A stretch of 64,000 bases of DNA, from assembly GCF_902809845.1 (NCBI RefSeq), contig NZ_CADDWI010000007.1, forward strand, positions 1-64,000, given 5' to 3'. Below the pieces are notes generated by a model. That model worked only from the letters and a program-made list of their open reading frames with translations, made no database searches and had not been told where the DNA came from. The translations under genes and the position numbers were made by a program. Shown one piece after another: positions 1 through 64,000 of the stretch (positions are counted from its first letter, which is position 1; each line of letters begins with the position of its first letter). This stretch comes from Chelativorans sp. Marseille-P2723 (GTDB lineage Bacteria; Pseudomonadota; Alphaproteobacteria; Rhizobiales; Rhizobiaceae).

Positions 1-205
1 GCTCGCCGGTGACGGCCTCGCCGCCGAGCCGCACCGTGCCGCTTTCGGCAGCCTCGAGGCCGCAGATGGCGCGGAACAGCGTCGTCTTGCCCGCCCCGTT
101 ATGGCCGACCAGACCAACGATCTCGCCCTCAGAGATTTTGATATCGACGTCCTCGAACGCCGTCACGGCGCCGAAGCGCACGGTGAGCTTGTCGACCTCA
201 AGCAT
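1..205 (-). CDS. livF: LivF-type ABC transporter ATP-binding protein (partial)
   Basis: Only the N-terminal 68 codons are inside the window and the gene continues beyond base 1. The visible part begins MLEVDKLTV and contains an intact Walker A segment, GHNGAGKTT, as expected for the second cytoplasmic ATPase of a branched-chain amino-acid-type ABC importer. Its start codon lies inside the end of the livG-like gene (8-nt overlap), so the two ATPases are probably translationally coupled. The family role is to energise uptake through the LivH/LivM permease. The substrate cannot be read from the sequence and need not be an amino acid, because this family also imports amides, urea and aromatic acids. 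Confidence 0.9.
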   Translation of the reverse strand, partial: MLEVDKLTVRFGAVTAFEDVDIKISEGEIVGLVGHNGAGKTTLFRAICGLEAAESGTVRLGGEAVTGE

Positions 206-944
206 GGCCAGCCCCAAAATAGATTTTCGTCAGTTGCGGATCGGCTTCGATTTCGGCCGGGGTGCCCGAAGCGCGCACCCGCCCTTCGGCAAGGAAGAAC
301 ACCGTCTCGCAGGCGCCGCGCACCACGTCGAGATTGTGCTCGACCAGGATGATGGTATGGCCCTGCTCGCGCAGCCCGATGATCTGCTGCAATACCTTTT
401 CGCGCGAGGTGGGGTCGATGCCCCCGGTCGGCTCGTCGAGCATCAGGATGCGCGCACCCGAGGCCAACAGGCACGCCAGCATGACCGATCGCTGGTCGCC
501 ATAGGACAATTCGCTCGCCTTGCGGTCCCCCAGATGCGCGACGCCGACCTTTTCGAGAAAGCCATCAGCCTCCGCCCGCATCGCCGCCTTCTTCCTGCCC
601 GTGCTCATGAGTGCCGGGATGAGGTGGTGCGACACTGCGGGGAGGGCGACCATTACGTTCTCGCGGGCCGTCAGCGCATGAAACAGGCGCATGCGCTGGA
701 AGCCCCGGGCGATGCCCATCCGCGCCACCTTGTGCGGCTGCAGCCCGGTGATGTCCTGCCCGTTGACCAGCACGGTGCCGGCGGTGGGCTTGATAAGGCC
801 GGTGATCATGTTGAAGACCGTGGTCTTGCCCGCCCCATTGGGTCCGATGAGCCCGGTGATGCGCCCTTCCTGAAAGGAACAGGTCACCCCGGCCACCGCC
901 TTCTTGCCACCGAAGGATTTTTCCAGGTTCTTGAGTTCGATCAT
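198..944 (-). CDS. livG: LivG-type ABC transporter ATP-binding protein
   Basis: A 248-aa cytoplasmic ATPase, the usual length for LivG. The Walker A motif GPNGAGKTT lies near residue 36. The protein also has the long insert typical of LivG, an ABC signature-like segment (LSYGDQRS) and Walker B followed by DEPTGGIDP. The sequence ends YFGAGHA. It follows livM at once (stop of livM at 946, start here at 944) and overlaps livF by 8 nt, so this is one minus-strand operon running binding protein, livH, livM, livG, livF. It powers import with the LivH/LivM permease pair. The signature LSYGD replaces canonical LSGGQ, which is normal for LivG proteins. Confidence 0.93.
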   Translation of the reverse strand: MIELKNLEKSFGGKKAVAGVTCSFQEGRITGLIGPNGAGKTTVFNMITGLIKPTAGTVLVNGQDITGLQPHKVARMGIARGFQRMRLFHALTARENVMVALPAVSHHLIPALMSTGRKKAAMRAEADGFLEKVGVAHLGDRKASELSYGDQRSVMLACLLASGARILMLDEPTGGIDPTSREKVLQQIIGLREQGHTIILVEHNLDVVRGACETVFFLAEGRVRASGTPAEIEADPQLTKIYFGAGHA

Positions 945-945
945 G

Positions 946-1809
946 TCAGCGCGCCCTCACAAGGCCGGTCGGCCGCAGGAAGCAGAAGCCGATGATGATG
1001 AGCCCGTAAAAAATCTGCCGCAAATTGCCCAGCACCTCACTGGGGAAGGGAAAGAAGCGGAGCAATTCGGGCAGGATGATGAGCAGGGCGGCGCCCGCCA
1101 CCGGCCCCCACAGCGTTCCCATCCCCCCGATGAGCACCATGGAAAGGATCAGCACCGAGGCATGCACGTCGAAGGTGAGGGGATCGATGAAGGTGTAGTA
1201 GGAGCCGTAGAGCGCTCCCGCCAGTCCCGCCACGCAGCCGGCAATCACGAAGATCTTCACCTTGGCGGCGATGACATCCTTGCCCAGCGTCTGCGGGACG
1301 ATCTCGTCCTCGCGGATCGCCTTGAGCAGCAGGCCGAACGGCGAGCGCACCAGCACCGACAGCGCGATGAAGATCAGTATGGCGATCAGCGTATAGGCGA
1401 TGAGAAAATCCAGCGGCTGCGTCAGCGTGAAGCCGAAGATGCTTGGCTGAGGAATGCGATGCAGGCCCGCGCTCCCGCCGGTGATGCCGTCGAGATTGAC
1501 CAGCAGGCTATAGAATACCTCCTGGATGGCAAAGGACGCCAGCACCAGATAGTCGCCGCTCACCCTCAGTGAAGGCAGGCTGATCGCCGCACTGACTAGC
1601 GCTGAGGCGACCAGTGCCACCCCGACCGCCGGCAGGAAACCCCAGCCGAAGGCCTGCATGGTGAGGGCTGCCCCATAGGCGCCGACGCCGAAGATCGCCG
1701 CATGGGAGATGGTGAACAGGCCCGTATAGCCAAGGAGAAGATCCAGGCTCATCGCCAATATGGCAAAGAGCGAGACCGTGACCAGAATTCCGATGATGTA
1801 TGTTGCCAT
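946..1809 (-). CDS. livM: LivM-type branched-chain ABC permease
   Basis: A 287-aa multi-spanning inner-membrane permease that begins MATYIIGILV and carries the LivM hallmark segment LLLGYTGLFTISHAAIFGVG. Hydrophobic segments run through the whole length and the C-terminus ends FLRPTGLVRAR, a typical LivM ending. The start codon overlaps the end of livH by one base (1809), which indicates translational coupling. LivM pairs with LivH to form the translocation path and contacts the LivG/LivF ATPases. It is slightly shorter than many LivM proteins (300-420 aa) but shows no sign of truncation. Confidence 0.92.
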   Translation of the reverse strand: MATYIIGILVTVSLFAILAMSLDLLLGYTGLFTISHAAIFGVGAYGAALTMQAFGWGFLPAVGVALVASALVSAAISLPSLRVSGDYLVLASFAIQEVFYSLLVNLDGITGGSAGLHRIPQPSIFGFTLTQPLDFLIAYTLIAILIFIALSVLVRSPFGLLLKAIREDEIVPQTLGKDVIAAKVKIFVIAGCVAGLAGALYGSYYTFIDPLTFDVHASVLILSMVLIGGMGTLWGPVAGAALLIILPELLRFFPFPSEVLGNLRQIFYGLIIIGFCFLRPTGLVRAR

Positions 1810-2687
1810 TACATGCTCGATTGTATCAGTCGACGTCCAAGCAGGCCGGTGGGGCGAACGAGGATGATTGCGAGAAAAAGCGAATAGGTGAACGCGGCTT
1901 GCCAGCTGCTGGGAATGAAATACAGCGCGACGTTCTCGACGAACCCGATAAGAAAGCCGCCGATGGCCGCGCCCAGCATGCTGTTGATGCCGCCTAGGAA
2001 CAGCGACATTGCGCCGATCAGCACCACGGGCAGGCCGATATAGGGCGATACCCCGGTTCCCGACAAAAGCAGCATCACCGCCGCGATGGGCAGGATGGCC
2101 GAGCCGAAAGCAACGCAGGCCATGCGGATCGGGCCCGTGGCGATGCCCTGGAGCTGCATCAACTCCTCATCGCCGATCAGGGCCTGCACCTTGCGCCCGA
2201 AATCGGTGCGGTAGAGTACGAACAGCGCCAGCCCCACCACCGCCACGGCGATGATCGGGGCGAGGATCTGGGCACGCGAGATCACGACGCCCCCGACGAT
2301 AATCGGTCCGCCCACATCAACCAGCAGGGTTTTCTGCGAGGGCCCGAACAGGATCGAGAGCAGGTTTTCCCCCACGATCGTCACCCCCAGCGAGGCCATG
2401 ACGATCACCAGCATGCTGGCCCCGCGCCGGCGCAGCGGGCCGTATATGCCGGCCTGGCAGCCCAGCCCCCCGAGCGTGGCGAAGACCACGCCGGCGAGGA
2501 TGGCGGGAAGGAGACCTATCGTTGTCGCCAGAGCGACAACGATAAGCGCCGAGCCTGAATAGACAGCTCCCTGCGCGAAATGCCAAACCTTGGTGGTTGC
2601 GAAAATCAGCGCAAACGAAAGCCCGAACAGGGCGAAGATCGACCCCGCATAGACCCCGTTGACGGCGAGCTGAAGAAACAGGTTCAT
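1809..2687 (-). CDS. livH: LivH-type branched-chain ABC permease
   Basis: A 292-aa hydrophobic protein beginning MNLFLQLAVNGVYAGSIFAL, the standard LivH start. The conserved region around AQGAVYSGSALIVVA follows, and the protein ends with FLAIILVRPTGLLG, the usual LivH C-terminal signature. It lies 12 bases downstream of the binding-protein gene and overlaps livM by one base. It forms half of the membrane channel of the importer encoded here. The family assignment is firm, but substrate specificity is set by the binding protein and is unknown. Confidence 0.92.
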   Translation of the reverse strand: MNLFLQLAVNGVYAGSIFALFGLSFALIFATTKVWHFAQGAVYSGSALIVVALATTIGLLPAILAGVVFATLGGLGCQAGIYGPLRRRGASMLVIVMASLGVTIVGENLLSILFGPSQKTLLVDVGGPIIVGGVVISRAQILAPIIAVAVVGLALFVLYRTDFGRKVQALIGDEELMQLQGIATGPIRMACVAFGSAILPIAAVMLLLSGTGVSPYIGLPVVLIGAMSLFLGGINSMLGAAIGGFLIGFVENVALYFIPSSWQAAFTYSLFLAIILVRPTGLLGRRLIQSSM

Positions 2688-2699
2688 TGACGGTCGCTC

Positions 2700-3833
2700 C
2701 TATTGGGATGCGCCGACGCGGTCGACCAGCACGAAGGCGCCGTCGCGGACACCCTTGATGATCACCGATTTGGACACAGTGCCATCGTCGCGGAACACCA
2801 CGTCGCCGGTAATGCCCGGGAAGTCACGCCGGTCCATGATCGCGGCGCGCAGCGGCTCGCCGGCCCCCCCCGCCTCATCGAGCGCGGCAGCAACGATCAT
2901 CATCGCGTCATAGGCGTAGCCGATGAACGGGCTGGTGAAATCCTCGCCATATCGGGTCTGGTAGCGCTGGGCCACGGTCGCGATAGCCGGGTCTTCGCTC
3001 GCGGGATCGAAATCGGTCTGGGTATACAGCAGGCCCTCGGCCGCCGCGCCCGCCGCGTCGAGGAAGAGCTGGCTCTCCATGCCGCCATAGGTGAGAATCT
3101 GCACATTGGGCATCAGCGCCTTGATCTGGCGCGTGGCCGCTGCCGCCACGTCGACGTCGCCCACCAGATAGACGAAGTCGGGCTGGGCCGCCGCGATCTT
3201 GGCCACTTGCGGCCCGTAATTGGTGTCGCTGGCCCGGAATGATTCGATCGCCGCCATCTCGCCGCCGAGCTGGGTGAACTGGCGTTCGAACTCGACGACA
3301 TTGGTCTGCCCGATATCGTTGGAGATATAGAGCGCCGCGCCACGGTCGAAATCGAGGGTGTCATAGGCATAGTTGGCCATCACCGCGATGTCGAAATCGG
3401 CGAGCTGGATGACGCTGAAGGTGAATTTGCCGATTCCCGCCATGGCCGGGCTCTGGGCGCCTACATTCATCATCACCAGCTCGCGCTGGTCGGCCAGGGG
3501 CGCGATGGTGGGCAGCACGGCGCTGCCCGAGGTGATCAGCACGTCGATGCCGTCCACCGTGGTCAGCTTGTTGAAGCCTTCGAGGCCCTTCTGCGCCTTA
3601 TATTCGCTGTCTTCGGAGAACATCGTGAAGCGCTGGAAGCCGGCGGCCTCGTTCAACTCCTCGATGGCGATTTCGACGCCGCGATTGGTCCAGTTGCCGA
3701 TCTGGCCGCTGGCGCCCGAGGTGCCGACCAGCACGCCGACGCGTACCGGATCCTGCTGTGCAAATGCGTTGTTGCCAATGCCGAGCAATGCGGCAAAGGC
3801 TGTCGCGATAAGAAGATTACGACGATGGACCAT
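2700..3833 (-). CDS. Periplasmic substrate-binding protein of the Liv-type ABC importer
   Basis: A type I periplasmic binding protein of about 377 aa. The start MVHRRNLL at 3833 is preferred over an in-frame start 11 codons upstream because it puts a clean Sec signal peptide at the N-terminus (hydrophobic run to AFAQQ, cleavage near residue 26). The mature part opens with DPVRVGVLVGTSGASGQIG, the strand-loop of the Peripla_BP_6 family. Regions typical of the family follow, such as a serine pair after ITSGSAVLP and a C-terminal VSKSVIIKGVRDGAFV. It is the first gene of the minus-strand liv operon and diverges from an aldehyde dehydrogenase, which suggests that the imported compound is metabolised to an aldehyde. 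That link is inference. Confidence 0.88.
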   Translation of the reverse strand: MVHRRNLLIATAFAALLGIGNNAFAQQDPVRVGVLVGTSGASGQIGNWTNRGVEIAIEELNEAAGFQRFTMFSEDSEYKAQKGLEGFNKLTTVDGIDVLITSGSAVLPTIAPLADQRELVMMNVGAQSPAMAGIGKFTFSVIQLADFDIAVMANYAYDTLDFDRGAALYISNDIGQTNVVEFERQFTQLGGEMAAIESFRASDTNYGPQVAKIAAAQPDFVYLVGDVDVAAAATRQIKALMPNVQILTYGGMESQLFLDAAGAAAEGLLYTQTDFDPASEDPAIATVAQRYQTRYGEDFTSPFIGYAYDAMMIVAAALDEAGGAGEPLRAAIMDRRDFPGITGDVVFRDDGTVSKSVIIKGVRDGAFVLVDRVGASQ

Positions 3834-3908
3834 CCTGTGGGTCTCCTCCCAATCGGTTGCGGCCACGTTCTCTTAAAAAGAACGACCGTTTCTTATAAAT
3901 CGCATGCG

Positions 3909-4004
3909 TTGGTTCCTATGTCAACCGAACCTGCCGGGGTTGACACCGAACTTTCATTGGTTCCTATGTCAACCGAACCTGCCGGGGTTGACACCGAACT
4001 TTCA
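3909..4004. repeat. Two exact 48-bp direct repeats, each containing a palindromic candidate operator
   Basis: The 48-bp unit occurs twice back to back with no mismatch (3909-3956 and 3957-4004). Each copy carries an inverted repeat GTCAACC-N11-GGTTGAC (3920-3944 and 3968-3992). The repeats lie in the divergent intergenic region between the liv operon and the aldehyde dehydrogenase gene. Each palindrome arm reads into TTGACA, a canonical -35 hexamer, on one strand or the other, so a protein bound there would cover the promoters. An operator function is inferred. No regulator gene lies beside it in the window. Confidence 0.75.
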
Positions 4005-4016
4005 TACGCAATACAC
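3988..4016 (+). promoter_or_regulatory. Candidate sigma-70 promoter of the aldehyde dehydrogenase gene
   Basis: TTGACA (3988-3993), a 17-base spacer and ATACAC (4011-4016) lie 50 bases before the aldehyde dehydrogenase start. The -35 box is the last arm of the second palindromic box. The -35 is a perfect match and the -10 is weak. Confidence 0.5.
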
Positions 4017-4065
4017 AGAAGGAAACATATGATCTGTTTTACGAAACAGCAAAAAAAGATCTGGG

Positions 4066-5505
4066 ATGGGTTTTATGAACGATATTAATCTTCTGATCGG
4101 CGGAACATGGAAGCCGGCGTCCGATGGCGGCCGACGCGATGTGATCAACCCGGCCAATGGCGAGGTTGTCGGCCAACTGGCGGTGGCGACCGATGCCGAT
4201 CTCGACGCGGCAGCTCAGGCCGCTGCCGCTGCCTTCGCAGGCTGGAAGAATACGCCCCCCATCGAACGCGGCGCCATCCTGCGCCGAGCCGCCACCCTGA
4301 TGCGGCAGCGGGCCGACGAGTTTGCGCCCATCATCACCCGCGAAAACGGCAAGACTATCGCCGAATCCATGGCCGAAGTGTCTTGGGCCGCTGATTTCTA
4401 CGAGTGGTTTGCCGAGGAGGCGCGGCGCATTTATGGCCGGACCGTTCCGGCCCGCATGGCTGGCGTGCGCCAGTTTACCAATCTCGAGCCGGTCGGGCCG
4501 GTCCTGGCGCTGAGCCCCTGGAACTGGCCGCTGGTCCCCTTGTCGCGCAAACTTTCCGCCGCGTTGGCCGCTGGCTGCACGGTGATCGCCAAGCCAGCCG
4601 AGGAAACCCCTTCGGCGGTCGCGTTGCTCGCAAGGATCTTCGCCGAGGCGGGGCTGCCGGACGGCGTCCTCAACGTGGTCTATGGCGACCCGGCCCATAT
4701 TTCGAGCCGGCTGATCGCCGCGCCCGAAGTGCGCAAGATTTCCTTTACCGGCTCCGTGCCGGTCGGGCGGCTCCTTGCCCGACAGGCCGCCGATCATTTG
4801 AAGCCCATCACCCTCGAACTCGGCGGCCACGCCCCCGTCATCGTCTTCGACGATGTCGACGTCGACGCCGTGGTCAGCAAAATCGTCCCCATCAAGTTCC
4901 GCACGGCGGGGCAGGTCTGTTCCTCACCCACCCGCTTTTACGTGCATGAGAAGATCGCCGCCCAGTTCACCGAAAAGCTGGCCCGCGCAGCCTCCGACCT
5001 CAAGGTCGGCGATGGCGCCGCCGCCGGCACCGAAATGGGTCCGCTGATCAGCGCCCGCCGTGTCGATGCCGTCGCCGATCTGGTTTCCGACGCCGTCTCC
5101 CGGGGTGCGACGCTGACCAGCGGCGGCCAGCGCCCGGAGGGCAAGGGATTCTATTACCCGCCCACCATCCTGGCCGGGGTGAAGGACGACGCCCGCATCA
5201 TGTCTGAAGAGCCGTTCGGGCCCGTGGTCCCCGTCACCACCTTCGCGGACTATGACGAGGTGATCGCCCGGGCCAATTCGACGCCCTACGCCCTTGCCGC
5301 CTATGTGTTCACCCAGTCGCTGGAATTGGCTCACAAGGTCGGCGCCGATCTCAATTGCGGCAATCTGGGCGTCAACACCTTTGCCGTCTCGCTGGCCGAG
5401 GGGCCCTTTGGCGGCAACCACGACTCCGGCTATGGCAGGGAGGGCGGCACCGAAGGCATCCAGTCCTACCTGACCACGAAATTCGTGGCGGAGTCGGCCA
5501 GATAA
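4066..5505 (+). CDS. NAD(P)-dependent aldehyde dehydrogenase (succinate-semialdehyde dehydrogenase-like)
   Basis: A 479-aa complete aldehyde dehydrogenase that oxidises an aldehyde to the acid with NAD(P). Visible motifs are the cofactor and substrate segment LSPWNWPLVPLSRKL, the catalytic general-base region TLELGGHAPVIVFDD, the catalytic cysteine in FRTAGQVCSSPTRFYV and EEPFGPVVPV near the C-terminus. An alternative start at 4075 (MNDINLLIGG) is equally possible and fits the family N-terminus better. The gene diverges from the liv-type importer and shares the repeated operator region with it, so the two are probably co-regulated. The exact aldehyde is not determinable. Succinate-semialdehyde and related semialdehydes are the nearest family substrates. 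Confidence 0.9.
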   Translation: MGFMNDINLLIGGTWKPASDGGRRDVINPANGEVVGQLAVATDADLDAAAQAAAAAFAGWKNTPPIERGAILRRAATLMRQRADEFAPIITRENGKTIAESMAEVSWAADFYEWFAEEARRIYGRTVPARMAGVRQFTNLEPVGPVLALSPWNWPLVPLSRKLSAALAAGCTVIAKPAEETPSAVALLARIFAEAGLPDGVLNVVYGDPAHISSRLIAAPEVRKISFTGSVPVGRLLARQAADHLKPITLELGGHAPVIVFDDVDVDAVVSKIVPIKFRTAGQVCSSPTRFYVHEKIAAQFTEKLARAASDLKVGDGAAAGTEMGPLISARRVDAVADLVSDAVSRGATLTSGGQRPEGKGFYYPPTILAGVKDDARIMSEEPFGPVVPVTTFADYDEVIARANSTPYALAAYVFTQSLELAHKVGADLNCGNLGVNTFAVSLAEGPFGGNHDSGYGREGGTEGIQSYLTTKFVAESAR

Positions 5506-5517
5506 TTACCGAGGGCT

Positions 5518-5535
5518 GGGGCGGGTATCCGCCCC
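5518..5535 (+). terminator. GC-rich hairpin after the aldehyde dehydrogenase gene
   Basis: GGGGCGG-GTAT-CCGCCCC forms a perfect 7-bp stem 12 bases after the stop codon. It has no U-tract, so it may end transcription weakly or protect the 3' end of the mRNA. Confidence 0.45.
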
Positions 5536-6412
5536 TCGTCCCTTGCAGATGAACCAGAAGGGTTTCCCCCGATGCGTGTCAACATTTCCGATTTGGCCAC
5601 CCGGGTTCAGTTCAGTGTAGCATAGCAGGCTGCCGATCCGTCTCCGCTTTGAGAGAATATCGAGCTATTCATCGAGTGAAACCACGCGCCAATGGCGTCC
5701 TGTGCGGGACGGGGCGCGGACCCAAAGGTCAGCGAGAAAGTCGGGCCGTCCGTTGAGGGCTGCGCGCAGTTGTTCATGTCGAGCCCGTGCAGCATCGCTT
5801 CGCGCGAACCGAACGCGACATACGTGCGGAGGCGTGCGAAAAAATGTTTTGGGCCACCGTATAGCCGCAGCGCAAAAGCCATGCGCTTTGATGTGGCCGC
5901 CGTACGCGAGCCTCTCTGGCCTGATTTATGATTCCGGCGCGTCGCGGCAGAGGGGTGGCGATTTGCCAAGCTTCTGGTGTCGAAGCACGACCTGAAGGGA
6001 ACGCATTCTTTAGTAATACAAATCATCACTTTGGATTGGAGACAGTTGTCATTCAGACCCTTTCGCTCCGCCACTATCAGATTGCAAACTCTCAACAGCC
6101 CGAATTGAGCGTCGAATTCCGTTTGATTCAAAGGGTACCGGTTCTGGCCGAACCTTAGAGACTGGTGTAAGGCCGATTCCGGTCTCTGGGAAAGCTTTGG
6201 TCTCAACCCGGCATGGACGCGGGTGCCGGACGAGACTGGTGAAGCTCTTGCTGCCGGCTTGATTGTTCGGATGGTCCGCAAGCAGCCGGTCTTGGGGATT
6301 CCGTCAGACGTCCTATCAGGTGGCCTCGTGCTGACATTAAACATGTGGCGCCCCGACGGCGCTATGCGATCGGCAAACGTTTGGCGCAAGGCAAAGGCAT
6401 TTTTATGTTATG
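5536..6412. other. About 0.9 kb without a supported gene
   Basis: Long reading frames exist on the minus strand (5607-6389), but the translation is rich in Arg, Ser, Cys and His with no recognisable domain, and no ribosome-binding site stands out. It may hold a decayed gene. Base composition shifts here from the G+C-richer liv region to the more balanced downstream region. Confidence 0.4.
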
Positions 6413-7174
6413 CTATAACTGTGCTCTACCCATCAACTGAGCATAGAGCGCGCGAGTATGCGCTGAGCCGACGACGCCGAATTCCTCCATCAGATTGCGC
6501 TCATATCGCTGAAATATCTGTTGCAGACGTGCAAAGTCGCGTTGTTTTGCAGCTTCCATCATAAGGAGACGGAATGCCTGCTCGTTGCTGGCATCTATCG
6601 TCAGTAGCTTATGCGCGCATGAGGTTCGCAATGCAGGCGAAACCTCGATCGCCCCGACAAGTGCGAGCTCAAGCTTTTCGATAACCGATTCACGGAGCTG
6701 GGCACGCCGTTCCGCCAGCCAGTCCTCGAATGGCTCGCTCGACTCGGCAATATCCGCCAGCAAATCGCCCCCATAATATTCACACAAAAGGGAAATGTCA
6801 GCGGGTTCATTGCCTTTCAACGCCTTGATGACGGTGGCGAGATCCCAATTCAATCGCGATGGATCGACATGCACCAGGCTGAAGTTCGCCTCGATCAGGC
6901 GAAAATCGTGCTCGTCCTGGAAGCGGCGAATACGAACCAGATTTTGACGAAGGTTAGCAGCAGCCTGTTTATGATCGGCCTGAGGCCAGAATATCCAATC
7001 AAGCTTCTGGCGGGAAACTGTATGGGTCCTACTCGATAGATACAGGTAGCAGGCAATGCGGAAAATGTTGGAAGGAATCGATGACAACAACCTTCCATCA
7101 GTCTTTACGCTGCATACTCCCAGGGTGTTTAGCGTAACGCGATAAGGCTGTCCCGCTTTCTGCGTTTGTGCCAT
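6413..7174 (-). CDS. SARP-type transcriptional regulator (winged helix plus BTAD domain)
   Basis: A protein of about 253 aa. The N-terminal ~95 residues look like an OmpR/SARP DNA-binding domain: LNTLGVCSVKTDGRLL, then SRQKLDWIFWP and AAANLRQNLVRIRR, matching the SARP pattern of VSReeL..LWp...A..nLRqaLsrLR. The rest is a bacterial transcriptional activator domain of helical repeats (EPFEDWLAERRAQLRE, LTIDASNEQAFRLLMMEAA, FQRYERNLMEEFGV). The start is set at ATG 7174 behind GGTGA. A GTG at 7183 is the alternative. It lies at the edge of the type I secretion locus, close to a LuxR regulator, and probably controls it. SARPs are best known from actinobacterial biosynthetic clusters and are less common in Proteobacteria. 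Confidence 0.8.
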   Translation of the reverse strand: MAQTQKAGQPYRVTLNTLGVCSVKTDGRLLSSIPSNIFRIACYLYLSSRTHTVSRQKLDWIFWPQADHKQAAANLRQNLVRIRRFQDEHDFRLIEANFSLVHVDPSRLNWDLATVIKALKGNEPADISLLCEYYGGDLLADIAESSEPFEDWLAERRAQLRESVIEKLELALVGAIEVSPALRTSCAHKLLTIDASNEQAFRLLMMEAAKQRDFARLQQIFQRYERNLMEEFGVVGSAHTRALYAQLMGRAQL

Positions 7175-7306
7175 GTTGGTCACCGCTGATGATCAAGAAT
7201 TTCTTGTCAAGCATCAGTAAGCTGACCATCATACATTATCCACATGAAATGGCAAAGTATAAATAAAAAATAAAGATCCTGCAATCTGTCTATTAAATAT
7301 CCACGG

Positions 7307-7786
7307 TTAGTATTGGATTTTATTGCATCGTATAAAAGAGAATATAATTCGGTTAATATCGATAATCTCGTTTATAGTATTTGCAATATTCTTCATCTCG
7401 TCCTCATCGATCGGCTGAATCTTCCCGTATCTGAGGGTATTCCCGTGATCTGCGATGCGGAGAAGCTGTGTCGACTCGATGTCGCCATGCTCATCGAAGG
7501 AGTAGATGCAATGGTTGTAATTGTTGCGGATACGCGCTGCGGACTTCATGCGTTTGACAAGCGGGGAAAGCTGCGCGCCGATGGCTTCATCGACCGTCTC
7601 AAGCCGCAAGAGTCGATCGATCAGGTCAAGCCGGGCTCGTGACGTATTCAACGTCAGGAAGGTGACGATCGCAACCTCCTTGCTCGTGCCCATAATGAAG
7701 GACAGCAGATAGATCAGCAGGCTTTCCGTGTTCGTCCAGGCGTAGTTCAGCTTGCCAATCAATAACAGGAGCTCTTCGTTGCGCAT
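7307..7786 (-). CDS. Conserved-looking hypothetical protein downstream of the LuxR gene
   Basis: About 159 aa with no recognised domain. The start MRNEELLLLIGKLNYAW at 7786 was chosen because it follows the LuxR stop by 10 bases. A longer reading to 7945 would overlap that gene. The protein looks helical, with an amphipathic N-terminus (WTNTESLLIYLLSFIMG), a charged middle (SPLVKRMKSAARIRNNYNH) and a C-terminus rich in Ile and Asn. The pattern of Asn, Tyr and Arg in RIRNNYNHCIYSF resembles RNase-toxin-adjacent or HEPN-like helices, but this is too weak for a call. It is cotranscribed with the LuxR regulator and so is likely part of the secretion locus or its control. Its codons are A+T-richer toward the 3' end. 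Confidence 0.55.
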   Translation of the reverse strand: MRNEELLLLIGKLNYAWTNTESLLIYLLSFIMGTSKEVAIVTFLTLNTSRARLDLIDRLLRLETVDEAIGAQLSPLVKRMKSAARIRNNYNHCIYSFDEHGDIESTQLLRIADHGNTLRYGKIQPIDEDEMKNIANTINEIIDINRIIFSFIRCNKIQY

Positions 7787-7796
7787 GGCGGAGCCG

Positions 7797-8570
7797 TCAG
7801 GAGTTTGGTCGGATAACACCAAAACCGCCGGATCCTGCGGGTCGTTTGGCAGGCGAAGCAGGTCTTTGGACGAATTTTCGCCGATAGGCAGCGGCGGCTT
7901 GGGTCCGGTTGGTAACCTGAAGCTTGGATAGCAGATTGTGAACATGCACTTTTACCGTGTGCACAGAAAGCGACATCCTGTGCGCGATGAGCTTGTTCTG
8001 GTAACCTTCTGCGATCAACTCCAGGATCTGGCTTTCGCGTGCCGTAAGGCAAGGTAGAGCCGGAATCTCGTTGTTGGCAGCCTTGGGCTCAAAAGAGGGA
8101 CTTCTCATCGTTGTCCCGGTACCCTGCCGGAGGCTTTGGGCGGGATAATATTCTCCGCCGCTCATAAGTAGAGAGAGGGCTGCAAGCCATACATCCAGCT
8201 TGAGCGCCCATGGTAGAATTCCCTGAACCTTTCCGGCAGCGAAAAGCATGTCGCATTGGTCGGCTTGCTCACTGTTCTCATCGAGAAGCAGAGCAATGGC
8301 CGTGTTAGGATAATGCGCGCGACAGGCGGCGGTCAGACCGCTCATCTCTTTGCTGCAATTTGCATCTATCAGGGCGAGTTGCGGATCATGATCAAGGTCG
8401 GGGAGAGCCCCGTCTGCCTCTGTCACATACACCTGGGATCCGCGCAGACGGTCCTGCATTGTACGTGCGAGGCATTGAAACAATGCTCCGGCATGGGCAA
8501 CAACGAAGACGATCCTCATCGTGTCAAAATCAAGCGACGCCGTACCGTACACTGCTTTGCTGCTTGTCAT
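7797..8570 (-). CDS. LuxR-family response-regulator-like transcription factor
   Basis: A 257-aa protein. The C-terminal LuxR helix-turn-helix is clear at about residues 172-235: LTARESQILELIAEGYQNK, then HRMSLSVHTVKVHVHNLLSKLQVTNRTQAA. The N-terminal ~140 residues resemble a receiver fold that has lost its phosphorylation site. There is LIDANCSKE but no typical Asp-Lys pattern, so it is likely an atypical receiver, as in CsgD/VpsT-type biofilm regulators. That comparison rests on architecture only. The start ATG at 8570 has GGAGAGG upstream. It diverges from the Asn-rich secreted-protein gene across a region with an inverted repeat, so it may activate the secretion locus and control itself. 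Confidence 0.85.
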   Translation of the reverse strand: MTSSKAVYGTASLDFDTMRIVFVVAHAGALFQCLARTMQDRLRGSQVYVTEADGALPDLDHDPQLALIDANCSKEMSGLTAACRAHYPNTAIALLLDENSEQADQCDMLFAAGKVQGILPWALKLDVWLAALSLLMSGGEYYPAQSLRQGTGTTMRSPSFEPKAANNEIPALPCLTARESQILELIAEGYQNKLIAHRMSLSVHTVKVHVHNLLSKLQVTNRTQAAAAYRRKFVQRPASPAKRPAGSGGFGVIRPNS

Positions 8571-8624
8571 GACGCCCTCTCCGGCACACCCTATCCTTAA
8601 CTGCTTATGGTTAACAGACGTAAA

Positions 8625-8642
8625 TGTTAGTAAAAGCTAACA
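8625..8642. promoter_or_regulatory. Inverted repeat TGTTAG-N6-CTAACA between luxR and the secretion genes
   Basis: A perfect 6-bp inverted repeat with a 6-base spacer lies 55 bases upstream of the LuxR gene. A related GGTTAAC sequence is nearby at 8609-8615. It is a plausible binding site for the LuxR or SARP regulator. Function is inferred from position only. Confidence 0.4.
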
Positions 8643-9047
8643 GGCGATGCGTGACTCGAACGTGACATATGAAGGTTAGCTCGATGAGCTGAGCTCGCGC
8701 TAGCCCTTTCATAGGCGAAAAGCGTTACTCGCCATCCAACGAATGTGCGCTGGCAAGTTCGAAACTGATACACCCGCCGGGAATAGGCCATCGAATGATG
8801 TAATAACGATTTAGCTCTTTGGATCGAAATAGATAAAAAGAGCGTCCAGCGTCCCCTTCATAGTCAATTTTACTTAAGCTTGATTGCTGTCTTACAAATC
8901 CACAAGCGATCAGTGATGGTTTTCGCGCGTGGCCAGAACCACTCGGGCTCTGGTCAGAACGCAAAGGTGGGACGAGCCGATAGCCCCGTTTGAAATGAAG
9001 AGGGGTGGGTCCTTCCGCCGCGAACTCTCCATTCAAGGAGCAGTAAG
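8643..9047. other. Upstream region of the secretion operon, no confident gene
   Basis: About 400 bases between the LuxR inverted repeat and the Asn-rich protein gene. A 103-codon minus-strand frame (8725-9036) has a hydrophobic and aromatic-rich middle but no ribosome-binding site or family match, so I do not call it. A strong AAGGAG at 9036-9041 belongs to the downstream gene. Confidence 0.4.
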
Positions 9048-10010
9048 ATGGCCATTAACAACAACTCCGTTAATGAAAGCCTGCTTGTCGGACTGGACAA
9101 CGTTGCCAGTACTAACAGCAATCAGAACAACGACAACAGCAATCAGGGTAACGATTATCGGGATCAGTCTACCAATCTGGGTCTTGGACTGACTGACTCT
9201 CTCAATGACAACTCGAACCAGGATAACGATTACTCGACCAATACCGATGTGGGGATCGGGATAGAGGATTCGTTGAACGATAATTCGGATAATTCCGACA
9301 ACTCGAACCAGGACAACGATTATTCCACTAATACCGAGGTCGAGATTGGAATAGAGGATTCATTGAACGACAGTTCGACCAACAATTCAAACAACGACAA
9401 TTCGAACCGGTCGCAGACTGACTCGAATAATGACAACTCCGACCGCTCGCAGACAAACTCGCATAACGACAATTCTGACAATTCTACCAACGCTTCGCAT
9501 AACGATGCGTCGACGACCGTCGACGTTGCTCTGGACGTGGCAATTGAGGATGCCTTCAACGACGAGTCGATCGCCAACTCATACAACGATAACAGCACGG
9601 ATGACAGCACGGCCTTCGGCAATATCAGCCTCAACTTCGAAAACATCTTCGATGGTGCGTTCGGTGATGGCAATGGAAATACGGCCTTTGCCGTAAGCCA
9701 GGTTGCCGACATCGTCGATCAGGATACGCTGTCCGGCTTTGCTCAGCACAACAATGGAACGTTTAATGCTCAGGCCTATGCCGATGATGCGAGCATCGGA
9801 GGAAGCTGGGACTATATCGGTTCGGACAACGGAAATGGTGACAATGGCGTGACCGACGTCACGACGATCGCCGATGCGCGCGCTTCAGCCAGTGGTACCG
9901 CGTTCAACATGGAAGTCGTGATGGGCGCCAATCTGCAGCAGAACGCGTTCTCTGCCAATGTAGTCGGTGGCGATATGGTCAGCGAGACCAACTCCGGCGA
10001 CAGCTTCTAG
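9048..10010 (+). CDS. Asn/Asp/Ser-rich low-complexity protein, probable type I secretion substrate
   Basis: A 320-aa very acidic protein, with an excellent AAGGAG 7 bases before ATG. Residues ~18-190 are almost entirely Asn, Asp, Ser, Thr and Gln. They include an internal repeat in which NSNQDNDYSTNT and IGIEDSLND each recur (about residues 57-80 and 90-110). Two short NDNSDRSQT-like units follow. The C-terminal ~130 residues are more ordered (FGNISLNFENIFDGAFGDGNGN, AFNMEVVMGANLQQNAF) and end NSGDSF. It has no N-terminal signal peptide and no RTX GGxGxD nonapeptides. It sits directly upstream of the PrtD/HlyD exporter genes, so export by that system through an uncleaved C-terminal signal is the natural inference. 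The repeats recall extracellular matrix or adhesin proteins. Confidence 0.75.
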   Translation: MAINNNSVNESLLVGLDNVASTNSNQNNDNSNQGNDYRDQSTNLGLGLTDSLNDNSNQDNDYSTNTDVGIGIEDSLNDNSDNSDNSNQDNDYSTNTEVEIGIEDSLNDSSTNNSNNDNSNRSQTDSNNDNSDRSQTNSHNDNSDNSTNASHNDASTTVDVALDVAIEDAFNDESIANSYNDNSTDDSTAFGNISLNFENIFDGAFGDGNGNTAFAVSQVADIVDQDTLSGFAQHNNGTFNAQAYADDASIGGSWDYIGSDNGNGDNGVTDVTTIADARASASGTAFNMEVVMGANLQQNAFSANVVGGDMVSETNSGDSF

Positions 10011-10030
10011 GCTTTTCTGATCTCAAGCCC

Positions 10031-10054
10031 GGCCTGCGCGGAAACGCGCAGGCC
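10031..10054 (+). terminator. Strong hairpin between the Asn-rich gene and the next secretion gene
   Basis: GGCCTGCGCG-GAAA-CGCGCAGGCC is a perfect 10-bp stem with a GNRA-type tetraloop, followed by only TTT. It starts 20 bases after the stop codon. It may be a partial terminator or mRNA stabiliser that makes the putative passenger more abundant than its exporter. Confidence 0.6.
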
Positions 10055-10106
10055 TTTGGCTCCCATTGAGGGCATTCCCGTTCTCGCTTGAAGTGGAGAT
10101 CAATCC

Positions 10107-12104
10107 GTGTTCATTCCAAATGACGGGAACACCGAGATCATTGCGCACTTCATCGGCTATTTTCAGATATGCATCGAAGAAGTCCGTTACCGGCCCGATT
10201 TCGACCCGTTTGCTAATATCGCCACGCAATCGCCTGAACCCGGAACACTGGATGCGCGCAGCTTTCAGTTTCGGGAATCATTTGAACTGAGCATCTCCTC
10301 GCCGAAATTGAGTTATGTTCCGTCTGGCTACACGATCGTTACAGGGCAGGTGGAGCATTCCGTTTCCTTCGACCAACTTTCGGTAAGCATCCCTCGCCAC
10401 GAACTGCCCGCCCGACCGTCCCAAACGCAGCCCGATAGCGGCCCAACCTTGATGCAGCAAGAGCTCATCATAATGCCCGAGCCGGGCTCGACTATTCTTA
10501 TTGCCTCCCAGTACAAATATCTGTCGGATGACGATGTGCTCGTGGTCGGAGACATCGATTTCATAGGCGAACTCCGTACCGAGGCCCACGCCGAGCTCGA
10601 AGCTCTTTCCCATCACGCACTCAGCGTCTCGTCGGGTCTAGCGGAACTGGCCGATCTGCGATCGGTCGCGCAGGTGGTCGAACTTGTCGATCAGGCGCCA
10701 TCCCTGGTGCAAAAGCTTTCTGCGGAAGACTTTCAAGGCTTCGACAAGTTCGAAGTAAAACTCGGTGACACACTCGACGGCTTCTACAGCAACGGCGTCA
10801 GTGTCGAAAAGCAAGTAACAATGGCGGACAGTTTGCCGCTCGTCCAAGATCTGCCTGATATGAAGGAGGCAGATCAAGGCGACTTTGCCTCGATTTTCAT
10901 CGACGCCGCCGAAGCACCGACCACGATGAGTATATCAAGCGGCGGAAACATCTCCTGGAACGATACGACCATCGTCAGCGCCGGACTGGCGCCTGCCGTA
11001 TTTTCAGTGGCTGGCGATTATCACCGCTTCGACGCGATATATCAGACCAATGTCCTGCGCGATATTGATACTGTTGACGACAACTGGCCCGCTCAGAATC
11101 TGACAATGGGCGGCAACACGCTGCAAAACAGCGCAGGCTTCGTCAATCAGGATTACGCCAGCTATAGCGGCACCGAGAGCCCGGCGAACGGCATGCCAGA
11201 AAATTGGAGCGTGACCAGCATCAATGGGGACATGATCTTTCTCGATTGGGTGCAGCAATACAATTTCACGCTCGATAACGACACCCAGATACTGACCGCG
11301 ATGGGGACAAACACCTTCATATCGACGGGGCTGAACATCGGGTTCAACGATCTCTCCTTCGCCAATCTGGGGCAGTACTTCGACCTCGTACTCATTGGCG
11401 GCTCACTCTATGACGGAAACTTCATCGTACAAACCAATGTGCTGCTCGACAGCGACAATCTTTCCGTTCTGGATAATTCGAGCGCCTATCTGGGTGACGC
11501 CGCGACTGGTGAAAACTTACTATGGAACCAGGCTACGATCCAAAACATCGGTACCACGAACTGGCAGCAGGGTTTGCCCGGCCATTATCAGAGCGCGCTG
11601 GATAATCTCGCCCAGGGCAACAAGGCGATGCCATCGGGCTTTACCAACGACAGCGTGCTGGACGGCCTCGGCAATCTTAAGGTTCTCTACATCTCCGGAA
11701 ACGTCTACGACATTCATTACATTGACCAGATCAATATTGTCGGCGACGCGGATGATCTTGCGATCTATGAGGCGAGCCTTCTGGAAGCCCAGGAAAGCGT
11801 CTGGAAAGTATCTACTGGCCACAACATGCTCGCCAACAAGGCAACGATCCTGGACTATGACAGCCTGGGCGAGGTCGCCTATGTTGGCGGCCAGATCTAT
11901 AGCGATGCCGTGCTCGTGCAGGCGGATTTACTGGAAGGTCTGGACGACCGAACGACCACCCGCGGCGATGAAATTGCCAATGAGGTTCTCGCCTTCCTGG
12001 ATGACCACACTGACCTGTCCCCGCGGCTGGAAAGCCATCCAGCGATCAAGAGCATGGCCGACTACGGCATAAGCTCGGACATGTTCCAATCAATGTTTGC
12101 TTAA
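10107..12104 (+). CDS. Large repeat protein of the type I secretion locus
   Basis: A 665-aa acidic protein. The GTG start at 10107 is preceded by GGAG at 8 bases. The N-terminal ~270 residues show no recognised domain. From about residue 270 there are roughly five degenerate units that open with GxN-(aliphatic)-x-N-x-(A/T)-x-(I/V), such as GGNISWNDTTIV, GGNTLQNSAGFV, GENLLWNQATI and GHNMLANKATI. They close with VxGxxYxxxxIxQxNxLxDxD segments such as YISGNVYDIHYIDQINIV. Proteins of this make-up are often annotated only as type I secretion protein in rhizobia. It has no signal peptide and no RTX motif. It precedes the ABC exporter by 11 bases, so it may be a second passenger or a surface partner of the Asn-rich protein. 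Confidence 0.75.
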   Translation: MFIPNDGNTEIIAHFIGYFQICIEEVRYRPDFDPFANIATQSPEPGTLDARSFQFRESFELSISSPKLSYVPSGYTIVTGQVEHSVSFDQLSVSIPRHELPARPSQTQPDSGPTLMQQELIIMPEPGSTILIASQYKYLSDDDVLVVGDIDFIGELRTEAHAELEALSHHALSVSSGLAELADLRSVAQVVELVDQAPSLVQKLSAEDFQGFDKFEVKLGDTLDGFYSNGVSVEKQVTMADSLPLVQDLPDMKEADQGDFASIFIDAAEAPTTMSISSGGNISWNDTTIVSAGLAPAVFSVAGDYHRFDAIYQTNVLRDIDTVDDNWPAQNLTMGGNTLQNSAGFVNQDYASYSGTESPANGMPENWSVTSINGDMIFLDWVQQYNFTLDNDTQILTAMGTNTFISTGLNIGFNDLSFANLGQYFDLVLIGGSLYDGNFIVQTNVLLDSDNLSVLDNSSAYLGDAATGENLLWNQATIQNIGTTNWQQGLPGHYQSALDNLAQGNKAMPSGFTNDSVLDGLGNLKVLYISGNVYDIHYIDQINIVGDADDLAIYEASLLEAQESVWKVSTGHNMLANKATILDYDSLGEVAYVGGQIYSDAVLVQADLLEGLDDRTTTRGDEIANEVLAFLDDHTDLSPRLESHPAIKSMADYGISSDMFQSMFA

Positions 12105-12115
12105 GGCGCAAGATC

Positions 12116-14359
12116 ATGTTGACGAAGGGTTCGCAAAACAAGCCGTTCGGCGAGCCTCCGCAGGCTGGCCGGCCGAACGAAGTACAAGGCGGTGCCGACA
12201 AATGCCTTGCCGATATCGATGCCGCTGTGCGCGACCTAAAAACCCTTGCAGCGTATGAAGGTTTAACGCCCAAGGGACTGGCCAATACCAACGGCCAGGC
12301 AAGCCCTGCCGGCGCGCGGGAAACGAGTGGCCGCTCCACAACGCCTTCAGCCCAATCTCGCGCGCGGTTGGAAAATTCTTTTCAGCCGCAGCCGATAACT
12401 GCCGAGCCACGCTCGCCGGTCGCCGAGCCGCAGGCGCGCGAAGAAAGCGCTCCACCCCGTTCGCGCACGGAGGTGAAGATCGGGCCTGTCATCGAGGGGG
12501 ATACCGGACTGCTTGCACCGCATAAGAAGGCGGACAGCAGCGGAGGCGGTTCTGGAGCCAAGAGCAGTCCGCCCAATGGCGGCGGGGGAGGGGGCGGCGC
12601 ACCCGTACCGGGGAGCTTTCCCAAGCGTGTGGAAATGCCCGATTTTGCGGTGGCATTCAAAAATGGCCTTGACGCCGTGCGCAAAAATATCGCGATCGTC
12701 ATGGTCTTCACGATAATGACCAACATTCTAGTGCTGGCGATACCGATTTATCTGTTCCAGATCGCGGATCGCGTGCTGACAAGCCGGTCGGTTGACACGC
12801 TGGTGATGCTCACGGTGGTCGTTGCGGCGGCGGTCATATTGCAAATGGCGTTCGATGCGATACGGCGTTTCATCCTGATGCGCACGGCGGTTGAAATAGG
12901 AGCGCAGCTTGGGGCGCCGGTGCTGGCCGCTGCCGCCCGCTCATCCCTAAACGGCTCAGCACGCGATTATCACGTGCTCGGCGATCTTCAGCAGATCCGC
13001 TCCTTCATCACGTCGGGCACACTCCTTTCAATTCTCGACGTACCGATCGCTCCGCTTTTCGTGCTTGTGGTGTTCCTGATTCATCCCCATCTCGGCTCGA
13101 TTGTCGTTGGCGCATCCTTGCTATTGATCTTCACGGCCTACGTGAACCAGCGTATGACGGCGCAACATTTCAGCGATGCAAACGGCTTTAACAGCCGCGC
13201 AACGCTGCATGTCGACTCCATGTCGCGCAATTCGCAAATCATCAATGCAATGGCCATGATACCCGAAGCGGTTCGTATGTGGGGCCGCGACACTGCATTG
13301 GCGCTGCGTTCCCAGGTGCGCGCTCAGGACCGCAACATCGTGATCAGCAGCGCATCCAAATCGCTGCGGCTCTTAACGCAGGTCGCAATGCTGGGGTGGG
13401 GCGCCTTTCTGGCGATTAAGGGCGAGATGACGGGCGGTATGGTGATTGCCGCTTCGATCATCGCCAGCCGTGCTTTGACGCCTATAGAGGGTGCCATTGA
13501 GGGCTGGAGTGGCTTTACGCAATATCTAGCTTCCTTCCAGCGCGTGCGCGCACTCTTGCAGACCTCGCCACTGAACTTCCAGCGGCTGCTTCTGCCTACG
13601 CCTCAAGGCAGGCTCGATGTCGACCGTATCCTTTACGTGCCGCCACCGACCAAAAAGGTCATCCTCAACGGTATTTCGTTCTCCCTGTTGCCAGGTGAAA
13701 CGCTCGCCGTGATCGGCAATTCGGGCTCCGGCAAGACCACGCTCGGCAAGATGCTTGTTGGATCGATCTTGCCTACTTCCGGTAATGTCCGGCTCGACCT
13801 GATGGATCTGCGCAATTGGGACCAGCGGCAGTTTGGCGAGAATATTGGCTACCTGCCTCAGGACGTGCAACTCTTTCCCGGATCCATAAAAGCAAACATC
13901 GCCCGCATGCGTGACGATGCCACCGACCAGCAGATATTCGATGCTGCCATTCTGGCCGACGTGCACGAACTGATCGCTTCTTTCCCGCAAGGCTACGAGA
14001 CCTTTGTGGCCGCTGATGGCGCGCCGCTTTCAGGCGGGCAGAAGCAGCGTATTGCGCTAGCCCGTGCGTTTTTCGGCAGTCCGCGGCTGGTGGTACTTGA
14101 TGAGCCGAACTCGAATCTCGATTCGCCTGGCGAAATAGCGCTCGCCAAGGCTTTGCTGCACGCACGCAAGCAAAAAATAACGGTTGTCACGATCACCCAG
14201 CGCACCGCGCTGCTCAACCACGTTGACAAGATTCTGGTGCTGAACAACGGATCGGTGGCGATGTTCGGCTCCCGCAACGAGATCCTCAAGACGCTGGCGA
14301 ATAAAAGCCGCAACACCGGCTTGGGCGGAATGATCGATAATTCGGGAACCGGGCCATGA
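12116..14359 (+). CDS. Type I secretion ABC permease/ATPase (PrtD-like)
   Basis: A 747-aa inner-membrane exporter. Residues 1-165 are an unusual low-complexity cytoplasmic extension rich in Pro, Gly, Ser and Glu that ends in a run of glycines. The transmembrane domain follows (KNIAIVMVFTIMTNILVLAIP onward). The nucleotide-binding domain has Walker A GNSGSGKTT, signature LSGGQKQRIALARAFF and Walker B with DEPNSNLD. That layout is the type I secretion permease/ATPase PrtD family. It exports unfolded proteins in one step with an HlyD adaptor and a TolC outer-membrane channel. No TolC gene is in the window. The start overlaps the end of the adaptor's neighbour by design: its stop and the HlyD start share ATGA. 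Confidence 0.92.
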   Translation: MLTKGSQNKPFGEPPQAGRPNEVQGGADKCLADIDAAVRDLKTLAAYEGLTPKGLANTNGQASPAGARETSGRSTTPSAQSRARLENSFQPQPITAEPRSPVAEPQAREESAPPRSRTEVKIGPVIEGDTGLLAPHKKADSSGGGSGAKSSPPNGGGGGGGAPVPGSFPKRVEMPDFAVAFKNGLDAVRKNIAIVMVFTIMTNILVLAIPIYLFQIADRVLTSRSVDTLVMLTVVVAAAVILQMAFDAIRRFILMRTAVEIGAQLGAPVLAAAARSSLNGSARDYHVLGDLQQIRSFITSGTLLSILDVPIAPLFVLVVFLIHPHLGSIVVGASLLLIFTAYVNQRMTAQHFSDANGFNSRATLHVDSMSRNSQIINAMAMIPEAVRMWGRDTALALRSQVRAQDRNIVISSASKSLRLLTQVAMLGWGAFLAIKGEMTGGMVIAASIIASRALTPIEGAIEGWSGFTQYLASFQRVRALLQTSPLNFQRLLLPTPQGRLDVDRILYVPPPTKKVILNGISFSLLPGETLAVIGNSGSGKTTLGKMLVGSILPTSGNVRLDLMDLRNWDQRQFGENIGYLPQDVQLFPGSIKANIARMRDDATDQQIFDAAILADVHELIASFPQGYETFVAADGAPLSGGQKQRIALARAFFGSPRLVVLDEPNSNLDSPGEIALAKALLHARKQKITVVTITQRTALLNHVDKILVLNNGSVAMFGSRNEILKTLANKSRNTGLGGMIDNSGTGP

Positions 14360-15699
14360 AAACCGATGTGACCGGGTATAATCCGCTGAACGAATGGTAT
14401 GCCAACGTTCCCCGCTCCATCCGAGCCCAAACCATAGGCGGACTGACCTTGATGTTCGTCGTATGTGGTGGTTTCGGCGCATGGGCCGGCCTTGCGCCAC
14501 TGGCATCAGCGGTCATCGCGCCTGGCAGCTTTGTTGCCACGGGCAAGAACAAGATTGTGCAGCATCTGGAAGGCGGCCTGATACGGGAAATCCTCGTGCA
14601 GGAGGGCGATCATGTGAAAGAGGGCCAGGACTTGATCCAGCTCGACAAGACCGCAGCTCTCGCCAACGCGCGCCAGCTCCATTTACGCACGCTGAGACTG
14701 GAGGCAACTCTGGTCCGGCTGCAAGCGGAATCGCGTGGAGAAAGCGAATTCATGGCGCCGGCATCGATCGCGGGTAAGCTCGACGACGCGGAGATCGCCG
14801 CGATCATGGACAGCCAGAAGAAAATTTTCGATTCAACGCGCCTTAAGATCGAGAACCAGCTTGGTTTGCTGCGCGAGAACATTTCCGCGCTCAACCATCA
14901 GCTTGATGGCATAGAAGGCCATGCCGACTCCTTGCGCCGGCAGCGCGCGATCCTGCAAAGTGAGTTGGACGTCAAGACCGAGCTGCTGGAAAGGAGCATT
15001 GTCACCCGCTCGACCGTCAACATGCTGGAGCGTGCAGTGGCGGACGCCGATGGCGCTATCATTCGCCTTGAAGCGGAAGCTCGCATGGTCATGACGCAGA
15101 TAGCGAAATACAAGATGGAGATGATCCAGGTCGTAGATACTGCAAAGAATGTGGCCTTTGATGAAATTCAGAAGGTTGAGGCCGAACTGGATGCTGCGCG
15201 TGAGCAAGGGCGCAACGCCAGAAGCGTGCTAGGCCGCACGGCAATCCAGGCTCCCGTGTCTGGCATTGTCGTTCGCAGCTACTATCACACCGGCGGCGGC
15301 GTTATCGAAAGCGGACGTCCGATCATGGAGATCCTTCCATCCGGCGAGCCTCTCATTATCGAGGCGCAGGTACCGCGCATGCAGATCGACGAGGTTCGTC
15401 TTGGCCAGTCGGCCTCTATCCGGCTGAGCGCTTTGAACCAGCGCACGACGCCCATCCTTGAAGGTGAGGTAATCTATGTTTCTGCCGATGCCGTGACTGC
15501 ATCGGCGTCTTCGCCGTCAAAGGAAATCTATATCGTGCGTGTCGAGATTCCCGGCGAGGAACTGCATCGTGTGAAGGGTTTCAATCCCACCCCCGGTATG
15601 CCGGCCGAGATCCTGATCCAAACCCGCGAGCGCACATTCTTCCAATATATCGCCAAACCGATTAGCGACAGCATGGCCCGCGCGTTTCGAGAATACTGA
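14356..15699 (+). CDS. HlyD-family type I secretion periplasmic adaptor
   Basis: A 447-aa membrane-fusion protein. It has one N-terminal transmembrane segment (TIGGLTLMFVVCGGFGAWAGLAPL), a lipoyl/barrel-sandwich part (VQHLEGGLIREILVQEGDHVKEGQ), a long coiled-coil hairpin around residues 95-290 and the second lipoyl half GRTAIQAPVSGIVVRS. The C-terminal beta domain ends FQYIAKPISDSMARAFREY, the typical HlyD/PrtE end. The start ATG overlaps the exporter stop as ATGA, which indicates translational coupling. It bridges the PrtD-like ABC protein to an outer-membrane TolC channel encoded elsewhere. Confidence 0.93.
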   Translation: MKTDVTGYNPLNEWYANVPRSIRAQTIGGLTLMFVVCGGFGAWAGLAPLASAVIAPGSFVATGKNKIVQHLEGGLIREILVQEGDHVKEGQDLIQLDKTAALANARQLHLRTLRLEATLVRLQAESRGESEFMAPASIAGKLDDAEIAAIMDSQKKIFDSTRLKIENQLGLLRENISALNHQLDGIEGHADSLRRQRAILQSELDVKTELLERSIVTRSTVNMLERAVADADGAIIRLEAEARMVMTQIAKYKMEMIQVVDTAKNVAFDEIQKVEAELDAAREQGRNARSVLGRTAIQAPVSGIVVRSYYHTGGGVIESGRPIMEILPSGEPLIIEAQVPRMQIDEVRLGQSASIRLSALNQRTTPILEGEVIYVSADAVTASASSPSKEIYIVRVEIPGEELHRVKGFNPTPGMPAEILIQTRERTFFQYIAKPISDSMARAFREY

Positions 15700-16358
15700 A
15701 TGGGTTTTCCTGGCTTATCTGGGATGGTGTCCGTGTTCGCGCAGCTTCAATATGGTGTTTCTTGCCTGCGTCGCATTACGTGAAGATGAGATGGACGCGG
15801 CTCCCCGCAAGAGCGCAATATCTTCAAACTTGCGGTGCTAGAAAAGTAAGCCGGAAGAGATTGCATCCATTTCGGCGCCGATCTGGCAGAGAATGTGTTC
15901 CTTGTCCGTACCCTCTGCAAGACACTTGATTAATGATCAAGACACTTGATCTTTGATAATGTCAGGCGCATTCGGAGCGACGCTAAGGGGAGAAGGTTGG
16001 CCCCAATCTTCTTACCCCCGCAATCCCCATGTTCCCATCCAAAATGCGTTGGAGCCAGAGCCTCTAACCTTCCGCTCCAGTTAGACAGTCTTGTTCTTTA
16101 CTCCCTAGGCCAGCCGCATCTGGGAGGCTGCGGCGGGTCACTCTTGGTACTGGAACGCGGGGTCTGCTGCCTTTGTCATCAAGGGCCACGACATGGTACA
16201 TCCCGAGGCTGACCAGGCGACTTTTTGAGGCAGCGTGCGCCCTTGCTGCCTTTTCTCTCCTTGAGGTCACCACCGTCCCGTCCTGGTAAACCCGCCAGCC
16301 ATTTCCTCGGTGATCAGCATTGACGGCCTTCGCTGCACCTCATGTTATTCCCCAGCCA
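15700..16358. other. Intergenic region between the secretion and TRAP loci
   Basis: About 660 bases with no supported gene. The only short-range structure seen is a close pair of AAGACACTTGAT copies around 15920-15950. No clear terminator follows the HlyD gene. Confidence 0.4.
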
Positions 16359-17660
16359 TCACATGCCGATATATCTATACCACAGCGAGAACGCGGGGAC
16401 CGATACTATCAAGACAAGAACTGCGTACGCCATCGCCAGAAACCAGCCAATGTAACGGAAAAGCTCCCACACGGGTGTATCGTTTACCTTTGCGGCGACA
16501 AAGATGTTTGCGGCAAGGGGCGGTGTCAGCAGCCCGATCTCGATCGTGGTTACCAAAATTATACCAAAGTGGATCGGGTCAACTCCAAACTCTATTGCCG
16601 CCGGAGCCAGTAGTGGTCCCATAAGAAGCACGGCGGAGTTCGTCTCCATGAACATGCCAATAATGGTGGCTACAAGGACCGCAAGGACCAGGAAGCCGGC
16701 CTGCGAGTAGACGATTGTTGAAGCATAAGCAGCAATTTCTTGTGGGATCTGATTAATGACGAGCGTCCTGTTAAGGAGGGCGGTCATCGCGATGATGAAC
16801 AATATTGCTCCAGAACTAACTGAGGCAGAAAACAAAGCGCGTTTGATCGCATTTGGTTTTCTCTGTCCGGTAAACAATGACAGGAGAAACGCGAAAATAC
16901 AGCCGACGGCGGCCGCTTCGGTGGGTGTGAAGATGCCCCCGTAGATGCCACCTAGAACAACGACCGGAAGCAACAGAACCGGAACTGTCGCCCCTGCCGA
17001 GCGCACCTTTCCGAGTCTTCCATCAATAGCACCAGAGGTTCCGGTTACTTCTGATGATGCTGTTTCATGGCCATTTGGCAAGACTTTCCGCGAGAGGAAA
17101 TAATGCACTACCGCAAAGCCGAGCAGCATCATGAGGCCTGGCACCAGCGTCGCGATGAAAAGCTGTGATATTGATACCCCTACCGCGGCGCCATAAAGAA
17201 TTAACGGTATGGAAGGCGGAATAAATACGCCGAGTAGTCCGGCGGCCGCGTTGAGAGCGGCGACATAGCCACGAGGATAGTCGCGTTTTCTCATCTCGCC
17301 ACCAACGATGCCGCCGATGGCTGCAACAGTCGCAACCGAGGAGCCCGTTATCGCGCCGAAAATCCCGCTTGCACCGAGAAAAATATAACCAAGCGAAGCT
17401 CGTAACTGCCCAAACATCGTCTCGCATAGACGAATCAGCTTTGGAGCGAGACCGCCGCTCTGCATAATCGATCCGATCAGCAGAAAAAGTGGAATAGCAA
17501 GCAACGGGAAGCTGAAGACTGCTTCATGCGGCACTGAACTCAACGATGCCAGCGAAACCTTCAGCTCGCTGCCGAGCACAAATATACCCAGCGAGAAGGC
17601 AACCGCGATCGGTGTTCCAATCAGGAGCAACAGAAGAATACTGATGGAAAGCAATACCAT
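16359..17660 (-). CDS. TRAP transporter large permease (DctM family)
   Basis: A 433-aa polytopic inner-membrane protein of the usual DctM length, with about 12 hydrophobic segments. It begins MVLLSISILLLLLIGTPIAVAF. Family landmarks include SIMQSGGLAPKLIRL, GASGIFGAITGSSVATVAAIG and FIPPSIPLILYGAAVGVSI. It forms the secondary-transport channel that uses the sodium or proton gradient to bring in a carboxylate or related acid delivered by the DctP protein. It is the last gene of a minus-strand unit (SDR, DctP, DctQ, DctM) and starts 2 bases after the DctQ stop. The substrate is unknown. The neighbouring reductase, hydrolase and aldolase genes suggest a cyclic or unsaturated organic acid. Confidence 0.93.
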   Translation of the reverse strand: MVLLSISILLLLLIGTPIAVAFSLGIFVLGSELKVSLASLSSVPHEAVFSFPLLAIPLFLLIGSIMQSGGLAPKLIRLCETMFGQLRASLGYIFLGASGIFGAITGSSVATVAAIGGIVGGEMRKRDYPRGYVAALNAAAGLLGVFIPPSIPLILYGAAVGVSISQLFIATLVPGLMMLLGFAVVHYFLSRKVLPNGHETASSEVTGTSGAIDGRLGKVRSAGATVPVLLLPVVVLGGIYGGIFTPTEAAAVGCIFAFLLSLFTGQRKPNAIKRALFSASVSSGAILFIIAMTALLNRTLVINQIPQEIAAYASTIVYSQAGFLVLAVLVATIIGMFMETNSAVLLMGPLLAPAAIEFGVDPIHFGIILVTTIEIGLLTPPLAANIFVAAKVNDTPVWELFRYIGWFLAMAYAVLVLIVSVPAFSLWYRYIGM

Positions 17661-17662
17661 AC

Positions 17663-18184
17663 CTAATGAGTCCTGAATCTTGCAGCAGTTCTGACGATGC
17701 TGAAAACGCTATGCACCAACATCAGCACGCCGCCTCCGACCATGAACGCTACCGTGATCCATACGGGGATACCGGTTGTTATCAGCCGCTCATTGAAAGT
17801 GTAGGAGAACTCCATCAATCCGTACGAAGCCCAGATGAAGAACACGCTGAAAGTGACGAACGCAGCATCAGCGATAATTTCCAAGGCCAGTCGATACTTC
17901 GGGTTGGGAATCGCGTCCACAAGATCCAGTCGGATGTGCTCGCGAATATTGGAGCACAGCGCCGCCCCGATAAAGGTGAGCGGCAACATTGCTGAGAGTG
18001 CCAGTTCTGATAAATCAACAAGCGGCAGGTTGAAAAATCGCGACACAACGTTCGCGTTGACAGCCACCATAATCACAAGCAGCGCACTCACGGCGACCGT
18101 GGTCTCCAAGTAGAGGAGTAACCGCTCAAGGCGGTTAATACTAAGAAGAACCGGGCCCTCCGGCCGCGTTTGATTGGATTTCAC
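17663..18184 (-). CDS. TRAP transporter small permease (DctQ family)
   Basis: About 173 aa with four hydrophobic segments (LETTVAVSALLVIMVAVNANVVSRFF, LALSAMLPLTFIGAALC, EIIADAAFVTFSVFFIWAS and VWITVAFMVGGGVLMLVHSVF), the DctQ pattern. The GTG start at 18184 is chosen because GGGGA lies about 9 bases upstream. A longer reading to a TTG at 18226 would start inside a 14-bp hairpin stem and is unlikely. DctQ is an obligatory partner of DctM. It is separated from the dctP-like gene by that hairpin, which probably sets different mRNA levels for the soluble and membrane parts. Confidence 0.88.
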   Translation of the reverse strand: MKSNQTRPEGPVLLSINRLERLLLYLETTVAVSALLVIMVAVNANVVSRFFNLPLVDLSELALSAMLPLTFIGAALCSNIREHIRLDLVDAIPNPKYRLALEIIADAAFVTFSVFFIWASYGLMEFSYTFNERLITTGIPVWITVAFMVGGGVLMLVHSVFSIVRTAARFRTH

Positions 18185-18202
18185 CGTCGCTAGTCCCCAA
18201 TT

Positions 18203-18236
18203 CCGCCTCCTGTTGTAAACTGACAACAGGAGGCGG
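18203..18236. terminator. Perfect 14-bp hairpin between the dctP-like and dctQ-like genes
   Basis: CCGCCTCCTGTTGT-AAACTG-ACAACAGGAGGCGG is followed by a T-rich run (TTTATTTTTTAG) only on the + strand, where no gene reads in. On the minus strand it lies 8 bases after the dctP stop and would act as an mRNA stabiliser or partial terminator. Its 3' arm contains AGGAGG paired to CCTCCT. Confidence 0.7.
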
Positions 18237-18244
18237 TTTATTTT

Positions 18245-19261
18245 TTAGTTTGCACCCGCCGAGATCTTCTCAACTTCTTCACGAACCGCAGAAATGCGAT
18301 CGGCGCCGAAGACTGGTTCTAGATCCGTCCAGGTGGAACGGCCTACTTCGACGAATGCGCTCATCTGCTCGGGAGTCAATTCCACTACCTCGACCCCCAT
18401 TGCCTTAACCGCCTCAACCGCTTGGGCGGTCGCCTCTTCGGCTTCGTTAAACGTTTCTTCCGAAATTTCCCGTGAAACCTCGAGCACCGCCTCCTGCTGG
18501 CCAGGTGTCAACTTGTCCCAGAAACGCTGGCTGATGACTATGCCTGAAATACCGAACAGATGATTGGTCAGCGTCATGTATTTCTGGGTTTCCATAAGTC
18601 CGGACGTATGGCTGAGGATTGGGCCATTCTCCTGACCGTCTACGGTGCCCTGCTGAAGAGCAACGAAAAGTTCTGTGAAGGGCATAAGAACAGTCTGCGC
18701 GCCCATTTTGTCAAAGAGCGCCTTGATTGCCGGAGAATTGTAAATACGGATCTTCATTCCGCTCACATCATCCGGCGATACCACTGGCTTGCCAGAATTG
18801 GTGATAGAGCGAAATTCGATCGAGTATGTTCCCAGATAGCGAATACCCAATTTGTCGAGAGCTTCGGCATGGGTCTTCCGGATGACACCTTCCTCATTGA
18901 GGAACAACTTTCGTGCTTCGTCGAAGTTCGTCGCGGTGTAGGGCAAGGAATGAATGTCTAAAACGGGATCAAGACCGCTCAAAGGGCCGAGATTAAGAAA
19001 AGCAAACTCAAGCGTGCCTCGAGCAAGCTCGCGTGCCATTGCTTCGTCGCTTCCGATCTGACCGTTCGGAAACACCTCGATTTTCAGCGCGCCATCTGTG
19101 GCGTCGTTGATACGCTCTACGAAGCGGTGCGCAGCCGCCCCAAGCGGGCTGTTATCCGCGTAGACATGGCCTAGACGCGCCGTCATAACATCCTGTGCCT
19201 GGGCCAGCATTGTAGAGGCGCCTATTATCAAAGAGGCAAGCCCATATTTGACGAGTTTCAT
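18245..19261 (-). CDS. TRAP transporter periplasmic solute-binding protein (DctP family)
   Basis: 338 aa with a Sec signal peptide (MKLVKYGLASLIIGASTMLAQAQD, cleavage near AQA-QD). The mature protein shows the TRAP signature pieces RLGHVYADNSPLGAAAHRF, EVFPNGQIGSDEAMARELARG and, near residue 170, KIRIYNSPAIKALFDKMGAQ. That last segment holds the conserved Arg that binds the substrate carboxylate (PVVSPDDVSGMKIR). The ribosome-binding site AGGAG lies 9 bases from ATG. It captures the acid in the periplasm for the DctQ/DctM permease and is encoded 47 bases after the SDR in the same unit. Confidence 0.93.
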   Translation of the reverse strand: MKLVKYGLASLIIGASTMLAQAQDVMTARLGHVYADNSPLGAAAHRFVERINDATDGALKIEVFPNGQIGSDEAMARELARGTLEFAFLNLGPLSGLDPVLDIHSLPYTATNFDEARKLFLNEEGVIRKTHAEALDKLGIRYLGTYSIEFRSITNSGKPVVSPDDVSGMKIRIYNSPAIKALFDKMGAQTVLMPFTELFVALQQGTVDGQENGPILSHTSGLMETQKYMTLTNHLFGISGIVISQRFWDKLTPGQQEAVLEVSREISEETFNEAEEATAQAVEAVKAMGVEVVELTPEQMSAFVEVGRSTWTDLEPVFGADRISAVREEVEKISAGAN

Positions 19262-19308
19262 GTTCTGTTTCTCCTAAGCTTCGCTAGGTTTGATGCTTTC
19301 AACGAGTA

Positions 19309-20031
19309 TTACCGATTGAGAAAATTCACCGACGTTCCGCCACACACGTTAAGAACTTGACCGGTGATGTAGCGGGCGCGATCGGATAGCAGAAAATCAA
19401 AGGCGACAGCGATGTCGACCGGTTCAGCAACGAACTGGACCGGGATCCCTTCCCGGATGCGCTTTTGGATGAAGGCACCGTCGGGGTCATTGTGCGTTTG
19501 CAGCATGTATGTATTCGTCGGTCCAGGCGCGACGACATTAGCGGTAATGCCATAGGGGCCTAATTCCAAGGCCATTGTTCGAACAATGCCTGACAGGCCT
19601 GCCTTGGCTGCCGCATAGCCTACACGCTCCTCCTTGCCGAGAGCGGCGCGGCTTCCTGTTCCTACGATACGTCCCTTTCCGAGGCGCTTCATCGAAGGAA
19701 TTAGAACCTGGGCAAGGGAAATCAGCGAAATGGTGCTGATGTTGATTTCCTTAGTGATGCCTTCGACTGTAGCCGCTTCGACCGAGGCTGGAACGCAGTA
19801 GCCCGCAACATGTGCTAAGCGCGTTACATCCTTGCCATTGATGGCGGCTTTTACGACATCAGCCGCCTCAGACGGGTTCGCCAGATCCGTCCTGACGAAC
19901 TCCTCGTAATGGTCATTTTCCGGATCGATGAGATCAACCGCTAGGACCTTTACGCCGCTGTCCTTCAACAGCTTCGCGACTGCCGCGCCTATCCCACGAC
20001 TTGCACCGGTAACCACAGCCCACTCAGTCAT
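19309..20031 (-). CDS. Short-chain dehydrogenase/reductase
   Basis: A 240-aa classical SDR that interconverts an alcohol and a ketone with NAD(P). The cofactor motif is TGASRGIGAA (TGxxxGxG) near residue 8. The acidic residue at the end of beta-2 (AVDLIDPEN) suggests NAD preference. The catalytic Ser lies in GTGSRAALG and the Tyr-x-x-x-Lys in GYAAAKAG. The C-terminus is GQVLNVCGGTSVNFLNR. Canonical NNAG is replaced by HVAGYC, a variation also seen in benzoate-diol dehydrogenase-like SDRs. The gene has its own promoter carrying the shared operator (20057-20096) and leads the unit that ends with the TRAP transporter. The substrate is unknown. Confidence 0.9.
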   Translation of the reverse strand: MTEWAVVTGASRGIGAAVAKLLKDSGVKVLAVDLIDPENDHYEEFVRTDLANPSEAADVVKAAINGKDVTRLAHVAGYCVPASVEAATVEGITKEINISTISLISLAQVLIPSMKRLGKGRIVGTGSRAALGKEERVGYAAAKAGLSGIVRTMALELGPYGITANVVAPGPTNTYMLQTHNDPDGAFIQKRIREGIPVQFVAEPVDIAVAFDFLLSDRARYITGQVLNVCGGTSVNFLNR

Positions 20032-20056
20032 GTGTACTCCGAAGTTTCAACAATTA

Positions 20057-20096
20057 ATTGTCGGACGATAAGACAATGATGCAGGGTTGCAGTCAA
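20057..20096 (-). promoter_or_regulatory. Promoter and GntR/FCD-type operator of the SDR-TRAP unit
   Basis: On the minus strand there is TTGACT (20096-20091), a 17-base spacer and TCTTAT (20073-20068). The -10 lies inside an inverted repeat ATTGTC-N9-GACAAT (20057-20077), whose core TTGTCGGACGA resembles the TTGTCnGACAA operators of FCD-type GntR repressors. The layout suggests repression. A similar box precedes the two other units of this locus. Confidence 0.65.
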
Positions 20097-20128
20097 CCGT
20101 CCGGAGCGAGTTTGCGCCTCAAAATGCT

Positions 20129-21187
20129 TCAAGCAGGGCTTGTGACAGGTGCAGGAAGGTCGAGGCGGTAGATTCGCTCCGCTGTGCGGGAGAACAATGC
20201 CGACTTCTCTTCGAGCGAGAAATTGTGAGTCAGGCGTTTGAACGCATTCCATAATGTCCGGTAACTTGACGAAACTGCATCTACCGGGAAATTGCTCTCA
20301 AACATCGCCCTCTGGGGTGAAAAGGCCTCGATACAAGTTTCAACGTAAGGCTTCCATGCCTGCGCTAATTCTTCAGAGCTTGGCGGTTCGGCTCTTTCGT
20401 GGAAGTCAAAGCCAGCGGTAGGCATACCGAGACCGCCGATCTTAACCACTGTGTTTGGATATTGAGCTAGGCGGCGCATTGAGGCATCCCACTGCTCTCG
20501 CACTTGGTTCATCTGGCCGCGATAGGGACCGACTCCGAGCGGCCCCCCTGCATGATTGATAACAAAGATGATTTCTGGAAAACGCTTGACCAACGATTCG
20601 GTGTCGTCGAGCGCATCATGATGTACCCAGGCTTCAAAGATTAGGGAAAATTCAGCGAGCTTTGCCAAGCCCTCAATGAAGCCAGGCCGCCGGAAAAGGC
20701 CTGGTGTTGTCGTTCGCACTTTCGATCTTTGGTCGCTGAACTGGCGGATCCCACGTAACCGTCCTTCCCCGACCTCTACTTGAGCGGCAAGGACCTCCGC
20801 AATCGACGCGCCAATATGCAGGTCCGCATAACCGACAATACCGGCGCAGATGCGAGGACCGTTATATCCCTCAACATTGAACTGTCTCGTCATTCGCGCG
20901 ATGTGCTGCACTTCCCCAACGGATCGGAAATGCTCGGGACCATCTTCAAATATCCCTTCAGAGCACTCGATGAACACGCTGGCGACGATGTTGTGCCCAT
21001 CTGCGATGTCCGCCTGGAAAGCGGATAGCTCATAGGGAGGACGAGGACCTCCCCACAAATGATGATGTGGGTCAACTATTGGTAGCGAAGGCTCCAGAAC
21101 CTCTTCCGGCTCTGCCGCGTTCCAGCCAGGTCTTGCACCGGTGCCGACGAGCGGCAGGAATTCTTTTTCATCGTCACTAAGCGTCAT
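20129..21187 (-). CDS. Amidohydrolase-2 family hydrolase (lactonase or PDC-hydrolase-like)
   Basis: A 352-aa TIM-barrel metal-dependent hydrolase of the amidohydrolase-2 group. The metal-binding HxH-type motif appears as PIVDPHHHLWGG near residue 37. Family elements follow: SVFIECSEGIF, IVGYADLHIGAS, GIRQFSDQRS and FVINHAGGPLGVG, with the late catalytic region FESNFPVDAVSSSY. Relatives include 2-pyrone-4,6-dicarboxylate lactonase and sugar lactonases, so lactone ring opening is a likely reaction. The gene starts 18 bases after the OYE gene in the same direction, so the two form one unit. Confidence 0.88.
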   Translation of the reverse strand: MTLSDDEKEFLPLVGTGARPGWNAAEPEEVLEPSLPIVDPHHHLWGGPRPPYELSAFQADIADGHNIVASVFIECSEGIFEDGPEHFRSVGEVQHIARMTRQFNVEGYNGPRICAGIVGYADLHIGASIAEVLAAQVEVGEGRLRGIRQFSDQRSKVRTTTPGLFRRPGFIEGLAKLAEFSLIFEAWVHHDALDDTESLVKRFPEIIFVINHAGGPLGVGPYRGQMNQVREQWDASMRRLAQYPNTVVKIGGLGMPTAGFDFHERAEPPSSEELAQAWKPYVETCIEAFSPQRAMFESNFPVDAVSSSYRTLWNAFKRLTHNFSLEEKSALFSRTAERIYRLDLPAPVTSPA

Positions 21188-21205
21188 CGCGCACCCCTTC
21201 TTTAC

Positions 21206-22375
21206 TCAACGCAGCGATGCTGGATGTCCCTTGGGCAGTACTACCCCGGCGGCGCGCCAAGCATCTTCCCGGCGCCGTAAGAAGTGCCGCTCCACTTGTG
21301 GAGCCAGCGTCCAATCCGGATCAGCACCCAGTGATTGTGCTGCACCTATCGGCCAATTAGGGTTGCTTAGAAGCTCGCGTCCTATCGCGACCAGGTCTGC
21401 CTTGCCGCCTCTAATGATCTCGTCAGCCTGAACGGCGTCGACAATCATCCCGACGGCCATCGTCGGTATATCCACTTGACGACGAAGAGCGGTTGCATAG
21501 TCGACCTGGTATCCCAGTTGTGCGGCGGCGGCGGTTTCTATGGGGGAAATGCCTACCAGACCGCCTGACGAGCAGTCTAACGCATCCACCCCTGCTTGCT
21601 TTAGCAGTCGTGCCAGACGGACGCTATCTTCAAGCTCCCATCCGACCTGGTCGATCACCGACAGCCGAACGAAAAGCGGCTTGTGCGCAGGCCATACCGC
21701 ACGGATCCCCTCGACAATCTCCATAAGGAAGCGAACCCTATTCTCAAAGGAGCCGCCATACGCATCGCCACGCTGGTTGGAGTAGGGGGATAGAAACTGG
21801 TGGATGAGATAGCCATGAGCCGCGTGGATCTCGAGTACCTTGTAGCCTGCCTGATCAGCTCGCGCAGCTGCGGCGCTCCAAGCCGTGATCACTTCGGCAA
21901 TGTCAGCGGCGCTCATCTCACGTGGAACGTCGTGCTCGCTTGTATGAGGCAGCGGACTGGGGGCAATCATATCCCAGTCATCCCAGTCGGCGATACCCTC
22001 GGAGGTTATTGCTTTGCGGTTCTGCCATGGAGGCAACATCCTTGCTTTGCGGCCACAGTGTAACAACTGGATGCCAGGCGTAGCACCGCAAGATTCAATC
22101 AGGCGCACGATCCGACTGAGCGGAGCAATGAAGTCATCATGCCATAACCCGAGGTCACCCAGCGAGCCGCAGCCGCGGCGCTCAACTGCTGTTCCTTCCT
22201 GAAAGACCAGACCAGCCCCACCAGCAGCGAGCCGCCCGAGGTGCATAAGGTGCCAATCTGTAGGGTACCCCTTAGAGCCGCAGTACTGCCACATTGGTGA
22301 CGCGACGATGCGGTTTCGTATTTCTATCTCGCGCAGACGATAGGGAGAGAAGAGACCAGTAGATGTGTTATGCAT
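21206..22375 (-). CDS. Old Yellow Enzyme family ene-reductase (YqjM-like)
   Basis: A 389-aa FMN-dependent NAD(P)H oxidoreductase that reduces activated C=C bonds. Landmarks are LFSPYRLREIEIRNRIVASPMWQY near the N-terminus, the HAAHGYLIHQFLSPYSNQRGDAYGGSFENRVRF-type block (split here by convention) that holds the substrate-binding His and the conserved Asn-Arg, and the FMN-phosphate site LVAIGRELLSNPNW. The Cys at MWQYCG matches the YqjM-class redox-tuning position. It heads a two-gene unit with the amidohydrolase, behind a promoter overlapped by an operator. In this pathway it probably saturates an enone or unsaturated lactone, which is inference. Confidence 0.92.
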   Translation of the reverse strand: MHNTSTGLFSPYRLREIEIRNRIVASPMWQYCGSKGYPTDWHLMHLGRLAAGGAGLVFQEGTAVERRGCGSLGDLGLWHDDFIAPLSRIVRLIESCGATPGIQLLHCGRKARMLPPWQNRKAITSEGIADWDDWDMIAPSPLPHTSEHDVPREMSAADIAEVITAWSAAAARADQAGYKVLEIHAAHGYLIHQFLSPYSNQRGDAYGGSFENRVRFLMEIVEGIRAVWPAHKPLFVRLSVIDQVGWELEDSVRLARLLKQAGVDALDCSSGGLVGISPIETAAAAQLGYQVDYATALRRQVDIPTMAVGMIVDAVQADEIIRGGKADLVAIGRELLSNPNWPIGAAQSLGADPDWTLAPQVERHFLRRREDAWRAAGVVLPKGHPASLR

Positions 22376-22395
22376 TGGCTTTCCGATGTTGACGG

Positions 22396-22432
22396 ATTAT
22401 CCGACAATAAATTTTCTTCCCGATGAAATCAA
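22396..22432 (-). promoter_or_regulatory. Promoter and operator of the OYE-amidohydrolase unit
   Basis: On the minus strand there is TTGATT (22432-22427), a 17-base spacer and TATTGT (22409-22404). The -10 overlaps the near-perfect palindrome ATTGTC-G-GATAAT (22396-22408). This matches the box found at the SDR promoter (ATTGTCGGA at the same position relative to -10). Confidence 0.65.
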
Positions 22433-22586
22433 CCGCGCGACAAGTTAAGCTGCGGCGTCTGCGCCCGCCGTTCTGCCATTGAAGCATTTCAATCAGATCG
22501 GTGTAGTCGGGGAATACGACGTCAGCCTGCGGTGCAAAGCATCCAGCATAACGAACAGGGATACCCGGTACCTGGTGGCAGGAATG

Positions 22587-23417
22587 CTATCGGACTTCCG
22601 GCAGCTCAAACATGGCATCATGGATCGGAGTGTCGAGGTCCAGATCAGCAAGCTCGTAACCCCGCCGGAAATCGACGATGTGCCGTTCCATCCATTCGCT
22701 CGCCATTGCGCGGTCCCGATTTCGCAGCGCTTCAAATATCTTGCGGTGAGCCGTAATCATACGTTCGCCGGCATTCAGCCGCGCCATGACACTCTGGAAC
22801 GCGGGATAGAATAGCTGGCTGATCGGCTCGCGGCAGAGCAAGAGCGCTCGATTTCCAGCGGCCTGCGCCAGAAGGAAATGGAACTCGACGTCAAGGAGAA
22901 CTGTACTGCGCCCTTCCGACACTGCGAGCTCGCTCTCGATGACATTTTCCTCAATTTTGGTTAGAATATCATCCGTAAGGCGATCGAGGGCAGCGTTGAC
23001 CGCCGCAACCTCAAGGTAGAGCATCACTTCCCACAGTTCGTGGAACGTCACCTTGCCAAGAAGCATCGCAGTCGAGACGCGTCGTGATATCTGCGCTGAT
23101 CCTGGCTTAGTGGTGTAGAGCCGCTTCTGTCCACGCCGACGCGCGACCAGGCCAGCTTGCTCCAAAGAGCGTATCGCCTCTCGCACCGTTGAACGGTGGA
23201 CGCCAAATTGATCTGCAAGCGCTGCTTCCGATGGTAGCGGTTCGCCGATCTTTACTTCGCCAGCCAGAATCTTAGATTCGATCATACGGGCAACGGCTCG
23301 ATAGGCAGGCTCGGTTACAACTGGTTCAAAGAAATTTTTTGTTGTCTTCAAACTCAGTCTCCTCGCCGATTTTCCAACGAGCAAAGCAGTATTCTCGACA
23401 CGCTCACCAATCCGCAT
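22587..23417 (-). CDS. GntR-family transcriptional regulator with FCD domain
   Basis: A 276-aa FadR-subfamily regulator. The N-terminal winged helix reads LPSEAALADQFGVHRSTVREAIRSLEQAGLVARR (about residues 62-95, key TVREAI). An all-helical FCD ligand-binding domain follows with the metal/ligand residues D, H, H in the expected order: DVEFHFLLAQAAGN, then ITAHRKIFEALRNRD and MERHIVDFR. The first ~30 residues are poorly conserved, so a later start is possible. The gene sits 21 bases after the HpcH aldolase in the same unit. FCD regulators usually repress neighbouring catabolic genes until the substrate or an intermediate binds. Confidence 0.92.
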   Translation of the reverse strand: MRIGERVENTALLVGKSARRLSLKTTKNFFEPVVTEPAYRAVARMIESKILAGEVKIGEPLPSEAALADQFGVHRSTVREAIRSLEQAGLVARRRGQKRLYTTKPGSAQISRRVSTAMLLGKVTFHELWEVMLYLEVAAVNAALDRLTDDILTKIEENVIESELAVSEGRSTVLLDVEFHFLLAQAAGNRALLLCREPISQLFYPAFQSVMARLNAGERMITAHRKIFEALRNRDRAMASEWMERHIVDFRRGYELADLDLDTPIHDAMFELPEVR

Positions 23418-23438
23418 CGTCCTTTATTGCAGGATTAT

Positions 23439-24224
23439 TCACCTACCGAACCAACTTGGAATGCTGCGGTAGCCGGACGCCAATATTCGCCGGTCGGTAC
23501 CGCAGACGAAAATTCGTACGCCCTGGTCGGCTAGTCGGGAATAAGCATTCTTGACTGAGGCCTCGTCGAATCCAAAAAGCACCTCTACGAGTGCCTTATC
23601 AGATTGTAATATCTTTTCGCGTGCCGCAGAAAAGATCGCGCTTACCTGCTCGGAATCATGCCCGTTTGGCATGTTCAGGTCCTGTGCAAGATCAAAAGGA
23701 CCAGTCACTATGCCGTCCAGACCGCGCACTGTCAGTATCGCGTCGAGGTTGTCAATTCCTTCGGTTGTCTCAAGCAACCCCCAGACAAGAATGTTGTCAT
23801 TGGCCTCTTGAAAGTCCCTGATCCAATCTCGCGTCTGATGACGGGTAGCGCGGATGCGCGGGCATGCTCCACGCGTTCCGAGTGGTGCATAGCGTGAATT
23901 CGATACTAGCTGGAGTGCCTTCGCCTCCGTCGACAAGTTGGGGGCAAGTATACCCGATGCACCTGCATCAAGAACTTTCTGGATTGTGGAACGGCTTGTG
24001 TCGGGGAGCCGCACGATCGTGGCCGCACCTCCAATCTCCACCCCACGCATGATGTCGACCAGCCGGTCCATGCCAAAGGAGCCATGTTCCATATCAATGC
24101 ATACAAAATCGAAGCCGGCATCGGCGGCGATTTCAGCCACATCCGCTGACGCAAGCGTGACCCACGTACCTATAAGGGTTTCCCCTGCTTCATATCTCTT
24201 CTTTAGGTCGAATCGCCCAAACAT
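23439..24224 (-). CDS. HpcH/HpaI-family aldolase
   Basis: A 261-aa class II aldolase-like protein with a TIM-barrel fold. Motifs are GTWVTLASADVAEIAADAGFDFVCIDMEHG (metal and substrate region around residues 17-47, key ending DMEHG), then VLDAGASGILAPNLSTEAKA and RYAPLGTRG with the catalytic Arg. TTEGIDNLDAIL supplies the Glu of the metal site, although the usual E-T/S-x-x-A is relaxed. It cleaves or forms a bond between pyruvate and an aldehyde. The ATG at 24224 with AGGAG 8 bases upstream is preferred to a GTG at 24233. It leads the unit that also encodes the GntR regulator. Confidence 0.88.
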   Translation of the reverse strand: MFGRFDLKKRYEAGETLIGTWVTLASADVAEIAADAGFDFVCIDMEHGSFGMDRLVDIMRGVEIGGAATIVRLPDTSRSTIQKVLDAGASGILAPNLSTEAKALQLVSNSRYAPLGTRGACPRIRATRHQTRDWIRDFQEANDNILVWGLLETTEGIDNLDAILTVRGLDGIVTGPFDLAQDLNMPNGHDSEQVSAIFSAAREKILQSDKALVEVLFGFDEASVKNAYSRLADQGVRIFVCGTDRRILASGYRSIPSWFGR

Positions 24225-24250
24225 TGGCTCCACTCCTCATAATGTTCGTT

Positions 24251-24279
24251 ATTATGCTGGATTGTCCTACAAAAGCAAA
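24251..24279 (-). promoter_or_regulatory. Promoter and operator of the aldolase-GntR unit
   Basis: On the minus strand there is TTTGCT (24279-24274), a 17-base spacer and CATAAT (24256-24251). The spacer is filled by TTTGT-AG-GACAAT (24261-24273), related to the boxes at 20057 and 22396. Autoregulation of the GntR gene is therefore likely. Confidence 0.55.
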
Positions 24280-24611
24280 GATGCTCATATATCGGTTGGT
24301 GTCCGAATTCTATTGCTGGGGAAAAATGAGTCCGACCTGGAAATCGGACGGCATCCGGCGAAAGTGCTAGCTGGCAAGGCGTACCAAGGACAACAACTCG
24401 GCCAATCTTTTCTGGCGAGCGACGCTGTCTCCGCCCCCGTGTGACAAGCGGCTCCATGATCAGCTCCCCAGCCGTCATGCGCAACAATCAGTTCTGAACG
24501 CTGCCACCAGCGCTCGTCCGATTCGCAACCATTTTGAGGCTCAGCAAAACGGTCGGAGCGACCTGGATTGCCACCGACAGGGTTTTGCCATTCCGGCGGC
24601 CGTTGAACCAA
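24280..24611. other. Gap between the catabolic and RiPP loci
   Basis: About 330 bases between the aldolase promoter and the 3' end of the nucleotidyltransferase gene. I see no gene, hairpin terminator or repeat in it. Confidence 0.4.
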
Positions 24612-25571
24612 TCATCTATGCATATATTGTATCAGCCGGAATGCTTTGCGGCGCGCCCATGATCCACGGTGCCGTGGATCTGCCGCCTGTATTGCACATT
24701 CCGGAGAAATCAAGCGGCAGCCGATCGACGCCAGGATGCCGCGGCGCAACCGGTTTGCCAATATAGTGGCGTGCCGATCTTCAAAAAGTCTGCTTGCAAG
24801 CGAGAGGCTGACGGCGGCTTCCATGCCGAACCGCAGCTTCCTTGCTATACGAACGAAAGTATCGATCCTGTCGTCGGGGAGCCGACGCGCGGCCTGCACC
24901 ACATCGACAACCATCTGGAGACGGTGGAACTTGTGGCCGCATGAAGCATGAACGATTGCAACGCAAAGCAGCGCTTCAGGCGCCTCCGGGTCGCCCTGAC
25001 CGGCGGCCAGAAGTTCCTCATAGCCGAAACTGACGCGCCGGCGCAGCCGAGGATAGTGGACAAGGTCGGTGTGGAGTTCGAACAGGACCGACCGATTCTG
25101 CGCCAGCGTCCACTTGAACTCCATGTTGCGCTGCGAATTGTCCCAGATCTCATTGCGCTCGGGCTGAAAACCCCGCTCGCGCATAACATCACTTGCCCGC
25201 TCAAGGTCCGCGGGATGGACGAGCAGATCGATATCGGTAAAGGGACGGTCGGCGGGATTGTCGTAGAGAAGGCGCGAGAAGGTCGGGCCCTTGACGATAG
25301 CGAAGCGGATTTCCGCCTTTCGCAGTTCAGCCGAAACCAATTCGGCCTTTCGCTGCAGCAGCAATGCCTGACCTATCCGCAATGCGGTATCGGGGTCCGC
25401 CTCGGCGGCACATAGCCCCATCTTGCGCTCGACAATAGGCAACACGCCATGGTGGTTTGCAAGGGCGGCGAGTTTCTCCGCCGTCGCACCTTCCGGCCGT
25501 GAGCCTTGCTGAGCCTGCCACATTGGATCTGCAAACCGGGGCAGGAATGAAGCCACGTCCTCCGTAACCAT
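24612..25571 (-). CDS. Nucleotidyltransferase-family protein of the RiPP cluster
   Basis: A 319-aa protein of the uncharacterised nucleotidyltransferase family (NTP_transf_5 type). The catalytic region reads FAIVKGPTFSRLLY followed by RPFTDIDLLVHPADLE (about residues 114-145), where DID supplies the metal-binding acidic residues. A helical C-terminal half follows (FGYEELLAAGQ, HRLQMVVDVVQAARRL). Members are frequent companions of lasso-type RiPP clusters with unknown chemistry. A product nucleotidylation or sugar-type transfer has been suggested for some. The start codon overlaps the stop of the carrier-protein gene (TGATG). It is the last gene of the ligase, GNAT, carrier protein, nucleotidyltransferase unit. 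Confidence 0.85.
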   Translation of the reverse strand: MVTEDVASFLPRFADPMWQAQQGSRPEGATAEKLAALANHHGVLPIVERKMGLCAAEADPDTALRIGQALLLQRKAELVSAELRKAEIRFAIVKGPTFSRLLYDNPADRPFTDIDLLVHPADLERASDVMRERGFQPERNEIWDNSQRNMEFKWTLAQNRSVLFELHTDLVHYPRLRRRVSFGYEELLAAGQGDPEAPEALLCVAIVHASCGHKFHRLQMVVDVVQAARRLPDDRIDTFVRIARKLRFGMEAAVSLSLASRLFEDRHATILANRLRRGILASIGCRLISPECAIQAADPRHRGSWARRKAFRLIQYMHR

Positions 25572-25822
25572 CAGCTTTCATCTTCCCGATGCGCGGCACC
25601 GAACAGGGCAGCGAGGCTGCCTACGGTTTCGAAGGATGCTATTTCCTCCGCTGTCATCATCCGCCCCAGCCTTTCCTCCGCAGCTGCGATAATGGAGACA
25701 TGGGCAATGCTGTCCCATTGGGGGAGCGAACCGACTTTGGCCTCACACGGAACGTCTTCTATGGGGCAACCAAGTGCCTCCGCCACAATTTCGCGCGCGA
25801 TTAAACTTTCCGCATAGGTCAT
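25571..25822 (-). CDS. Acyl/peptidyl carrier protein
   Basis: An 83-aa PP-binding carrier protein starting MTYAESLIARE at 25822. The attachment serine is S38 in QWDSIAHVSII, a clear phosphopantetheine site (DS-x-x-H/Q). The helical pattern and length are those of a free-standing ACP. The start ATG overlaps the GNAT stop as ATGA, and the stop overlaps the nucleotidyltransferase start. The carrier protein therefore sits between an acyltransferase-like GNAT and downstream of an adenylate-forming ligase, so loading of an acyl or aminoacyl group onto S38 and transfer by the GNAT is the simplest model. The loaded group is unknown. Confidence 0.88.
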   Translation of the reverse strand: MTYAESLIAREIVAEALGCPIEDVPCEAKVGSLPQWDSIAHVSIIAAAEERLGRMMTAEEIASFETVGSLAALFGAAHREDES

Positions 25823-26382
25823 GATTCCTCCCAGGTCCGTCGCTCCCATTCATCGCGAAAAAGCTCGAAAATCAGGAAATCATGGACTTCACCGCTCACC
25901 GGGTCCTGCTTCGCCCGATGCAATGTACCGACATGGCTAAAACCCAGCTTCCGGTTATTGAAGATCGACGGGAAGTTGCGGGAGCGGACATAGGTGCAGA
26001 GCCGATCGACCGGCGTATTCTCAAAAATATGCGCGATTATGCCCTTGCGCACCTCCTGCACGACATTCTTGCCCCACCAGTGCCGATCGGAAATCGCGAT
26101 TGCCAGATAAGCGGATCTATATGGCCTCATTTCTATAAAGTGGAGCCCTATGGGGTCTTCCTGACCATGTGGCATGATTGCATGGGCAAACTTGGTGCGG
26201 TTGTTGGGCCGTACCATCTCGCGATACCATTTCCACGGCGAACGCCGTGCCGCTGAACCCGTATAACTGCGGATGAGCTCGACATCCTTTGTCCACGCAT
26301 AGCTAAGACAAAAGGCACGCCAGCGGCTGATCGGCTCCAGCCGAAAGCGCTCAGTAACAATAATGTTTTGCAGCTTCTTCAT
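25819..26382 (-). CDS. GNAT-family N-acyltransferase
   Basis: A 187-aa GNAT of the RimJ/RimL-like type. It has IVTERFRLEPISRW at the N-terminus, HWWGKNVVQEVRKGIIAHIF in the acyl-CoA/pantetheine-binding helix region and the C-terminal block VRSRNFPSIFNNRKLGFSHVGTL, with the Asn that usually positions the acyl donor. It overlaps the ligase stop (ATGA) and the carrier-protein start, so the three are translationally coupled. The carrier protein may replace CoA as donor. GNAT enzymes that acylate RiPP side chains with fatty acids are known (selidamide type), but an ordinary acetyl-CoA-dependent activity cannot be excluded. Confidence 0.85.
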   Translation of the reverse strand: MKKLQNIIVTERFRLEPISRWRAFCLSYAWTKDVELIRSYTGSAARRSPWKWYREMVRPNNRTKFAHAIMPHGQEDPIGLHFIEMRPYRSAYLAIAISDRHWWGKNVVQEVRKGIIAHIFENTPVDRLCTYVRSRNFPSIFNNRKLGFSHVGTLHRAKQDPVSGEVHDFLIFELFRDEWERRTWEES

Positions 26383-27803
26383 GCCCGCTGGCGTGCCTTG
26401 TGCTGCCGCAACGCCTCTTCACGAACGTGATCACGCACGATTTTCCCACGATCATTGCGCGGGATGGCATCGAGCGGGAAAATACGCGTTGGAACTGCCT
26501 CTGGCCGGCATCGCTCTCGGCACCAGGCCTTTATGGCTTCGACCTCGCCTCCCTTGCGCAGTACAACGGCAGCAGCAACAGCTTCGCCGGCCACCGGATC
26601 AGCAAGCGGAAAGGCACAGGCCTCCTCGACATGCGGATGGCGTTCAAGCAGCAGGTCGATTTCCTCAGCAGGAATCTTGATGCCGCCGCGATTGATCTCA
26701 TGCTTGATCCGTCCCACCAGCGTCAGGCCGCCATCTTCCGCGATCATGCCGATGTCTCCGGTCCGGAACCACGGGCCGATGAAGGCTGCAGCCGTTGCGT
26801 CTTCCATTCCGAGATAGCAGGTCATGATGGAAGGCGAAGCGACCAGCACCTCGCCGAAGCCCTTGTTCCGGATGTTCCCTTCACCGTCGAGTACCGCCCA
26901 TGTGCCGCCCCATGGCTTGCCGACGAAGCCATCTGTCGGCTCCCGATCTTCCAGGCTTGCTCCGGCAATCCAGTTCGCCGTCTCAGTCATGCCATACATA
27001 TTGAGGACGCGTCGCGTACCTATCCATCCGGCGATTGAACTCCAGGCTTCCGCCGATAGCGGCGCAGAGCCCACATGCACGCGTCTCATCTTCCATTCCG
27101 GCCTTGGCGAAAGCCGCATCGCCACCTTCCAGAAGGATGGCGTTGAACTCATGAAGGTGATTTGCTCGCGGTCAACCAATGGGCCGAAGCCTTGCATCTC
27201 TTCGATGCCTGGCTGTGGCCATAGGTAGAGTGTTCCACCCGCCGCCAGAACGGTGAGGACGTTGCCAATCAACCCGTGGCCGAAATGGAGGGGCAGCACA
27301 CATAACGACCGCTCAAGGTCGGCGCTTCCGATGGCTGCAACGTTTAGCGCTATGCGTGAACTGAGGCTGCGCTGCGTGTGAACGATGCCCTTGGGATGCC
27401 CGGTTGTGCCGGATGTCATTAATGTCAAAGCCGGCGCTTCAATGTGCAGGGGGCCAGTAAAGACGCTCCGTACCGTAGAACGATGTATCTCCTCGCCATC
27501 CAGGAGAGCCATGGCGCCGGTGGTTGTCATCACGTTTGCCCGTTCCTCGGCCGTAATGGCGGGGTTGACGACCAGCGCCATGGCCCCCACCGTCCACAAG
27601 GCGAAGATGTCGCGGAGACAGGCGAGGGGATTACGATGAGCAACGGCCGCGCAGCCGCCCACCACGCCAGCCTTGGCCAAAGCTTTAGCCCGCGTTTCGA
27701 TCTGCCGCCACAACTCTTGCTTATCGATCGTTGCGCCGCTTCGAATATCGACAAGTCTTGCTTTCCGATGCAAATGCGCAAAGAGAACGGGCGGAACACT
27801 CAT
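26379..27803 (-). CDS. Class I adenylate-forming (acyl/aryl) ligase of the RiPP cluster
   Basis: A 474-aa complete AMP-forming ligase. Core motifs are the P-loop TLMTSGTTGHPKGIVHTQ (about residue 128), then MYGMTETANWI, WFRTGDIGMIAEDG, GRIKHEINRGGIKI and the catalytic lysine region PRNDRGKIVRDHV near the end. This order shows both the large AMP-binding domain and the small C-terminal lid. It activates a carboxylic acid as an adenylate and passes it to CoA or a carrier protein. The carrier-protein gene two positions downstream is the likely acceptor. Its promoter region faces that of the RiPP precursor on the other strand. Substrate class (fatty, aromatic or amino acid) is not clear from the sequence. 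Confidence 0.9.
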   Translation of the reverse strand: MSVPPVLFAHLHRKARLVDIRSGATIDKQELWRQIETRAKALAKAGVVGGCAAVAHRNPLACLRDIFALWTVGAMALVVNPAITAEERANVMTTTGAMALLDGEEIHRSTVRSVFTGPLHIEAPALTLMTSGTTGHPKGIVHTQRSLSSRIALNVAAIGSADLERSLCVLPLHFGHGLIGNVLTVLAAGGTLYLWPQPGIEEMQGFGPLVDREQITFMSSTPSFWKVAMRLSPRPEWKMRRVHVGSAPLSAEAWSSIAGWIGTRRVLNMYGMTETANWIAGASLEDREPTDGFVGKPWGGTWAVLDGEGNIRNKGFGEVLVASPSIMTCYLGMEDATAAAFIGPWFRTGDIGMIAEDGGLTLVGRIKHEINRGGIKIPAEEIDLLLERHPHVEEACAFPLADPVAGEAVAAAVVLRKGGEVEAIKAWCRERCRPEAVPTRIFPLDAIPRNDRGKIVRDHVREEALRQHKARQRA

Positions 27804-27860
27804 GAAAACTATCTCACGCCGTTATTGCCTTTAACTCGCGATATTATAAACTGTGAGGCA

Positions 27861-27890
27861 TTGACGGCTGTCAGCTAAGACCTCTAGTAT
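27861..27890 (+). promoter_or_regulatory. Candidate promoter of the RiPP precursor gene
   Basis: TTGACG (27861-27866), an 18-base spacer and TAGTAT (27885-27890) lie 38 bases before the precursor ATG, in the divergent region shared with the ligase gene. Confidence 0.5.
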
Positions 27891-27928
27891 TAATGTGCTT
27901 ATGCTACTTATCCTTGGGAGGATCTGCA

Positions 27929-28036
27929 ATGAAGAAAAGGTACGAAAAACCGGTATTGAATAGGCGGGAGAAACTGTCAGAGGTTACAGCGCAGGTGGGT
28001 GTGTCAGTACCTAATGGCGACAAGAACGCAATCTGA
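27929..28036 (+). CDS. RiPP precursor peptide with lasso-type leader (35 aa)
   Basis: This small gene has GGGAGG 7 bases before the ATG. The leader has the features of lasso-type leaders that are bound by PqqD-like proteins: Y5-x-x-P8-x-L10 (KKRYEKPVL) and a conserved Thr at residue 20 in EKLSEVTA. If the usual rule holds, with Thr at -2, cleavage falls after A21. The core would then be QVGVSVPNGDKNAI (14 aa). Its only acid is D31, position 10 of that core, outside the 7-9 range needed for a lasso ring. Starting at G24 would place D31 at position 8. The core has one Lys (K32) and one Ser (S26) as modification sites. It is on the opposite strand to the processing genes, between the ligase and kinase genes. 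Confidence 0.8.
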   Translation: MKKRYEKPVLNRREKLSEVTAQVGVSVPNGDKNAI

Positions 28037-28057
28037 CCAACGATAGTGAATCCTCTT

Positions 28058-28083
28058 GACAGATTTAGAGAAATTTATCTGTC
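28058..28083. terminator. Hairpin between the convergent precursor and kinase genes
   Basis: GACAGAT-N12-ATCTGTC lies 21 bases after the precursor stop, with A/T-rich loop sequence. It may act as a bidirectional terminator, although neither side has a long U-tract. Confidence 0.4.
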
Positions 28084-28096
28084 GTCATCATGCTAT

Positions 28097-28141
28097 CTCA
28101 CCTCACCTCCATTTCATTGATAAGAACATTGGTGAGGTGAG
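28097..28141. repeat. 11-bp inverted repeat at the 3' end of the kinase gene
   Basis: CTCACCTCACC (28097-28107) and GGTGAGGTGAG (28131-28141) are perfect complements spaced by 23 bases, and they include the last codons and the stop of the kinase gene. They could form a stem that, with the 28058 hairpin, insulates the two convergent transcripts. Confidence 0.5.
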
Positions 28142-29096
28142 TAATTCGATGCGGAAGATCCAGTTCGAAGGCCGACGCCTTGTCAACGGCTTTCGCCAAC
28201 ATTGCATAGCGCCGCGATTGCAGTGGAGTAAGGCCGGTATTCGCACGGCGAATGTTGTCGGCAGCCAGCGCCGCCAGCATTTCGGCTCTTGGTATCGGTC
28301 GAAGCCGTCCTCTCCCTGATCCTGAACGGTTCAGCAGGAAGATATCCGTAACGCGAAGGTTGCGACGGTCAAAGGAAACCACCCCTTCGAGCCTTGCTCG
28401 CGGTATGGCCTGTTCGCCATTATCGTTCCAGCTTCCCATGACGGCAGCAAGGAACGGCAGCATCTCCGCCGTTTTCCGGTGCACCTTCATCGCCCGCGGC
28501 AGCCCCCACGCACGGATATCGTCGTCCTCTATTCGCAGCACCATCGCGTCATCAGCCGCGAGCGGAAAGCCGGCCTCGGCGAGCGCAAGTGCGGTTGTGG
28601 TCTTGCCAGTCCCGCTCGGTGCACACAGCAGCAAGGCCCTGTCACTGTCGGGCAGCGATACTCCGGCGCAATGAACAACTTGCTGGCCGTCTGAATCGAG
28701 CGCGAATTCAAGAGCCAACGCGATCATGTTGCCGCGGGTATGAACCAGCCTGCCTTCTGCAATGATCAATTCAGCAGTTCTTGCATCCGGAAAGATATTC
28801 AACGTCGCCGCGCCGGGAAAGTTAAGCACATAAGCATCCCTTATGCGGCCGAATATGCAGCTCCCCTCATCAAGAAGCGGCCCCTGATAAAGAACTTCCA
28901 TCTCATCTTCTGGAGGCGGGGGAATGCCGACGGTGATGTCGAGTCGGAACGTGGCTGCGCGTGGCAATGCCAGGCGCCGCTCACCTATAAGATAATCCAG
29001 GCCTTCGAGAAATCGGTCATTGTCGGCATGCGCTTCAAGCACTGTCGCCTCAAGGTCATAGAACGCCTGCACGCATCCTGCCTTCCCTATCGGCAT
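28098..29096 (-). CDS. HPr-kinase-like peptide kinase of the RiPP cluster
   Basis: A 332-aa protein starting MPIGKAGCVQ at 29096. It overlaps the B2 gene by 10 bases, and the longer frame to 29237 lies within B2. The C-terminal half carries an HPrK-type P-loop CAPSGTGKTTTALALAEAG (about residues 158-176), followed by LAADDAMVLRIED with the paired Asp expected for the catalytic and metal site. HPrK homologues in lasso clusters (paeninodin type) phosphorylate the C-terminal serine of the precursor. Here the precursor ends in Ile and its only core-region Ser is S26, so either S26 or another group is the target, or the role differs. It belongs to the PqqD, B2, kinase unit. Confidence 0.87.
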   Translation of the reverse strand: MPIGKAGCVQAFYDLEATVLEAHADNDRFLEGLDYLIGERRLALPRAATFRLDITVGIPPPPEDEMEVLYQGPLLDEGSCIFGRIRDAYVLNFPGAATLNIFPDARTAELIIAEGRLVHTRGNMIALALEFALDSDGQQVVHCAGVSLPDSDRALLLCAPSGTGKTTTALALAEAGFPLAADDAMVLRIEDDDIRAWGLPRAMKVHRKTAEMLPFLAAVMGSWNDNGEQAIPRARLEGVVSFDRRNLRVTDIFLLNRSGSGRGRLRPIPRAEMLAALAADNIRRANTGLTPLQSRRYAMLAKAVDKASAFELDLPHRITHLTNVLINEMEVR

Positions 29097-29515
29097 GGCA
29101 CGTCCTTTTCCGGATAGATAAGAATGGGCAGCATCGGTGTTGCCGAGGCGCCCAGCACCGTCTTGCCGTCGACCTCGACCCAGCAATGGGCGGCAAGCCT
29201 GTCTGCAGAAACAGAGGCAGGGTCGATCCCGAAGCAAAGTCTCGGCTCATATCCCGCCTCCCGAAGGAAGCGGTATCCCAAAAGGCCTACGCGCAGACAA
29301 CGCCGGTCGCGCATAAGCCATGGACGCCTCACTGCGCGCGCAATTTTGCTGACCACATAGGAAAGCGGAAGGCCGGGATAGGACGGCGCTCCCGAGAATG
29401 TTGCCAGCTTCAACACCTGATCCAAAGAATCGCGCGGAACCTGCCAGGGCAGGAGACGGGCGCGGAGCCACAGGTCCAGGTTAAACAGCAGCCTTGTGAT
29501 TATTGGAGCAGCCAT
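29087..29515 (-). CDS. Lasso-type B2 leader peptidase (transglutaminase-like cysteine protease)
   Basis: A 142-aa protein with the B2 signature. Cys73 lies in DRRCLRVGLLGYRFLREAG and His110 in DRLAAHCWVEVDGK, with Asp or Glu of the following strand completing a Cys-His-Asp triad. These are the catalytic groups by which McjB-type enzymes remove the leader. The length equals that of stand-alone B2 proteins that act with a separate B1. It lies 23 bases after the PqqD-like gene and overlaps the kinase gene. It would cleave the leader after the conserved Thr region of the precursor. Confidence 0.9.
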   Translation of the reverse strand: MAAPIITRLLFNLDLWLRARLLPWQVPRDSLDQVLKLATFSGAPSYPGLPLSYVVSKIARAVRRPWLMRDRRCLRVGLLGYRFLREAGYEPRLCFGIDPASVSADRLAAHCWVEVDGKTVLGASATPMLPILIYPEKDVPCR

Positions 29516-29538
29516 GGCCAGATAGCGACGCTACTTCA

Positions 29539-29838
29539 TCACTTCGTCAGTTCCTCACTGGCAAGCCGGATAATACCCTCCTCGACAAGTTCCCCCGCAA
29601 TCTCGATCAGGTCCCCAGTCACGGTACCCGAATCGACGTCGAATTCCTCGCAAAGCAGCGCGGCAATCTCTTCCAGTGTGCGGTTGCCGTCGACATGACG
29701 GAGAAATGCTTCAAACGTCGCGTTACAGGTGAACAATTGCCCGTCATCAAAGCGCAGGATTACTGCGCCATCACCCACGGGCTGGTAGTTGACGGACGGA
29801 TTCATAAGAAAGACGGAACGCTCCCCCACTGACCGCAT
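29539..29838 (-). CDS. PqqD-like RiPP leader recognition protein (B1)
   Basis: A 99-aa PqqD/RRE-fold protein. The N-terminal strands are NYQPVGDGAVILRFDDGQLFTCNA, then helical segments FEAFLRHVDGNRTLEEIAALLCEEFDV and a C-terminal helix LIEIAGELVEEGIIRL, the canonical PqqD topology. The ATG at 29838 has GGGAGGAG just upstream. An internal start at 29805 gives the classical core. Its role is to grip the YxxPxL leader and present the peptide to the B2 protease and perhaps to the other enzymes. It is first in the unit with B2 and the kinase. Confidence 0.9.
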   Translation of the reverse strand: MRSVGERSVFLMNPSVNYQPVGDGAVILRFDDGQLFTCNATFEAFLRHVDGNRTLEEIAALLCEEFDVDSGTVTGDLIEIAGELVEEGIIRLASEELTK

Positions 29839-29871
29839 GAACTCCTCCCATATGCGATCACTCCTGCCAGC

Positions 29872-29900
29872 ATGTTATGGAATATCCTTAATTCTAGCAA
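29872..29900 (-). promoter_or_regulatory. Candidate promoter of the PqqD-B2-kinase unit
   Basis: On the minus strand TTGCTA (29900-29895), a 17-base spacer and TAACAT (29877-29872) lie 34 bases before the PqqD start codon. Confidence 0.45.
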
Positions 29901-29930
29901 CTGCTGGATTGACGACTTGACGCAGACCTT

Positions 29931-30272
29931 ATGATCAAGCTGCAAGAGATCGAGGCCGAGGCGATCGCACGGATGGAAGAGGTAACGTTGCAGGCGAGCG
30001 TCGATCAGGAGCGTCATGAGGTCGATTTACAGCACCGGGTCATGAAACAGCAGGCGGAATACGACCGGATGGCTACTCAAGAGCGTATTCCCGGCAAGAA
30101 GATAGGCGCGGACGTTGGCAGCGCGCAGATGGCCGAACGGCAAGGCATGGATCGGCAGAGGCAAGATAAGGGCAATAGTCAGGGCGACGAACTGGCGGTG
30201 ATGGCGGCGTTGCGCTCGTACCAGCCATCATTGCGAGGAGCGATCGCATGGGGATTGCCGGCGTGGCAATAA
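29931..30272 (+). CDS. Hypothetical coiled-coil protein, possible phage-gene remnant
   Basis: About 113 aa, strongly charged and helical in its first half (MIKLQEIEAEAIARMEEV, then heptad-like Glu/Gln/His-rich segments), with Gln/Gly-rich DRQRQDKGNSQGDELA later. No known domain. No clear ribosome-binding site precedes the start, so it may be the surviving tail of a longer protein. Charged helical ends of this kind occur in phage structural or DNA-transfer proteins. Its neighbours to the right are polyvalent-protein fragments, which fits a decayed mobile element beside the RiPP cluster. The call is weak. Confidence 0.35.
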   Translation: MIKLQEIEAEAIARMEEVTLQASVDQERHEVDLQHRVMKQQAEYDRMATQERIPGKKIGADVGSAQMAERQGMDRQRQDKGNSQGDELAVMAALRSYQPSLRGAIAWGLPAWQ

Positions 30273-30407
30273 GCTGTTCCGGGCGGGGAGGTATGCGCTG
30301 TAGGATTTAGCCAAGGCCACTAGCGGGCTGATGAATTTTGTCATGACTTAGGAGAGGCCCTTGGGGCGGATGAAGCAGCTAGTGCGTACCGATCAGGGGA
30401 TTCTCCC

Positions 30408-30880
30408 GGAGCTGGGCAATCTCGCAACCGTTGCAGGAGTAATTCCTATTATAGACGGTGATTTTCCAGTAAATGCTTGAAAATACTGGAAGTTTGACCT
30501 GAAATTATATATAATCCTCCTATGAAATCTCCCCGGCCCGTTGAGGCGGATTACCCGGGAGGAACGATTGCAGATGGAACAGGAAACCTTACTCGCGACA
30601 TTGATGGAGGGCTCCTCTCTGCCCGATATGTGGTGGGTCGAAGGAGCGTATCCGGACCTGACGTGGCACTACCGAGTGAAGCATTGGACGAAATCGCAAA
30701 GGCGCGAACTGGCGAGGCAATTCGTTCAGTTGCGCCGCGATCTCCGGAAATTGGACGTGACGTGGGTAGGGCAGTATTCAGACGCGGTGGCAGCCCTGAT
30801 TATATCGCTGTCTCCAACGCTCTCAAGCCGGAGCAATCTGCACGTGTAGCAGCACATGAGATCGGACATGTTATAGACAA
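30408..30880 (+). repeat. Copy A of a tandem duplication (see 31255-31712)
   Basis: The segment from GCAACCGTTGC to GTTATAGAC recurs 834 bases downstream (offset measured at GCCCGATATG, 30621, and GCCCGA, 31455). The central ~230 bases are nearly identical and the flanks are diverged. It covers the first part of the metallopeptidase-fragment gene. Confidence 0.8.
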
Positions 30881-31223
30881 GACAGTCGATGAAATACCGA
30901 TAAGCGGTATCAACGATGAGCTCCGCACGATCTATAACGATCTAAACAACCCACAGAGCTATGGTAAAAAGTTCGGGCCGGAGCAGCATAGGTACAAGGG
31001 CGATAATATCCAGCGCGAGTTGATGGCGGAAGCCATTCGCGCCTACATGACTGACCCAAACTATCTTAAGACCGTGGCGCCAAAGACGGCTGCCCGCATC
31101 CGCAAATACGTCAATAATCATCCACGGTTGAAAGACATCATTCAATTCAACAGCCTTGTTGGCGCGGATGGCATAGGCCTTCATGAGCTACGAGTCATTG
31201 GCCAGGAGGCGAGTAGCTTATGA
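30522..31223 (+). CDS. Zinc-metallopeptidase-like fragment of a large polyvalent protein
   Basis: A 233-aa frame with two recognisable blocks: SARYVVGRRSVSGPDVALP near residue 33, and a zinc-protease-like helix RVAAHEIGHVIDKT (HEIGH, about residues 106-119). A downstream Glu in RELMAEAIRAYM is a plausible third ligand. The tail PNYLKTVAPKTAARIRKYV is also seen in the terminal part of giant phage or plasmid polyvalent proteins. The start at 30522 lacks a ribosome-binding site and the N-terminus is low in conservation. This is probably the C-terminal remnant of a much larger gene. It may not be expressed. Confidence 0.55.
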   Translation: MKSPRPVEADYPGGTIADGTGNLTRDIDGGLLSARYVVGRRSVSGPDVALPSEALDEIAKARTGEAIRSVAPRSPEIGRDVGRAVFRRGGSPDYIAVSNALKPEQSARVAAHEIGHVIDKTVDEIPISGINDELRTIYNDLNNPQSYGKKFGPEQHRYKGDNIQRELMAEAIRAYMTDPNYLKTVAPKTAARIRKYVNNHPRLKDIIQFNSLVGADGIGLHELRVIGQEASSL

Positions 31224-31254
31224 CCCCTTCGATGGCCCGAAAAGGCGGTTCGGG

Positions 31255-31712
31255 CGGCCTTGCAACCGTTGCGGGCGTAATTCCTATAGCGGTTGATTTT
31301 CCGGTAAGGCTTGAAAAAGCAGGTTTCTGGCTGCGCAAACATCTATAATTTTCCGGTGAAACCGCCGCGTCGTTTCCATGCGCATTATCCCACTGGAGTG
31401 TTGGCGAATGCAAAAGGAAGGCTCACACACGACATACACGGAAGACCGCTCTCTGCCCGATATGTGGTGGGTCGAAGGAGCGTATCCGGACCTGACGTGG
31501 CACTACCGAGTGAAGCATTGGACGAAATCGCAAAGGGCGAACTGGCGAGGCAATTCGTTCAGTTGCGCCGCGATCTCCTGAGATCGGAAGTGACGTGGGT
31601 AGGGCAGTATTCAGACGCGGTGGCAGCCCTGATTATGTCACTGTCTCCAACGCTCTCAAGCCGGAGCAATCTGCACCTGTAGGGCCCATGAGATCGGGCA
31701 TGTTATAGACAG
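31255..31712 (+). pseudogene. Frameshifted second copy (copy B) of the polyvalent-protein fragment
   Basis: The copy reads LSARYVVGRRSVSGPDVALP and EALDEIAK as in copy A, then loses one base in the G/C run after GCAAAG near 31538. The rest is out of frame, and the HEIGH-equivalent region reads into stops. Downstream of 31712 the similarity ends after ATGTTATAGACA. The duplicated flanks (GCAACCGTTGC and TGATTTTCC near 31300) show the unit was copied with its upstream sequence. Confidence 0.75.
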
Positions 31713-32013
31713 TGGTTTACGAGATGCCATCAAGCGGCTCAATGATGAACTTCGCAAGAACGATGAACACCGCGCGGCATGCAGCGGGGTGGACCGCGGC
31801 CGTACGCGCTCCATATCGCCTTATTGACGGATGACAGGCGGCATTCAGCAGCGGCCAACCTGCCAGCATCGCGAACGTTCTAGCCGGTTATCCGAGAGAC
31901 ATCCCCGCGAAAAATTGAATAGCCCAATAGAGGCCAACATCTTTGCCGCCCTATGTCGCCCAAGAATGTCGGCGGCTCGAACTGCCGACACCCAGCTTGC
32001 CCCCTGTCGCAGG
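31713..32013. other. Non-coding remnant between the duplication and the metal locus
   Basis: About 300 bases. The first part continues weakly from copy B (GATGAACTTCGCAAGAACGATG resembles INDELRTIYNDL coding sequence, now out of frame). No gene is supported. Confidence 0.4.
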
Positions 32014-32328
32014 TCAGTGTTCGCTGCGGTCTTCACGGATGTGGCTGATCATGTCGGAAAGCATGTCGCTGACATGCTTGTCAGCGATTTCATAGAAGAC
32101 CTTTTTTGACTGCCGCTCGCCTCGCACGAGCCTTGCACCTCGCAGAAGACGTAGGTGGTGGCTGACAAGCGACTGTGACAGTTGCAACTCCGCGGCAATT
32201 TTGGAAACGGATTTGGGCCCGTCAGAGCAGCACAGCAAGATCTTCAGCCTGCTGGGATCTCCGAGCAGGCGAAAAGTCTCCGACAAGACGGTCAGCTCGT
32301 ACGGCCGCAATGCGCTGGCTTGCGACAA
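32014..32328 (-). CDS. ArsR/SmtB-family metal-sensing repressor
   Basis: A 104-aa winged-helix repressor. The recognition part reads KSVSKIAAELQLSQSLVSHHLRLLRGARLVRGER. The last helix, ADKHVSDMLSDMISHIREDRSEH, has D-x-H and H-x2-E at the spacing of the alpha-5 zinc site in CzrA/SmtB (D-x-H-x10-H-x2-H), with Glu in place of the last His. It lacks the alpha-3 CxC/CVC cysteines used for arsenic or cadmium. Zn, Co or Ni sensing is therefore likely. It follows the CDF exporter gene by 31 bases. The large palindrome upstream of the exporter is the probable operator. Confidence 0.9.
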   Translation of the reverse strand: MSQASALRPYELTVLSETFRLLGDPSRLKILLCCSDGPKSVSKIAAELQLSQSLVSHHLRLLRGARLVRGERQSKKVFYEIADKHVSDMLSDMISHIREDRSEH

Positions 32329-32359
32329 GGAGTGGTCCTTTCTCTACTTCCCCACCCGA

Positions 32360-33385
32360 TCAGTGGGCATGCGCATGGTGTGATGAGGGCGCCTCCTGCT
32401 GGAAACGGCACGTGCTGGCTCCGTCCCAATCGATGCCGACGGTTGCATGCTCGACGCCGAAGCGCTCCTTCAATTCCCGTTCCACCTGGCGCACGGCCAA
32501 GCGAATGTCGGCGCCCGGCTTTGGCCGGAGCTGGAGCGTTGCGACCAACACTCCGGAAGTGATCGACCAGACATGAACGTGATGAACTTCCTGCACACTC
32601 TCCACGGCCTTCTTCAGGTGTGCGGCGATCTTGCCGCCTTCCAGGCCAGAGGGAGCCCCTTCGAGCAGGATATGCAGGGTCTGTTTCATCAGGCTCCAGG
32701 CGCTGCGTAGTATAAGGAGCGAGACAAGAAGAGACAGGATCGGGTCGATCGGGGTCCATCCCGTGTACCAGATAACTACCGCTGCGAGGATTGCGCCCAC
32801 CGAACCCAGTAAGTCGCCCATCACATGCAGGATGGCGCCCCTGACGTTGATGTGCTCCGCATCGCCGCGCGTAAGAATCCGCAGCACGAACAGGTTCACC
32901 AACATGCCGGCGGCTGCGATGATGAACATCGGTCCTGCCAGGATAGGACCGGGGTCCTGAAAGCGCGTGACGGCTTCGTAAAGGATGAAACCGACGATGC
33001 CGAACAATGTCAGAGCGTTGACGAGACCGGCGATTACCTCGAACCGGCCATAACCGAAGGTACGCTGCGCATCCGCACCACGGCGGCCAAGCCGGAAGGC
33101 GGCATAGGCAAGGCCAAGCGCGATGGCGTCCGTGAGCATGTGCCCGGCATCGGCCAGCAACGCCAACGAGCCGGATACCGCGCCGCCAATCGCTTCGACC
33201 ATCATGAATGAGAAGATCAGGAGGAAGGAAACAAGGATCTTGCGCTCGTTCTGCGCTGTCACCGCAAGGACGTGAGAATGATTATGATCGTCGTGACCGT
33301 GACCGCGGCGGGCATGCGCCCTCTTCGTGCCGTGACTGGATTGGTCGCGATCATGGCTGGTTTGTTGCTCTGGGAAAGGTGTCAC
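32360..33385 (-). CDS. Cation diffusion facilitator metal exporter (ZitB/CzcD type)
   Basis: A CDF exporter of about 341 aa with six transmembrane helices. The metal site in TM2 and TM5 appears as LLADAGHMLTDA (D-x3-D with His) and as HVMGDLLGSVGA. A His-rich N-terminus (HARRGHGHDDHNHSH) and a short His-rich C-terminus (SSHHAHAH) can bind metal. Frames also allow TTG at 33409, which would place the start inside the operator palindrome. GTG at 33385 with GGAG 9 bases upstream fits better. It removes Zn, Co or Ni from the cytoplasm in exchange for protons and is probably controlled by the adjacent ArsR protein. Confidence 0.92.
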   Translation of the reverse strand: MTPFPEQQTSHDRDQSSHGTKRAHARRGHGHDDHNHSHVLAVTAQNERKILVSFLLIFSFMMVEAIGGAVSGSLALLADAGHMLTDAIALGLAYAAFRLGRRGADAQRTFGYGRFEVIAGLVNALTLFGIVGFILYEAVTRFQDPGPILAGPMFIIAAAGMLVNLFVLRILTRGDAEHINVRGAILHVMGDLLGSVGAILAAVVIWYTGWTPIDPILSLLVSLLILRSAWSLMKQTLHILLEGAPSGLEGGKIAAHLKKAVESVQEVHHVHVWSITSGVLVATLQLRPKPGADIRLAVRQVERELKERFGVEHATVGIDWDGASTCRFQQEAPSSHHAHAH

Positions 33386-33408
33386 AGTCGGCGGCTCCAC
33401 TTTTCTCA

Positions 33409-33434
33409 AACATATGAATATGTATTCATATGTT
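33409..33434. promoter_or_regulatory. 26-bp palindromic operator upstream of the CDF gene
   Basis: The arms AACATATGAAT and ATTCATATGTT are exact complements around ATGT. The pattern ATATGAA...TTCATAT is the consensus of SmtB/CzrA-type operators, so the ArsR protein encoded two genes down is the likely ligand. Confidence 0.8.
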
Positions 33435-33826
33435 ACTTGTCAATGCGGAGACTTGTCCGATGAGCGCGGCGAGCAGTTTGCCGGAGTCGTTGATCAGGCC
33501 GTCAACCCCGTTCACGGGTGGAGCGTGCCTTGTTTTATTTCGTTCGCTTCAATCCGATAGGGCAACAACCGTCACATGCGATAAAGGGAGTGATCAGGCG
33601 CCTAATCGTTCGACTAGAGCGGCGTAGACGGGCGGCATACAGGCTGTGGTGTTGAGTGTCTGAGGTACTTGTGGAACTGGGCGGATATGCTTGGAGAAAC
33701 CAAGCGATTGATTGACTTAGCGGCCGGAAGAGGGGCGAGGCAATCCTTGATGTAACCCGCCCGTCGTCACTTCGGAGCAGGTTATGTGTTTGCTTATCAT
33801 TGCGAACAAGATAACCGGAGACGAAG
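33435..33826. other. Gap between the metal locus and the amine-catabolic island
   Basis: About 390 bases. One small hairpin GCTTGG-AGAAA-CCAAGC (33689-33705) lies some 120 bases beyond the stop of the downstream minus-strand gene and may be its terminator. I see no gene. Confidence 0.4.
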
Positions 33827-34954
33827 CTATATTACTTTGCCCCGCGCGGACACAGGCCAAACCTCCGGTCCATTATTCAAGCCCGTTGCGATGACAGTAT
33901 CTACCATGTTGGCCACAGCGCAGGCATGGTTCGGCACGATCCGCAGGCGCTGTCCTACGGAAAGGTTAATCGCTCCCGATGAGCGCAGCCGACCATGCTC
34001 CTCCGATAACTGGTCGATCGTGATGTCAGGCCTTCCCAAAACATGCCCGTAGCCATTTAATTCCAGCAAGTCTGTGGTGAGTATCTTGCTCCCCGCGTCA
34101 ATGATGGCCCTTTCGGGAGCTGGGACAGAGACTACGGTAGTCACAACTGTCAGTGCACAGTCGCTCCACTTGCAGCGGCCGCCAAGAACAAGCGAGCGAT
34201 CATTGTAGACGTAGGTGCCCGGGCGATACTCCGTGACCACTGGTGCAAGGTGCGCGGAATACATGTCAGGCGATCCGCCGGAGCTGACCACCGGGACGGC
34301 AAGACCCTCAGCTTCAATCAACGCCTTAGTGTCGGCCAAAAAAGTTTGGACCCTGGCGGTCCCACCAATGGGCGGGTAGGTCATCAATCCGCCAAAATGC
34401 AATCCCGGACTGTTAGAGATATACTTGGCGAGCATGGCAGCTTCAGCCGGACTGCTGACCCCGCAACGATCTGCACCGGTATTGCATTCCACAAGCACAG
34501 AAAGCGGCTCAGAGGCGGCCGCAAACACACCTGCCAATCCGTCAACTACCTGTTGGCTGTCAGCAACGACACTCAGGCGTACCTTCCGCGATAATGCATC
34601 GAGTGCGCGCAACTTGGCTTCGCCAAGAATATTGTAGGTGATCAGCACGTCGCTGATACGCTCGCTCCCGGACACCATCGCCTGGGCTTCCGAAACTTTC
34701 TGACAGGTGATTCCAACAGCTCCCGCCGCGATCTGCATTTCGGCAATTGCTGGTAACTTATGGGTCTTGATATGCGGCCGCACCTTCAAGCCATGTGCAT
34801 TGGAATAGGATTGGAAGCGCGAAATGTTACGCCGCACACAGCCTATGTCTACAAGGACGGAGGGCGTCTGAATGTCATCGAGCTTGTGCTTCCTGCTGAG
34901 CTTTGTCATTGTTGGCCGTAGTACAGACGCCAAGGAAGCATCCCGATCAGGCAT
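33827..34954 (-). CDS. D-threonine aldolase / D-serine dehydratase-like PLP enzyme
   Basis: A 375-aa fold-type III PLP enzyme with an alanine-racemase-like N-terminal barrel. The PLP-binding lysine is K63 in KVRPHIKTHKLPAIAE. The C-terminal metal site reads RIVPNHACAVANMVD, with the His and Cys that bind Zn or Mn in this family. Members split D-threonine or D-beta-hydroxy amino acids to glycine and an aldehyde, or dehydrate D-serine. It lies 10 bases after the dimethylformamidase-like gene, so the two are probably cotranscribed. The true substrate here is unknown. Confidence 0.9.
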   Translation of the reverse strand: MPDRDASLASVLRPTMTKLSRKHKLDDIQTPSVLVDIGCVRRNISRFQSYSNAHGLKVRPHIKTHKLPAIAEMQIAAGAVGITCQKVSEAQAMVSGSERISDVLITYNILGEAKLRALDALSRKVRLSVVADSQQVVDGLAGVFAAASEPLSVLVECNTGADRCGVSSPAEAAMLAKYISNSPGLHFGGLMTYPPIGGTARVQTFLADTKALIEAEGLAVPVVSSGGSPDMYSAHLAPVVTEYRPGTYVYNDRSLVLGGRCKWSDCALTVVTTVVSVPAPERAIIDAGSKILTTDLLELNGYGHVLGRPDITIDQLSEEHGRLRSSGAINLSVGQRLRIVPNHACAVANMVDTVIATGLNNGPEVWPVSARGKVI

Positions 34955-34964
34955 GTCCTAGTTC

Positions 34965-37127
34965 CTATTGGCTTGGACCGATCGGCTTATTGTCCAGAAA
35001 TGCGGAAAGCACGTTCTGTGTGATACGCGATGTGTCGCTATCATAGCCATTTGCAGAAAGGGTAGACGTCCAGCTTATCGAGCCGGCAGAAAAAACGGCT
35101 CCACCGTTCGGTCCAGGAAGAATAACAAGGTCAGATCGGACTCCGGATGCGATGTGTGAGCCGCCTGTCCATGGATTGAGTGACTCCATATTCTCGATGG
35201 CTCCCTGATAGGCGTCCGTGAATGCTTCGGTCGAGGCGAGCAATACTGCATGGGCTGGTGTACCAAACCTGGCATCCGCTTTGTCCACCTCAAACCCCGC
35301 GGCGCCGTGTCCCAGAACAAGAGCTGGGCCTGCACCCACCACTTCATGGTCAACTCCGCGAAAAATCCAACTCCAATCAGCGGAATAGCTCGGCGCACTT
35401 CGCCGATAAGGCATCCCGCGATCAAATCCCTGCCCGGAAAAACCAACGCCAACACGTGACTGTGGGGACCTGCCGCGATCACGCCACAACCCACCGCGTT
35501 CCCCACTGACACTCAGGCTTTCCTCACCAATTCCCCCTGTTGAAGTCCGTGTACCGGCATAACGCCGGATCTCGATTATGTTGGGATCATCCTCGGCAAC
35601 GCCGGTTACCCAGTAAAATCCGTTCCCCCCAAGATACATCAAGCGCCCGCCGGCATCGAGCCATTGATCACGGGCGTCGAGCATCGATCTCGTCCAATAC
35701 TCCGGATGGGAGCCAGTGATGACACAACGATAGGGCTCTAGGAGCGAAACACCTTCATTGTGCAATAAATCATCCGTAATGATGTCAAACTCGTAACCCT
35801 TCTCGGTCAGCCAATCGATTAGGTAAAGATCAGCCGCGAATTGATGTGGAGCATCGAAAGTCCGGCATCGGGCATTGGCACGGAAATCTATGATTGGCCT
35901 CCGACGCGAGCCGTACAGAATAGGGCTACCATCACGGTGCAGGTCGTAAGTGCTCTTCAAGCCGTTTTGCTCGACATAATCATAATACGAGCGCGAAATA
36001 GACATATCCTGACGTGGGGACAGTTGAACTGTAGCGGATACGTCGAGCGACTCATTGGCATATGCAAGGTAGCTCATTGTCGGCATCAGTACCGCGAGCT
36101 GCGACCTTGCTCGACCTACGGGAGGGCAGACGAAGAACGGGATATGGTCTTCAGCCTCTCCGGAGGACACCACCATGGCGTAGACGCCGTACTCCAAATC
36201 ATCGGGTATCTTGAACGAAAAACTCTTCGGCCAGCCTACGTCCCCAACATCGTCATCGTGAAAGTGAATGGCATCGTGCGTGTCGGCCCCGGCCGCGGTT
36301 GCTACCGAATTTCCCGGCCAACCAGGTCCGGTCATCAGACGCGAAGGACGATTGATCAATTGACCATGCCTGCCTCCGCCACTCGTGTCGACGATTTTGC
36401 AGGATGAACTTTTCAAGAAGAAGTCCCATGCTGCGATCAGCTCACTACCGCTTCGAAGTTCAGGCTGTGCAATTTTGCCGTTGAAGAGCGCATCTCCAGC
36501 CAGGCCTTCTTCCGTCTCTCTCGATGATCCGGCTGCAAAAAGAACTTGAGATCGCGGTTTCAGGAGGAGTGGCGCTAATAGCTGCTTTTCCACACGATGC
36601 GGTGAACTGAACTCGGGCGACCAGCTCTTCGCCTTGATAGTGAGGGAGAGTCTGGATGCATCCAGCTCTGCTGTCAGTCGATACCATTCGCGGCATCTTA
36701 GCGGGCCGCCGGATCGCAGTAGACGTTCACCGCCATAGTAGCATTCTACATGACCGTCCGAGGCGAGATAAATGCCGAAACCGGCTTCTCGGTCATGTTG
36801 CAAGGAAATAATCCCTTGGAGTCCCGGGCCGGGCAGAGTCGGTAATATCCAGGCGGAGATTGCAACCTTGTCCAGGCTCTTATTCAGATCTCCAAGCGCA
36901 GCGATGCCGAACGACCCTTTATGGATTGAACGCGGAAAGCCAGGATAGCGCCCATCTGCGGCACAGGGCACGCGGAATTGCTTGCGGCCCGGACCCCGAG
37001 GATTTTCGTCGCCATGCTGCAGCTTGACTAGCTGCGCGTCAAAATGTGGCTTAGCGCAATGAATGTGGAATGAAATCTCTTCTCCGGGGCGAACTGACCA
37101 CCGATCCGTATAGCCGGTTAAAATCAT
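34965..37127 (-). CDS. N,N-dimethylformamidase large-subunit-like protein
   Basis: A 720-aa protein of the DMFase beta-subunit family. The first ~300 residues are beta-rich and include a LamG-like sandwich (VAISAWILPTLPGPGLQGIISLQ and similar). The catalytic C-terminal domain follows. Candidate iron ligands by spacing are Y353 (or Y356), Y394 and E476 in GSHPEYWTRSML. The known family enzyme uses two Tyr and one Glu, at spacings of about 122 and 81 residues before the Glu, close to what is seen here. The small alpha subunit (~130 aa) of characterised DMFase is not encoded nearby. It may hydrolyse an amide or formamide-like bond imported by the ABC system next to it. Confidence 0.82.
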   Translation of the reverse strand: MILTGYTDRWSVRPGEEISFHIHCAKPHFDAQLVKLQHGDENPRGPGRKQFRVPCAADGRYPGFPRSIHKGSFGIAALGDLNKSLDKVAISAWILPTLPGPGLQGIISLQHDREAGFGIYLASDGHVECYYGGERLLRSGGPLRCREWYRLTAELDASRLSLTIKAKSWSPEFSSPHRVEKQLLAPLLLKPRSQVLFAAGSSRETEEGLAGDALFNGKIAQPELRSGSELIAAWDFFLKSSSCKIVDTSGGGRHGQLINRPSRLMTGPGWPGNSVATAAGADTHDAIHFHDDDVGDVGWPKSFSFKIPDDLEYGVYAMVVSSGEAEDHIPFFVCPPVGRARSQLAVLMPTMSYLAYANESLDVSATVQLSPRQDMSISRSYYDYVEQNGLKSTYDLHRDGSPILYGSRRRPIIDFRANARCRTFDAPHQFAADLYLIDWLTEKGYEFDIITDDLLHNEGVSLLEPYRCVITGSHPEYWTRSMLDARDQWLDAGGRLMYLGGNGFYWVTGVAEDDPNIIEIRRYAGTRTSTGGIGEESLSVSGERGGLWRDRGRSPQSRVGVGFSGQGFDRGMPYRRSAPSYSADWSWIFRGVDHEVVGAGPALVLGHGAAGFEVDKADARFGTPAHAVLLASTEAFTDAYQGAIENMESLNPWTGGSHIASGVRSDLVILPGPNGGAVFSAGSISWTSTLSANGYDSDTSRITQNVLSAFLDNKPIGPSQ

Positions 37128-37136
37128 TCTAGAGCC

Positions 37137-37955
37137 CTACTCTCTCTTGTTGAGAATCCGCATTGCCACCAACGTTACAAGAAAACTGAGAACCATGATG
37201 ATGGAACTCAAAGCGTATATCAGGGAAACTTGGGAGCTATGCGAGGAAGATGCTGTCCACACGTAATAGGGAAGAGTTACAACGCTCCCACGCGCATAAA
37301 GGGTACGCGGTAGTTCATTGAACGAAAGCAGAAAACTAAAGAACAAAGATGCCATTACCCCAGGCATCAACAACGGCAACTCAATATCAATAAATTGGCG
37401 AAACTTGCTCGCACCAAGATCTTCCGCGGCATCCAGGAGGCGGCGGTCAAAACGTAGGGTAACGATAAGAATGCACAGCAGAGAGAAAGGTAAAGCCCAT
37501 ATGAAGTGCACGAGAAAGACGGACCAAAAGCCAGTCGTTAAGCCAAGAAGGACACGGTAGAATAGGAGAACTGCCACACCGACAAGAATGCCTGGCAGGA
37601 CGATCACGCATAAGTAAGCAACGAGGAGGCCAGTGCTGCGGCGTAAGGTTGGGACCGCCCGCCCGATAAGGAGAGCAGTTGCAGTCGAAGCAATCGACAC
37701 GAGAATTCCGATGCTGATGCTGGTAAGGAGTGGGCTTATCCACTTCGAAGCAGTTTCACCAGCCACCAACGCGCCATACCACTCAAAGGTGAAGGGCCAT
37801 GGAATTCCTCGAAGTGGCTGCGCACTGAATGAAAGAAGGGCAAGACCGGCGATTGGCAAATAGAGAAGGACAATGGCGATCATGCCCAGGGAGGAAGCCA
37901 GCAAGCTCGAGGAGCGAGTAAATAGTCCAGCGGGCTGATAATGGCGGCGGATCAT
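37137..37955 (-). CDS. Spermidine/putrescine-type ABC permease (PotC-like)
   Basis: A 272-aa inner-membrane permease with about six segments. The cytoplasmic EAA-type loop is EDLGASKFRQFIDIELPLLMPGVMA, and the protein begins GMIAIVLLYLPIAGLALLSFS as in PotC. It overlaps the other permease by 4 bases (start 37955, neighbour stop 37952). It provides half of the channel for the ABC importer encoded from 37137 to 41256, which carries a small cationic or neutral nitrogen compound by family analogy. Confidence 0.9.
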   Translation of the reverse strand: MIRRHYQPAGLFTRSSSLLASSLGMIAIVLLYLPIAGLALLSFSAQPLRGIPWPFTFEWYGALVAGETASKWISPLLTSISIGILVSIASTATALLIGRAVPTLRRSTGLLVAYLCVIVLPGILVGVAVLLFYRVLLGLTTGFWSVFLVHFIWALPFSLLCILIVTLRFDRRLLDAAEDLGASKFRQFIDIELPLLMPGVMASLFFSFLLSFNELPRTLYARGSVVTLPYYVWTASSSHSSQVSLIYALSSIIMVLSFLVTLVAMRILNKRE

Positions 37956-38878
37956 GACGACATCACCTTGAGCCGGTGGCCGTTGTTGCGATCAAGGTGG
38001 ACCAGTACCCATCGAATAATGAGGGCCGTAGCGATCACCGCGACGACAAGAATGGCACCAAGGGCTGCGGCCCCAGTAAAATTCATCGCACGGATTAGAT
38101 CATCGAAGCTTTCTGCGATTAGTGCCACACGGCCGCCCCCAAGGAGCGTAGAGGCAACATTGTCACCAAGCATCGGTATCGCGGTGAAGAGAAAGCCGGC
38201 AACGATCCCTGGTACGGCCAGAGGCGTTACAACATACCACAACGTTTGGAGACCCGTGGCCCCCAAATCGCGGCTCGCCTTGATCAGTTCGTCGTCGATG
38301 AGCGAAACGGAGATGAATATTGGCCAAACCATAGATGGGAAATATGGGCCGATTAACCCAAGGTGAACAGCGAACTCCGAGAACAGCAACCAACTGACAG
38401 GAGTATCAACGAGGCCAACAGAGAGAAGCAGATTGTTTATGAGACCATCATTGCCCAGTATCGAACGCCAAACGATCGTACGAGCAGCGGGGCTGAGGAA
38501 GAATGGTACGACGAGCAGGACCAGGATGATTGATTTCGCCAAACCAGAGCGTATCCCCTTCGCAAGCCAGATTGCGAATGGATAGCCCAGCAGAAACTCG
38601 ATCAGCGTTACGACCGCAACTACTCGCAACGTCCGTAAAATGATCTCCAGCCGGAAATCAACCAGGACGTCCCTATAGGCTTGCAGCGTCAGTGAGAAAT
38701 CGAAGGAAAGGCCTTTCGCCCTGAGGACCGAGATTACAAACAACGCCAGGATTGGCATTAGGGCACCGAGCACCCATAGCGCGGTGACAAGTATGATCGC
38801 ACCGCGTTCTAGCGAAACTCGCGGACGCCGCTGAAGATGACTGACTGCGGCGTCCTTGTCTAAGACAATCACAGACAC
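37952..38878 (-). CDS. Spermidine/putrescine-type ABC permease (PotB-like)
   Basis: About 308 aa from GTG at 38878 (AGGGA just upstream). Longer readings to 38980 run 65 bases into the binding-protein gene and are less likely. Six membrane segments follow. The EAA-type loop is ASRDLGATGLQTLWYVVTPLAVPGIVAG, the PotB form. It pairs with the PotC-like permease. The N-terminal leader before LERGAIILVTALWVLGAL is long and charged. The precise start is uncertain by up to 34 codons. Confidence 0.88.
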   Translation of the reverse strand: MSVIVLDKDAAVSHLQRRPRVSLERGAIILVTALWVLGALMPILALFVISVLRAKGLSFDFSLTLQAYRDVLVDFRLEIILRTLRVVAVVTLIEFLLGYPFAIWLAKGIRSGLAKSIILVLLVVPFFLSPAARTIVWRSILGNDGLINNLLLSVGLVDTPVSWLLFSEFAVHLGLIGPYFPSMVWPIFISVSLIDDELIKASRDLGATGLQTLWYVVTPLAVPGIVAGFLFTAIPMLGDNVASTLLGGGRVALIAESFDDLIRAMNFTGAAALGAILVVAVIATALIIRWVLVHLDRNNGHRLKVMSS

Positions 38879-38915
38879 TGGTTCCCTCGGGCGAAAGGCC
38901 TCTCTTCCATTGCCA

Positions 38916-40109
38916 TCAAGCGTTTCGGAAGCGTGCCATTTCTCGATCGTGAGCGGCCAGATCGTCAGGAGCGCCCCCAATCCAAAAGTTCGGATTGGAG
39001 AATTTCGTCTCCACCTTCACAATGTTTGCTTCAATCGCCTCAATCTTTTCATCTGGCCATCCTTCCGACCTTGCGTGCTCTAGACCAAGATCCATGCGAG
39101 ATCCGGTATAGCCCCGCAGCACTGCAAGCTCTGCCGCGTAAGAGCCCCCCAGAAACCAGTCCAAGGCACGGTAGATCTCATCCAGATTGTTCCGTTCCGC
39201 AGCTTGGACCGGGATAAAGGTCGAATGCATCCAGTTGACGTGAAAATCGCTGCAAGTCGCATATTCAACGTCGAGACCTTGAGCCTGAACAGCCTTCACG
39301 GCAGGCTCCCAACAACGTTGCACAAGCACTTCGCCATTTACAAAGTTGGCGACCTGCTCGTCATATGTCTTCCAGAGCGTTCGGAATTGCCCAGCCTTCT
39401 TGCGCTCTATCAGCCAGTCGGTAGCCAGCGCCACTTCGTCCGCCGTCATGTTCCCCGGATCTGCAATATCGGCTAGTCCGCGACTCTTGAGATACATGCC
39501 GCCAATCATGAGGGCGATCATGTCACCGTCCAGCGCCGCCTTGCCGAGCGTTTCCTCGCTATTGAGAAGCAGGTCCCAGGTCAAAGCCTCTGGTGGACGC
39601 GGTAGCCCCAGTTTCTCAGGGAAGTATCCAAAACTGTCCGCATTGTAATAAAGCGGCACGCACCAATCCTTGTCATCGCCCGTATACAAGACCGGACTGC
39701 GCTTGACCGAATCCGCGATGCCCGCATAATTTTGGAGCTTTGATGTATCAAGCTGCGCTACCTGCCCTTGTTGAACTAAGGGCTTTTGCACTCCTGCAAG
39801 CGTATTGATCAGGTCAAACCGCTCACCGGCGCCATTAATTAGAATCTCATTGTAGAGCGCCCCAACGTCATCGACATTGAAGGGCACAAATTCCATCTTG
39901 AGACCGGTATCCTTCTCAAACTGTGCCCAATCCTCCAACGCTACCGTTGGTCCTCCCATCATTCGTATAGTTCCGGGCGAGGACTGCGCTTTTGCGCGAC
40001 CGATCCCCTCCGGCACGATATATGGCAGCGCTAGGGCGGCTGTAGCAGCACCCGCTCTCTTCAGAACCGTACGCCGGCTGATTTTGCTCCTGTCCTGTCG
40101 CTCTGTCAT
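38916..40109 (-). CDS. Periplasmic binding protein of the spermidine/putrescine-type importer
   Basis: A protein of about 397 aa starting MTERQDRSK, with GGAGGAGG 3 bases upstream (a longer frame to 40172 has no such site). It carries a Tat signal: SRRTVLKRAGAATAALALP, cleavage near AKAQ. The mature part resembles PotD-like proteins (SPGTIRMMGGPTVALEDW, FDLINTLAGVQKPL). It captures the substrate for the PotB/PotC-like permeases. Tat export suggests folding before secretion, often with a bound ligand or metal. Confidence 0.88.
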   Translation of the reverse strand: MTERQDRSKISRRTVLKRAGAATAALALPYIVPEGIGRAKAQSSPGTIRMMGGPTVALEDWAQFEKDTGLKMEFVPFNVDDVGALYNEILINGAGERFDLINTLAGVQKPLVQQGQVAQLDTSKLQNYAGIADSVKRSPVLYTGDDKDWCVPLYYNADSFGYFPEKLGLPRPPEALTWDLLLNSEETLGKAALDGDMIALMIGGMYLKSRGLADIADPGNMTADEVALATDWLIERKKAGQFRTLWKTYDEQVANFVNGEVLVQRCWEPAVKAVQAQGLDVEYATCSDFHVNWMHSTFIPVQAAERNNLDEIYRALDWFLGGSYAAELAVLRGYTGSRMDLGLEHARSEGWPDEKIEAIEANIVKVETKFSNPNFWIGGAPDDLAAHDREMARFRNA

Positions 40110-40137
40110 TTCCTCCTCCTCCCTTTGACGATTCGTT

Positions 40138-41256
40138 CTAATGTATGCCCTCCGGCCCCAGTACGCCCACAACGCATCGCTCTGGCGAGAAAGTGATGTT
40201 GGTTTTACAAGCCAGATTTACCGGCAGCTCCCCGAAGCGGGCGATGAGCGTACCAAGTTGAGTTGAAAAGGGGATGTCGTAGTAGCGGCCCTTATAGATC
40301 GGATCTCCGCGAACCGCAGTAACGCTATTTCCAGTGCGCTGGCAGTCTACCTCAACATGCTCGGCCCGGATGGCAGCAAAGACACGGTCTCCTGGATTCA
40401 TTGCTGCCGACTTACTTACCATCCTCCCCAATAACGTTGCACCGCCAACGTCCACTTCAGCAAGATCACCCCTTTTTGCACGCAAGATTCCGTGCATTAC
40501 ATTCTCAAATCCCATAAACCTTGCGGCGAATTCTGTTTGAGGTCGGGAAAACAAGTCATTGGGCGAGCCCAGTTGCTCGATCGTGCCAGCGCGCATGAGT
40601 GCGATGCGGTCGCTCATTGAAACCGCTTCTTCTTGGCTATGTGTCACCAGGATGAAAGTGACCCCCGTTGCCCGGCGCAACTCAATGAGCTCACGCTGCA
40701 TGTCAAGGCGAAGGCGTTCATCAAGCGCGCCCAGCGGCTCGTCCAGCAAGAGAATGTCTGGTCCCATGACCAATGATCTGGCCAGAGCGACACGCTGACG
40801 CTCACCGCCGCTCAACTGATAAATTCGCCGATCATACTTGCCCGTCAGCCGCACAAGAGAGAGCATGCTCTCCGCCCGCCGCCGCCGTTCTGGCGCAGGT
40901 ATCCGCCTTAACTTGAGGCTGTATTCGACATTCTCTCCCACACTCATATGCGGAAACAGAGCAAAATGCTGAAAGACGGTTGAGACGTTACGCTCATTCG
41001 CAGGCGCCCAGGTAATGTCCATCCCATCAAGCAGCATCATGGCCACCTTTTGGGGGTTCTCCAAACCAGCAATAATTCGAAGAAGCGTTGATTTTCCCGA
41101 GCCACTAGGACCGAGCAACGTCAGAAACTCGCCGCGCTCCACGTGGAGGGATATGTTGTGGAGCACAGTAACCGCGCCGTATGAATGCCAGACGCCGCCA
41201 AGCTGGAGAATGGGCGATCGCGCGCTTTCGGCGCAAATGGCAGGCGTTCCCTCCAT
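40138..41256 (-). CDS. ABC importer ATP-binding protein (PotA-like)
   Basis: A 372-aa ATPase. Walker A is GPSGSGKST (about residue 50), the signature is YQLSGGERQRVALARSLV, and Walker B is followed by DEPLGALDERLRLDMQREL. The last ~110 residues form the TOBE regulatory domain (AIRAEHVEVDC, GRYYDIPFSTQLGTL). It is the first gene of the minus-strand unit that runs ATPase, binding protein, two permeases, DMFase-like, PLP enzyme. It powers the importer. TOBE-containing ATPases of this type serve polyamine, iron or amine uptake. Confidence 0.92.
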   Translation of the reverse strand: MEGTPAICAESARSPILQLGGVWHSYGAVTVLHNISLHVERGEFLTLLGPSGSGKSTLLRIIAGLENPQKVAMMLLDGMDITWAPANERNVSTVFQHFALFPHMSVGENVEYSLKLRRIPAPERRRRAESMLSLVRLTGKYDRRIYQLSGGERQRVALARSLVMGPDILLLDEPLGALDERLRLDMQRELIELRRATGVTFILVTHSQEEAVSMSDRIALMRAGTIEQLGSPNDLFSRPQTEFAARFMGFENVMHGILRAKRGDLAEVDVGGATLLGRMVSKSAAMNPGDRVFAAIRAEHVEVDCQRTGNSVTAVRGDPIYKGRYYDIPFSTQLGTLIARFGELPVNLACKTNITFSPERCVVGVLGPEGIH

Positions 41257-41530
41257 TGATGACTCTCGCCTCTAATTTCACCGACAACCAACTCGGCTCT
41301 CGAACTGAGAATGAGTAACTTTATCGTTACATAATACTAAACCGGAGTTCGTAAGCGTGTCAACGGCCGAGTGTGCTTGTTCTACCCCATGGTCTCCTTG
41401 GGTTCCGATGCTTATGTCATCATTCAGCATTCTTGACCGCGATTTAGCGTTTGTGTAACGTTCCATCAATGGAGATGCGATTGAAGTTTGCGCTTCAAGA
41501 GCGGCTAAGGCTTCGGCACGGAGGCTCGAT
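41257..41530. promoter_or_regulatory. Divergent regulatory region with LacI-like half-palindromes
   Basis: The region separates the importer unit (minus) from the SDR/hydantoinase unit (plus). It holds TTATCGTTAC (41321-41330) and GTAACGTTCC (41455-41464), which resemble the TTAACGTTAA palindrome upstream of the aminotransferase gene. A LacI regulator is encoded at 46762-47814. Shared control is inferred. Confidence 0.4.
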
Positions 41531-42325
41531 TTGACCGGGGGAGATGAAGCTGTTTTCAAGGCCGAATCTGCGCAGCAAGTATTTAATGTTTCTGGTCAGA
41601 CCGTTCTAATAACGGGGGGTTCGAGCGGTCTCGGCCGGCGCTTTGCAGAAGTCCTTGCGGGTAATGGAGCACGTATCGCGGTAACAGGCCGCGACATGGC
41701 AGCGCTGAGCAACACTGTCGAAAGCATCCGGTCGAAAGGTGGCTTTGCCGAAGCATTCAGCCTAGAGCTTGCTGACACTGATCAGATCAAGCCGCTATTC
41801 GATAAGGTAGAAGCAGTCCTGGGGCCTGTAAGCGTTCTTGTTAACAATGCAGGAGTTGCTGGGCCTGGCGAAGCCCTGGATACGAATTTCGCAAAATGGC
41901 GCCAGGTCCTTGCGATTAACTTAGACGCCCAATTTCTGATCGCGCAGGAAGCGGCGCGTCGAATGAGTTCCGGCAGTTCGATCATCAACATCTCATCGAT
42001 CCTCGGAATCGGTGTCACGACCGGCGACGTTGCCTATTCCGTAGCGAAAGCAGGATTGACCCAGCTCTCCCAGATCATGGCCCTCGAATTTGCGAGTAGG
42101 GGCATTCGTGTCAACACCATTGCGCCCGGCTATGTGGTGACCGGGATGAATGAAGTTTTCTTCTCCAGCGAGGAAAGCCGCATCATAACTGATCGAATTC
42201 CTCTCGGCCGCGTCGGGCAGGTCGATGATCTGGACGGTGTCATCCTGCTGCTTGCCTCCCGAGCCTCGCGGTTCATGACAGGAGCCGTGATCGCAGTGGA
42301 TGGAGGCCATCTTCTATCACTTTGA
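41531..42325 (+). CDS. Short-chain dehydrogenase/reductase
   Basis: A 264-aa classical SDR. The start is TTG at 41531 with GGAGG 6 bases upstream. No in-frame ATG lies nearby, so TTG is the best choice. The cofactor site is TGGSSGLGRRF (TGxxxGxG), then NNAGVAGPGE, a catalytic Ser in ISSILGIGV, YSVAKAG with the Tyr and Lys, and PGYVVTGMN. It is the first gene of the plus-strand hydantoinase unit and probably oxidises or reduces an intermediate. Substrate unknown. Confidence 0.9.
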   Translation: MTGGDEAVFKAESAQQVFNVSGQTVLITGGSSGLGRRFAEVLAGNGARIAVTGRDMAALSNTVESIRSKGGFAEAFSLELADTDQIKPLFDKVEAVLGPVSVLVNNAGVAGPGEALDTNFAKWRQVLAINLDAQFLIAQEAARRMSSGSSIINISSILGIGVTTGDVAYSVAKAGLTQLSQIMALEFASRGIRVNTIAPGYVVTGMNEVFFSSEESRIITDRIPLGRVGQVDDLDGVILLLASRASRFMTGAVIAVDGGHLLSL

Positions 42326-42364
42326 TGAACGTGCGCTCTTCTTGAGAAACGGAAATTGAGCATC

Positions 42365-44497
42365 ATGGATGACATAGTCGGAACGCTCGACGCGTCGAAG
42401 CGCAAACGAAGCAAGTTGCGATTTGCCGTAGATACGGGCGGCACGTTTACCGACCTCATCGTCAGTGGAGACGGCGATTATTTAAGCATGCACAAGGCTG
42501 CAACGACTCCGGATGACCCGGTACGAGGCGTGATCAACGTGATGAAGGCCGCGGCAGATCAAGCAGGCGCGTCTCTCTCTGAGTATCTAGCCCGAGGTGA
42601 AATCCTGGTTCACGGGACCACCCATGCCATCAACGCTATTATTACCGGGCGGACTGCTCGAACAGCATTTCTAACAACGCGCGGCCATCCGGATACTCTG
42701 GTTTTTCGGGAAGGGGGAAGACAAGACGCTTTCAATTTCACCGTCCCTTATCCGCAACCCTATGTATCCAAGGCGCTGACATTCGAAATTGATGAACGCA
42801 TCATGTCCACAGGGCAGTGCGCACATCCCCTCGATGAAGGTCAAGCCATCGAAGTGTTACGTCGTCTGCCCAGTATGGGTGTCGAAGCTATTGCGGTGTG
42901 CCTACTTTGGTCAATCGTCAATCCGGAGCACGAACTCATTCTGGAGCGTTTGATAAAGGATCATTTGCCAGGAGTCCCCTATACGCTCTCCCACCGCATT
43001 AACCCGTCGATCCGGGAATACCGGCGGGCCATGTCTACCTGCATCGACGCATCGCTCAAGCCGATCATGGGCGCTTACATGAGCGGCCTCGACGAGAGGC
43101 TGCGCGATGTCGGTTTTGCCGGACGTCTTCTGGTAGTCACTTCGCAAGGCGGTGTCATCGATGCTGCGGACGTCGCGCAAACTCCGGTACATCTAATCAA
43201 TTCCGGGCCCAGCATGGCTCCGGTCGGGGCGCGCGCATATTGTGACAGCAGCATGGCGAATACGCTTATCGTCGGCGATACCGGCGGGACGACCTTTGAT
43301 GTTTCGCTTATCCGCAACGGGCGGATTCCGAGGACTCGCGAGACCTGGCTGGGCAAGCCTTTCTCCAGCCATCTCACGGGAATGCCTTCGGTTGATATCA
43401 AGAGCATAGGAGCGGGCGGCGGATCGATTGCTTGGGTGGATGAGGGTGGGCTGCTCCATGTAGGCCCGAATAGCGCCGGCGCAGTACCTGGACCTGCAGC
43501 CTATGGCCGGGGCGGAGACAAGCCGACCGTAACCGACGCTGCTGTCGTGCAAGGATTCATAGATCCGGACAATTTCCTAGGCGGTCAGATGAAGCTTGAT
43601 GTGGAAGAGGCAAAAGCAGCGATCCGCGATCATGTCGGCCGACCGCTTGGGCTTCGTGTGGAGGAGGCGGCGTCCGCGATCATGGATCTTGCTACTGAGC
43701 AAATGGTTCAGGCGATCCTCGATATCACCGTAAGTCAGGGAATTGATCCAGGCGACGCTGCATTTGTAGGAGGTGGGGGTGCAGCCGGTCTAAACGCGGT
43801 CGCGGTTGGAAAGCGGCTCGGATGCCGCTGGGTCTTTATTCCGGAGACGGGCGCTGCCCTTTCTGCAGCCGGGGCGCTCGTGTCGGATCTCGTTGCTCAT
43901 TACCATGCCACGTGTCACACGATCACTACCCATTTTGATTTCGAAGGAGTGAACGCCACGTTGGAGAAGTTGGCAAAGCATTGTGAGAGCTTCCGACGCA
44001 GCGCCGGCGCAGATGCTAATTCTTCCTATATCGATTGGGCGACTGAATCACGCTATCCCGATCAGGCTTGGGAGATCGAAGTCCCTTTGCGAACTTCGCG
44101 CTTCGCAGACATTGATGACGTCAAGGGTCTGGAGGCCGACTTCCATGCGATGCATCAGGAAATTTTTGCCGTAAACGATCCTGGCCAGCCGGTCGAAACG
44201 ATTGGCTGGAATGCAGCTGTCCATTGCCGCCTCGGATCGCAGCTTCCGGGACGGATCAAACTGCCGGAAAGAGCACCGCAAAGAAGCTCCCGATGGACTT
44301 ACTTTCGAGCACCCGGCTGGGTCGAGGCATCAGTCCACAGCCTGGAGACAATCGGGCTTTCTGACTTGGTCGTTGGTCCGGCAATTATCCAGTCTGACCT
44401 GACCTCCATCGTTATCGATCCTGGCGCGACAGCTTTTCGCGACGCGATGGGCACGGTCATTGTGGATCTCAAGCGTTCGGGAGGTACTCGTGACTGA
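42365..44497 (+). CDS. hyuA: HyuA-type hydantoinase/oxoprolinase subunit A
   Basis: A protein of about 710 aa with the N-methylhydantoinase A fold. The acetate-kinase-like nucleotide site reads FAVDTGGTFTDLIVSG at the start. Later landmarks are ATTPDDPVRGVINVM, LVHGTTHAINAIITG, GDTGGTTFDVSLI and the Gly-rich GAGGGSIAWVD. The ATG at 42365 is used, and a TTG 9 bases earlier is in frame. HyuA and HyuB together hydrolyse a cyclic amide (hydantoin, 5-oxoproline or a relative) with ATP. Its stop overlaps the hyuB start. It belongs to the SDR, hyuA, hyuB, Rid unit. Confidence 0.92.
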   Translation: MDDIVGTLDASKRKRSKLRFAVDTGGTFTDLIVSGDGDYLSMHKAATTPDDPVRGVINVMKAAADQAGASLSEYLARGEILVHGTTHAINAIITGRTARTAFLTTRGHPDTLVFREGGRQDAFNFTVPYPQPYVSKALTFEIDERIMSTGQCAHPLDEGQAIEVLRRLPSMGVEAIAVCLLWSIVNPEHELILERLIKDHLPGVPYTLSHRINPSIREYRRAMSTCIDASLKPIMGAYMSGLDERLRDVGFAGRLLVVTSQGGVIDAADVAQTPVHLINSGPSMAPVGARAYCDSSMANTLIVGDTGGTTFDVSLIRNGRIPRTRETWLGKPFSSHLTGMPSVDIKSIGAGGGSIAWVDEGGLLHVGPNSAGAVPGPAAYGRGGDKPTVTDAAVVQGFIDPDNFLGGQMKLDVEEAKAAIRDHVGRPLGLRVEEAASAIMDLATEQMVQAILDITVSQGIDPGDAAFVGGGGAAGLNAVAVGKRLGCRWVFIPETGAALSAAGALVSDLVAHYHATCHTITTHFDFEGVNATLEKLAKHCESFRRSAGADANSSYIDWATESRYPDQAWEIEVPLRTSRFADIDDVKGLEADFHAMHQEIFAVNDPGQPVETIGWNAAVHCRLGSQLPGRIKLPERAPQRSSRWTYFRAPGWVEASVHSLETIGLSDLVVGPAIIQSDLTSIVIDPGATAFRDAMGTVIVDLKRSGGTRD

Positions 44498-46265
44498 GCG
44501 TACTACCTTGTCGAGCAAATTGGATGGATCCGACCTTGCCATCTTGACGGCGCGGTTCGAGGGTGTCGCTCGAAAGATGGCAAATACGCTGCATCGAACA
44601 GGACGCTCTGGAATTCTTACCATAGCGCGCGATTTCTCCTGTGTCATTCTTACTGCAAATCATGAACTGGTGACCGCGTCTGACAGTTTGCCAATTCACG
44701 TTTTGCGTGGACCTGAAGTGATGACCCGCACTATGGCGGAGAACCACAAAAATCTGAGACGCGGAGATGCGTTTCTGCACAATTCTCCTTACCACGGGTG
44801 CACACATCCTGCCGATCACAGCATTTTGGTGCCTGTTATCGATGATGACGGCATTCATCGGTTCACAGTACTGGCGAAAGGTCACCAGGCGGACTGTGGA
44901 AACTCCTTGCCAACGACTTACATGGGCGCTGCCAGGGACGTCTATGCAGAAGGCGCTTTGATCTTTCCAGCCGTCCGCATCCAGACCGACTATCAGCACG
45001 AAATGGACATCATCAGGATGTGCCAAATGCGGATCCGTGTACCGGAGCAATGGTGGGGGGATTATCTCGCTACCCTCGGAGCGGCACGCGTCGGCGAACG
45101 CGAACTTCTCAATTTGGGGCGGGAAATGGGCTGGGACACACTTGAAAGCTACACCCGGCAATGGTTCGACTATAGTGAAAGGCGGATGCGCTCTGCTATA
45201 CGCGCCTTGCCAGCGGGACGAATTACGCACAGCAGTCGCCATGATCCCTTCCCCGGTACACCAGATGATGGCGTTGAAGTTAAAATCACGCTGAATGTGA
45301 ATCCCGAACAGGAAATGATCGAGGTTGATCTGCGTGACAACATCGATGTCATGGAGAATGGGCTTAATCTTTCGGAGGCATGTGCGCGATCGGCTCCGAT
45401 GGTTGGGATATTCAATTCACTGGATCATACAATACCCAAGAATGAAGGGAGCTTTCGTCGAATTGTCGTCCAACTGCGCGAAAACTGTGCCGTAGGCATA
45501 CCGAGGCATCCGACCTCCTGTTCCGTAGCAACCACAAATCTAGCGGATCGTGTAGCCAATCCGGTTCAGTGTGCCATGGCCGAGCTAGCTGAAGGGTACG
45601 GCATGGCAGAAACCGGTGCATGCATTCCTGCCTCTTCAGGCGTTATTTCGGGCACCCATAATGGGAAGCCATTTGTCAACGAAGTTTACCTTGGCTGCAC
45701 CGGAGGCGCCGCCACCCCTATGACAGATGGATGGCTTACAATCATGCATGCTGGGAACGCAGGCATGTGCTACCAGGATTCGATTGAGATCGATGAGCTT
45801 CGTCATCCGATCGTTGTGAAATCCCGGAGATTGTTGGCTGACACTGAGGGCGCTGGACGACATCGTGGCGCAGTGAGTGCTTATTCAGAGTTCTCGCCGG
45901 TGGATTGCAACATGACTGTCGCATACGTCAGCGACGGAAACATAAATGCAGCCAAAGGCGTTCGTGGTGGCCTTGCCGGTGGACCTTCCTCCCAATTCAT
46001 CCGCCGGTCCACTGGGATGCTTGAACCTGTACCGGCCTGCGCCGAGGTTGTCGTCGGTCCCGACGAGGCAATGGTGTCGATAAGTTGCGGGGGAGGAGGA
46101 TATGGACCACCGCATGAACGACCGGTCGCTTTGGTCCATCTGGACGTAATGGAGGGCTGGGTGAGCCGGGATCGCGCCCTCAATATCTACCGCGTTGTCA
46201 TCAATGAAGCCCTTGAAGTCGACATTGATGGAACCCGCCGCTTGCGTGAAGCTGCGCCATCATAA
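44490..46265 (+). CDS. hyuB: HyuB-type hydantoinase/oxoprolinase subunit B
   Basis: About 591 aa starting at GTG 44490 with GGGAGG 5 bases upstream. The start overlaps the hyuA stop (GTGACTGA), so an upstream TTG at 44460 is not needed. The conserved blocks are ARFEGVARKMANTL near the N-terminus, then DFSCVILTANHELV, HNSPYHGCTHPADH, and TPMTDGWLTIMHAGNAG. The Gly-rich end ISCGGGGYGPPHERP is typical of HyuB. It forms the second half of the ATP-dependent cyclic-amide hydrolase with HyuA. The exact substrate (hydantoin, oxoproline, other lactam) cannot be read from the sequence. Confidence 0.92.
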   Translation: MTERTTLSSKLDGSDLAILTARFEGVARKMANTLHRTGRSGILTIARDFSCVILTANHELVTASDSLPIHVLRGPEVMTRTMAENHKNLRRGDAFLHNSPYHGCTHPADHSILVPVIDDDGIHRFTVLAKGHQADCGNSLPTTYMGAARDVYAEGALIFPAVRIQTDYQHEMDIIRMCQMRIRVPEQWWGDYLATLGAARVGERELLNLGREMGWDTLESYTRQWFDYSERRMRSAIRALPAGRITHSSRHDPFPGTPDDGVEVKITLNVNPEQEMIEVDLRDNIDVMENGLNLSEACARSAPMVGIFNSLDHTIPKNEGSFRRIVVQLRENCAVGIPRHPTSCSVATTNLADRVANPVQCAMAELAEGYGMAETGACIPASSGVISGTHNGKPFVNEVYLGCTGGAATPMTDGWLTIMHAGNAGMCYQDSIEIDELRHPIVVKSRRLLADTEGAGRHRGAVSAYSEFSPVDCNMTVAYVSDGNINAAKGVRGGLAGGPSSQFIRRSTGMLEPVPACAEVVVGPDEAMVSISCGGGGYGPPHERPVALVHLDVMEGWVSRDRALNIYRVVINEALEVDIDGTRRLREAAPS

Positions 46266-46297
46266 TGATCGGCAACTCAACTGTGCGAGGAGGACAG

Positions 46298-46690
46298 ATG
46301 AACAAGGATATAAGCCTTCCAAAGGCCACCGGTGTCTATTCGCCCGCGTTGCGGATCGGGGACTGGATCTATGTTTCTGGACAGGGGCCGATCGATGATC
46401 GCGGCAACATCGTTGCAGGCAGCTTCGAAGATGAAATGCTGCTTACGCTGAAGAATATCCAACGGCTTGTAGAAGCTGCGGGAGGTGAGGTGAACCGCAT
46501 TACCAAATGCACTTGCTACCTGTCGAATATAGCAAATTTCAACAAGTTTGACGAGATTTATGGTGAGTTTTTCCGGAATGCGGAAGTCTTTCCGGCGCGA
46601 ACAACCGTCGCCGCAGAGCTTGACCGTATTCAGATCGAGATCGACGCGGTTGCCTATGTTGGCAAGGAAATACCCATTATGATCCGGTAA
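46298..46690 (+). CDS. Rid-family (RidA-like) deaminase
   Basis: 130 aa from ATG 46298 with GAGGAGG 4 bases upstream. The Rid signature is present: GVYSPALRIGDWIYVSGQG, then ITKCTCYLSNIANF and the substrate-contact PARTTVAAELDRIQIEIDAVAYVG (Arg in ART, Glu in IEID). Rid proteins hydrolyse reactive enamine or imine intermediates released by PLP enzymes. This fits the PLP enzyme and amide hydrolases in the same island. It is the last gene of the plus-strand unit and faces the LacI gene. Confidence 0.88.
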   Translation: MNKDISLPKATGVYSPALRIGDWIYVSGQGPIDDRGNIVAGSFEDEMLLTLKNIQRLVEAAGGEVNRITKCTCYLSNIANFNKFDEIYGEFFRNAEVFPARTTVAAELDRIQIEIDAVAYVGKEIPIMIR

Positions 46691-46761
46691 GAAAGGTTGT
46701 AACCGGCGTGCTTCCTCTTGAGCGTTGCTCGGCGGCAAGCAGTCACCCCTGCATCCTCACG

Positions 46762-47814
46762 TTACGTCGTCTCACCTCGCACGAATTCAACTGGAAGTAC
46801 TACTGTTTCCGGCTCAAAGACCCCATCTTCGAGCCGCCGGATCATCAGGTTTGCGGCGAAATTGCCCATTCGAAAGGTTGGTGAGCGTATCGTGGTCAAC
46901 TGGGGTTCAAAGAAGTCTAGCAGCGGGAAGCCGTTAAATCCCGTGAGTTTGACCCTGTCGGGAACAGAGATCCCGCGCCGCCGCAACATGCGATAAACGG
47001 CTATTGCCATCTGATCATTGCCCGCCATGACTGCGTCAAACGTTCCGCCAGCTTCCATGTAATTATAAAGAGCGGCTTCGGTTGCGTCGGGTGACTCATC
47101 CAATGAAGTAATTACGGTCAATTGGGCTCCTGTGGCGGAGTCCTCTATCTCCTGGCGTGCTCCGTTTAGACGAGCTCGCATCGCCGGCCAGTCTGGTTGT
47201 GGCAGAATGAATACGGCTTGCCGCGCGCCACGTTCGATTAGATGCGCGGCTAGCATGCGTCCTCCTTCGTAGTCATCCTGGCGAATGACACAATGATCGA
47301 GGATTGGGTCCGGCAAGGACTGTTGGAACAGGATGACAGGTTGACCTAGACCTCGCAGTGTTTCGGCAAACGAGCCGTTCGGATCGAATTCGCCTGCGGC
47401 CAAGACGCATAAGCCATCACTTTGCCTTTGCTGGATCAATGGCGAATTCGCCATTTGATTTGTCGGCTGCCTTTCAAGAACAAGCGAATATCCATGCTGG
47501 TTCAGGCCGGTACAAAGCCCATCCAGGAGGCTAGTGATGTAGGGATCGGCAAGGAAGAACTGATGCTCCTGTATAATCAGCATTCCTACTGCCTTGCGTC
47601 GATCGGTTCTCAATGTACGTGCTGCGATGTCCGGGCGGTAATTGCATGCCTTCACCGCCCACAGGACCTTGTCTCGGGTCTCCGCGTTGTAGCCTTTCAT
47701 CCGGCCATTGACGACATTAGACACCGTCATCGGCGAAACGCCAGCCAGTTGAGCGACGTCCTTAAGCGTTGCTCGGGGCAAGAATTCCTTCTTAGCTCGT
47801 GATCGTGATGCCAT
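46762..47814 (-). CDS. LacI-family transcriptional regulator
   Basis: A 350-aa repressor. The N-terminal helix-turn-helix is TLKDVAQLAGVSPMTVSNVVNGR with the hinge-helix region YNAETRDKVLWAVKACNYRPD. A periplasmic-binding-protein-like effector domain follows (KAVGMLIIQEHQFF, then IERGARQAVFILPQPDW). It lies between the convergent hydantoinase unit and the divergent aminotransferase gene. The TTAACGTTAA box on the aminotransferase promoter has the central CG typical of LacI operators. Confidence 0.92.
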   Translation of the reverse strand: MASRSRAKKEFLPRATLKDVAQLAGVSPMTVSNVVNGRMKGYNAETRDKVLWAVKACNYRPDIAARTLRTDRRKAVGMLIIQEHQFFLADPYITSLLDGLCTGLNQHGYSLVLERQPTNQMANSPLIQQRQSDGLCVLAAGEFDPNGSFAETLRGLGQPVILFQQSLPDPILDHCVIRQDDYEGGRMLAAHLIERGARQAVFILPQPDWPAMRARLNGARQEIEDSATGAQLTVITSLDESPDATEAALYNYMEAGGTFDAVMAGNDQMAIAVYRMLRRRGISVPDRVKLTGFNGFPLLDFFEPQLTTIRSPTFRMGNFAANLMIRRLEDGVFEPETVVLPVEFVRGETT

Positions 47815-47885
47815 ATTTTCGTTCGTCTTCTTTAAACCTGAACCGCGATGCTTCGGTCACGCTATTGCATGCTTCCTCCATTCAA

Positions 47886-47945
47886 CACCCACCCCGTTAG
47901 CGGTGGGTGCCGGTATTGCGGCTGAAAATAATAGGGGTGGCCCCT
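47886..47945. other. Two hairpins in the 5' region of the LacI gene
   Basis: CACCCACC-N8-GGTGGGTG (47886-47909) and AGGGG-TGG-CCCCT (47933-47945) lie 70-130 bases upstream of the LacI start. They may form in its leader mRNA. No T-run follows on the minus strand. Confidence 0.4.
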
Positions 47946-47991
47946 CTGCATAGTTGCTTCTTATAGCTTACGCCCTAGCGTTGCAAAATGT

Positions 47992-48080
47992 TGCGTTAAA
48001 TTAACGCATTTCATATCTCTTTCAAAGCGTTCAGATGCATGCACATGGGCATTGACTTAACGTTAAATTGCTCCTTAAAT
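47992..48080 (+). promoter_or_regulatory. Promoter and two candidate LacI operators upstream of the aminotransferase
   Basis: TTGACT (48052-48057), a 17-base spacer and TTAAAT (48075-48080) form a promoter. The palindrome TTAACGTTAA (48057-48066) overlaps its spacer. A second palindrome TGCGTTAA-A-TTAACGCA (47992-48008) lies about 58 bases upstream and shares the TTAACG half-site, a spacing compatible with looping by LacI-type dimers. Confidence 0.65.
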
Positions 48081-48178
48081 GTTCACTGTGTGGATCGCAT
48101 GTCGGGAGAGGGGTGGGCGAGGCGCATTTTTCCAACCTTGGCAGCGTGCCCACCGGCAATCAGCAAAGCGGGGTTAAA

Positions 48179-49498
48179 ATGACGCAATCAGTCACCGAAA
48201 CCGTTAATCGGCAGAGCCAGTTCATTGCCGGCGGTACAATGTCGACCAACCGCGCGATTACACCGCCCCGGGTCTTCGTGCGTGCAATGGGAGCGTATCT
48301 TTGGGATGCGGAGGGGAAGAAGTACATCGACTATCATGCGGGGTTCGCTCCTTATCTGTTTGGCCATGGCGATCCAGAGGTTGACGAGGCAGTTGTCAAG
48401 GCAATCCGGTCGGGAGCGTCGCTGATCGGTGCAGGGACGACGCCTTGGGAGGCCGAGATTTCGGAGCTGCTATGCGACGCGGTGCCGGGTCTTGAACAAA
48501 TCCAGCTTACCAATAGTGGTTCGGAGGCGGTTTCATATGCATTGCGGCTTGCTCGCGCCGCGACCGGCCGGGATGTCGTAGTATTAATGCAAGGCGGATA
48601 CAACGGGTGGGCTGATTACGTATCCTACAATCTAATGGATCCTGCGAGTATTGTTGCTGAACATGAGCCGGGCACAGAATACAAGCTGCGCCCGTTCACC
48701 AGCGGCATTCCCGGCGTGATTAGCGAGACCGTGCGAGTAGTGGAATTCAACGATCTGGAAGCTGCCGAACGGGTGCTTTCACGAGGTGATGTCGCGGCGA
48801 TCATTCTTGAGCCCATCCTTCAGAACATCGGGGTAGTCAAACCGTTGCCTGGCTATCTAGAGGGATTGCGCGCGATCTGCGACCGCACTGGTACAATGCT
48901 AATTTTCGACGAAGTGAAGACCGGATTCCGGCACGCACTCGGCGGTTATCAAGCGATCAGCGGCGTGATCCCTGATCTTTCTACCTTCGGAAAGGCGATA
49001 GCCAACGGTTATCCGATGGGCGTCGTTGGCGGCAAGCGAGAAATTATGGCTTTTTGCGCGCATCCTGATCCGGAAAGAAGAGTCGTCATTGCCGGTACCT
49101 ACAACGGCCATCCAGTCAATGTCGCGGCTGCAACGGCAGTCCTGAAGCGCTTGAAGTCAAGGGAGGCCGAGATCTACGAGAGGCTGGAGAAGCTGGGCAG
49201 CCGGCTTGAAACGGGGCTGAGGGAGGTGTTTTCCAGGCGAAACTATCCTGCGACAATTGTGCGCCAAGGATCTGCAATTGCAGTTTACTTCATGGACCAT
49301 GTCCCCACCAGTTGGCGTGATGTCGCGATGAACCACGACAGTGATCGTGACGTTTCCTATCGTCGAGCAATGATTGACGCCGGAGTTTTCCACTTTCCTG
49401 TAGCTACGAAACAATCCAGCATTTCTCTGGCTCACTCAGAGGAAGATATCGATCGGACCATCGAGATTACCTCTGATGTCCTCAACAGATTGAATTGA
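48179..49498 (+). CDS. Class III aminotransferase (glutamate-1-semialdehyde aminomutase-like)
   Basis: About 439 aa. The ATG at 48179 is preferred to an in-frame TTG at 48068, since the extra segment is not family-like and lies on the promoter. Class III landmarks are NRQSQFIAGGTMSTNR, then YLWDAEGKKYIDYHAGFAP, TNSGSEAVSYALRLARAATG, the PLP-phosphate site LIFDEVKTGFR and the PLP lysine in LSTFGKAIANGYPMGV. The GSA-aminomutase-like N-terminal part (FIAGG) points to an isomerase or omega-transaminase role in the island, not haem synthesis. It follows the LacI-type operators directly. Confidence 0.9.
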   Translation: MTQSVTETVNRQSQFIAGGTMSTNRAITPPRVFVRAMGAYLWDAEGKKYIDYHAGFAPYLFGHGDPEVDEAVVKAIRSGASLIGAGTTPWEAEISELLCDAVPGLEQIQLTNSGSEAVSYALRLARAATGRDVVVLMQGGYNGWADYVSYNLMDPASIVAEHEPGTEYKLRPFTSGIPGVISETVRVVEFNDLEAAERVLSRGDVAAIILEPILQNIGVVKPLPGYLEGLRAICDRTGTMLIFDEVKTGFRHALGGYQAISGVIPDLSTFGKAIANGYPMGVVGGKREIMAFCAHPDPERRVVIAGTYNGHPVNVAAATAVLKRLKSREAEIYERLEKLGSRLETGLREVFSRRNYPATIVRQGSAIAVYFMDHVPTSWRDVAMNHDSDRDVSYRRAMIDAGVFHFPVATKQSSISLAHSEEDIDRTIEITSDVLNRLN

Positions 49499-49636
49499 TT
49501 AACTCGCCATGACCGTGACTTGGCTACTGCTGTTCAGCCGGAGCTTTGCCAAAAAACATGAGGGACACGTCCGCGTTCTGCTTGGACGGCTGCTGAAGTA
49601 GAGCAGCAGTTATGGATTTGAAGGTGAGGGGGCAGG

Positions 49637-51358
49637 ATGAGGAAACGAAGGCTGCGATCGGCAGAGTGGTTCGAAGGCCCTGGCAAGAACGCATTCATGT
49701 ATCGGTCATGGATGAAGAACCAGGGTCTGCCGGATGATGCTTTTGACGGCCGTCCCGTAATTGGGATCTGCAATACCTGGTCCGAACTTACTCCGTGTAA
49801 TGCTCACTTGCGGGAAGTGGCTGAAAAAGTGAGAAGAGGAGTGCTGGAAGCGGGCGGACTTCCGTTGGAGTTTCCGGTGACTTCGCTTGGTGAAAGCATC
49901 CTCAGGCCAACCGCCATGCTAATGCGTAATCTGGCGAGCATGGATGTGGAGGAAAGTATCCGTGGCAACCCGATTGACGGAGTTGTCCTGCTTGTCGGGT
50001 GCGACAAGACCACTCCGGCCCTTCTTATGGGGGCGGCCAGCTGTGATCTGCCTGCATTGGTTGTGTCAGGCGGTCCAATGCTTTCCGGACGCCATAATGG
50101 CGAGATTATAGGTTCTGGCACCGATGTCTGGCGCTATCATCAGGAAGTGAAGAATGGCACTCGCTCAATCGAAGATTTTCTTTCGGCTGAGCAAGCAATG
50201 AACCGATCAGCAGGCTCCTGCAACACCATGGGTACAGCGTCTACCATGGCGTGCATGGTCGAGGCTCTGGGAATTGCGCTGCCGGGAAACGCAGCCATTC
50301 CCGCAGTGGATGCCCGGCGCTACACTCATGCGCAGCTTGCCGGACGCCGGATTGTCGAGATGGTGAAGGAAGACCTCACGCCTTCTCAGATCTTGACCAA
50401 GACTGCATTCGAAAACGCCATTAAGGTCAATGCGGCGATCGGAGGATCGACGAATGCGGTGATCCATCTGATCGCGATTGCAGGACGTCTCGGGCTGAAA
50501 CTGACGCTGGATGATTGGGACCGCGTCGGCCGCGGAGTCCCAACCATCGTCAACCTGATGCCATCCGGACAATATCTGATGGAGGACTTCTTTTACGCTG
50601 GCGGCCTTCCTGCTGTCATAGCTCGTCTTCTAGAAAAGGAGTTGTTCGACGGAAGCGCCCTTTGCGCGACTGGCAGAACCATGGGCAGGGAGTTTACGGG
50701 GGCACCCTGCTATAATGATGGGGTGATCCGCACGTTCGACAATGCGCTTTTGAATGAAGGCGCCATTGCTGTTTTGAAGGGCAGTCTGGCGCCAGCCGGA
50801 GCGATCATCAAGCCATCAGCCGCCACGCCGGCTCTCATGACGCATACCGGACCTGCAGTGGTCTTTGAGAATATTGACGACTATCACTCCCGAATAGACG
50901 ATCCAGATCTTGAAGTCGACGCTGACTCAATTCTAGTCCTTAGAAATTGTGGCCCTCGTGGGTTCCCAGGCATGGCCGAAGTCGGCAACATGGCGCTGCC
51001 GGCAAAGCTTCTGAAGCGGGGCATCACCGACATGGTTCGCATAAGCGATGCCCGCATGAGCGGTACAGCCTTTGGAACAGTAGTACTGCATTGCGCGCCT
51101 GAGGCAGCAATTGGAGGACCGCTCCAGGCAGTGAGGACGGGCGATAGGATCACACTCAATGTCCCTGAGCGCAAACTCGAACTTCATGTGAACCAGGCCC
51201 AGATCGATCAACGCCTGGCGGAGCTGCGTTCCCTTCCTCCTTCCGTCGGAGGCTATCAGGGACTGTACGTTGATCATGTTCTTCAGGCTGATCTTGGTTG
51301 CGATTTTGATTTTCTTGTTGGTAAGCGCGGCGCTGCGGTTGCCCGCCATTCACATTAA
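49637..51358 (+). CDS. IlvD/Edd-family dehydratase (sugar-acid-type)
   Basis: A 573-aa Fe-S dehydratase. The cluster and active-site segments are GICNTWSELTPCN, GVVLLVGCDKTTPALLMGA and NRSAGSCNTMGTASTMACM. The C-terminal part is LNVPERKLELHV. It resembles sugar-acid dehydratases (arabonate or xylonate type) more than biosynthetic IlvD, because of the AEWFEGPGKNAF start and the isolated context. It removes water from a 2,3-dihydroxy acid. It sits 138 bases after the aminotransferase gene and ends 126 bases before an IS630 insertion. Confidence 0.9.
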   Translation: MRKRRLRSAEWFEGPGKNAFMYRSWMKNQGLPDDAFDGRPVIGICNTWSELTPCNAHLREVAEKVRRGVLEAGGLPLEFPVTSLGESILRPTAMLMRNLASMDVEESIRGNPIDGVVLLVGCDKTTPALLMGAASCDLPALVVSGGPMLSGRHNGEIIGSGTDVWRYHQEVKNGTRSIEDFLSAEQAMNRSAGSCNTMGTASTMACMVEALGIALPGNAAIPAVDARRYTHAQLAGRRIVEMVKEDLTPSQILTKTAFENAIKVNAAIGGSTNAVIHLIAIAGRLGLKLTLDDWDRVGRGVPTIVNLMPSGQYLMEDFFYAGGLPAVIARLLEKELFDGSALCATGRTMGREFTGAPCYNDGVIRTFDNALLNEGAIAVLKGSLAPAGAIIKPSAATPALMTHTGPAVVFENIDDYHSRIDDPDLEVDADSILVLRNCGPRGFPGMAEVGNMALPAKLLKRGITDMVRISDARMSGTAFGTVVLHCAPEAAIGGPLQAVRTGDRITLNVPERKLELHVNQAQIDQRLAELRSLPPSVGGYQGLYVDHVLQADLGCDFDFLVGKRGAAVARHSH

Positions 51359-51576
51359 GGTTCCAGCAGATCCGCGTGAATTGGTTTAGTGTTGATGTAA
51401 ACGATGAGGCTCGTCATCGGTCCTTAAATTTTCAGTCAACTTGAGCCGCATACCAGGTTCCATCTCGCCGAACGAAGGCTCTTAGAGCGGGATGAGATTA
51501 CGCCGAGTCGCTAGGGGCTACGCAAATCAGATTGAATTTGATTCAAGGTGCTGGCTGGGACAGGAGGCCAGCATGG

Positions 51577-51930
51577 ATGAGCAAGCCCTATTCGATCGAT
51601 CTTCGGGAACGCGTGGTGAAGGCGGTTGAGAAGGAGGGGATGTCGCGTCGGCAGGCGGCGGCCCGTTTTGGCGTCAGCTACAGCTCGGCGATCGAATGGG
51701 TGAAGCGTTATCGCCAGAGCGGCAGCCTGGAACCGGGCCAGATCGGCGGCCATAAGCCGAAGAAGATTTCCGGGGCTTGGCGCGACTGGCTCATTGAGCG
51801 CTGCCGTGGCGCGGACTTCACGCTGCGCGGCCTTGTGGCGGAACTGGCCGAGCGCGGCCTGAAGGTCGACTACCGCTCGGTGTGGGAGTTCGTCCACGCC
51901 GAAGGGCTCACGCATAAAAAAAGACGCTGA
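51577..51930 (+). CDS. IS630 transposase, N-terminal frame (helix-turn-helix)
   Basis: About 117 aa starting MSKPYSIDLRERVVKAVEKEG at 51577. The helix-turn-helix DNA-binding region is RRQAAARFGVSYSSAIEWVKRY, followed by a second DNA-binding segment GLVAELAERGLKVDYRSVWEF. The frame ends LTHKKRR just after A-run CATAAAAAAAG (51913-51923). A -1 shift on these seven A residues joins it to the DDE frame, which then reads KKTLIAAEQDRPDVARRR. Such programmed frameshifting is usual in this family. Confidence 0.85.
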   Translation: MSKPYSIDLRERVVKAVEKEGMSRRQAAARFGVSYSSAIEWVKRYRQSGSLEPGQIGGHKPKKISGAWRDWLIERCRGADFTLRGLVAELAERGLKVDYRSVWEFVHAEGLTHKKRR

Positions 51931-52523
51931 TCGCCGCCGAGCAGGATCGGCCCGACGTGGCGCGAAGACGCGCGCAGTGGAAAGCCTATCAGGGCCGCAT
52001 CGACCCCTCCCGCCTGGTCTTCATCGACGAGACATGGACCAAGACCAACATGGCCCCGCTCAGGGGTTGGGCACCGCGCGGTGCGCGGCTCAAGGCCAAG
52101 GTGCCGCACCGGCGCTGGAAGACCATGACCTTCCTGGCCGCCCTGCGCTGCGACCGCGTTGAGGCCCCCTGGCTCATCGACGGGCCGATCAACGGCGAGC
52201 GCTTCCGCCTCTATGTCGAGAAGGTGCTGGTGCCGACGCTCAGGCCCGGCGACATCGTCGTCATGGACAATCTCGGCTCGCACAAGGGCAAGGCCATACG
52301 GCAGGCCATCCGCAAGGCCGGTGCCAGGCTCTTCTTTCTGCCGAAATACTCGCCCGATCTGAACCCGATCGAGCAACTCTTCGCAAAGCTCAAACACCTG
52401 CTGCGAAAGGCCGAAAGGCGCACCACCGATGCCGTATCCAGCGCTATCGGCCAAATCCTCGACATCGTCACATCAAAGGAATGCGCAAACTATTTCGCCG
52501 AGGCCGGATATGACCGGAAATAA
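51918..52523 (+). CDS. IS630 transposase, C-terminal DDE frame (expressed by -1 frameshift)
   Basis: The catalytic half, read by -1 frameshift from the preceding frame (an internal ATG-type start at 51957 is unlikely to be used). It carries the DDE residues: D in LVFIDETWTKTN, D in VVMDNLGSHKG and E of the final SPDLNPIEQLFAKLK, the hallmark of IS630/Tc1 transposases. The C-terminus reads ECANYFAEAGYDRK and ends 13 bases inside the right terminal repeat region. Both frames look intact, so the element may be active. Confidence 0.87.
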   Translation, partial: KKTLIAAEQDRPDVARRRAQWKAYQGRIDPSRLVFIDETWTKTNMAPLRGWAPRGARLKAKVPHRRWKTMTFLAALRCDRVEAPWLIDGPINGERFRLYVEKVLVPTLRPGDIVVMDNLGSHKGKAIRQAIRKAGARLFFLPKYSPDLNPIEQLFAKLKHLLRKAERRTTDAVSSAIGQILDIVTSKECANYFAEAGYDRK

Positions 52524-52834
52524 AATCATCCCGCTTTAAAAGGTGAAAGACGGAGAGTTGGCGCATGGCATAGCGAAAATTCCCGTTAGCCCTGCCGATC
52601 AGGTCGCGATGAGGGTCCTCTTAAGCCTATCGTCACGTACAGGATTTCCACGGCGGAACGGGTGTGCGCGAACCGGTGGAACACGCTGCCGCGGCCAAAC
52701 TCCGCGATCGTCCAGTACAGGTGGGCGACACCGCGAACTCCGGCAGCATCGTTTGGGCATCTCCCAGGCGATGCAGAAAGCGATGGCGTCCGGTTTATAG
52801 GTTGCATCCTCTGTTTTTAAAAGGTTGCGCTTGT

Positions 52835-53986
52835 CTATGCAGAGACTCGTTCTCTATGCAGGCTCGCCAATGCAGTGCCCAGTGAGGTGGCGATAAGGAA
52901 GGCACCGGCCAACGCCTGCTGCTCAACCGAAAACCGATCAATGATCAGGCTGCCGGCGAACGTTCCGAACGCGATGCCAAGATGCAGGACAGCAATATTC
53001 AAACTCTGCTGGATAGCAGCCGTTTCGGGGGCCAGCTGAACCAGGTGGCTCTGGATAGGCGGGCTGATCGACCAGCTCAACACGCCCCAAATGACCAGCA
53101 CCATCCAGAACAATGGGGGCACACCTGTCGTATACGGGATGATCAACAGACAGACACACAGCAGGATGATCGAGGCGAGCAGTGTGCGCCTCGGCCCGAA
53201 CTTATCGGTTGACCATCCCGCAAAACCGCCGCCGGATACGGCGGCAACGCCATACAGAAAATAGGCGAGCGCCACGTGCGAACTGTTGAAATTCATAGTG
53301 AACTTCAAAAAAGGGGTCATGTACCCGTAGAGAGTGAAGTGGCCGGCGAGGAAGAAGAATGTCGTCAGATGACCAAACAGCACCTTCTTGTCGCGCAAGG
53401 CATGCATCTGTCTTTTCAAAGGGACTGGCGGGTTGGCGGGAACCCTCCCAACGAAAGCGGGTACAGCCACCACGAGGCCTAGTGCCAGTATGGTGACGAG
53501 GATGAACGGGCTGCGCCAGCCGAAAGCATGGCCCATGCTTACTCCTACCGGAAGGCCGAAGACTAGCGAGCCACTAATGCCCATCACAACCATCCCGATC
53601 GCTCGGCCGCGATATTCAGGCGCGGAGATATGAGCTGCAAGTGCCAAGCTTAGCACTGTCAGCAATGCCCCGCTTGCAGCAGTGATGATGCGGGAGAGCA
53701 TCAGGGCGCTGTATGTCGTTCCTAGGATGGCGACAAGATTGCCGATGATGAAGACAAGAAGGGCGACAAGCATCACCCGCGTGCGCTCCTCCCGCCCTGT
53801 CAGGAACAGCAGAACCGGTCCGCTGATACTGAAGACAAGCGCAAAGACAGTGATCAGCAGCCCGGCCCTGCCTACGCTCACTTCCAGATCCAGCGCCACC
53901 AGATCGAGGATCCCGCCGATAAGCAACTCGACCATGCCGACGACAAAGGCAATCGCCGTAAGCAGGTAAATGCGTTTATCCAGCAA
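52835..53986 (-). CDS. MFS efflux transporter (AraJ/NepI-like)
   Basis: About 383 aa with 12 hydrophobic segments. The start TTG at 53986 (LLDKRIYLLTAIAFVVGMVELL) has GGGGGAG 4 bases upstream. An ATG at 54019 would lie within the MATE gene and is less likely. MFS landmarks are GGILDLVALDLEVSVGRAG and a conserved WSTDKFGPRRTLL loop between TM6 and TM8. It probably exports a sugar, purine or drug. It overlaps or abuts the MATE gene on the same strand, so the two exporters are cotranscribed. Confidence 0.9.
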   Translation of the reverse strand: MLDKRIYLLTAIAFVVGMVELLIGGILDLVALDLEVSVGRAGLLITVFALVFSISGPVLLFLTGREERTRVMLVALLVFIIGNLVAILGTTYSALMLSRIITAASGALLTVLSLALAAHISAPEYRGRAIGMVVMGISGSLVFGLPVGVSMGHAFGWRSPFILVTILALGLVVAVPAFVGRVPANPPVPLKRQMHALRDKKVLFGHLTTFFFLAGHFTLYGYMTPFLKFTMNFNSSHVALAYFLYGVAAVSGGGFAGWSTDKFGPRRTLLASIILLCVCLLIIPYTTGVPPLFWMVLVIWGVLSWSISPPIQSHLVQLAPETAAIQQSLNIAVLHLGIAFGTFAGSLIIDRFSVEQQALAGAFLIATSLGTALASLHRERVSA

Positions 53987-54002
53987 GACGCTCCCCCGAA
54001 TT

Positions 54003-55352
54003 CTATGGATTGGCCTCAAACAGCTTCTTGCTTCGCCATCCGCCCCAGCGGTAGTAGGCCATAGAGAACAGGCTGCTAAGCACGAAGCTCAATCCGATGC
54101 CGAGCGCTATCCCGTGCTCGTCATGCAAAATGGTCAGTCCGTAGGCCAGAGGAACGCGCAGAATCCACAGCGAAATGACGTTCAGGGCAAGTACCTGAAA
54201 CATCGCCCCGGACCCGCGGACCACGCCGTTGAAGATAAAGTTCAACCCGATGAAGGGGTAGAAGATGGCAATCGTGCGCAGATAGGAAACGCCGAATGCG
54301 ACGCTTGCAGCATCCTGGATGAAGAGCCGGATCAGGGGTTCTGCCCAGGCGAGCAGCATGCCGGCAACCACGATCATGATGCTCATGTTGAAGATGACGC
54401 CGGTGCTGGTGATCTGCGTCACACGCGGCCACTTGTTCGCGCCGATGTTTTGCGCAGCCATCGCATTAACCGCCATGCCCAATGCAACCGCAGGCAACAG
54501 GATGATACTGTCCAGCCTTTGAGCCGCGCCGAAGCCGGCCACCACTTCATTTCCATATACGTTGACCAGGGAAAGGATGACCCCCGTGCCTGCGTAGATG
54601 ACGATCATCTGTATGCTCGACGGGATGCCGAGTTGCAAAATAGTGCGGAATTCGGCCACTCCCGGCCGCCTTGGATTGAGATGGTACTGATCCGGTCTTT
54701 TGGCGAGATAGATCAGGCTGTAGAGAAATGCCACCGCCTGCGCCAGCACCATCGCCCAGGCAGCCCCGTTCACGCCGAGCTCCAGGCCGTCGATCAGGAG
54801 AGGGCTCAATCCTGTGACCAACACTGTTGCAAGCAGCACGAAATAAAGCGGCGTGCGGCTGTCCCCGAACGCCCGCAGCATCGTGCCTATGAAGTTGTAG
54901 CCAACCAGGAACAGCGTGCCCGCAAAGTTGATCTGCAAGTAGCCCTTGGCCGCATCTATGATGGATAGGGGCGTGTTGAACAGGGCAAGAAGAGGCTCGA
55001 CAAGGAAGTAGCCTCCGGCTCCAACGAGCGCCGACAATATTACGAGAAGAATGGTGAATGCGCTCAAAAAGGCCCCGATACCATACGTGTCTCCAGCTCC
55101 GCGAAGCTGGGCAAAGATGGTCAGGATGGCGTTGTTCATGCCAAGCACAAACGCCAACACTACTGCAAGCACGGTAGTGGCGACGGTTACGGCGGCAAAG
55201 GCTTCGCTTCCCAAAAGATTTCCAACCCACAAACCGCTGATGAGCTGCATTGCAGCCTGCAGTAGGTTGGCAAGCAGGATAGGCAGGGAAAACAGAAACA
55301 GCTTTCCCGGTATCGGGCCGACGGTGAAATCATTGGTCACGGCAGCCGCCAT
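54003..55352 (-). CDS. MATE-family efflux pump
   Basis: A 449-aa polytopic protein with 12 membrane segments in two halves (FTVGPIPGKLFLFSLPILLANLLQA and the second-half equivalent RTILQLGIPSSIQMIVIYAG). It is an antiporter that exports drugs or metabolites in exchange for Na+ or H+. The N-terminal MAAAVTNDFTVGP begins a minus-strand unit with the MFS gene 16 bases or less downstream. No adjacent regulator was recognised. Confidence 0.92.
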   Translation of the reverse strand: MAAAVTNDFTVGPIPGKLFLFSLPILLANLLQAAMQLISGLWVGNLLGSEAFAAVTVATTVLAVVLAFVLGMNNAILTIFAQLRGAGDTYGIGAFLSAFTILLVILSALVGAGGYFLVEPLLALFNTPLSIIDAAKGYLQINFAGTLFLVGYNFIGTMLRAFGDSRTPLYFVLLATVLVTGLSPLLIDGLELGVNGAAWAMVLAQAVAFLYSLIYLAKRPDQYHLNPRRPGVAEFRTILQLGIPSSIQMIVIYAGTGVILSLVNVYGNEVVAGFGAAQRLDSIILLPAVALGMAVNAMAAQNIGANKWPRVTQITSTGVIFNMSIMIVVAGMLLAWAEPLIRLFIQDAASVAFGVSYLRTIAIFYPFIGLNFIFNGVVRGSGAMFQVLALNVISLWILRVPLAYGLTILHDEHGIALGIGLSFVLSSLFSMAYYRWGGWRSKKLFEANP

Positions 55353-55903
55353 CCTGGGCTGCCGCTACGCGGCGCGGAAAATGTTGACATCGGAGCTCCA
55401 CCGGCGGCGGCGGCAGTGGACCGCCCCTATCGACACGATTGCTTCGCAAGGATGGTTGGAAGCTAGGACCGGATGAACGGTCTTGCAAGCCCGCCCAAAG
55501 CTTCGAGGCCAATGCCTGTAATCCCGCGGCTGAACGGTTATCCGGCCGGCAACACCGAGCAGACGAGGGGTGCCGGTTGAAAGTGCCCCATCTTTTATTG
55601 CGGGCTAGTTTCACTATTGCGCCGCTTGATGTCCGCGAGCGCGAAGCTGAGAATATCTTCCATTTGCCTTCGGTGAGCGGCAATGGCGCGGGGCTGCGCT
55701 GGAAAGACAGCTTTTCTATCGCTGCCGGCACTGACGGACCGGCTGGCGGCAGAGCATGATATGCCGGATGAGCCGGCCAAGTTGGCTTCACGCCGGGCGG
55801 TGCCATCTTCTTATGCTAATGTCCCTGAAGTTGTCACAGCCCGGAAACGATGGCGTTGGAGCAGTAAGATCGTGGCTTGCCTTTTCAGGCCGAGCCACTC
55901 AGC
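55353..55903. other. 550-base gap between the MATE and dehydrogenase genes
   Basis: No confident gene. A short minus-strand frame (55595-55780) has a helical tail ending MEDILSFALADIKRRNSETS that could be a regulator remnant. No family is recognisable. Confidence 0.35.
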
Positions 55904-57019
55904 TCACGATGCGGACATGCGCAGGATCGGCTTGATAACCTCGCCCGATCTTGAATCCTCCAGGGCCTGCTCGATCTGGTCCATGTCATAGAATTTTACC
56001 AGCCGTTCAAAGGGGAAGCGCCCCTGCTGGAAAAGATCCACCAGCGCCGGGATCAGCTGTCCTGACCGACCGCCGCCGCCCAGCACGCCACTGACGCGTT
56101 TTCCCCACAACGTTCGGAGATGGTCGAGCGAGAACCGTGCATTGGCCGGTGCTCCGCCGACGAGCACGAGATGTCCGAGCATCCCGACGGTCTCTGCAAG
56201 CTGCTCGATCACAGGAATCACTCCGGTGCAGTCGAAGGCAAAATCGACGGTGCTGCCTGTAATGCTGCGCACCGCTTCGATCAGATCCGTTTCGCCCGAA
56301 TTTATGACATGGGTGGCGCCGAATTCCTTGGCAAGTTCCAGCCGGTTGTCGTGAAGGTCCGCGGCGATGATCCGGGTCACGCCTGAATTCCGGGCCGCCA
56401 TTATCGCTGCCAGCCCAACGGCACCCGCGCCGACGATCAGAATGGAATCGCCCAGACGCGGACGTGCCTCGTTCAGGACTGCGCCGGCACCCGTACCCAG
56501 ACCGCAGGCCAGTGGACCGAGCAGATCGAGCGGGACCTCGTCGGGCACCTTCACCAGCGCATCCGCCGTGACGATCGAATGGGTTGCAAAAGAGGACTGC
56601 CCGAAGAAGTGGCCATTGATGGGTTCGCCATTGCGGGAATAGGCAGTGGTGCCTGCCTGCTCGCCCTTGAACCGACGCCCGGACACCAGCGCCTCGCCTG
56701 TCCTGAGGCAGTAGCGCGGCTGGCCGTCGAGGCAGTTGCGGCAAGTTCCGCAGGAAGGCCAGCCAATGATGACCTTGTCACCCGGGGCAACTTCCGCCAC
56801 ACCGGCTCCTACTTGTTCGACTACGCCCGCACCCTCATGGCCAAGCACGGCGGGGAAGGGCATCGGCATGTCGCCGGCCCGGGTGATTGCATCAGTATGG
56901 CAGACGCCGCACGCGACAATACGCACCAGCGCTTCGCCGCGGCCGGGTTCCTCAAGGTCGAGCTCCTGAAGCACAAACGGTCCGTCCAGTTGCTCCACGA
57001 CTAATGCCGTGATCTTCAT
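55904..57019 (-). CDS. Zinc-dependent alcohol dehydrogenase (aryl-alcohol type)
   Basis: 371 aa from ATG 57019 with GAGGAGG 5 bases upstream (an ATG at 57037 is the alternative). MDR landmarks are ACGVCHTDAITRAGD with the catalytic-zinc Cys, GHEGAGVVEQVG, the structural-zinc lobe CGTCRNCLDGQPRYC with four Cys, and the NAD site GAGAVGLAA (Rossmann). The charged residue after beta-2 (AADLHDNR) suggests NAD. It interconverts an alcohol and an aldehyde; benzyl or aryl alcohols are the nearest family substrates. Confidence 0.92.
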   Translation of the reverse strand: MKITALVVEQLDGPFVLQELDLEEPGRGEALVRIVACGVCHTDAITRAGDMPMPFPAVLGHEGAGVVEQVGAGVAEVAPGDKVIIGWPSCGTCRNCLDGQPRYCLRTGEALVSGRRFKGEQAGTTAYSRNGEPINGHFFGQSSFATHSIVTADALVKVPDEVPLDLLGPLACGLGTGAGAVLNEARPRLGDSILIVGAGAVGLAAIMAARNSGVTRIIAADLHDNRLELAKEFGATHVINSGETDLIEAVRSITGSTVDFAFDCTGVIPVIEQLAETVGMLGHLVLVGGAPANARFSLDHLRTLWGKRVSGVLGGGGRSGQLIPALVDLFQQGRFPFERLVKFYDMDQIEQALEDSRSGEVIKPILRMSAS

Positions 57020-57297
57020 GGCGGCCTCCTCGCTCATGGTCTGCAGGCGATATCATTCGCTAGAACTTGTAACAGGTGCGCATTGATCCATTGATGTCAG
57101 CAGTTCTCGCAGCAGGAGCGAACACGCACGGGCATGTCCAGGGACATGCTATGCTGCCTAAAGCAGTTTTAGGGGGCTATCGCTACGATCGGTGAGAAGC
57201 GTGCTGCGCTCGAATTGATTGTTCTAAGCGTTTCAAGCGCCGGAAAACTCGGCACAATCCGGCCGCTGTTTGTGCTGATGATGGTTGGGGGAAATAA

Positions 57298-57331
57298 GAA
57301 TGCCCGCTTCCTGGGCGGGAAGCGGACATTC
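57298..57331 (-). terminator. Rho-independent terminator of the groESL operon
   Basis: GAATG-C-CCGCTTC and GAAGCGG-A-CATTC form a long stem around an 8-base loop, 27 bases after the groEL stop. On the minus strand it is followed by TTATTT. Confidence 0.85.
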
Positions 57332-57358
57332 ATGTCAGTGGTCAGAAATGCTTGGATG

Positions 57359-58999
<1,641 letters not shown>

Positions 59000-59043
59000 T
59001 CAATAGGCAGTATTCAGCGACTGGTTGATTTCTCAAGAAGCCT

Positions 59044-59358
59044 TCAGGCGGCCTTTGCCGCCGGCGCGGCTGATTCAATCACGCCCATGACATCGCTTTC
59101 CTTCATGATCAGCAGCTCCTCTCCGTCAAGCTTGATCTCGGTGCCGGACCATTTACCGAACAGGATGCGGTCGCCCACCTTGACATCGAGCTCGAGCAAC
59201 TGGCCTGCTTCATTACGCGCGCCCGGACCGACGGCGATGACCTCGCCTTCGCTTGGCTTCTCCTTGGCTGTATCGGGGATGATGATGCCACCTGCCGATT
59301 TCTGTTCGGCTTCAATGCGGCGAACCAGGATACGGTCATGCAACGGACGGAACTTCAT
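59044..59358 (-). CDS. groS: GroES co-chaperonin
   Basis: About 104 aa starting [21 protein letters not shown] at ATG 59358 (AAGGAG 6 bases upstream). The longer reading to 59541 overruns the promoter and CIRCE element and is rejected. The mobile-loop segment [11 protein letters not shown] is present as [16 protein letters not shown], and the C-terminal part is [10 protein letters not shown]. It caps GroEL. It is the first gene of the operon. Confidence 0.96.
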
Positions 59359-59508
59359 CTCGTTCTCCTTCAGGACAAACAGATTTTGAGAGGTCCCACC
59401 GCTCCGATCCGGAGGAGCGGAACGGGGCGCGCAACCCTTGTCAGGCGCCGCGCGCAATATCGAGCTAATCCTGAAAAATCTGCGTTTCAAGAGCTTGCGC
59501 AAAAAAAT

Positions 59509-59535
59509 TTGGCACTCGCAGTGCCGGACTGCTAG
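59509..59535. promoter_or_regulatory. CIRCE-like operator upstream of groES
   Basis: TTGGCACTC-N9-GACTGCTAG matches the CIRCE consensus TTAGCACTC-N9-GAGTGCTAA at 15 of 18 arm positions. It lies 151 bases before the groES start, so HrcA control is likely. Confidence 0.75.
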
Positions 59536-59759
59536 TGCCATAAAATCATTGAGGAAAATCGCCTATGGTGCTTATAACGAGCCTTGAAATCCCGCACGGA
59601 TAAGACAAAAATCGCGGGATGCGGAAGGCTCAGTATCGGCGAATCGAACAGCTTTCGAGGACGGAGCCTGGGAATGCTGATACGAAAGGAAGGTGCGCGA
59701 TGGACAGGACACTCTTTTCGATCATCTCTCCTCAAGGGTTGAACGGAGGGTGAAAACGA

Positions 59760-60038
59760 ATGGGTGGAAAAACGAACCAGGAATTCCGGATGCAGATGCA
59801 AGGCTATGGTCTGACAACGGCGGAGATCCATTACCACATGCCCGATCATCCAAGCCTACTTCAGCTCTATGTCTGGCAGGAATACGATCTTGCTCCGGAG
59901 TTCCCGGAGCTACGCAGCTTCCTCGATTATTGGACTGAGACGCTGGAGGGTCCGCTGCACTCCGTGCGCGTCGCCCACCACCGCCTGATCCAGCCAGCCG
60001 AATGGAAAGCCGTTGATGGGATCATAACGCTTCACTGA
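59760..60038 (+). CDS. usg: Usg-family protein
   Basis: A 92-aa small acidic protein. The run AEIHYHMPDHPSLLQLYVWQEYDL and the C-terminal HHRLIQPAEWKAVDGII are the conserved core of the Usg family, found in many Hyphomicrobiales. GGAGGGTGA lies 7 bases before ATG. The function is unknown. It faces DUF982 on the other strand and overlaps it by a few bases at the ends. Confidence 0.8.
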   Translation: MGGKTNQEFRMQMQGYGLTTAEIHYHMPDHPSLLQLYVWQEYDLAPEFPELRSFLDYWTETLEGPLHSVRVAHHRLIQPAEWKAVDGIITLH

Positions 60039-60340
60039 AGTCCGAGGACCAAGTTGGTCTGGGGCGCGGACTTGTTTCGTGCCGCCCCGGGCCTTGCAGG
60101 CTGTACGAAACCGGCCCTCATGGCCGCTTTCATGAAGCTGCGGCGGGCCTCAGTGGCCGTGCGCCAACCCTCAAGGGCATCTCGACAGGTGCGCACCGCC
60201 ACACGCCAACGGCGGCCGCGTGCCCATTCCGGCCAATCGCGCTCAAGACATTCGAGCGCTTCGAAGCTGGTGGCCACCTTCCGTTCACCAATACCCGACA
60301 TGCGCAAAACGACAGGGACGGCAAAAGCGACATCTTCCAT
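60032..60340 (-). CDS. DUF982-domain protein
   Basis: 102 aa starting MEDVAFAVPVVLRMSGIGERKV at 60340 with AAGGAGG upstream. The DUF982 core is VATSFEALECLERDWPEWARGRRW, then a basic C-terminal tail. These proteins are frequent in rhizobia and relatives and have no known function. The start and RBS separate it from a longer frame to 60406. It converges with usg. Confidence 0.78.
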   Translation of the reverse strand: MEDVAFAVPVVLRMSGIGERKVATSFEALECLERDWPEWARGRRWRVAVRTCRDALEGWRTATEARRSFMKAAMRAGFVQPARPGAARNKSAPQTNLVLGLQ

Positions 60341-60649
60341 CACTTCCTCCTTGTGTTCTGATCGTCTCAGGAGCAAAGGTAGCCTACTTTGCCCGCTAAT
60401 AATCATCTGGTGATTGACGACGCTTCTTCAAGGATCGGCCGGGTGGCTCAGCTCGGCGGACGCGTCCTGTTGGGGCTCAGGCTCTGATCCAGCGCTCCGG
60501 CAAGAGCGGCGGGCATGCGGCTATGAGGGGAATGGCCCACGAACCGCAAAGCGCTTTGCTGCTTGCCAACTAAAGCTTCGTGGAAGCCGTGAAAAACAGA
60601 ATGATGTTTATGTGGAATGCCCTTGCCATTTCATAGAACGAGGCGGCAA
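60341..60649. other. Gap of about 300 bases
   Basis: Short plus-strand frames only. Nothing recognisable. Confidence 0.35.
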
Positions 60650-61123
60650 TTAGAAAACCGCTTTGCTCGCGGGGACCGCCGCTCCCGCGTGAACATCACC
60701 GTCAAGGGGTGGCCGGTCGACGCCCACGCAGTAATTATGGTCTACAGGCCGGATGATCAGGGTTGATTGAGGGGCGAGCTCGACGCTACAGCCCGCTCCA
60801 ATCGTGACGAGGGCACTGCCGTCATGCCCCGTCCGCACGCTGTCGCCAATAGCCAGGTTCTGCCCCCGCTGCGCCGCTTGCCAACCTTGCGGGGTGGTCG
60901 CCATAACCGTGTTCCGGACGCTCTCGATACGCCCAGCCAATTTGATATTCGGTATCAGGGCTTGTGAGAAATAGCACCGGCACTCACCGGCCGATGCCTG
61001 TGGGACAAAGAATACAGTGCCAAGCCCCACCGCAAGCTTCGCGAAAATGGCTAAACACCGGCGGCGTGTCGAGCGTGTCAGCAGGCATTCATACCCTAGA
61101 GAAATAATCCTGCTTGCAACCAT
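60650..61123 (-). CDS. Secreted FecR-like domain protein
   Basis: About 157 aa from ATG 61123 (GGGGGAG upstream). The N-terminal positive region and hydrophobic run (CLAIFAKLAVGLGTVFFVPQASAGE) are a Sec signal peptide with cleavage near ASA-GE. The mature part contains a FecR-like segment: GDSVRTGHDGSALVTIGAGCSVELAPQS. Upstream in-frame ATGs at 61234 and 61171 lack better sites. It may bind envelope ligands or act in surface structure. No partner gene is evident. Confidence 0.65.
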   Translation of the reverse strand: MVASRIISLGYECLLTRSTRRRCLAIFAKLAVGLGTVFFVPQASAGECRCYFSQALIPNIKLAGRIESVRNTVMATTPQGWQAAQRGQNLAIGDSVRTGHDGSALVTIGAGCSVELAPQSTLIIRPVDHNYCVGVDRPPLDGDVHAGAAVPASKAVF

Positions 61124-61388
61124 GGCTCTCCCCCGGATGTGCCCAAAGCGGACCTGCAATAGCCGCCTCATGATCAATCGTCCCAGATTATCTTCGCGAT
61201 ACCGTTTTTCTCGGTCAGTATGCATAACTGTCAAGAAACGGCGTTACCCTCTCATTAAGTCCCGAGCCATGATTTGGTGTTGCGGCATGATCCAGATGGC
61301 CGAACTTTTATCATCGCATGAGCGCCGCACCCTGGTAATGCTCGTTACGCTGGCGTCCGACGCCAAGCGTAGGTGGCATACGAGCGGC

Positions 61389-61991
61389 TCAGGCTGCCCT
61401 TTTTCTTGACCTGCCAATAATGACGTTGCGCAGCAGGGCCAGGACGATCAGGACGGGCCCGGTAGCGGCTGCCATCCAGTACCCGGGCTTCAAAGCGCCG
61501 ATAAACCGGGTGTTGCTACCTGTAATCGGATTGAAGACCAGCGAAGTCCCTATAAATTGAACGCCACCGGCGCCCGATCTGATCTGCGCGATGATGAAGG
61601 CAGTCACGACGGCGATCAGGTAAGATAGGCCTACAAAACCGATCAGAAGCTGTGCCAGGGAAATCCTGAACCGGCCGAGACTGACGGTTTTAGTGACGAA
61701 AATGCTGACCGCCAGCGCCAGCATGCATACCCCCAGATAGGTCCACATGAAGGGCTCGAAGAACCCTGGCATCGAATAGAGTGCCCTATTGGCGTAAGTT
61801 CTGACTTCGCTTACCAGCTCAACGCCCCACGGACGCAGTACCATGTGGTCCCTGCCGGGAAGGTCACTTATCTGGGCGCCCCACCACGGGCTGAACCAGG
61901 AAGCCAGCATGAGCCCGGCGCCCGCAAGTACCAAAACTCCGTAGAGCCAGAACCTGAGACTTCGACGCTCTGACACCTGTTCCGCATTCAT
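61389..61991 (-). CDS. Four-TM hypothetical inner-membrane protein
   Basis: A 200-aa protein. Four hydrophobic segments are visible (LYGVLVLAGAGLMLASWFSPW, YLGVCMLALAVSIFV, LLIGFVGLSYLIAVVTAFIIA and AATGPVLIVLALLRNVII). The ribosome-binding site AGGAGG lies 5 bases from ATG. The loop between TM1 and TM2 is periplasmic and rich in Trp, Arg and Pro. The family is not recognised. Neighbours are the FecR-like secreted protein and the Ig-like protein on the same strand. Function unknown. Confidence 0.6.
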   Translation of the reverse strand: MNAEQVSERRSLRFWLYGVLVLAGAGLMLASWFSPWWGAQISDLPGRDHMVLRPWGVELVSEVRTYANRALYSMPGFFEPFMWTYLGVCMLALAVSIFVTKTVSLGRFRISLAQLLIGFVGLSYLIAVVTAFIIAQIRSGAGGVQFIGTSLVFNPITGSNTRFIGALKPGYWMAAATGPVLIVLALLRNVIIGRSRKRAA

Positions 61992-62161
61992 GAAATCCTC
62001 CTTTGGCCGGGCAAGCCTTACTGCAATCGAATACTTCGCTGCCTGAAGGCACTTCTTCAGGTTACGGCTGAAAGTTACAACCCACCATCGAAGAGGGCTG
62101 GCGTTACCATGCTGCTAGTTCTACATAGGCAAGACCCACAATGTTGCCATCGCACAAAATC

Positions 62162-62184
62162 GATATGCCGCTTAACGGCATATC
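62162..62184 (-). terminator. Rho-independent-like terminator of the Ig-like protein gene
   Basis: GATATGCCG-N5-CGGCATATC is a perfect 9-bp stem overlapping the stop codon of the 62183-63109 gene. It is followed by ATTTTG on the minus strand. Confidence 0.7.
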
Positions 62185-63109
62185 AGACGTAGTAGGATGC
62201 CGGGTCGATAATGGGCTCAAGGCGAAGCCCGGCCCTGATGGTTGTATGGTCCCGCACTTCAATCGTCTGGCTGGAGGCCACGTATTTGGTTCCAGAAACG
62301 AGGAGCTTATAGGTTCCTTTCACGACTTTAAGCTTCGCCACTCCATCCTCGTCTGCCAAGGCCCTGTAAGGATGCATCACGACGCGGGCTCCCTTTATCG
62401 GCGCCCGGTTTTCAGCGTCGACTACCTTTACGGTCACCTCACAGTCGGGTGCTTCCATGACCTTAACCGGGAAGTCAACTGCGCCTTGAGCATGGGGTGC
62501 TTCCGCGATGGAAGCGGGAATTTCGATCTTCCACTTGTAGTCACCGGGAACAGACGGAGCCTTGGCTTCAATCTCTGCGTAGTAGAGGGCGCTGGTCCCC
62601 GGCCAGACCTCGCCACCCAGCGTGCGCGCCGCGACCTGTTTACCCTCCCCGTCAAAGACACCTACCTCCTTGCCGGCAAGGTTGCAGCCCGACGAGCATT
62701 TGACGCCCACCTTGAAGGTGAAGGGTTCCCCAGCGTCGATCGCGCTCGGCAGATTCCAGACATTCAGCCTCGTCGAGTGAGCCTTCACGATGAATGAAAA
62801 CGTGGTGGATATCGGCTCACATGCGTCGTCTTGAATGATGAGGGCGCGCCAGACTTGCTCGCCCATGGTCAAGGGCGCAGTGAGGGTCACATTTCCTGTC
62901 GAATGAATGTCGTCCTCGATTTGCGTCAACTCGGCGGTGGCGACCTCTTCATCGTCGCTGTCCCGTATGGAAACGACAATCCCGGTATCCGCCAGTTCCG
63001 GAGGCAGGACCACCTGGCATGTAAAGGTGAACTCGCTTCCGGCATCCACTTCGTCGGGCACCTCGACTGACCAGGTGCCGTAATCAGTGCTCTCGTGTTC
63101 CGCAATCAT
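62183..63109 (-). CDS. Hypothetical multi-domain beta-sandwich protein
   Basis: 308 aa, acidic, composed of three Ig-like or similar beta domains. Two homologous-looking repeats of ~100 aa share a central pattern: DAGSEFTFTCQVVLPP near residue 22 and DAGEPFTFKVGVKCSSG near residue 124. A third domain resembles a carboxypeptidase regulatory-like (transthyretin) fold: CEVTVKVVDAENRAPIKGARVVMHP, followed by TYKLLVSGTKYVASS. It has no signal peptide in this reading. The repeat of D-A-G-x-x-F-T-F supports internal duplication. Function unknown. Confidence 0.6.
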   Translation of the reverse strand: MIAEHESTDYGTWSVEVPDEVDAGSEFTFTCQVVLPPELADTGIVVSIRDSDDEEVATAELTQIEDDIHSTGNVTLTAPLTMGEQVWRALIIQDDACEPISTTFSFIVKAHSTRLNVWNLPSAIDAGEPFTFKVGVKCSSGCNLAGKEVGVFDGEGKQVAARTLGGEVWPGTSALYYAEIEAKAPSVPGDYKWKIEIPASIAEAPHAQGAVDFPVKVMEAPDCEVTVKVVDAENRAPIKGARVVMHPYRALADEDGVAKLKVVKGTYKLLVSGTKYVASSQTIEVRDHTTIRAGLRLEPIIDPASYYV

Positions 63110-63155
63110 GGTTTCCGCAATACCCGCAATGTTCTCGTTAGGCGGCTAAAGCCCT

Positions 63156-63187
63156 AAACTTCCGGTGGGTTTAGCCACCGGAAGTTT
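63156..63187 (-). terminator. Terminator hairpin after the flavoprotein gene
   Basis: AAACTTCCGGTGG-GTTTAG-CCACCGGAAGTTT is a perfect 13-bp stem 20 bases after the flavoprotein stop. A bidirectional terminator is possible given the A/T ends. Confidence 0.8.
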
Positions 63188-63206
63188 CTGTGCGATCGCT
63201 GATTGC

Positions 63207-64000
63207 TCAAGCTTCCTCGGTCAAAGCGGTGCCAGCGATAAATCCAGTCATGTGAGCCCTTCCGAGACCATGCTGGTTACCGCTACCGGTAGCCTCGCCT
63301 CCGGCATAAAGACCCGGGATCACCTGTCCTTCGAAGTCGAGCACCTGGGACCTGCCATTGGTGCGCAACCCGCCATAGGAATCATGCCAGACCACCATGA
63401 TCGATGCGGCATAGAAGGGCGGCGTGTTGATTGCGTGCATAGGTGCATCTTCACCCCGTCCGAATTCCTCGTCCCTGCCGGCGGCCACGGCATCGTTCCA
63501 CTTTTCGACCGTTTCCACCAGATATTGCAGCGGAACTCGCTGGAACTCGTGTCCCTCCTCAATAAGACCGACCAGTTCCTCAATGGTATCGGCGGTAAAG
63601 AAGTAGCCGTTGTCAGGTGAGGTGAAGGGCGGATTGATGTTCCATCCGTCGCGTTCCACTGCGGCGCTGTCGAAGATTGCCCATAGAGGCCCGGAATAAT
63701 ACTCAGGCGCGGTGGAGCCTTCATTCATCGCCAGCGCGGCATCAACGCCATCGTACCGGCTGTACATTTGGCGGACCCATTGAGGTTCGCAATTGCGCCA
63801 ATCAAGCGGAACGTGTTCGACGCCGGATCTGGGTGTGCCAGCCGCGGGGCCACTAGGATACCAGGAGAACGGCACCACGCGCGTCAGATTGATCTCATTG
63901 AAGAATCTTTTCCCCACCTGGTTCACAGCGATCAGATGCTCGAAGGAGTTGGCTCCGAAAAGGGCGATTCCAGTCGATTTCCTGAAGGGAAATGTCGGAT
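63207..64000 (-). CDS. FAD-binding dehydrogenase, fumarate-reductase/ketosteroid-dehydrogenase type (partial)
   Basis: The C-terminal ~263 codons of a flavoprotein that continues beyond base 64000. Visible are GANSFEHLIAVNQVGKRFFNE, which is typical of the mid-part of these enzymes, and the FAD-binding end LYAGGEATGSGNQHGLGRAHMTGFIAG, where the GGE and GLGRA motifs bind FAD. It matches family members that oxidise or reduce C=C bonds next to carbonyls, such as fumarate reductase and 3-ketosteroid 1-dehydrogenase. Its N-terminal FAD-binding motif and partner genes are outside the window. Confidence 0.85.
   Translation of the reverse strand, partial: PTFPFRKSTGIALFGANSFEHLIAVNQVGKRFFNEINLTRVVPFSWYPSGPAAGTPRSGVEHVPLDWRNCEPQWVRQMYSRYDGVDAALAMNEGSTAPEYYSGPLWAIFDSAAVERDGWNINPPFTSPDNGYFFTADTIEELVGLIEEGHEFQRVPLQYLVETVEKWNDAVAAGRDEEFGRGEDAPMHAINTPPFYAASIMVVWHDSYGGLRTNGRSQVLDFEGQVIPGLYAGGEATGSGNQHGLGRAHMTGFIAGTALTEEA

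What the first reader, a model, noticed from the sequence alone, without database searches (positions are those of the whole stretch)
24612..29838. RiPP cluster with lasso-type leader, PqqD, B2 protease and kinase but no lasso cyclase
The genes are clear by motif: PqqD/RRE (29539), B2 protease with Cys73 and His110 (29087), an HPrK-type kinase (28098) and a leader peptide with YxxPxL and Thr (27929). In known lasso clusters an asparagine-synthetase-like cyclase closes the ring. None is found across 24.6-29.8 kb. In its place are an adenylate-forming ligase, a GNAT, a carrier protein and a nucleotidyltransferase in one overlapping operon. This suggests a RiPP class in which the leader is read and removed by lasso-type enzymes but the product is not a lasso. 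Motifs are seen directly, the roles follow from family knowledge, and the class is inference.
Basis: partly seen in the sequence, partly recalled or inferred. Interest (0 to 1): 0.9.

Follow-up and report, generated by a model that had tools for sequence, protein, structure and literature searches.

The report
Cyclase-free linear phospho-acyl RiPP cluster
This is a bacterial gene cluster that seems to make a small linear peptide: it borrows the enzymes that start lasso-peptide production, lacks the enzyme that ties the knot, and carries instead enzymes that should add phosphate and an acyl group, an arrangement found again in related bacteria.

Summary
Window 24612-29838 encodes PqqD/RRE, B2 protease, HprK-like kinase, adenylate-forming ligase, GNAT, carrier protein, NTP_transf_5 and, on the other strand, a 35-aa precursor with YxxPxL and VTA. 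No lasso cyclase was found near it or in the genome: the only full-length asparagine-synthetase homologue is an osmolyte enzyme. The set, with the ligase-GNAT-carrier trio, recurs: 12 loci in all (window, Roseovarius, nine of 19 family loci, one in another family); in three of those genomes no full-length asparagine synthetase was found. Across 42 precursors at 14 of 22 loci the leader is constrained and the core is not, except for a Ser/Thr at core position 4-5 (36 of 42; shuffles 15.5); 21 of 42 cores have no acidic residue, so no lasso ring can form. Best reading: a linear phospho-RiPP analogous to the 2026 'LPP' family of Bacillota, but alphaproteobacterial, with B2 in place of the signal-peptidase-like protease and an added carrier-protein acylation module, probably acylating the new N-terminus (inferred). 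All chemistry is inferred; no product is known. New variant of a known kind.

The parts
27929..28036 (+). precursor peptide gene; leader MKKRYEKPVLNRREKLSEVTA, core QVGVSVPNGDKNAI (cleavage assumed by the penultimate-Thr rule)
   Evidence: relatives
29539..29805 (-). PqqD-like RiPP recognition element (RRE); an ORF with an earlier ATG runs to 29838
   Evidence: PF05402 46.4 bits
29087..29515 (-). B2 leader peptidase, transglutaminase-like; Cys73, His110
   Evidence: PF13471, NF033537 over cut-off; invariant residues; only PF13471 match in the genome
28098..29096 (-). HprK-like kinase, His142, Lys165, Asp182, Asp183
26379..27803 (-). adenylate-forming acyl ligase
   Evidence: PF00501/PF13193; alignment of 11
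25819..26382 (-). GNAT N-acyltransferase, Rim/SpeG-like fold
   Evidence: PF13302; model pLDDT 90.3 and Foldseek
25571..25822 (-). acyl carrier protein, WDS phosphopantetheine site
   Evidence: PF00550; WDS invariant in the 11 aligned
24612..25571 (-). NTP_transf_5 protein; invariant KG, Arg109, Asp113, Asp115
   Evidence: PF14907 104.4 bits
27916..27922 (+). likely ribosome-binding site of the precursor (GGGAGGA)
   Evidence: read from sequence

Best explanation
A RiPP pathway to a short linear peptide. The PqqD-like RRE binds the YxxPxL leader and presents it to the B2 protease, which cuts at or one residue after the Thr of VTA. The HprK-like kinase puts one or more phosphates on the conserved Ser/Thr at core position 4-5 (Ser5 in the window). 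The NTP_transf_5 protein then decorates the phosphate (sugar or nucleotide). The ligase charges an acid onto the carrier protein and the GNAT transfers that acyl group to the peptide, most likely to the alpha-amine that B2 exposes. No ring is closed. Shown here: gene content, no cyclase found, conserved catalytic residues, constraint on the leader, a recurrent Ser/Thr, recurrence of the gene set. Inferred: every chemical step, the order, the acyl group, the acceptor and the biological role.
For: Families and conserved residues. Invariant His142, Lys165, Asp182 and Asp183 of the kinase fit the His-Lys-Asp-Asp motif whose imperative role was shown by site-directed mutation in lasso-tailoring kinases (passage of PMC9266682); that these are the same four is my reading, as no such kinase was aligned. 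No cyclase; three trio genomes (95, 100 and 99% complete) without a full-length asparagine synthetase. Recurrence at 12 loci, 11 of which hold all seven enzyme genes together. 42 precursors at 14 of 22 loci: leader differences per codon position 0.363/0.343/0.642 against 0.650/0.669/0.712 in the first eight core codons; Ser/Thr at core 4-5 in 36 of 42 (shuffle mean 15.5, 0 of 10000 as high; first precursor of each locus 12 of 14, mean 4.6, 0 of 10000); no Asp/Glu anywhere in 21 of 42 cores. Published analogue: LPP, RRE + HprK kinase + NTP transferase without cyclase, phosphates on core Ser3 (PMC13381572 sections 6, 7, 12). PsmN was tied to hexose on phospho-Ser in pseudomycoidin (passage of PMC9266682). 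Foldseek matches of the GNAT model include Rv0802c, SpeG, RimL, RimJ and a lasso-peptide acetyltransferase, 9iy3.
Against: No product or expression data. Nine of 42 cores have an acid at positions 7-9 (seven of nine in L038, one each in L039 and L047), as a lasso would need, although the only strong asparagine synthetase of the L038 genome is a 74% copy of the osmolyte enzyme. Two trio loci (L052, L055) lack a Ser/Thr at 4-5, L042 has it in two of four, L039 and L047 in three of four. No precursor was found at eight of 22 loci (L040, L041, L043, L044, L045, L051, L053, L054), three of them with the trio. L052 has no B2 in the locus (one is on another contig). No ABC exporter (PF00664) within about 7 kb in the 11 trio genomes searched (Roseovarius and other transporter kinds not searched). 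The trio also occurs without RiPP genes at 10 loci, so its acceptor need not be the peptide. In LPP, deletion of the NTP transferase changed nothing detectable (section 7). The NTP_transf_5 model has no confident structural match (best E 0.054). That PsmN and LppN are NTP_transf_5 proteins was not checked.
Confidence: 0.6

Rival explanations
1. The acyl module acts on a sugar or other group attached through the phosphate (by NTP_transf_5), or on a separate small molecule, not on the peptide N-terminus.
For: NTP_transf_5 overlaps the carrier gene in one gene string; PsmN was linked to hexose on phospho-Ser (PMC9266682 passage); the trio occurs without RiPP genes at 10 of 11 fetched class loci.
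Against: None of the assigned genes of 24.6-29.8 kb is a glycosyltransferase or sugar-biosynthesis gene; the GNAT fold neighbours include RimL and RimJ, which acylate protein alpha-amines (function recalled).
Confidence: 0.22
2. The ligase, carrier and GNAT replace the lasso cyclase: the ligase activates a peptide carboxylate and the GNAT closes a lactam.
For: The trio is found where no neighbouring cyclase is, at 11 of 12 loci.
Against: 21 of 42 cores have no side-chain carboxylate, leaving only the C-terminus; RiPP loci without the trio and trio loci without RiPP genes both exist; among solved proteins the ligase is closest by sequence to oxalate-CoA ligase.
Confidence: 0.08
3. A decayed or split lasso cluster whose cyclase was lost or acts from elsewhere.
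For: B2 and RRE are lasso-type; Roseovarius L006 has an asparagine synthetase about 1.5 kb upstream of PqqD; L038 cores keep acids at 7-9; G217, a trio-less relative, has one about 9 kb from PqqD.
Against: The own homologue is the NAGGN amidotransferase. In G131, G164 and G213 no full-length one was found. The L006 enzyme scores 197 bits against the 525 cut-off of the lasso cyclase model and lies with a MurF-like ligase that does not follow the cluster: 18 of 297 family genomes have that ligase at E <= 1e-40; seven of the nine family trio genomes are not among them, and in the two that are (G085, G279) it is on another contig. The window's reading frames are open and the motif residues are kept.
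Confidence: 0.05
4. The ligase-GNAT-carrier trio is a mere neighbour, unrelated to the peptide.
For: The trio is autonomous elsewhere; 10 of the 22 kinase loci lack it.
Against: It is next to the kinase/RRE set at 12 loci in different gene orders, with at least three label changes forced by well-supported branches of the kinase tree, and in the window it shares an overlapping gene string with NTP_transf_5.
Confidence: 0.05

Closest known systems
Linear Polyphosphorylated Peptides (LPP), Paenibacillus alginolyticus lpp cluster (PMC13381572; abstract, sections 6, 7, 12 and passages read)
   Same: Discrete RRE, YxxP leader, HprK-like kinase, NTP transferase, no macrolactam cyclase; phosphates on a Ser near the core N-terminus (Ser3).
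   Different: LPP uses an archaeal-type signal peptidase (SpI), not B2; has an MsbA-like exporter; precursors of 35-200 aa with another leader motif; described as restricted to Bacillota; no ligase-carrier-GNAT module is mentioned in the parts read.
Phosphorylated lasso peptides (paeninodin, SyanA, pseudomycoidin; passages of PMC9266682)
   Same: B2-type leader removal, HprK-type kinase with His-Lys-Asp-Asp, nucleotidyltransferase homologue (PsmN).
   Different: They have the lasso cyclase and a lasso fold; the phosphate is on the C-terminal Ser.
Selidamides (phaeornamide; passages of PMC9505594)
   Same: Alphaproteobacterial example; a GNAT acylates a RiPP.
   Different: Proteusin precursor with lanthionine ring; [quoted passage not shown] acyl group from primary metabolism, no dedicated ligase or carrier in the gene list read.
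Albusnodin-type acetylated lasso peptides (passage of PMC9266682)
   Same: Acetyltransferase in a lasso-type cluster.
   Different: Lasso with cyclase; acetyl group on Lys.

Membership tests
Lasso peptides | RRE plus leader with [Y/W]xxPx[L/V/I/A/F/Y] | tested here: met
   YEKPVL in the window
Lasso peptides | penultimate Thr of the leader | tested here: met
   EVTA in the window; 30 of 42 precursors by hand count on the list
Lasso peptides | B2 cysteine protease | tested here: met
   NF033537 59.2 vs 33 bits; Cys73, His110 invariant in 16 aligned
Lasso peptides | asparagine-synthetase-like cyclase | tested here: not met
Lasso peptides | Asp/Glu at core position 7-9 | tested here: not met
   window core has P7 N8 G9; 9 of 42 overall have it
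Lasso peptides | threaded macrolactam product | not testable with these tools
   needs mass spectrometry/NMR
LPP | RRE, HprK-like kinase and NTP transferase without cyclase | tested here: met
   by family name and residues, no LPP protein was aligned
LPP | SpI-like leader peptidase | tested here: not met
   the genes of 24.6-29.8 kb are assigned and B2 stands in its place; the rest of the genome was not searched for SpI
LPP | MsbA-like exporter in the cluster | tested here: not met
   nearest PF00664 match to the window cluster is the PrtD-type T1SS gene at 12116-14359, about 10 kb away
LPP | leader YxxPxVLxHQxIxFETxxS | tested here: not met
   window leader differs after YxxPxL
LPP | RRE within the LPP clade | not tested
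   no LPP sequences were fetched
Selidamides | proteusin (NHLP) precursor, lanthionine synthetase, acyl-acceptor Orn/Lys | tested here: not met
   35-aa lasso-type precursor; none of the assigned genes is a LanM, arginase or hydroxylase
HprK_rel_A system (TIGR04352) | kinase over the family cut-off | tested here: not met
   28.9 vs 200 bits

The most novel reading that the evidence does not exclude
A new RiPP class of alphaproteobacteria, 'acylated linear phosphopeptides': lasso-type RRE and B2 release a linear core that is (poly)phosphorylated on a recurrent Ser/Thr, decorated on the phosphate by NTP_transf_5, and N-acylated from a dedicated carrier protein. That would be carrier-protein-dependent acylation of a ribosomal peptide by a module that is swapped in and out of the pathway, with a formyltransferase beside or near the set at three of the 10 loci that lack the module.
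Probability: 0.35. Interest if true: 0.85.

Novelty: new variant of a known kind. Interest (0 to 1): 0.68.

Why it matters
It suggests that lasso-type leader recognition and removal can serve a product that cannot be a lasso, in a phylum outside the Bacillota to which the published linear phospho-RiPPs (LPP) are said to be restricted. It joins RiPP and carrier-protein chemistry in one small cluster. Genome mining that demands a cyclase would pass such clusters over, and mining that sees only RRE and B2 would call them lasso peptides. The recurrent Ser/Thr makes the kinase step directly testable.

Tried and rejected
Plasmid collection: no DNA match to the whole cluster and no protein match to kinase or GNAT. 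Genome-contig scan with the kinase: one relative, Roseovarius L006. Rejected: that the Roseovarius asparagine synthetase is the missing cyclase. Rejected: a formyltransferase as the regular alternative to the trio; it was found at only three of 10 trio-less loci (L040, L049, L056). Greedy gene-picking by length gave false long ORFs in GC-rich loci and was not used for conclusions. Promoter/terminator scan: 3 and 2 sites, shuffles 1.6 and 2.1. The NTP_transf_5 profile found only designed PPR and alpha-solenoid proteins in the PDB. Papers: ten searches; only PMC13381572 was close, and (Rhodobacteraceae, RiPP, precursor peptide, lasso together) returned none, so 'not in print' covers only those open-access searches. 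Not run: Rfam, PHROGs and PADLOC searches, viral-contig scans.
Full report
What is there. Reading right to left on the minus strand, PqqD (29805-29539), B2 (29515-29087) and an HprK-like kinase (29096-28098) form one gene string; the adenylate-forming ligase (27803-26379), GNAT (26382-25819), carrier protein (25822-25571) and NTP_transf_5 (25571-24612) form a second with overlapping start and stop codons; the 35-codon precursor gene lies between them on the plus strand (27929-28036) behind GGGAGGA. Family assignments are over the curated Pfam cut-offs for all enzymes but the kinase, which is a remote HprK relative; no family matched the precursor.

The missing cyclase. In the own genome (3.77 Mb, 99.8% complete) PF00733 finds one full-length protein and three short matches in other frames, which I did not identify. 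The full-length one is TIGR03104, N-acetylglutaminylglutamine amidotransferase, 988 bits against 570, beside TIGR03103 and TIGR03106 of the same osmolyte system; it scores 226 bits against the 525 cut-off of the lasso cyclase model. Four same-genus genomes without a kinase match carry 75-77% identical copies. The B2 in the window is the genome's only PF13471 match.

Relatives. The kinase was sought in 297 family genomes (at most seven candidates scored per genome, so the count is a lower bound): 37 had a match at E <= 0.001, of which 20 including the own genome scored above 98 bits; I fetched the 19 relatives and did not use the 17 weaker ones. All 19 have a PqqD near the kinase and 18 have B2; the B2 of L052's genome is on another contig. 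NTP_transf_5 was found by similarity in 18 of 19 (not L040). Nine of 19 also carry the ligase-GNAT-carrier trio. With the window, Roseovarius L006 and L079 (another family of the order) that makes 12 trio loci, 11 with all seven enzymes. On a kinase tree of 22 rows the trio label needs four changes, at least three of them forced by well-supported branches, against 7.5 in shuffles: the module has been gained or lost repeatedly.

Cyclase test in relatives. PF00733 was run in the 19 relatives and in G716. G131, G164 and G213, all with the trio and 95, 99 and 100% complete, have only matches below 33 bits covering 65-120 of 354 positions, i.e. no full-length asparagine synthetase; the own full-length protein likewise finds nothing of length there. 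G151 and G264 have 74% and 71% copies of the osmolyte enzyme. In the other relatives with a strong hit it is on another contig (drafts, so the distance is unknown) or at least 9 kb off; the nearest is G217 (about 9 kb from PqqD, no trio). Roseovarius L006 is the exception, with an asparagine synthetase and a MurF-like ligase just upstream, divergently read. That ligase is found in 18 of 297 family genomes at E <= 1e-40, several without the cluster; seven of the nine family trio genomes are not among the 18, and in G085 and G279, which are, it lies on another contig than the cluster. I therefore read the pair as a neighbour. The whole Roseovarius genome was not searched.

Precursors. 42 peptides at 14 of 22 loci were assembled (list); at L040, L041, L043, L044, L045, L051, L053 and L054 none was found even with a looser search. 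Among 35 leaders of equal length the differences per codon position are 0.363/0.343/0.642, against 0.650/0.669/0.712 in the first eight core codons: the leader is constrained as protein, the core is not. The core has one recurrent feature, Ser/Thr at position 4 or 5 (36 of 42; shuffles of each core give 15.5, none of 10000 as high; with the first core of each locus 12 of 14 against 4.6). It is absent in L052 and L055 and incomplete in L039, L042 and L047. Acid at 7-9, needed for a lasso ring, is present in 9 of 42 (seven in L038), and 21 of 42 have no acid at all. Cores differ by locus: Gly/Ser/Pro-rich in L038 and L039, short and hydrophobic (VTLIWVP-like) in L048 and L050.

Mechanism. The kinase keeps His142, Lys165, Asp182 and Asp183 in the 17 aligned of 21 then in hand; a review says that a His-Lys-Asp-Asp motif in lasso-tailoring kinases was shown by mutation to be imperative (PMC9266682, passage). 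A recurrent Ser/Thr near the core N-terminus parallels LPP, where phosphates sit on Ser3 of the core (PMC13381572 section 7); there the cut was placed after the Thr, so the numbering here may shift by one. A nucleotidyltransferase homologue (PsmN) was tied to hexose on phospho-Ser, with the alternative of nucleotidylation left open; deletion of the LPP one had no visible effect. The AlphaFold model of the window NTP_transf_5 (pLDDT 90.6) resembles LnuA, ANT(2'') and FKRP only weakly (E 0.05-0.3). The carrier has the WDS site in the 11 aligned of 12; the ligase has the AMP-binding core and the C-terminal lysine in the 11 aligned and by sequence is nearest to oxalate-CoA ligase among solved proteins, which does not fix its acid. 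The GNAT model (pLDDT 90.3) matches Rv0802c, PA3270, SpeG and, lower, RimL and RimJ. That the acyl group goes to the alpha-amine freed by B2 is inference.

The trio elsewhere. A search of 385 genomes of the class with the GNAT profile (at most eight candidates scored per genome) gave 12 with E <= 1e-15, the own included; I fetched 11 loci from 10 of the 11 foreign genomes (G420, a partial match, was left out). Ten of 11 have ligase, GNAT and carrier together and none has PqqD, B2 or kinase by similarity; L085 has the GNAT without the other two. The trio is thus an autonomous unit that the peptide pathway seems to have recruited. In the phylum sample 2 of 398 matched: the own genome and G716.

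Novelty. LPP (PMC13381572) is the nearest published kind that I found: cyclase-free, RRE-guided, HprK-phosphorylated; its authors call it restricted to Bacillota, with SpI in the place of B2 and an MsbA-like exporter. The present family does not show those three LPP features and fails the lasso cyclase feature, so it is filed under neither. It works like LPP with a lasso-type protease and an added acyl module.

Noticed in passing
L048 10487-11424 (-) and L050 7836-9074 (+): Arrays of five precursors with very short hydrophobic cores such as VTLIWVP, in clusters without the acyl trio.
   Followed up: partly
L040 10700-11854, L049 10974-11921, L056 6472-7401: A Formyl_trans_N protein lies beside or near PqqD-B2-kinase sets that lack the trio; possibly another N-terminal cap.
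   Followed up: partly
L080-L084, L086-L090: Ligase-GNAT-carrier three-gene unit without RiPP genes in other alphaproteobacterial families, role unknown.
   Followed up: partly
L052 5546-7202: Two GNAT genes in tandem in one trio, and no B2 in the locus.
   Followed up: no
window 9048-15699: Asn/Asp/Ser-rich 320-aa protein, 665-aa protein, PrtD-type T1SS ATPase and HlyD adaptor: a type I secretion locus.
   Followed up: no
window 30522-31223 and 31311-31682: Near-repeated stretch (LSARYVVGRRSVSGPDVALPSEALDEIAK) in a 233-aa ORF with HEIGH and in a shorter ORF; looks like a duplicated, partly broken gene.
   Followed up: no
window 28058-28083: Inverted repeat GACAGAT...ATCTGTC between the convergent ends of precursor and kinase genes, without a T run (by eye).
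   Followed up: no
L006 5924-9121: Asparagine synthetase plus MurF-like ligase pair; in G235, G279, G177 and G085 such a ligase also lies about 7-9 kb from an asparagine synthetase, which may mark a separate system.
   Followed up: partly
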